Source: Candidatus Rokuibacteriota bacterium (GTDB lineage Bacteria; Methylomirabilota; Methylomirabilia; Rokubacteriales; JACPHL01). Taken from it: a stretch of DNA of 9,787 nucleotides. Within the stretch, counting starts at the first letter, position 1; each line of letters starts with the position of its first letter. The DNA is taken from positions 1 through 9,787 of the forward strand of contig JACPHL010000214.1 in NCBI GenBank assembly GCA_016188625.1. Direction: 5' to 3'. Both the position numbers and the translations under genes were made by a program. The notes beneath the pieces were generated by a model that was not told the DNA's origin, ran no database searches, and saw only the letters and a list, made by a program, of their open reading frames with translations. Shown here one piece after another: positions 1 to 9,787 of this stretch.

Positions 1-1
1 G

Positions 2-631
2 CACGGCGACCACAACAACGCCGCCCTCATCCGAGGGCATCCCGTGGTCCTGCGCGGGCTCACCGAAGGCGGGAGGGACTGGAATCCGATCCGCTACCAA
101 CATAAAGACGTGAGCCTCGTCTCCGTACCCGTCTACCACGACGAGCAGCAGGGCCGCCTGCGCGGCAAGAACACCATGATCGCCGTCGAGCTGGGCGGGC
201 TTCGTGTCGCGCACCTCTCCGACATGGGGCATCTCCCGACGGAGGCGCAATATCAGGCGCTCGGGCGGGTCGAGGTCCTCTTGGTCCCGGTCGGTGGACA
301 CTTCTCCATCGACGGCCGCCAGGCGAGGGAGATCGTCGAGCGGCTCAGGCCCCGCATCGCCATCCCCATCCACTCCAAGACCGCCGCCACGGCGACCTGG
401 CCCATCGAGGACGAGCGCGCGTTCGTCGAGGGTTATCCCCGGGTCAGGCGCCTGGGAGGCCCCCGCGTCACCCTCGCGCTCACGGCGCTGCCGTCCCCTC
501 ACGGAGATCTGGGTGCTCGAGCCACCGAGGTAGGGCGCGGGGATCGGGGGTACTCCGCCGGACGCGCCGTCCTCCATCTCCTCGCCCCCTCACGAAAAAA
601 TCCTTCTCCGGCCCCCGGCGCCTCGGTATAA
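2..631 (+). CDS. MBL-fold metallo-hydrolase, 5'-truncated by window, probable C-terminal frameshift
   Basis: The reading frame is open at the left edge, so the N-terminus lies outside the window. The first visible residues, HGDHNN, match the second half of the metallo-beta-lactamase HxHxDH metal motif. Further metal-ligand candidates follow in family order: His in VYHDEQQG, Asp in HLSDMGH and His in IPIHSKT. The core GLRVAHLSDMGHLPT...VLLVPVGG resembles UlaG/COG2220-like hydrolases; the substrate cannot be told. As sequenced the frame stops with TAA at 629-631, but its last 40 or so residues look non-coding. From about 498 the +1 frame reads LTEIWVLEPPR and stops at 531-533, a much more family-like C-terminus. 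One extra C in the CCCC run at 495-498 would explain this. The true gene therefore probably ends at 533. The family call is secure; the physiological role is unknown. Confidence 0.8.
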   Translation, partial: HGDHNNAALIRGHPVVLRGLTEGGRDWNPIRYQHKDVSLVSVPVYHDEQQGRLRGKNTMIAVELGGLRVAHLSDMGHLPTEAQYQALGRVEVLLVPVGGHFSIDGRQAREIVERLRPRIAIPIHSKTAATATWPIEDERAFVEGYPRVRRLGGPRVTLALTALPSPHGDLGARATEVGRGDRGYSAGRAVLHLLAPSRKNPSPAPGASV

Positions 632-632
632 T
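604..632 (+). promoter_or_regulatory. Putative sigma-70-type promoter of the LPS core operon
   Basis: A perfect TATAAT lies at 627-632. Seventeen bases upstream is a weak -35, TTCTCC at 604-609 (TT and C match TTGACA). An A6 tract at 595-600, unusual in this GC-rich sequence, sits where a proximal UP element would be. The expected transcription start, about 6-9 bases after the -10, falls at roughly 639-641, on the ATG at 641. The rest of the 534-640 gap shows no gene and no terminator with a T tract. The promoter call is inferred from sequence only; the -10 is strong and the -35 is poor. Confidence 0.6.
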
Positions 633-640
633 TGGGTCCG

Positions 641-1222
641 ATGCCTGCCCGAGCCGTCTTCATGGACCTGTCCGGCACGATCTCCGACGAGGTCGGCTTC
701 GTCAACCACCTGAGCCGCTTCCGGCTGCTCCCCCGGGCCGCCGAGGCGATCCGGCTGGTCAACGACGCCGGCTGGACGGCCGTCGTCGCCACCAACCAGA
801 GCGGGATCGCTAGGGGCTACTTCCCCCCCGCGCTGCTCGATGAGGTCTACGCGGAGCTCCGGCGCCAGCTCGTCGCGGGCGGGGCGCGGCTCGACCGGAT
901 CTTGCATTGCCCCCACCACCCCACCGAGGGGCTCCCGCCCTACCGGTGCGAGTGCGACTGCCGGAAGCCCAGGCCCGGCATGCTCAAGCAGGCGGCCCAG
1001 GAGCTGGGTCTCGACCTCGCGCGCTCCTTCATGGTCGGGGACAAGATCATCGACGTCGAGGCCGGCCACCGGGCCGGGACCCGCGGGGTCCTCGTCCTCA
1101 CCGGCTACGGCCGGGGCGAGGTCACTTACACCCGCGCCTCCTGGCCGACCCAGCCGGACCACATCGCCGAGGATCTCCTCGAGGCGGTCCGGTGGATCCT
1201 CGCCGAGGGCGGGCGGGACTGA
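641..1222 (+). CDS. gmhB: HAD-IIIA phosphatase, GmhB-like (D-glycero-D-manno-heptose 1,7-bisphosphate 7-phosphatase)
   Basis: The 193-residue protein is the usual length for GmhB, the cytoplasmic enzyme that removes the 7-phosphate from heptose 1,7-bisphosphate on the way to ADP-heptose. Motif II is VVATNQSG (about 48-55), motif III is the Lys of CRKP (K109), and motif IV is GDKIID (133-138). The zinc loop is complete: C90, H92, C105 and C107 have the same spacing as C92/H94/C107/C109 of E. coli GmhB. Motif I is odd: it reads DLSGT (D9-L10-S11), so the nucleophile Asp is kept but the general acid/base Asp is Ser. The ATG at 641 is chosen because it keeps the first beta strand. A TTG at 632 in the same frame lies inside the promoter -10. 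No Shine-Dalgarno is visible, in keeping with a leaderless message. The kinase gene begins three bases after the stop. The family call is strong; activity is less certain because of S11. Confidence 0.87.
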   Translation: MPARAVFMDLSGTISDEVGFVNHLSRFRLLPRAAEAIRLVNDAGWTAVVATNQSGIARGYFPPALLDEVYAELRRQLVAGGARLDRILHCPHHPTEGLPPYRCECDCRKPRPGMLKQAAQELGLDLARSFMVGDKIIDVEAGHRAGTRGVLVLTGYGRGEVTYTRASWPTQPDHIAEDLLEAVRWILAEGGRD

Positions 1223-1225
1223 GCC

Positions 1226-2236
1226 ATGCCGGCCGACCTCGCCGGGGTCGTGGAGCGCTTCCAGGGCCGGACCGTCCTGGTCCTCGGGGACCTGGTGGCC
1301 GACGAGTACGTCTACGGGAAGCCTTCCCGGATCTCGCGCGAGGCGCCGGTCCTCATCCTCCGCTACCTCCACCGGGAGATCCGTCCGGGCGGGGCCGCCA
1401 ACGCCTGCCATAACCTCCACACCCTCGGCGCCCGCGCGATCCCGCTCGGGGTGGTCGGGGACGACGAGGCCGGGGCGCGGCTGCTCGAGTTCTTCGGGGA
1501 GCAGGGGATCCCCCGGGACGGGGTCGTCCCGCTCCCGGGGCGCGCGACGCCGGTCAAGACGCGGATCATGGCCGGCGGCTACCAGGCCACCCGCCAGCAG
1601 GTGGTGCGAGTGGACCGGGAGCCCGAAGGCCCGCCCCCGCCGCCGGCTGAGGCGCGGCTCGGCGAGGTCCTGGCGGCCTACGCCCCTCGGGCGGACGCCC
1701 TCATCCTCTCCGACTACGGCTACGGGACCATCACCCCCCGGCTCCTCGAGGCGGTGACGGCCCTGGCGGCCCGGACCGGGCTCATGGTGACGGCCGACTC
1801 CCGCTACGACCTCCTCCGCTACCGGGGGGTGACCGCCGCCACCCCCAACGAGCCCGAGGTCGAGCAGCTCCTCGGGGTCGCCCTGGACGGGGACAAGGCG
1901 CTGGAGCAGGCCGGGTGGGGGCTCTTGGAGCGCCTCGGGAGCCGTCTCCTCCTCATCACGCGAGGGTCGAAGGGGATGATCCTCTTCGAGCGGGAAGGAC
2001 GGTGTGCCTTCCTCCCGATCTACGGGGACGACCAGATCGCCGACGTCACGGGCGCCGGGGACACGGTCATCAGCGCTTTCACCCTGGCGCTCGTGGGCGG
2101 GGCCGCGCCGCTCCAGGCGGCGCGCCTCTCCAACATCGCCGGCGGGCTCGTGGTCATGAAGCGGGGGACGGCCCCGGTGACCCGGGCCGAGCTCCTCTCC
2201 GCCATCGCGCGCGATGTCCAAGATGGTCAGCCTTGA
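1226..2236 (+). CDS. rfaE1: D-glycero-beta-D-manno-heptose-7-phosphate kinase (HldA/RfaE1, PfkB family)
   Basis: This 336-residue PfkB/ribokinase-fold sugar kinase phosphorylates heptose 7-phosphate at C1 to give the 1,7-bisphosphate used by the phosphatase upstream. The N-terminal part shows [14 protein letters not shown] (about 18-31) and the substrate-site glycines PGGAANAC (54-61). The C-terminal PfkB signature DVTGAGDT (273-280) holds the anion-hole glycines and the catalytic base D279. In E. coli the same activity is the N-terminal half of the bifunctional HldE; here it is a separate gene. The ATG at 1226 lies three bases after the phosphatase stop. The 3' end overlaps the adenylyltransferase gene by 23 bases in another reading frame, which suggests coupled translation. 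No truncation or missing key residue was seen. The heptose substrate is inferred from the neighbouring rfaE2 and waaC and from resemblance to HldE. Confidence 0.93.
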
Positions 2237-2717
2237 GGAGGCCCGCGCCCTCGCCGAGGCCGCCCGGGCCGAGGGCAAGCGCCTGGTGCTGGCCAACGGC
2301 TGCTTCGACCTCCTCCACGTCGGGCACGTCCGCTACCTGGCCGGGGCCAAGGCCCTCGGGGATCTCCTCGTGGTCGGGGTCAACTCCGACGCGGCGGTGG
2401 CGCGGCTGAAGGGCCCGGGCCGTCCCATCGTCGGCGAGGCCGAGCGGGCCGAGATCGTCGGCGCCCTGGGCTGCGTGGACCACGTGGTGATCTTCGACGA
2501 GCTGACCGCGGACCGCCTCGTCGAGATCCTGCGGCCCGCGGTTCACGCCAAGGGGACGGACTACACCCCGGGGACGATCCCCGAGCGGGCCACGGTCCAC
2601 GCGGCGGGCGGGAAGGTCGCCGTCACGGGCGATCCCAAAGGCCACTCCACCCGGGACCTCATCGCCATCATCCTGGCGCGCTTCGGTCAGGGATGCGGAT
2701 CGCCATCGTCAAGCTGA
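2214..2717 (+). CDS. rfaE2: D-glycero-beta-D-manno-heptose 1-phosphate adenylyltransferase (HldC/RfaE2)
   Basis: This 167-residue cytidylyltransferase-fold enzyme transfers AMP from ATP to heptose 1-phosphate, giving ADP-D-glycero-beta-D-manno-heptose. The nucleotide-binding motif [15 protein letters not shown] spans about 28-42, with the HxGH pair H35/H38. RLKGPGRPI follows, as does an ISSTxxR-like motif in the form HSTRDLI (about 144-150). It corresponds to the C-terminal half of E. coli HldE. The start at 2214 lies inside the end of the kinase gene, and an in-frame ATG at 2223 is an alternative. Neither has a clear ribosome site, so initiation may rely on ribosomes finishing the kinase gene. 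The last residues after the catalytic domain (GCGSPSSS) lie in a 25-base overlap with waaC and are probably not functional. Confidence 0.92.
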
Positions 2718-3709
2718 GCTCGCTCGGGGACGTCGTCCACACCCTCCCGGTCCTCCACGCCCTCCGCCGCCACCTCCCCGACGCGCACCTCGGCTGGATC
2801 GTCGAGAGGCGCGAGCAGGCGATCCTGGAGGGGCACCCGGAGCTGGACGAGCTCATCCCGGTGGATACCCGCCTCTGGCGGCGGGAGTTCCGCCGGCCGC
2901 GCGGGGCCCGCACCGTCTTCGTCAAGGTCCGCGGCCTCGTCCGGCGCCTGGCCGCCTCGGGCTTCGACGCGGCCCTGGACCTCCAGGGGCTCTGGAAGAG
3001 CGGGATCATCACGGCCCTGACGCGGGCGCCGCTCCGGATCGGGTTCGCCGCGGGGTTCTGCCGTGAGCGGGCGAGCGCGCTGTTCACCAACCGGCGGGTC
3101 CGCCCTCCCGACCCGGCCGCCCACGTGGTGGAGCAGAACCTCGCCCTCCTCGCCCCGCTCGGGGTCCCGGTCACCGAGGTCGCCTTCCGCCTCCCGAGCC
3201 CGCCCGGGCCCGCGGCGGCCGTCGCCCGCTCCCTCGAGGCCGAAGGCGTCAAGCCGCGCGATCTCCTGGTCGCCCTCAACCCCGGGGCCGGCGGCGACCC
3301 CAAGCGCTGGGCGGTCGGGGCGTACCGGCGGGTCGCGGCTGAGCTGGCGGTCCGGTTCGGGGCGCGGGTCCTGCTCCTCTGGGGGCCGGGCGAGGAGCCG
3401 CTCGCCCGCGCCATCGCCCACGGGATGGAGCCGCCCCCCCTGATCCCGCCGCCGACCTCGATCCCCGAGCTGGTGGCGCTCCTCGGCCGCGCCGCGCTCG
3501 TGGTGGGCGGGGACACGGGCCCGATCCACATCGCGGCGGCCCTCGGGGTCCCCACCCTCGGCCTGTACGGCCCGACCAGCGGGCGCCGGAACGGCCCCTA
3601 CGGCGCGCGGACCCTGACGATCCAGAGCCCGACCGGGCGCATGGAGGGGATCTCGGTCGAGGCGGTGGTGGCGGGCGCCGCGGCCCTCCTCCGGAGGGCG
3701 GGTGCGTGA
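2693..3709 (+). CDS. waaC: Lipopolysaccharide heptosyltransferase I (GT9 family)
   Basis: This 338-residue GT-B glycosyltransferase of family 9 transfers heptose from ADP-heptose to Kdo on lipid A at the inner membrane's cytoplasmic face. The N-terminus [19 protein letters not shown] places Asp at position 13, matching the catalytic D13 of E. coli Waa[11 protein letters not shown] follows at about 98-107. The C-terminal nucleotide-sugar domain starts near [11 protein letters not shown] (196-206, with K204 at the donor-phosphate lysine position). It contains the GT9 signature [13 protein letters not shown] (from G273, with D274) and LYGPTS. Heptosyltransferase I is preferred over II because of the N-terminus, the LDLQGLWKS segment and the linkage to rfaE1/rfaE2. 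It overlaps rfaE2 by 25 bases and its TGA is shared with the next gene's GTG. Confidence 0.9.
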
Positions 3710-4665
3710 ACTGCCTCGTCACCGGCGCCGCCGGTTTCATCGGCTCCCACCTCGTCGAGGCGCTCCTGGGCGAGGGGCACCGGGTGATCGGGGTGGATTG
3801 CTTCAGCGACTTCTACGCCCCGGGCCTCAAGGAGGCCAACCTCGCGGCGGTCCTCGGGCACCCGCGCTTTACCCTCCACCGCCGCGACCTCCTGGAGCTC
3901 GACCTCCCGGCGCTGCTCGGGGAGGCGGAGGTGGTCTTCCACCTGGCGGCCCAGGCCGGGGTCCGCTCGAGCTGGGGGCGCGAGTTCTCCGTCTACACGC
4001 ACCAGAACGTCCTGGCGACGCAGCGGCTCCTCGAGGCCGCGCGGGGGCGGCCGCTCCGGAAGTTCGTCTTCGCCTCCTCCTCCGCGGTCTACGGCGACTC
4101 CGAGCTCCCCATGCGCGAGGAGAGCCCCACGCGCCCGCTGTCGCCCTACGGGGTCACCAAGCTGGCGGCTGAGCACCTCTGCCGGCTCTACTGGGTGGCC
4201 CACGGGGTCCCCGTCCTCTCCCTCCGCTACTTCACCGTCTTCGGGCCGCGCCAGCGGCCGGACATGGCCTTCCACCGCTTCCTCCGGGCCCTCCTGGACG
4301 GGCGGCCGATCACGCTCTACGGCGACGGCCGGCAGACGCGCGACTTCACCTACGTCTCGGACATCGTGGAGGCGACCCGCCGGGCGGCCTGGGGCGAGGC
4401 CGTGGGGGAGCTCGTCAACGTCGCGGGCGGCGCCCGGGTCGAGCTGCTCGCCGTGATCCGCGAGCTCGAGGCCCTGACCGGGCGGCGGGCCGCGATCGAG
4501 ACGCGGCCGGCCCCGGCCGGGGAGATGCCCCACACCTACGCCGACATCGCCAAGGCGCGGGGCCTCCTGGGCTACGAGCCGAAGATGGGGCTCCTCGATG
4601 GTCTGCGGGAGGAGCTGGCCTGGCTGGAGGCGCTCCGGGCGCAGGGCGGGGTCCCCGATGCGTAA
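3706..4665 (+). CDS. NAD-dependent sugar-nucleotide epimerase/dehydratase (extended SDR, GalE/UDP-glucuronate epimerase-like)
   Basis: This 319-residue extended short-chain dehydrogenase has the Rossmann motif GAAGFIG (7-13), FHLAAQAGV, the active-site serines in ASSSAVYG (S124-S126), and the catalytic pair Y148 and K152 in SPYGVTK. Late motifs LYGDGRQTRDFTYVSD and LVNVAGG are typical of UDP-sugar 4-epimerases. The segment DCFSDFYAPGLKEANL resembles UDP-glucuronate 4-epimerases. It does not look like HldD, although its position in an ADP-heptose operon makes that function worth asking about. Start: GTG at 3706 overlaps the waaC stop as GTGA, and GGAGGG at 3693-3698 lies seven bases upstream. 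The end overlaps the next gene by eight bases. Substrate is unproven; a role in preparing a sugar for the LPS core or surface glycan is inferred. Confidence 0.87.
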   Translation: MNCLVTGAAGFIGSHLVEALLGEGHRVIGVDCFSDFYAPGLKEANLAAVLGHPRFTLHRRDLLELDLPALLGEAEVVFHLAAQAGVRSSWGREFSVYTHQNVLATQRLLEAARGRPLRKFVFASSSAVYGDSELPMREESPTRPLSPYGVTKLAAEHLCRLYWVAHGVPVLSLRYFTVFGPRQRPDMAFHRFLRALLDGRPITLYGDGRQTRDFTYVSDIVEATRRAAWGEAVGELVNVAGGARVELLAVIRELEALTGRRAAIETRPAPAGEMPHTYADIAKARGLLGYEPKMGLLDGLREELAWLEALRAQGGVPDA

Positions 4666-5434
4666 CCGGCTCTCGGTCGCCGTCATCGCCCTGAACGAGG
4701 AGGAGCGGCTCCGGGCCTGTCTCGAGAGCGTGGCCTGGGCGGACGAGATCGTCGTGGTGGACGCGGGGTCGAGCGACAAGACGGCCGAGATCGCCCGGGA
4801 GTTCACCGACCGCGTCCTCTTCCACCCCTGGGAGGGGTACGCCGCCCAGAAGAACTACGCCCTGGCCCAGAGCCGCCACCCCTGGCTCCTCTCCCTGGAC
4901 GCCGACGAGCTGGTCTCCCCGGCGCTCCGCGCCGAGATCGAGGAGGTGCTCGAGCGGGACGGGCCGGCCGACGGCTACCAGATCCCCCGCCAGAACATCT
5001 TCCTCGGGCGCGCCGTCCGCCACGGGACCCTGTACCCGGACTACCAGCTCCGCCTCTTCCGCCGCGGCCTCGGGGCCTTCGTGCCGACCAGCGTCCACGA
5101 GTCCGTCCGGGTCGAGGGCCGGACGGCGCGCCTCGCCGCCCCGCTGATCCACGAGAGCTACCGGAGCCTGGATGAGTTCGTGACCCGGGCCAACCGCTAC
5201 TCGACCCTCGCGGCGCGCGAGCTCGGCGCCCAGGGGCGGGGAGGGGGGTGGACCGATCTCCTGCTCCGCCCGGCCTGGCGGTTCTTCTCCATGTACATTC
5301 TCCATCAGGGCTTCCTGGACGGCTGGCGGGGGCTCCTCCTGGCGATCCTCTATGCCTACTACGTCTTCCTGCGGGCGGCCAAGGTCCGGGAGGCCTCCCT
5401 CCAGGACCCGGAGCCCGGCGGGGTAGTCCAGTGA
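4658..5434 (+). CDS. Family 2 glycosyltransferase, LPS core type (WaaE/KdtX-like)
   Basis: This 258-residue GT-A enzyme opens with VAVIALNEEERLRACLESV (about 7-25). It carries the nucleotide-binding VVVDAGSSDKT (D35) and the metal-binding DAD motif in SLDADE (D81 and D83). The acceptor half contains IHESYRSLDEFV. A hydrophobic, probably membrane-associated C-terminal stretch, HQGFLDGWRGLLLAILYAYY, is typical of the beta-1,4-glucosyltransferase (WaaE/KdtX) branch. In that family the enzyme adds a hexose to the first core heptose, which fits the linkage to waaC and kdsB. The ATG at 4658 is preferred because the GT2 domain starts directly after it. The frame is open back to 4598, but that extra 20 residues lie inside the epimerase gene and have no domain content. 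A GGGCGGGG-like ribosome site precedes it. Donor and acceptor are inferred, not shown. Confidence 0.88.
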   Translation: MRNRLSVAVIALNEEERLRACLESVAWADEIVVVDAGSSDKTAEIAREFTDRVLFHPWEGYAAQKNYALAQSRHPWLLSLDADELVSPALRAEIEEVLERDGPADGYQIPRQNIFLGRAVRHGTLYPDYQLRLFRRGLGAFVPTSVHESVRVEGRTARLAAPLIHESYRSLDEFVTRANRYSTLAARELGAQGRGGGWTDLLLRPAWRFFSMYILHQGFLDGWRGLLLAILYAYYVFLRAAKVREASLQDPEPGGVVQ

Positions 5435-6156
5435 GCCGAGCGGTCGCGATCATCCCGGCGCGCTACGCCTCCACGCGCTTCCCGGGGAAGGTCCTGGCGG
5501 AGGTCGCGGGGAAGCCGTTGCTCCAGCACGTCTGGGAGCGCGCCCGGATGCTCCGGACGGCGGAGGCGGTCCTGATCGCCACCGACGACGAGCGGATCGC
5601 CCGAGCGGCGCGGGGGTTCGGCGCCGAGGCGGTCCTGACCCGGGACGATCACCCGAGCGGGACCGATCGGGTCGCCGAGGTGGCCCGCTCGCTCGCGGCC
5701 GAACTGGTCGTCAACCTCCAGGGGGACGAGCCGGGCTTCGACGGGAAGGCGGTGGACGAGCTGGTGGATCTCCTGGCCGCCTCCCCCGGGGTCCCCATGG
5801 GGACCCTGGCCCACCCGATCGGCGAGCCGGCCGAGCTCGCCGACCCCAACGCCGTGAAGGTGGTGGTGGACCTGGACGGCCGGGCCCTCTACTTCTCCAG
5901 GGCGCCGATCCCAGCGCGGCGCCAGGGCGCGGGGCAGGCGCTCCGGCACATCGGGATCTACGTCTTCCGGCGGGCGTTCCTCCTGGAGTTCGCGGCCTGG
6001 CCGCCGACCCCGCTGGAGCAGGCCGAGGGGCTCGAGCAGCTCCGGGCCCTCGAGCACGGCCGGCCGATCCGCGTCCTCGTCACCCCGCACCCCTCGGTCG
6101 GGGTGGACACCCCGGCGGACCTCGAGCGCCTCCGCCGGCTCCTGGCGGCGGGATGA
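5431..6156 (+). CDS. kdsB: 3-deoxy-manno-octulosonate cytidylyltransferase (CMP-Kdo synthetase)
   Basis: This 241-residue enzyme activates Kdo with CTP to CMP-Kdo, the donor for the Kdo transferase that primes the LPS core. The N-terminal CTP loop reads IIPARYASTRFPGK (7-20). NLQGDEP (Q97, D99) is the family metal/nucleotide motif. DPNAVKVV, RHIGIYVFRR, LEQAEGLEQLRALEHG and the terminal GVDTPADLE complete the KdsB pattern in the expected order and length. The GTG at 5431 is preferred: it overlaps the glycosyltransferase stop as GTGA and starts immediately before the first beta strand. The frame is open upstream to 5248, but this would only add translated glycosyltransferase sequence. Its own TGA overlaps an ATG (ATGA at 6153-6156) that opens a small ORF leading to trpS. 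No Kdo synthase or Kdo transferase gene is in the window. Confidence 0.94.
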   Translation: MSRAVAIIPARYASTRFPGKVLAEVAGKPLLQHVWERARMLRTAEAVLIATDDERIARAARGFGAEAVLTRDDHPSGTDRVAEVARSLAAELVVNLQGDEPGFDGKAVDELVDLLAASPGVPMGTLAHPIGEPAELADPNAVKVVVDLDGRALYFSRAPIPARRQGAGQALRHIGIYVFRRAFLLEFAAWPPTPLEQAEGLEQLRALEHGRPIRVLVTPHPSVGVDTPADLERLRRLLAAG

Positions 6157-6254
6157 GACACCCGCCTTTCGCTGTCGCCACCCATCCGCGGCCCCGGGCG
6201 GTGGGGGGGCTTGGGGGCGGAGCGACGCCGCTCCCCCCCAAGGTGGACCAGTGA
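6153..6254 (+). CDS. Possible 33-codon small ORF bridging kdsB and trpS
   Basis: The ATG at 6153 overlaps the kdsB stop (ATGA), and the frame runs without interruption to a TGA at 6252-6254 that overlaps the trpS GTG (GTGA). Both junctions copy the overlap style used elsewhere in this operon. The predicted peptide (MRHPPFAVATHPR..., 33 residues) is rich in Pro, Gly and Ala, has no Trp codon, no membrane segment and no recognisable domain. About six of its codons end in A or T, clearly more than in the flanking genes, and it uses AGA. Coding capacity is therefore doubtful. It may instead keep ribosomes moving from kdsB to trpS, or be chance in a GC-rich gap. The hairpin at 6210-6242 lies inside it. 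Confidence 0.3.
   Translation: MRHPPFAVATHPRPRAVGGLGGGATPLPPKVDQ
6210..6242 (+). promoter_or_regulatory. Strong stem-loop in trpS leader, touching the ribosome site
   Basis: Bases 6210-6224 can pair with 6229-6242: CTTGGGGG then GGAGCG on the left, CGCTCC then CCCCCAAG on the right. This leaves an ACGC loop and one bulged C (6218), giving about 14 base pairs, mostly G-C. The right arm ends in the AAG of the likely Shine-Dalgarno AAGGTG (6240-6245). No T tract follows, so a classical terminator is unlikely. Immediately upstream, G runs at 6196-6198, 6203-6209 and 6213-6217 could form an alternative G-quadruplex. No T-box-like architecture fits in the 94-base gap. A translational control or processing role is inference. 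Confidence 0.5.
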
Positions 6255-7243
6255 GCCACCCGCCCCGTCTCCGCGTCCTGTCGGGGATGCGCCCGACCGG
6301 TCGGCTCCACCTGGGGAACCTCCTCGGGGCCCTGGACAACTGGGTCCGCCTCCAGGAGGAGCACGACTGCTTCTTCTTCGTGGCGGACTGGCACGCCCTG
6401 ACCACCGAGTACCCGCCCCGCGGCGAGCTCCAGGCCAACACCCGGGAGATGGTGGCCGACTGGCTCGGGGCCGGCCTCGACCCCGAGCGGAGCACGCTCT
6501 TCGTCCAGTCGCTGGTCCCGGAGCATGCCGAGCTCCACCTCCTCTTCTCCATGGTGACCCCCGTGGCCTGGCTCGAGCGGGTCCCGACCTACAAGGAGAT
6601 GGTCGAGCAGCTCAAGCTGGAGTCCCCCTCCTACGGGCTCCTCGGCTATCCGCTTCTCCAGGCCGCGGACATCCTGATCTATAAGGCCCAGGCGGTCCCG
6701 GTCGGGGTGGACCAGGTCCCGCACATCGAGCTGACCCGGGAGATCGCCCGGCGTTTCAACCACCTCTTCGGCCCCGTCTTCCCCGAGCCCGAGCCCCGGC
6801 TCACCGAGATCCCCAAGGTCCCCGGGACCGACGGGCGGAAGATGTCCAAGAGCTACGACAACTGCATCTACCTGGCCGACCCGCCCGAGGTGATCACCCC
6901 CAGGATCAAGACGATGATGACCGACCCGGCCCGCAAGCGCCGGCAGGACCCCGGCAACCCCGAGGTCTGCCCGGTCTTCGACCTCCACAAGATCTTCACC
7001 CCCGAGGACGACCGGGCCTACTGCGCCACGGGGTGCCGGACCGCGGGGATCGGGTGCCTGGACTGCAAGGGGGTCCTCCTGGAGCACCTCCTCCCGCCGC
7101 TCGAGAAGATCCGGGAGCGACGCAGCACCTTCGCCCAGCGGCCGGGGGAGATCGACGAGATCCTGCGCGAAGGGTCGCGGAAGGCGCGCCAGGTGGCCCG
7201 GGCGACCCTGGACGAGGCCAAGGCCGCGGTGGGGATCGGATGA
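6251..7243 (+). CDS. trpS: Tryptophanyl-tRNA synthetase (class I), with Fe-S-type cysteine motif
   Basis: This 330-residue class I aminoacyl-tRNA synthetase charges tRNA-Trp. The HIGH-type motif is HLGN (20-23) after GMRPTGRL, and the KMSKS motif is intact at 197-201. LGYPLLQAADILIY and VPVGVDQVPHIELTREIARRFN are standard TrpRS core. Near the anticodon-binding region, cysteines C240, C262, C269 and C272 form C-x21-C-x6-C-x2-C, close to the C-x22-C-x6-C-x2-C motif that binds a [4Fe-4S] cluster in the Thermotoga maritima enzyme. An extra C258 is present. The GTG at 6251 is supported by AAGGTG at 6240-6245. The gene follows a 94-base gap after kdsB and ends in an ATGA overlap with scpA. Function is secure; the cluster is inferred. 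Confidence 0.96.
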   Translation: MSHPPRLRVLSGMRPTGRLHLGNLLGALDNWVRLQEEHDCFFFVADWHALTTEYPPRGELQANTREMVADWLGAGLDPERSTLFVQSLVPEHAELHLLFSMVTPVAWLERVPTYKEMVEQLKLESPSYGLLGYPLLQAADILIYKAQAVPVGVDQVPHIELTREIARRFNHLFGPVFPEPEPRLTEIPKVPGTDGRKMSKSYDNCIYLADPPEVITPRIKTMMTDPARKRRQDPGNPEVCPVFDLHKIFTPEDDRAYCATGCRTAGIGCLDCKGVLLEHLLPPLEKIRERRSTFAQRPGEIDEILREGSRKARQVARATLDEAKAAVGIG

Positions 7244-8007
7244 CGGCCCTCGAGACCCCGTCCGCGCCGCTGACCGTGCGTCTCGAGGAGTTCGAGGGGC
7301 CGCTCGACCTCCTCCTCCACCTGGCCCGCACCCAGGAGATCGACCTCGCCCGGCTCCCCATCCGGCGGATCACCGACCAGTACCTGGCCTACCTCGAGGC
7401 GGTCGAGTTCCGCCACCTCGAGACGGCGGGCGAGTTCCTGGTCCTGGCCGCGACCCTGATCTACCTCAAGTCGAAGCTCCTGCTCCCCCAGCCCGAGGCC
7501 GACGAGGCGGAGGCGCTGGACGAGGAGGCCGAAGCCCTCCGGCGCGAGCTCGAGGCGCGCCTTGCCGCCTACGCCCGGATCAAGGCGCTGGGGGCCTGGC
7601 TCGGGGAGCGCGAGGCGCTCCAGGCGCAGGTCTACGTGCGGGCCTGGAGCGGGCTGCCGGAGCCGGACTACCTGCCGCTCGAGGCGGTCAGCCTCTGGGA
7701 CCTGACCGAGGCCTATCGCCGCTTCCTGGCGCAGCTGGCCGAGGAGGAGCCGGTGCGCGAGGTCGGCCCCGAGCCCCCCTCGCTGCTCGGGCGGATGGCC
7801 GAGATCCTCGGCCAGCTCGAGCACTCCTGGTACGTCCTCTTCACGGCCCTCCTGGGGGCGAGCCCCCCGCGGGCCGAGGTGGTCGTGACCCTCCTGGCCC
7901 TGCTGGAGCTCGTGCGCCTCCGGCAGATCCGGGCCGTGCAGCGCGAGCCGTTCGGCGAGATCGTCATCGAGCGGGTGCCCCGCGCGGAGGTGCAGGATGG
8001 GACCTGA
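7240..8007 (+). CDS. scpA: Segregation and condensation protein A (kleisin subunit of Smc-ScpAB)
   Basis: The 255-residue kleisin bridges Smc heads in bacterial condensin and acts in chromosome compaction and segregation on the nucleoid. The N-terminal signature FEGPLDLLLHLARTQEIDL (about 18-36) is diagnostic, followed by ITDQYLAYL and FLVLAATLIYLKSKLLLP. A Glu/Ala-rich, likely coiled or flexible middle segment follows. The C-terminal winged-helix region ends with LLALLELVRLRQIRAVQREPFGEIVIE, which would contact an Smc head. The ATG at 7240 is preferred: it overlaps the trpS stop (ATGA), has GGTGGGG five bases upstream, and directly precedes the conserved domain. The frame is open to 7033, but that extension is trpS read in another frame. 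It overlaps scpB by 11 bases. No smc gene is visible. Confidence 0.94.
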   Translation: MTALETPSAPLTVRLEEFEGPLDLLLHLARTQEIDLARLPIRRITDQYLAYLEAVEFRHLETAGEFLVLAATLIYLKSKLLLPQPEADEAEALDEEAEALRRELEARLAAYARIKALGAWLGEREALQAQVYVRAWSGLPEPDYLPLEAVSLWDLTEAYRRFLAQLAEEEPVREVGPEPPSLLGRMAEILGQLEHSWYVLFTALLGASPPRAEVVVTLLALLELVRLRQIRAVQREPFGEIVIERVPRAEVQDGT

Positions 8008-8578
8008 GGCCCTGGCCATCGTCGAGGCCATGCTCTTCGCCTCCGATGCCCCGATCGAGGTCGAGCGGATCCAGGAGGTGCTGGAGGTGAGCCGGGAGGA
8101 GGCCCTCGCCGTCGTGAGCGCCCTCCAGGCCCAGTACGACGCCCCGGGGCGCGGCCTGGCCGTCGCGGAGGTCGCCGGGGGGTACCGGATGTGGACCCGG
8201 CCCGAGCTCGCCCCCTGGCTCCTCAAGCTCCGGCGGGCCCAGGCCAAGGCCCGCCTCTCGCGGGCGGCCCTGGAGACGCTGGTCATCATCGCCTATCGTC
8301 AGCCGCTCGCCCGGCCGGAGATCGAGCAGCTCCGGGGGGTCAACGCCGAAGGGGTCCTCGCCCACCTCCTCGAGCGGCGGCTGATCCGGGTCGTCGGCCG
8401 GAAGGAGACCCCCGGTCGGCCGCTGCTCTACGGGACCACCCGGGAGTTCCTCCTCCACTTCGGGCTCCGGGACCTCTCGGAGCTCCCGCCCTTCGAGGCC
8501 CCCGCCGAGGGTTCGGCGGCCCCCGCGTCGGCCTCGGAGCCGACCCGCCCCTCCGACGACGGCCAGCCGGAGGGGTGA
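7997..8578 (+). CDS. scpB: Segregation and condensation protein B (Smc-ScpAB complex)
   Basis: The 193-residue protein forms dimers of tandem winged helices that bind ScpA and regulate the Smc complex. Family landmarks are EAMLFASDAPI near the N-terminus, VAEVAGGYRMWTRPELAPWL (about 53-72), the strongly conserved LSRAALETLVIIAYRQPLARPEIEQLRGV (about 90-118), and VGRKETPGRPLLYGTT before FLLHFGL. The last 25 or so residues are Ala, Pro, Ser and acid rich and likely disordered, a common ScpB tail. A near-perfect ribosome site, GGAGGTG at 7986-7992, lies four bases before the ATG within scpA. The scpA-scpB order with overlap is the usual arrangement and points to a fixed subunit ratio. Confidence 0.95.
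   Translation: MGPEALAIVEAMLFASDAPIEVERIQEVLEVSREEALAVVSALQAQYDAPGRGLAVAEVAGGYRMWTRPELAPWLLKLRRAQAKARLSRAALETLVIIAYRQPLARPEIEQLRGVNAEGVLAHLLERRLIRVVGRKETPGRPLLYGTTREFLLHFGLRDLSELPPFEAPAEGSAAPASASEPTRPSDDGQPEG
8569..8575 (+). promoter_or_regulatory. Ribosome binding site deciding the GTG start of the pseudouridine synthase gene
   Basis: GGAGGGG lies at the end of scpB, nine bases before the GTG at 8585. A nearer ATG at 8578, overlapping the scpB stop, is in a different frame and gives only a 13-residue peptide, so the in-frame GTG is the functional start. Confidence 0.6.
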
Positions 8579-8584
8579 TGGCCG

Positions 8585-9322
8585 GTGCCCCCGGAGCGGC
8601 TGCAGAAGCTCCTGGCTGAGGCGGGGGTCGCCTCCCGTCGCGGGGCCGAGCGCCTCATCCAGGCGGGGCGGGTCCGCGTCAACGGCCGGGTCGTCATCGA
8701 GCTGGGGGCGAAGGCCGACCCCGAGCGCGATCGGATCGAGGTGGACGGGCGGCCCCTGCCGCCCGTCGCGCCGCACCGGTATGTCGCCCTCCACAAGCCC
8801 GCCGGCTACCTGACCACCCGCGCCGACCCCCGCGGTCGGCCCACGGTCTTCGCCCTCCTCCCCGACCTCGGGGTGCGGCTCCACCCGGTCGGACGCCTGG
8901 ACGCCGACGCCGAGGGGCTGCTCCTTCTCACCAACGACGGGGCCCTCACCTACCGCCTCACCCACCCGCGATACGGGGTCCAGCGCGTCTACGAGGTCCA
9001 GGTCGAGGGCCGCCTCACCGGGGAGGTCCTGCGCGCCCTCCGGGCCGGGGTCCTCCTCGAGGACGGCCCCGCGATCCCCACGGAGGTCCGCCTCCTCGGG
9101 CACGCGGGCGGGGGGAGCCGGCTCCGGGTGACGCTGGCCGAGGGGCGCTACCGGGAGGTCAAACGGCTCTTCCGGGCGGTGGGCTCCAGGGTCCGCCGAC
9201 TCGCGCGCGTCCGCTACGGCCCCATCCGCCTCGGCCGGCTCCCGGCCGGGGCCTGGCGCCCCCTCACCCCGGGCGAGGTCCGGGCCCTGGCGGCCGTCGG
9301 GGCGGGAGCCCCGCCCTCGTAA
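8585..9322 (+). CDS. rluB: rRNA pseudouridine synthase, RsuA/RluB/RluE/RluF family
   Basis: This 245-residue RNA-modifying enzyme isomerises uridine to pseudouridine, most likely in 23S rRNA (RluB type) by resemblance. An S4 RNA-binding domain occupies about 3-50 (ERLQKLLAEAGVASRRGAERLI, GRVRVNG). The catalytic domain follows with LHKPAGYLTT (about 69-78). The active-site motif GRLDADAEGLLLLTNDG holds the nucleophile D106, and the family Thr after the second Asp is Ala here. Later come YEVQVEG and EGRYREVKRLF, with a basic patch suited to RNA. The GTG start is six bases after scpB. The scpA-scpB-rluB order is common in bacteria. RsuA (16S) specificity cannot be excluded from sequence alone. 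The TAA at 9320-9322 precedes the next promoter. Confidence 0.92.
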   Translation: MPPERLQKLLAEAGVASRRGAERLIQAGRVRVNGRVVIELGAKADPERDRIEVDGRPLPPVAPHRYVALHKPAGYLTTRADPRGRPTVFALLPDLGVRLHPVGRLDADAEGLLLLTNDGALTYRLTHPRYGVQRVYEVQVEGRLTGEVLRALRAGVLLEDGPAIPTEVRLLGHAGGGSRLRVTLAEGRYREVKRLFRAVGSRVRRLARVRYGPIRLGRLPAGAWRPLTPGEVRALAAVGAGAPPS

Positions 9323-9327
9323 AGGCC

Positions 9328-9356
9328 TTGCGCGACCCGGCTTGAGCCCGTATAAT
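9328..9356 (+). promoter_or_regulatory. Putative sigma-70-type promoter of pheA
   Basis: TTGCGC (9328-9333) and TATAAT (9351-9356) are separated by exactly 17 bases and lie in the rluB-pheA gap. The predicted transcription start is near 9363-9365, leaving a leader of about 25 bases with a ribosome site. This is the better of the two promoters seen in the window. Confidence 0.7.
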
Positions 9357-9363
9357 AGCCGGG
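9336..9363. repeat. Perfect 7-bp inverted repeat spanning the pheA -10 box
   Basis: CCCGGCT at 9336-9342 and AGCCGGG at 9357-9363 are perfect reverse complements separated by 14 bases that end with the TATAAT. The right arm begins directly after the -10. It may be an operator, a hairpin in transcripts reading through from rluB, or chance. An overlapping shorter pair, GCCCG (9346-9350) and CGGGC (9360-9364), could compete with it. The nearest T run (9370-9373) is short and displaced from the stem, so it makes a poor terminator. Confidence 0.4.
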
Positions 9364-9378
9364 CCCAAATTTTCCCTC

Positions 9379-9382
9379 GGAG
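9379..9382 (+). promoter_or_regulatory. Ribosome binding site of pheA
   Basis: GGAG lies five bases before the ATG at 9388 and fixes that codon as the start. Confidence 0.6.
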
Positions 9383-9387
9383 TCTCT

Positions 9388-9787
9388 ATGGGTTTGGACG
9401 AATGGCGGGCGCGGATCGACGCGATCGATCGCGAGGTCCTCGACCTCCTCAACCAGCGCGCTGACGCCGCTATCCAGGTCGGCCAGATCAAGCAAGAGCA
9501 GGGTGCCGAGTGCTATGTCCCGGAGCGCGAGCATGAGCTGCTCGAGCGGCTCCTCCGCCTGAACCCCGGCCCCCTCCCGGCCGAGGCGATCCGCGCCATC
9601 TGGCGGGAGATCTTCTCGGCCTCCCTGACCCTCCAGCGTCCCCTCCGCATCGCCTACCTCGGCCCCGAGGCGACCTTCACCCACCAGGCCGCGCTCCTCG
9701 GCTTCGGGGCCCTGGCGGAGTACCTGCCCGCGCGGGGCATCCACGAGATCTTCTCGGAGGTGGAGCGGGGGCGGGGGCAGCGGGGGC
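9388..9787 (+). CDS. pheA: Chorismate mutase / prephenate dehydratase (P-protein), 3'-truncated by window
   Basis: The bifunctional P-protein converts chorismate to prephenate and then to phenylpyruvate for phenylalanine synthesis. The 133 visible residues contain a full AroQ-type chorismate mutase domain: RARIDAIDREVLDLLNQR with R7 and R24 (E. coli R11 and R28), K35 (K39), and R47/E48 in VPEREHELL (R51/E52). IWREIFSASLTLQRP closes that domain. The prephenate dehydratase domain then starts with RIAYLGPEATFTHQAALLGFG (about 89-109). The rest of that domain and the expected C-terminal ACT domain lie beyond the edge. The last visible residues, VERGRGQRG, depart from the usual VERG-x-ADYGVVP, so the final bases may contain errors. 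The gene has its own promoter and ribosome site, so it probably starts a new transcription unit. Phenylalanine feedback would act through the unseen ACT domain. Confidence 0.93.
   Translation, partial: MGLDEWRARIDAIDREVLDLLNQRADAAIQVGQIKQEQGAECYVPEREHELLERLLRLNPGPLPAEAIRAIWREIFSASLTLQRPLRIAYLGPEATFTHQAALLGFGALAEYLPARGIHEIFSEVERGRGQRG

Follow-up and report, generated by a model that had tools for sequence, protein, structure and literature searches.

A GmhB-like phosphatase with a DLSGT motif I in the heptose operon of a Candidatus Rokuibacteriota bacterium

The window (the whole 9,787-nucleotide stretch of DNA analysed) carries a heptose operon whose gmhB-like gene encodes a HAD phosphatase with motif I DLSGT in place of DRDGT. 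We tentatively read it as the sole recognisable GmhB orthologue of its 84%-complete genome, bearing a real and lineage-specific change of the active site and acting as a slow or altered phosphatase based on D9, for which we would give slightly less than even odds (about 0.48). Judged from its sequence, the protein has the descent, fold and context of a GmhB orthologue and fails one motif-defining feature; we describe it as a variant, and claim no GmhB activity for it. The features on which the argument relies are as follows.

641 to 1222, plus strand: gmhB-like gene for a HAD-IIIA phosphatase of 193 amino acids, an intact open reading frame with its ATG at 641
665 to 679, plus strand: motif I, D9-L10-S11-G12-T13 (DLSGT for DRDGT), from the translation and the homologue alignment
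671 to 673, plus strand: codon TCC for Ser11, where 185 of 186 homologues with motif I aligned have the general acid/base Asp
791 to 793, plus strand: motif II, Thr51 (TNQSG), from the alignment
908 to 961, plus strand: zinc-binding loop, C90-x-H92 ... C105-x-C107, in conserved alignment columns
965 to 967, plus strand: motif III, K109, just after the zinc-binding loop, in conserved columns
1037 to 1054, plus strand: motif IV, G133-D134-KII-D138, in conserved alignment columns
1226 to 2236, plus strand: HldA-like heptose 7-phosphate kinase (TIGR02198, E 3.2e-88, under the cut-off; syntenic in 14 genomes of the same order)
2214 to 2717, plus strand: HldC-like heptose 1-phosphate adenylyltransferase (TIGR02199, E 6.7e-50, under the cut-off; synteny)
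2693 to 3709, plus strand: WaaC, heptosyltransferase I (TIGR02193, over the cut-off; synteny)

The frame starting with the ATG at 641 translates as MPARAVFMDLSGTISDEVGF. The initial annotation had reported that D9 is present (GAC, 665–667) and that position 11 is a Ser, exactly as found in the translation, and had overlooked a second change: Arg10 is also lost, with Leu (CTG, 668–670) in its place, so that DRDG becomes DLSG. Its picture of an otherwise intact GmhB-like phosphatase in a heptose operon was equally borne out, as the nucleophile D9, T51, K109, D134 and D138, which cover motifs II to IV, and the four zinc ligands C90, H92, C105 and C107 are all kept in register with the homologues. 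The protein exceeds the NCBIfam cut-offs of TIGR01656 (histidinol-phosphatase-type) and TIGR01662 (HAD-IIIA). Its top NCBIfam family is NF006506 (GmhB, E 4.8e-47), yet its score stays under the curated cut-off (159.8 of 178 bits), as does that for TIGR00213 (119.3 of 149.6 bits); these low GmhB scores may be a phylum-wide trait and not linked to the substitution. An AF2 model (ColabFold, 43 sequences) reached a mean pLDDT of 95, and its nearest solved fold was E. coli GmhB 3l8e (TM 0.86/0.90), with B. bronchiseptica GmhB also among the top PDB matches.

The operon gmhB-hldA-hldC-waaC keeps the same order in the 14 same-order relatives compared, and the longer arrangement gmhB-hldA-hldC-waaC-gt2-trpS-scpA-scpB-rluB is common to genomes of the order wherever contigs are long enough. 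In the window, a gene for a NAD-dependent sugar epimerase/dehydratase (3706–4665) is inserted between waaC and gt2, and kdsB (5431–6156) between gt2 and trpS, and neither gene was matched in the corresponding operon regions of the 14 relatives compared from the order. No gmhA (TIGR00441) is recognisable in the own genome; many genomes of the order that retain gmhB-hldA-hldC-waaC likewise lack the gene, which is present in most other families of the class.

How rare the motif is among homologues was assessed in a bacterial alignment of 111 sequences with motif I (50 GmhB orthologues of the same order, others of the same class, paralogues, and 42 from genome_contigs) and in 75 homologues from viral contigs, with genome_contigs and the viral contigs making up all the sampling beyond the phylum. 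DRDG is found in all 111 bacterial sequences, and residue 10 is therefore Arg in every one of them, against Leu in the window protein. The viral-contig homologues have Asp at +2 in 74 cases and Asn in one, so that among the 186 homologues with motif I aligned this residue is Asp in 185, Asn in 1 and Ser in none. The Asn-bearing exception is a distant homologue with motif I DMNGV; an initial scan of the viral contigs with the single window protein had given no matches. The nearest relatives, all from the same order and 55–63% identical, have DRDG without exception. Membership of a Ser-bearing sister branch was rejected, as none appeared among the 111 bacterial and 75 viral-contig homologues. 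On the sequences compared, Ser11 is an isolated substitution of one lineage and not a trait of a wider branch, and the alteration of both otherwise invariant positions, 10 and 11, is not attributable to chance. The family of this organism is represented by one genome in the compared set, with no relative above 63% identity; the change is for this reason not datable, and one genome that lacks close relatives is not enough to show that it is maintained.

Codons 10–11 differ from those of the 50 same-order relatives by three to five bases in every case (four in 46 of the 50), which excludes a single miscall as the cause and makes a simple sequencing error behind DLSG unlikely at the level of the nucleotide comparison. 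The initial annotation had reasoned that close homologues with DxDGT would point to an isolated error or mutation: all available ones do have DxDG and the substitution is isolated, but a read error fits poorly with so many differing bases. A broader fault of assembly or sequencing affecting both codons seems to us quite improbable. It would agree with the occurrence of the change in one genome only, a draft of 344 contigs and 84% completeness in which a NagD-like gene elsewhere looks frameshifted, and with the fact that two compensating indels plus one substitution yield the sequence from an ancestral CGT codon for Arg, such as many relatives have. This path from CGT-GAC is formally possible, by error or by evolution alike. 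The number of differences from all 50 relatives argues nevertheless against an artefact, as do the retention of G or C at the third position of both codons and the state of the 9.8-kb contig, whose genes show no frameshift and, where checked, are full length in comparison with relatives. The changed codons form a short inverted repeat, GGAC-CT-GTCC, at 664–673, which could fit a template-switch mutation or be due to chance. A local donor of the DLSGT segment was also considered and rejected, as a search of the own genome gave no other close copy. The NagD-like HAD gene mentioned above (FALDLDGSVWAG...) lies on another contig at about 7457–7753, minus strand, and is apparently frameshifted, with its motif III/IV region in another frame, either through an assembly error or as a broken gene.

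Relaxed evolution of the gmhB-like gene was rejected as well, since its divergence matches that of its neighbours. Its distance ratio of 1.56 lies within the 1.14–2.03 of eight other genes, and its share of altered invariant sites, 12.7%, within their 1.1–18.3%; with such values no decay of the gene is visible. Residues 10–20 hold 5 of the 10 altered invariant sites, at P 0.001 in a post hoc test that gives P 0.02 once residues 10 and 11 are excluded. The further changes of this loop are conservative (L14I, E16D and Y20F), and the clustering is a weak, after-the-fact hint of co-adaptation in the stretch following motif I.

A backup phosphatase was sought in the organism's own 2.6-Mb genome of 344 contigs, with the window protein, NF006506 and TIGR01662 as queries, and no second GmhB was found in this 84%-complete assembly. 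The next-best matches were weak HADs, one of them KdsC-like; the other HAD proteins of the genome also comprise IA-type members and a NagD-like protein with DLDG. No close NagD-type substitute emerged either. Thanks to another enzyme, gmhB mutants of E. coli and Klebsiella retain LPS with heptose, the loss of gmhB being only partly limiting in both (PMC9302095; PMC2900299), so that a poor GmhB could be tolerated. The proposal that some other phosphatase performs the step is weakened by the lack of a second GmhB, albeit in an incomplete genome and with a partial substitute at hand in E. coli. We consider it unlikely that the phosphatase is inactive, or nearly so, with a different enzyme acting on the heptose bisphosphate and the gene encoding a binding or structural part or being recently defunct. 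Such a loss would be in keeping with the disappearance of both the general acid/base and the invariant Arg10, with the enterobacterial mutants and with the other HAD proteins encoded in the genome; it is however at odds with the failed search for a second GmhB, and with a gene that diverges normally, has no stops and keeps its zinc site and remaining catalytic residues.

In the HAD superfamily, Mg2+ is held by the first Asp and motif IV and by a backbone carbonyl contributed by the +2 residue, so that Ser11 would leave the metal site formally intact. HAD phosphatases use their first Asp as nucleophile and their second as general acid-base (PMC8069645; PMC12715507). For a slow or altered GmhB, we propose that DRDGT became DLSGT in one lineage while the gene stayed in its ancestral operon. 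D9 would still attack the 7-phosphate, with Mg2+ held by D9, the backbone carbonyl of residue 11 (for which Ser would be as good as Asp) and D134. Without the Asp11 carboxylate, both the protonation of the leaving alkoxide and the activation of the water that hydrolyses the aspartyl-phosphate would be weaker; a proton might come from water or from the substrate phosphate, and the enzyme would be slow, with a flux still enough for heptose synthesis. This reading draws on the intact frame, the retention of the other catalytic residues, the synteny, the neighbour-like divergence and the GmhB fold, and also on the absence of another GmhB from the incomplete genome, the LHPP precedent and the clustering of changes in the loop. 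On the other hand, the unactivated phosphate at C7 of the sugar should need acid-base catalysis by the +2 Asp; kinetic studies of HAD phosphatases mutated at this Asp did not turn up in the literature searched. A GmhB lineage that truly dispenses with the HAD general acid/base, using Ser through another proton route or on another phosphate substrate, appears doubtful; if true, it would be an independent parallel of LHPP within the zinc-loop HAD-IIIA family.

Bonds of the P-N and pyrophosphate type have better leaving groups than the heptose C7 alkoxide. LHPP, which has Ser at +2, hydrolyses precisely these bonds (PMC11277029), and the initial annotation was right in citing it as a precedent for Ser at the acid/base site. 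By analogy, the window protein might be an active enzyme whose substrate has changed to one with a better leaving group, in an anomeric, acyl or pyrophosphate-type bond, although we find this rather improbable. The pairing of Ser with such substrates in LHPP (PMC11277029) and the clustered changes in the loop following motif I would suit the idea, but the gene remains beside hldA, hldC and waaC, which require the GmhB step, and none of the relatives examined has the same shift.

Whatever the case, a family name alone is unsafe ground for annotating catalytic competence. If the enzyme is real and active, it offers a natural test of how dispensable the second HAD Asp is on an unactivated sugar phosphate, in what is apparently the only copy; if inactive, it points to an alternative phosphatase, like the E. 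coli enzyme that partly replaces GmhB. Among known systems, GmhB (D-glycero-D-manno-heptose 1,7-bisphosphate 7-phosphatase; E. coli 2gmw/3l8e and B. bronchiseptica 3l8h) shares with the window protein the fold, length, zinc ligands, motifs II–IV, nucleophile and heptose operon, and differs in having DRDGT where the latter has DLSGT and leaves the cut-offs of NF006506 and TIGR00213 unreached. The N-terminal histidinol-phosphatase of HisB belongs to the same HAD-IIIA subfamily and is a structural match (2fps/2fpr), but its profile match is weaker (E 1e-15 to 1e-17) and the operon of the window is for heptose, not histidine. Mammalian LHPP (phospholysine phosphohistidine pyrophosphate phosphatase) has the same combination of an Asp nucleophile and a Ser at +2, yet it belongs to the NagD clade, whose PF13344 matches the window protein weakly and under its cut-off (E 0.03, 15.4 of 27 bits), whereas the latter is of the short, zinc-loop GmhB type. 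The window protein is probably a known enzyme in a slow or altered form rather than a new system.
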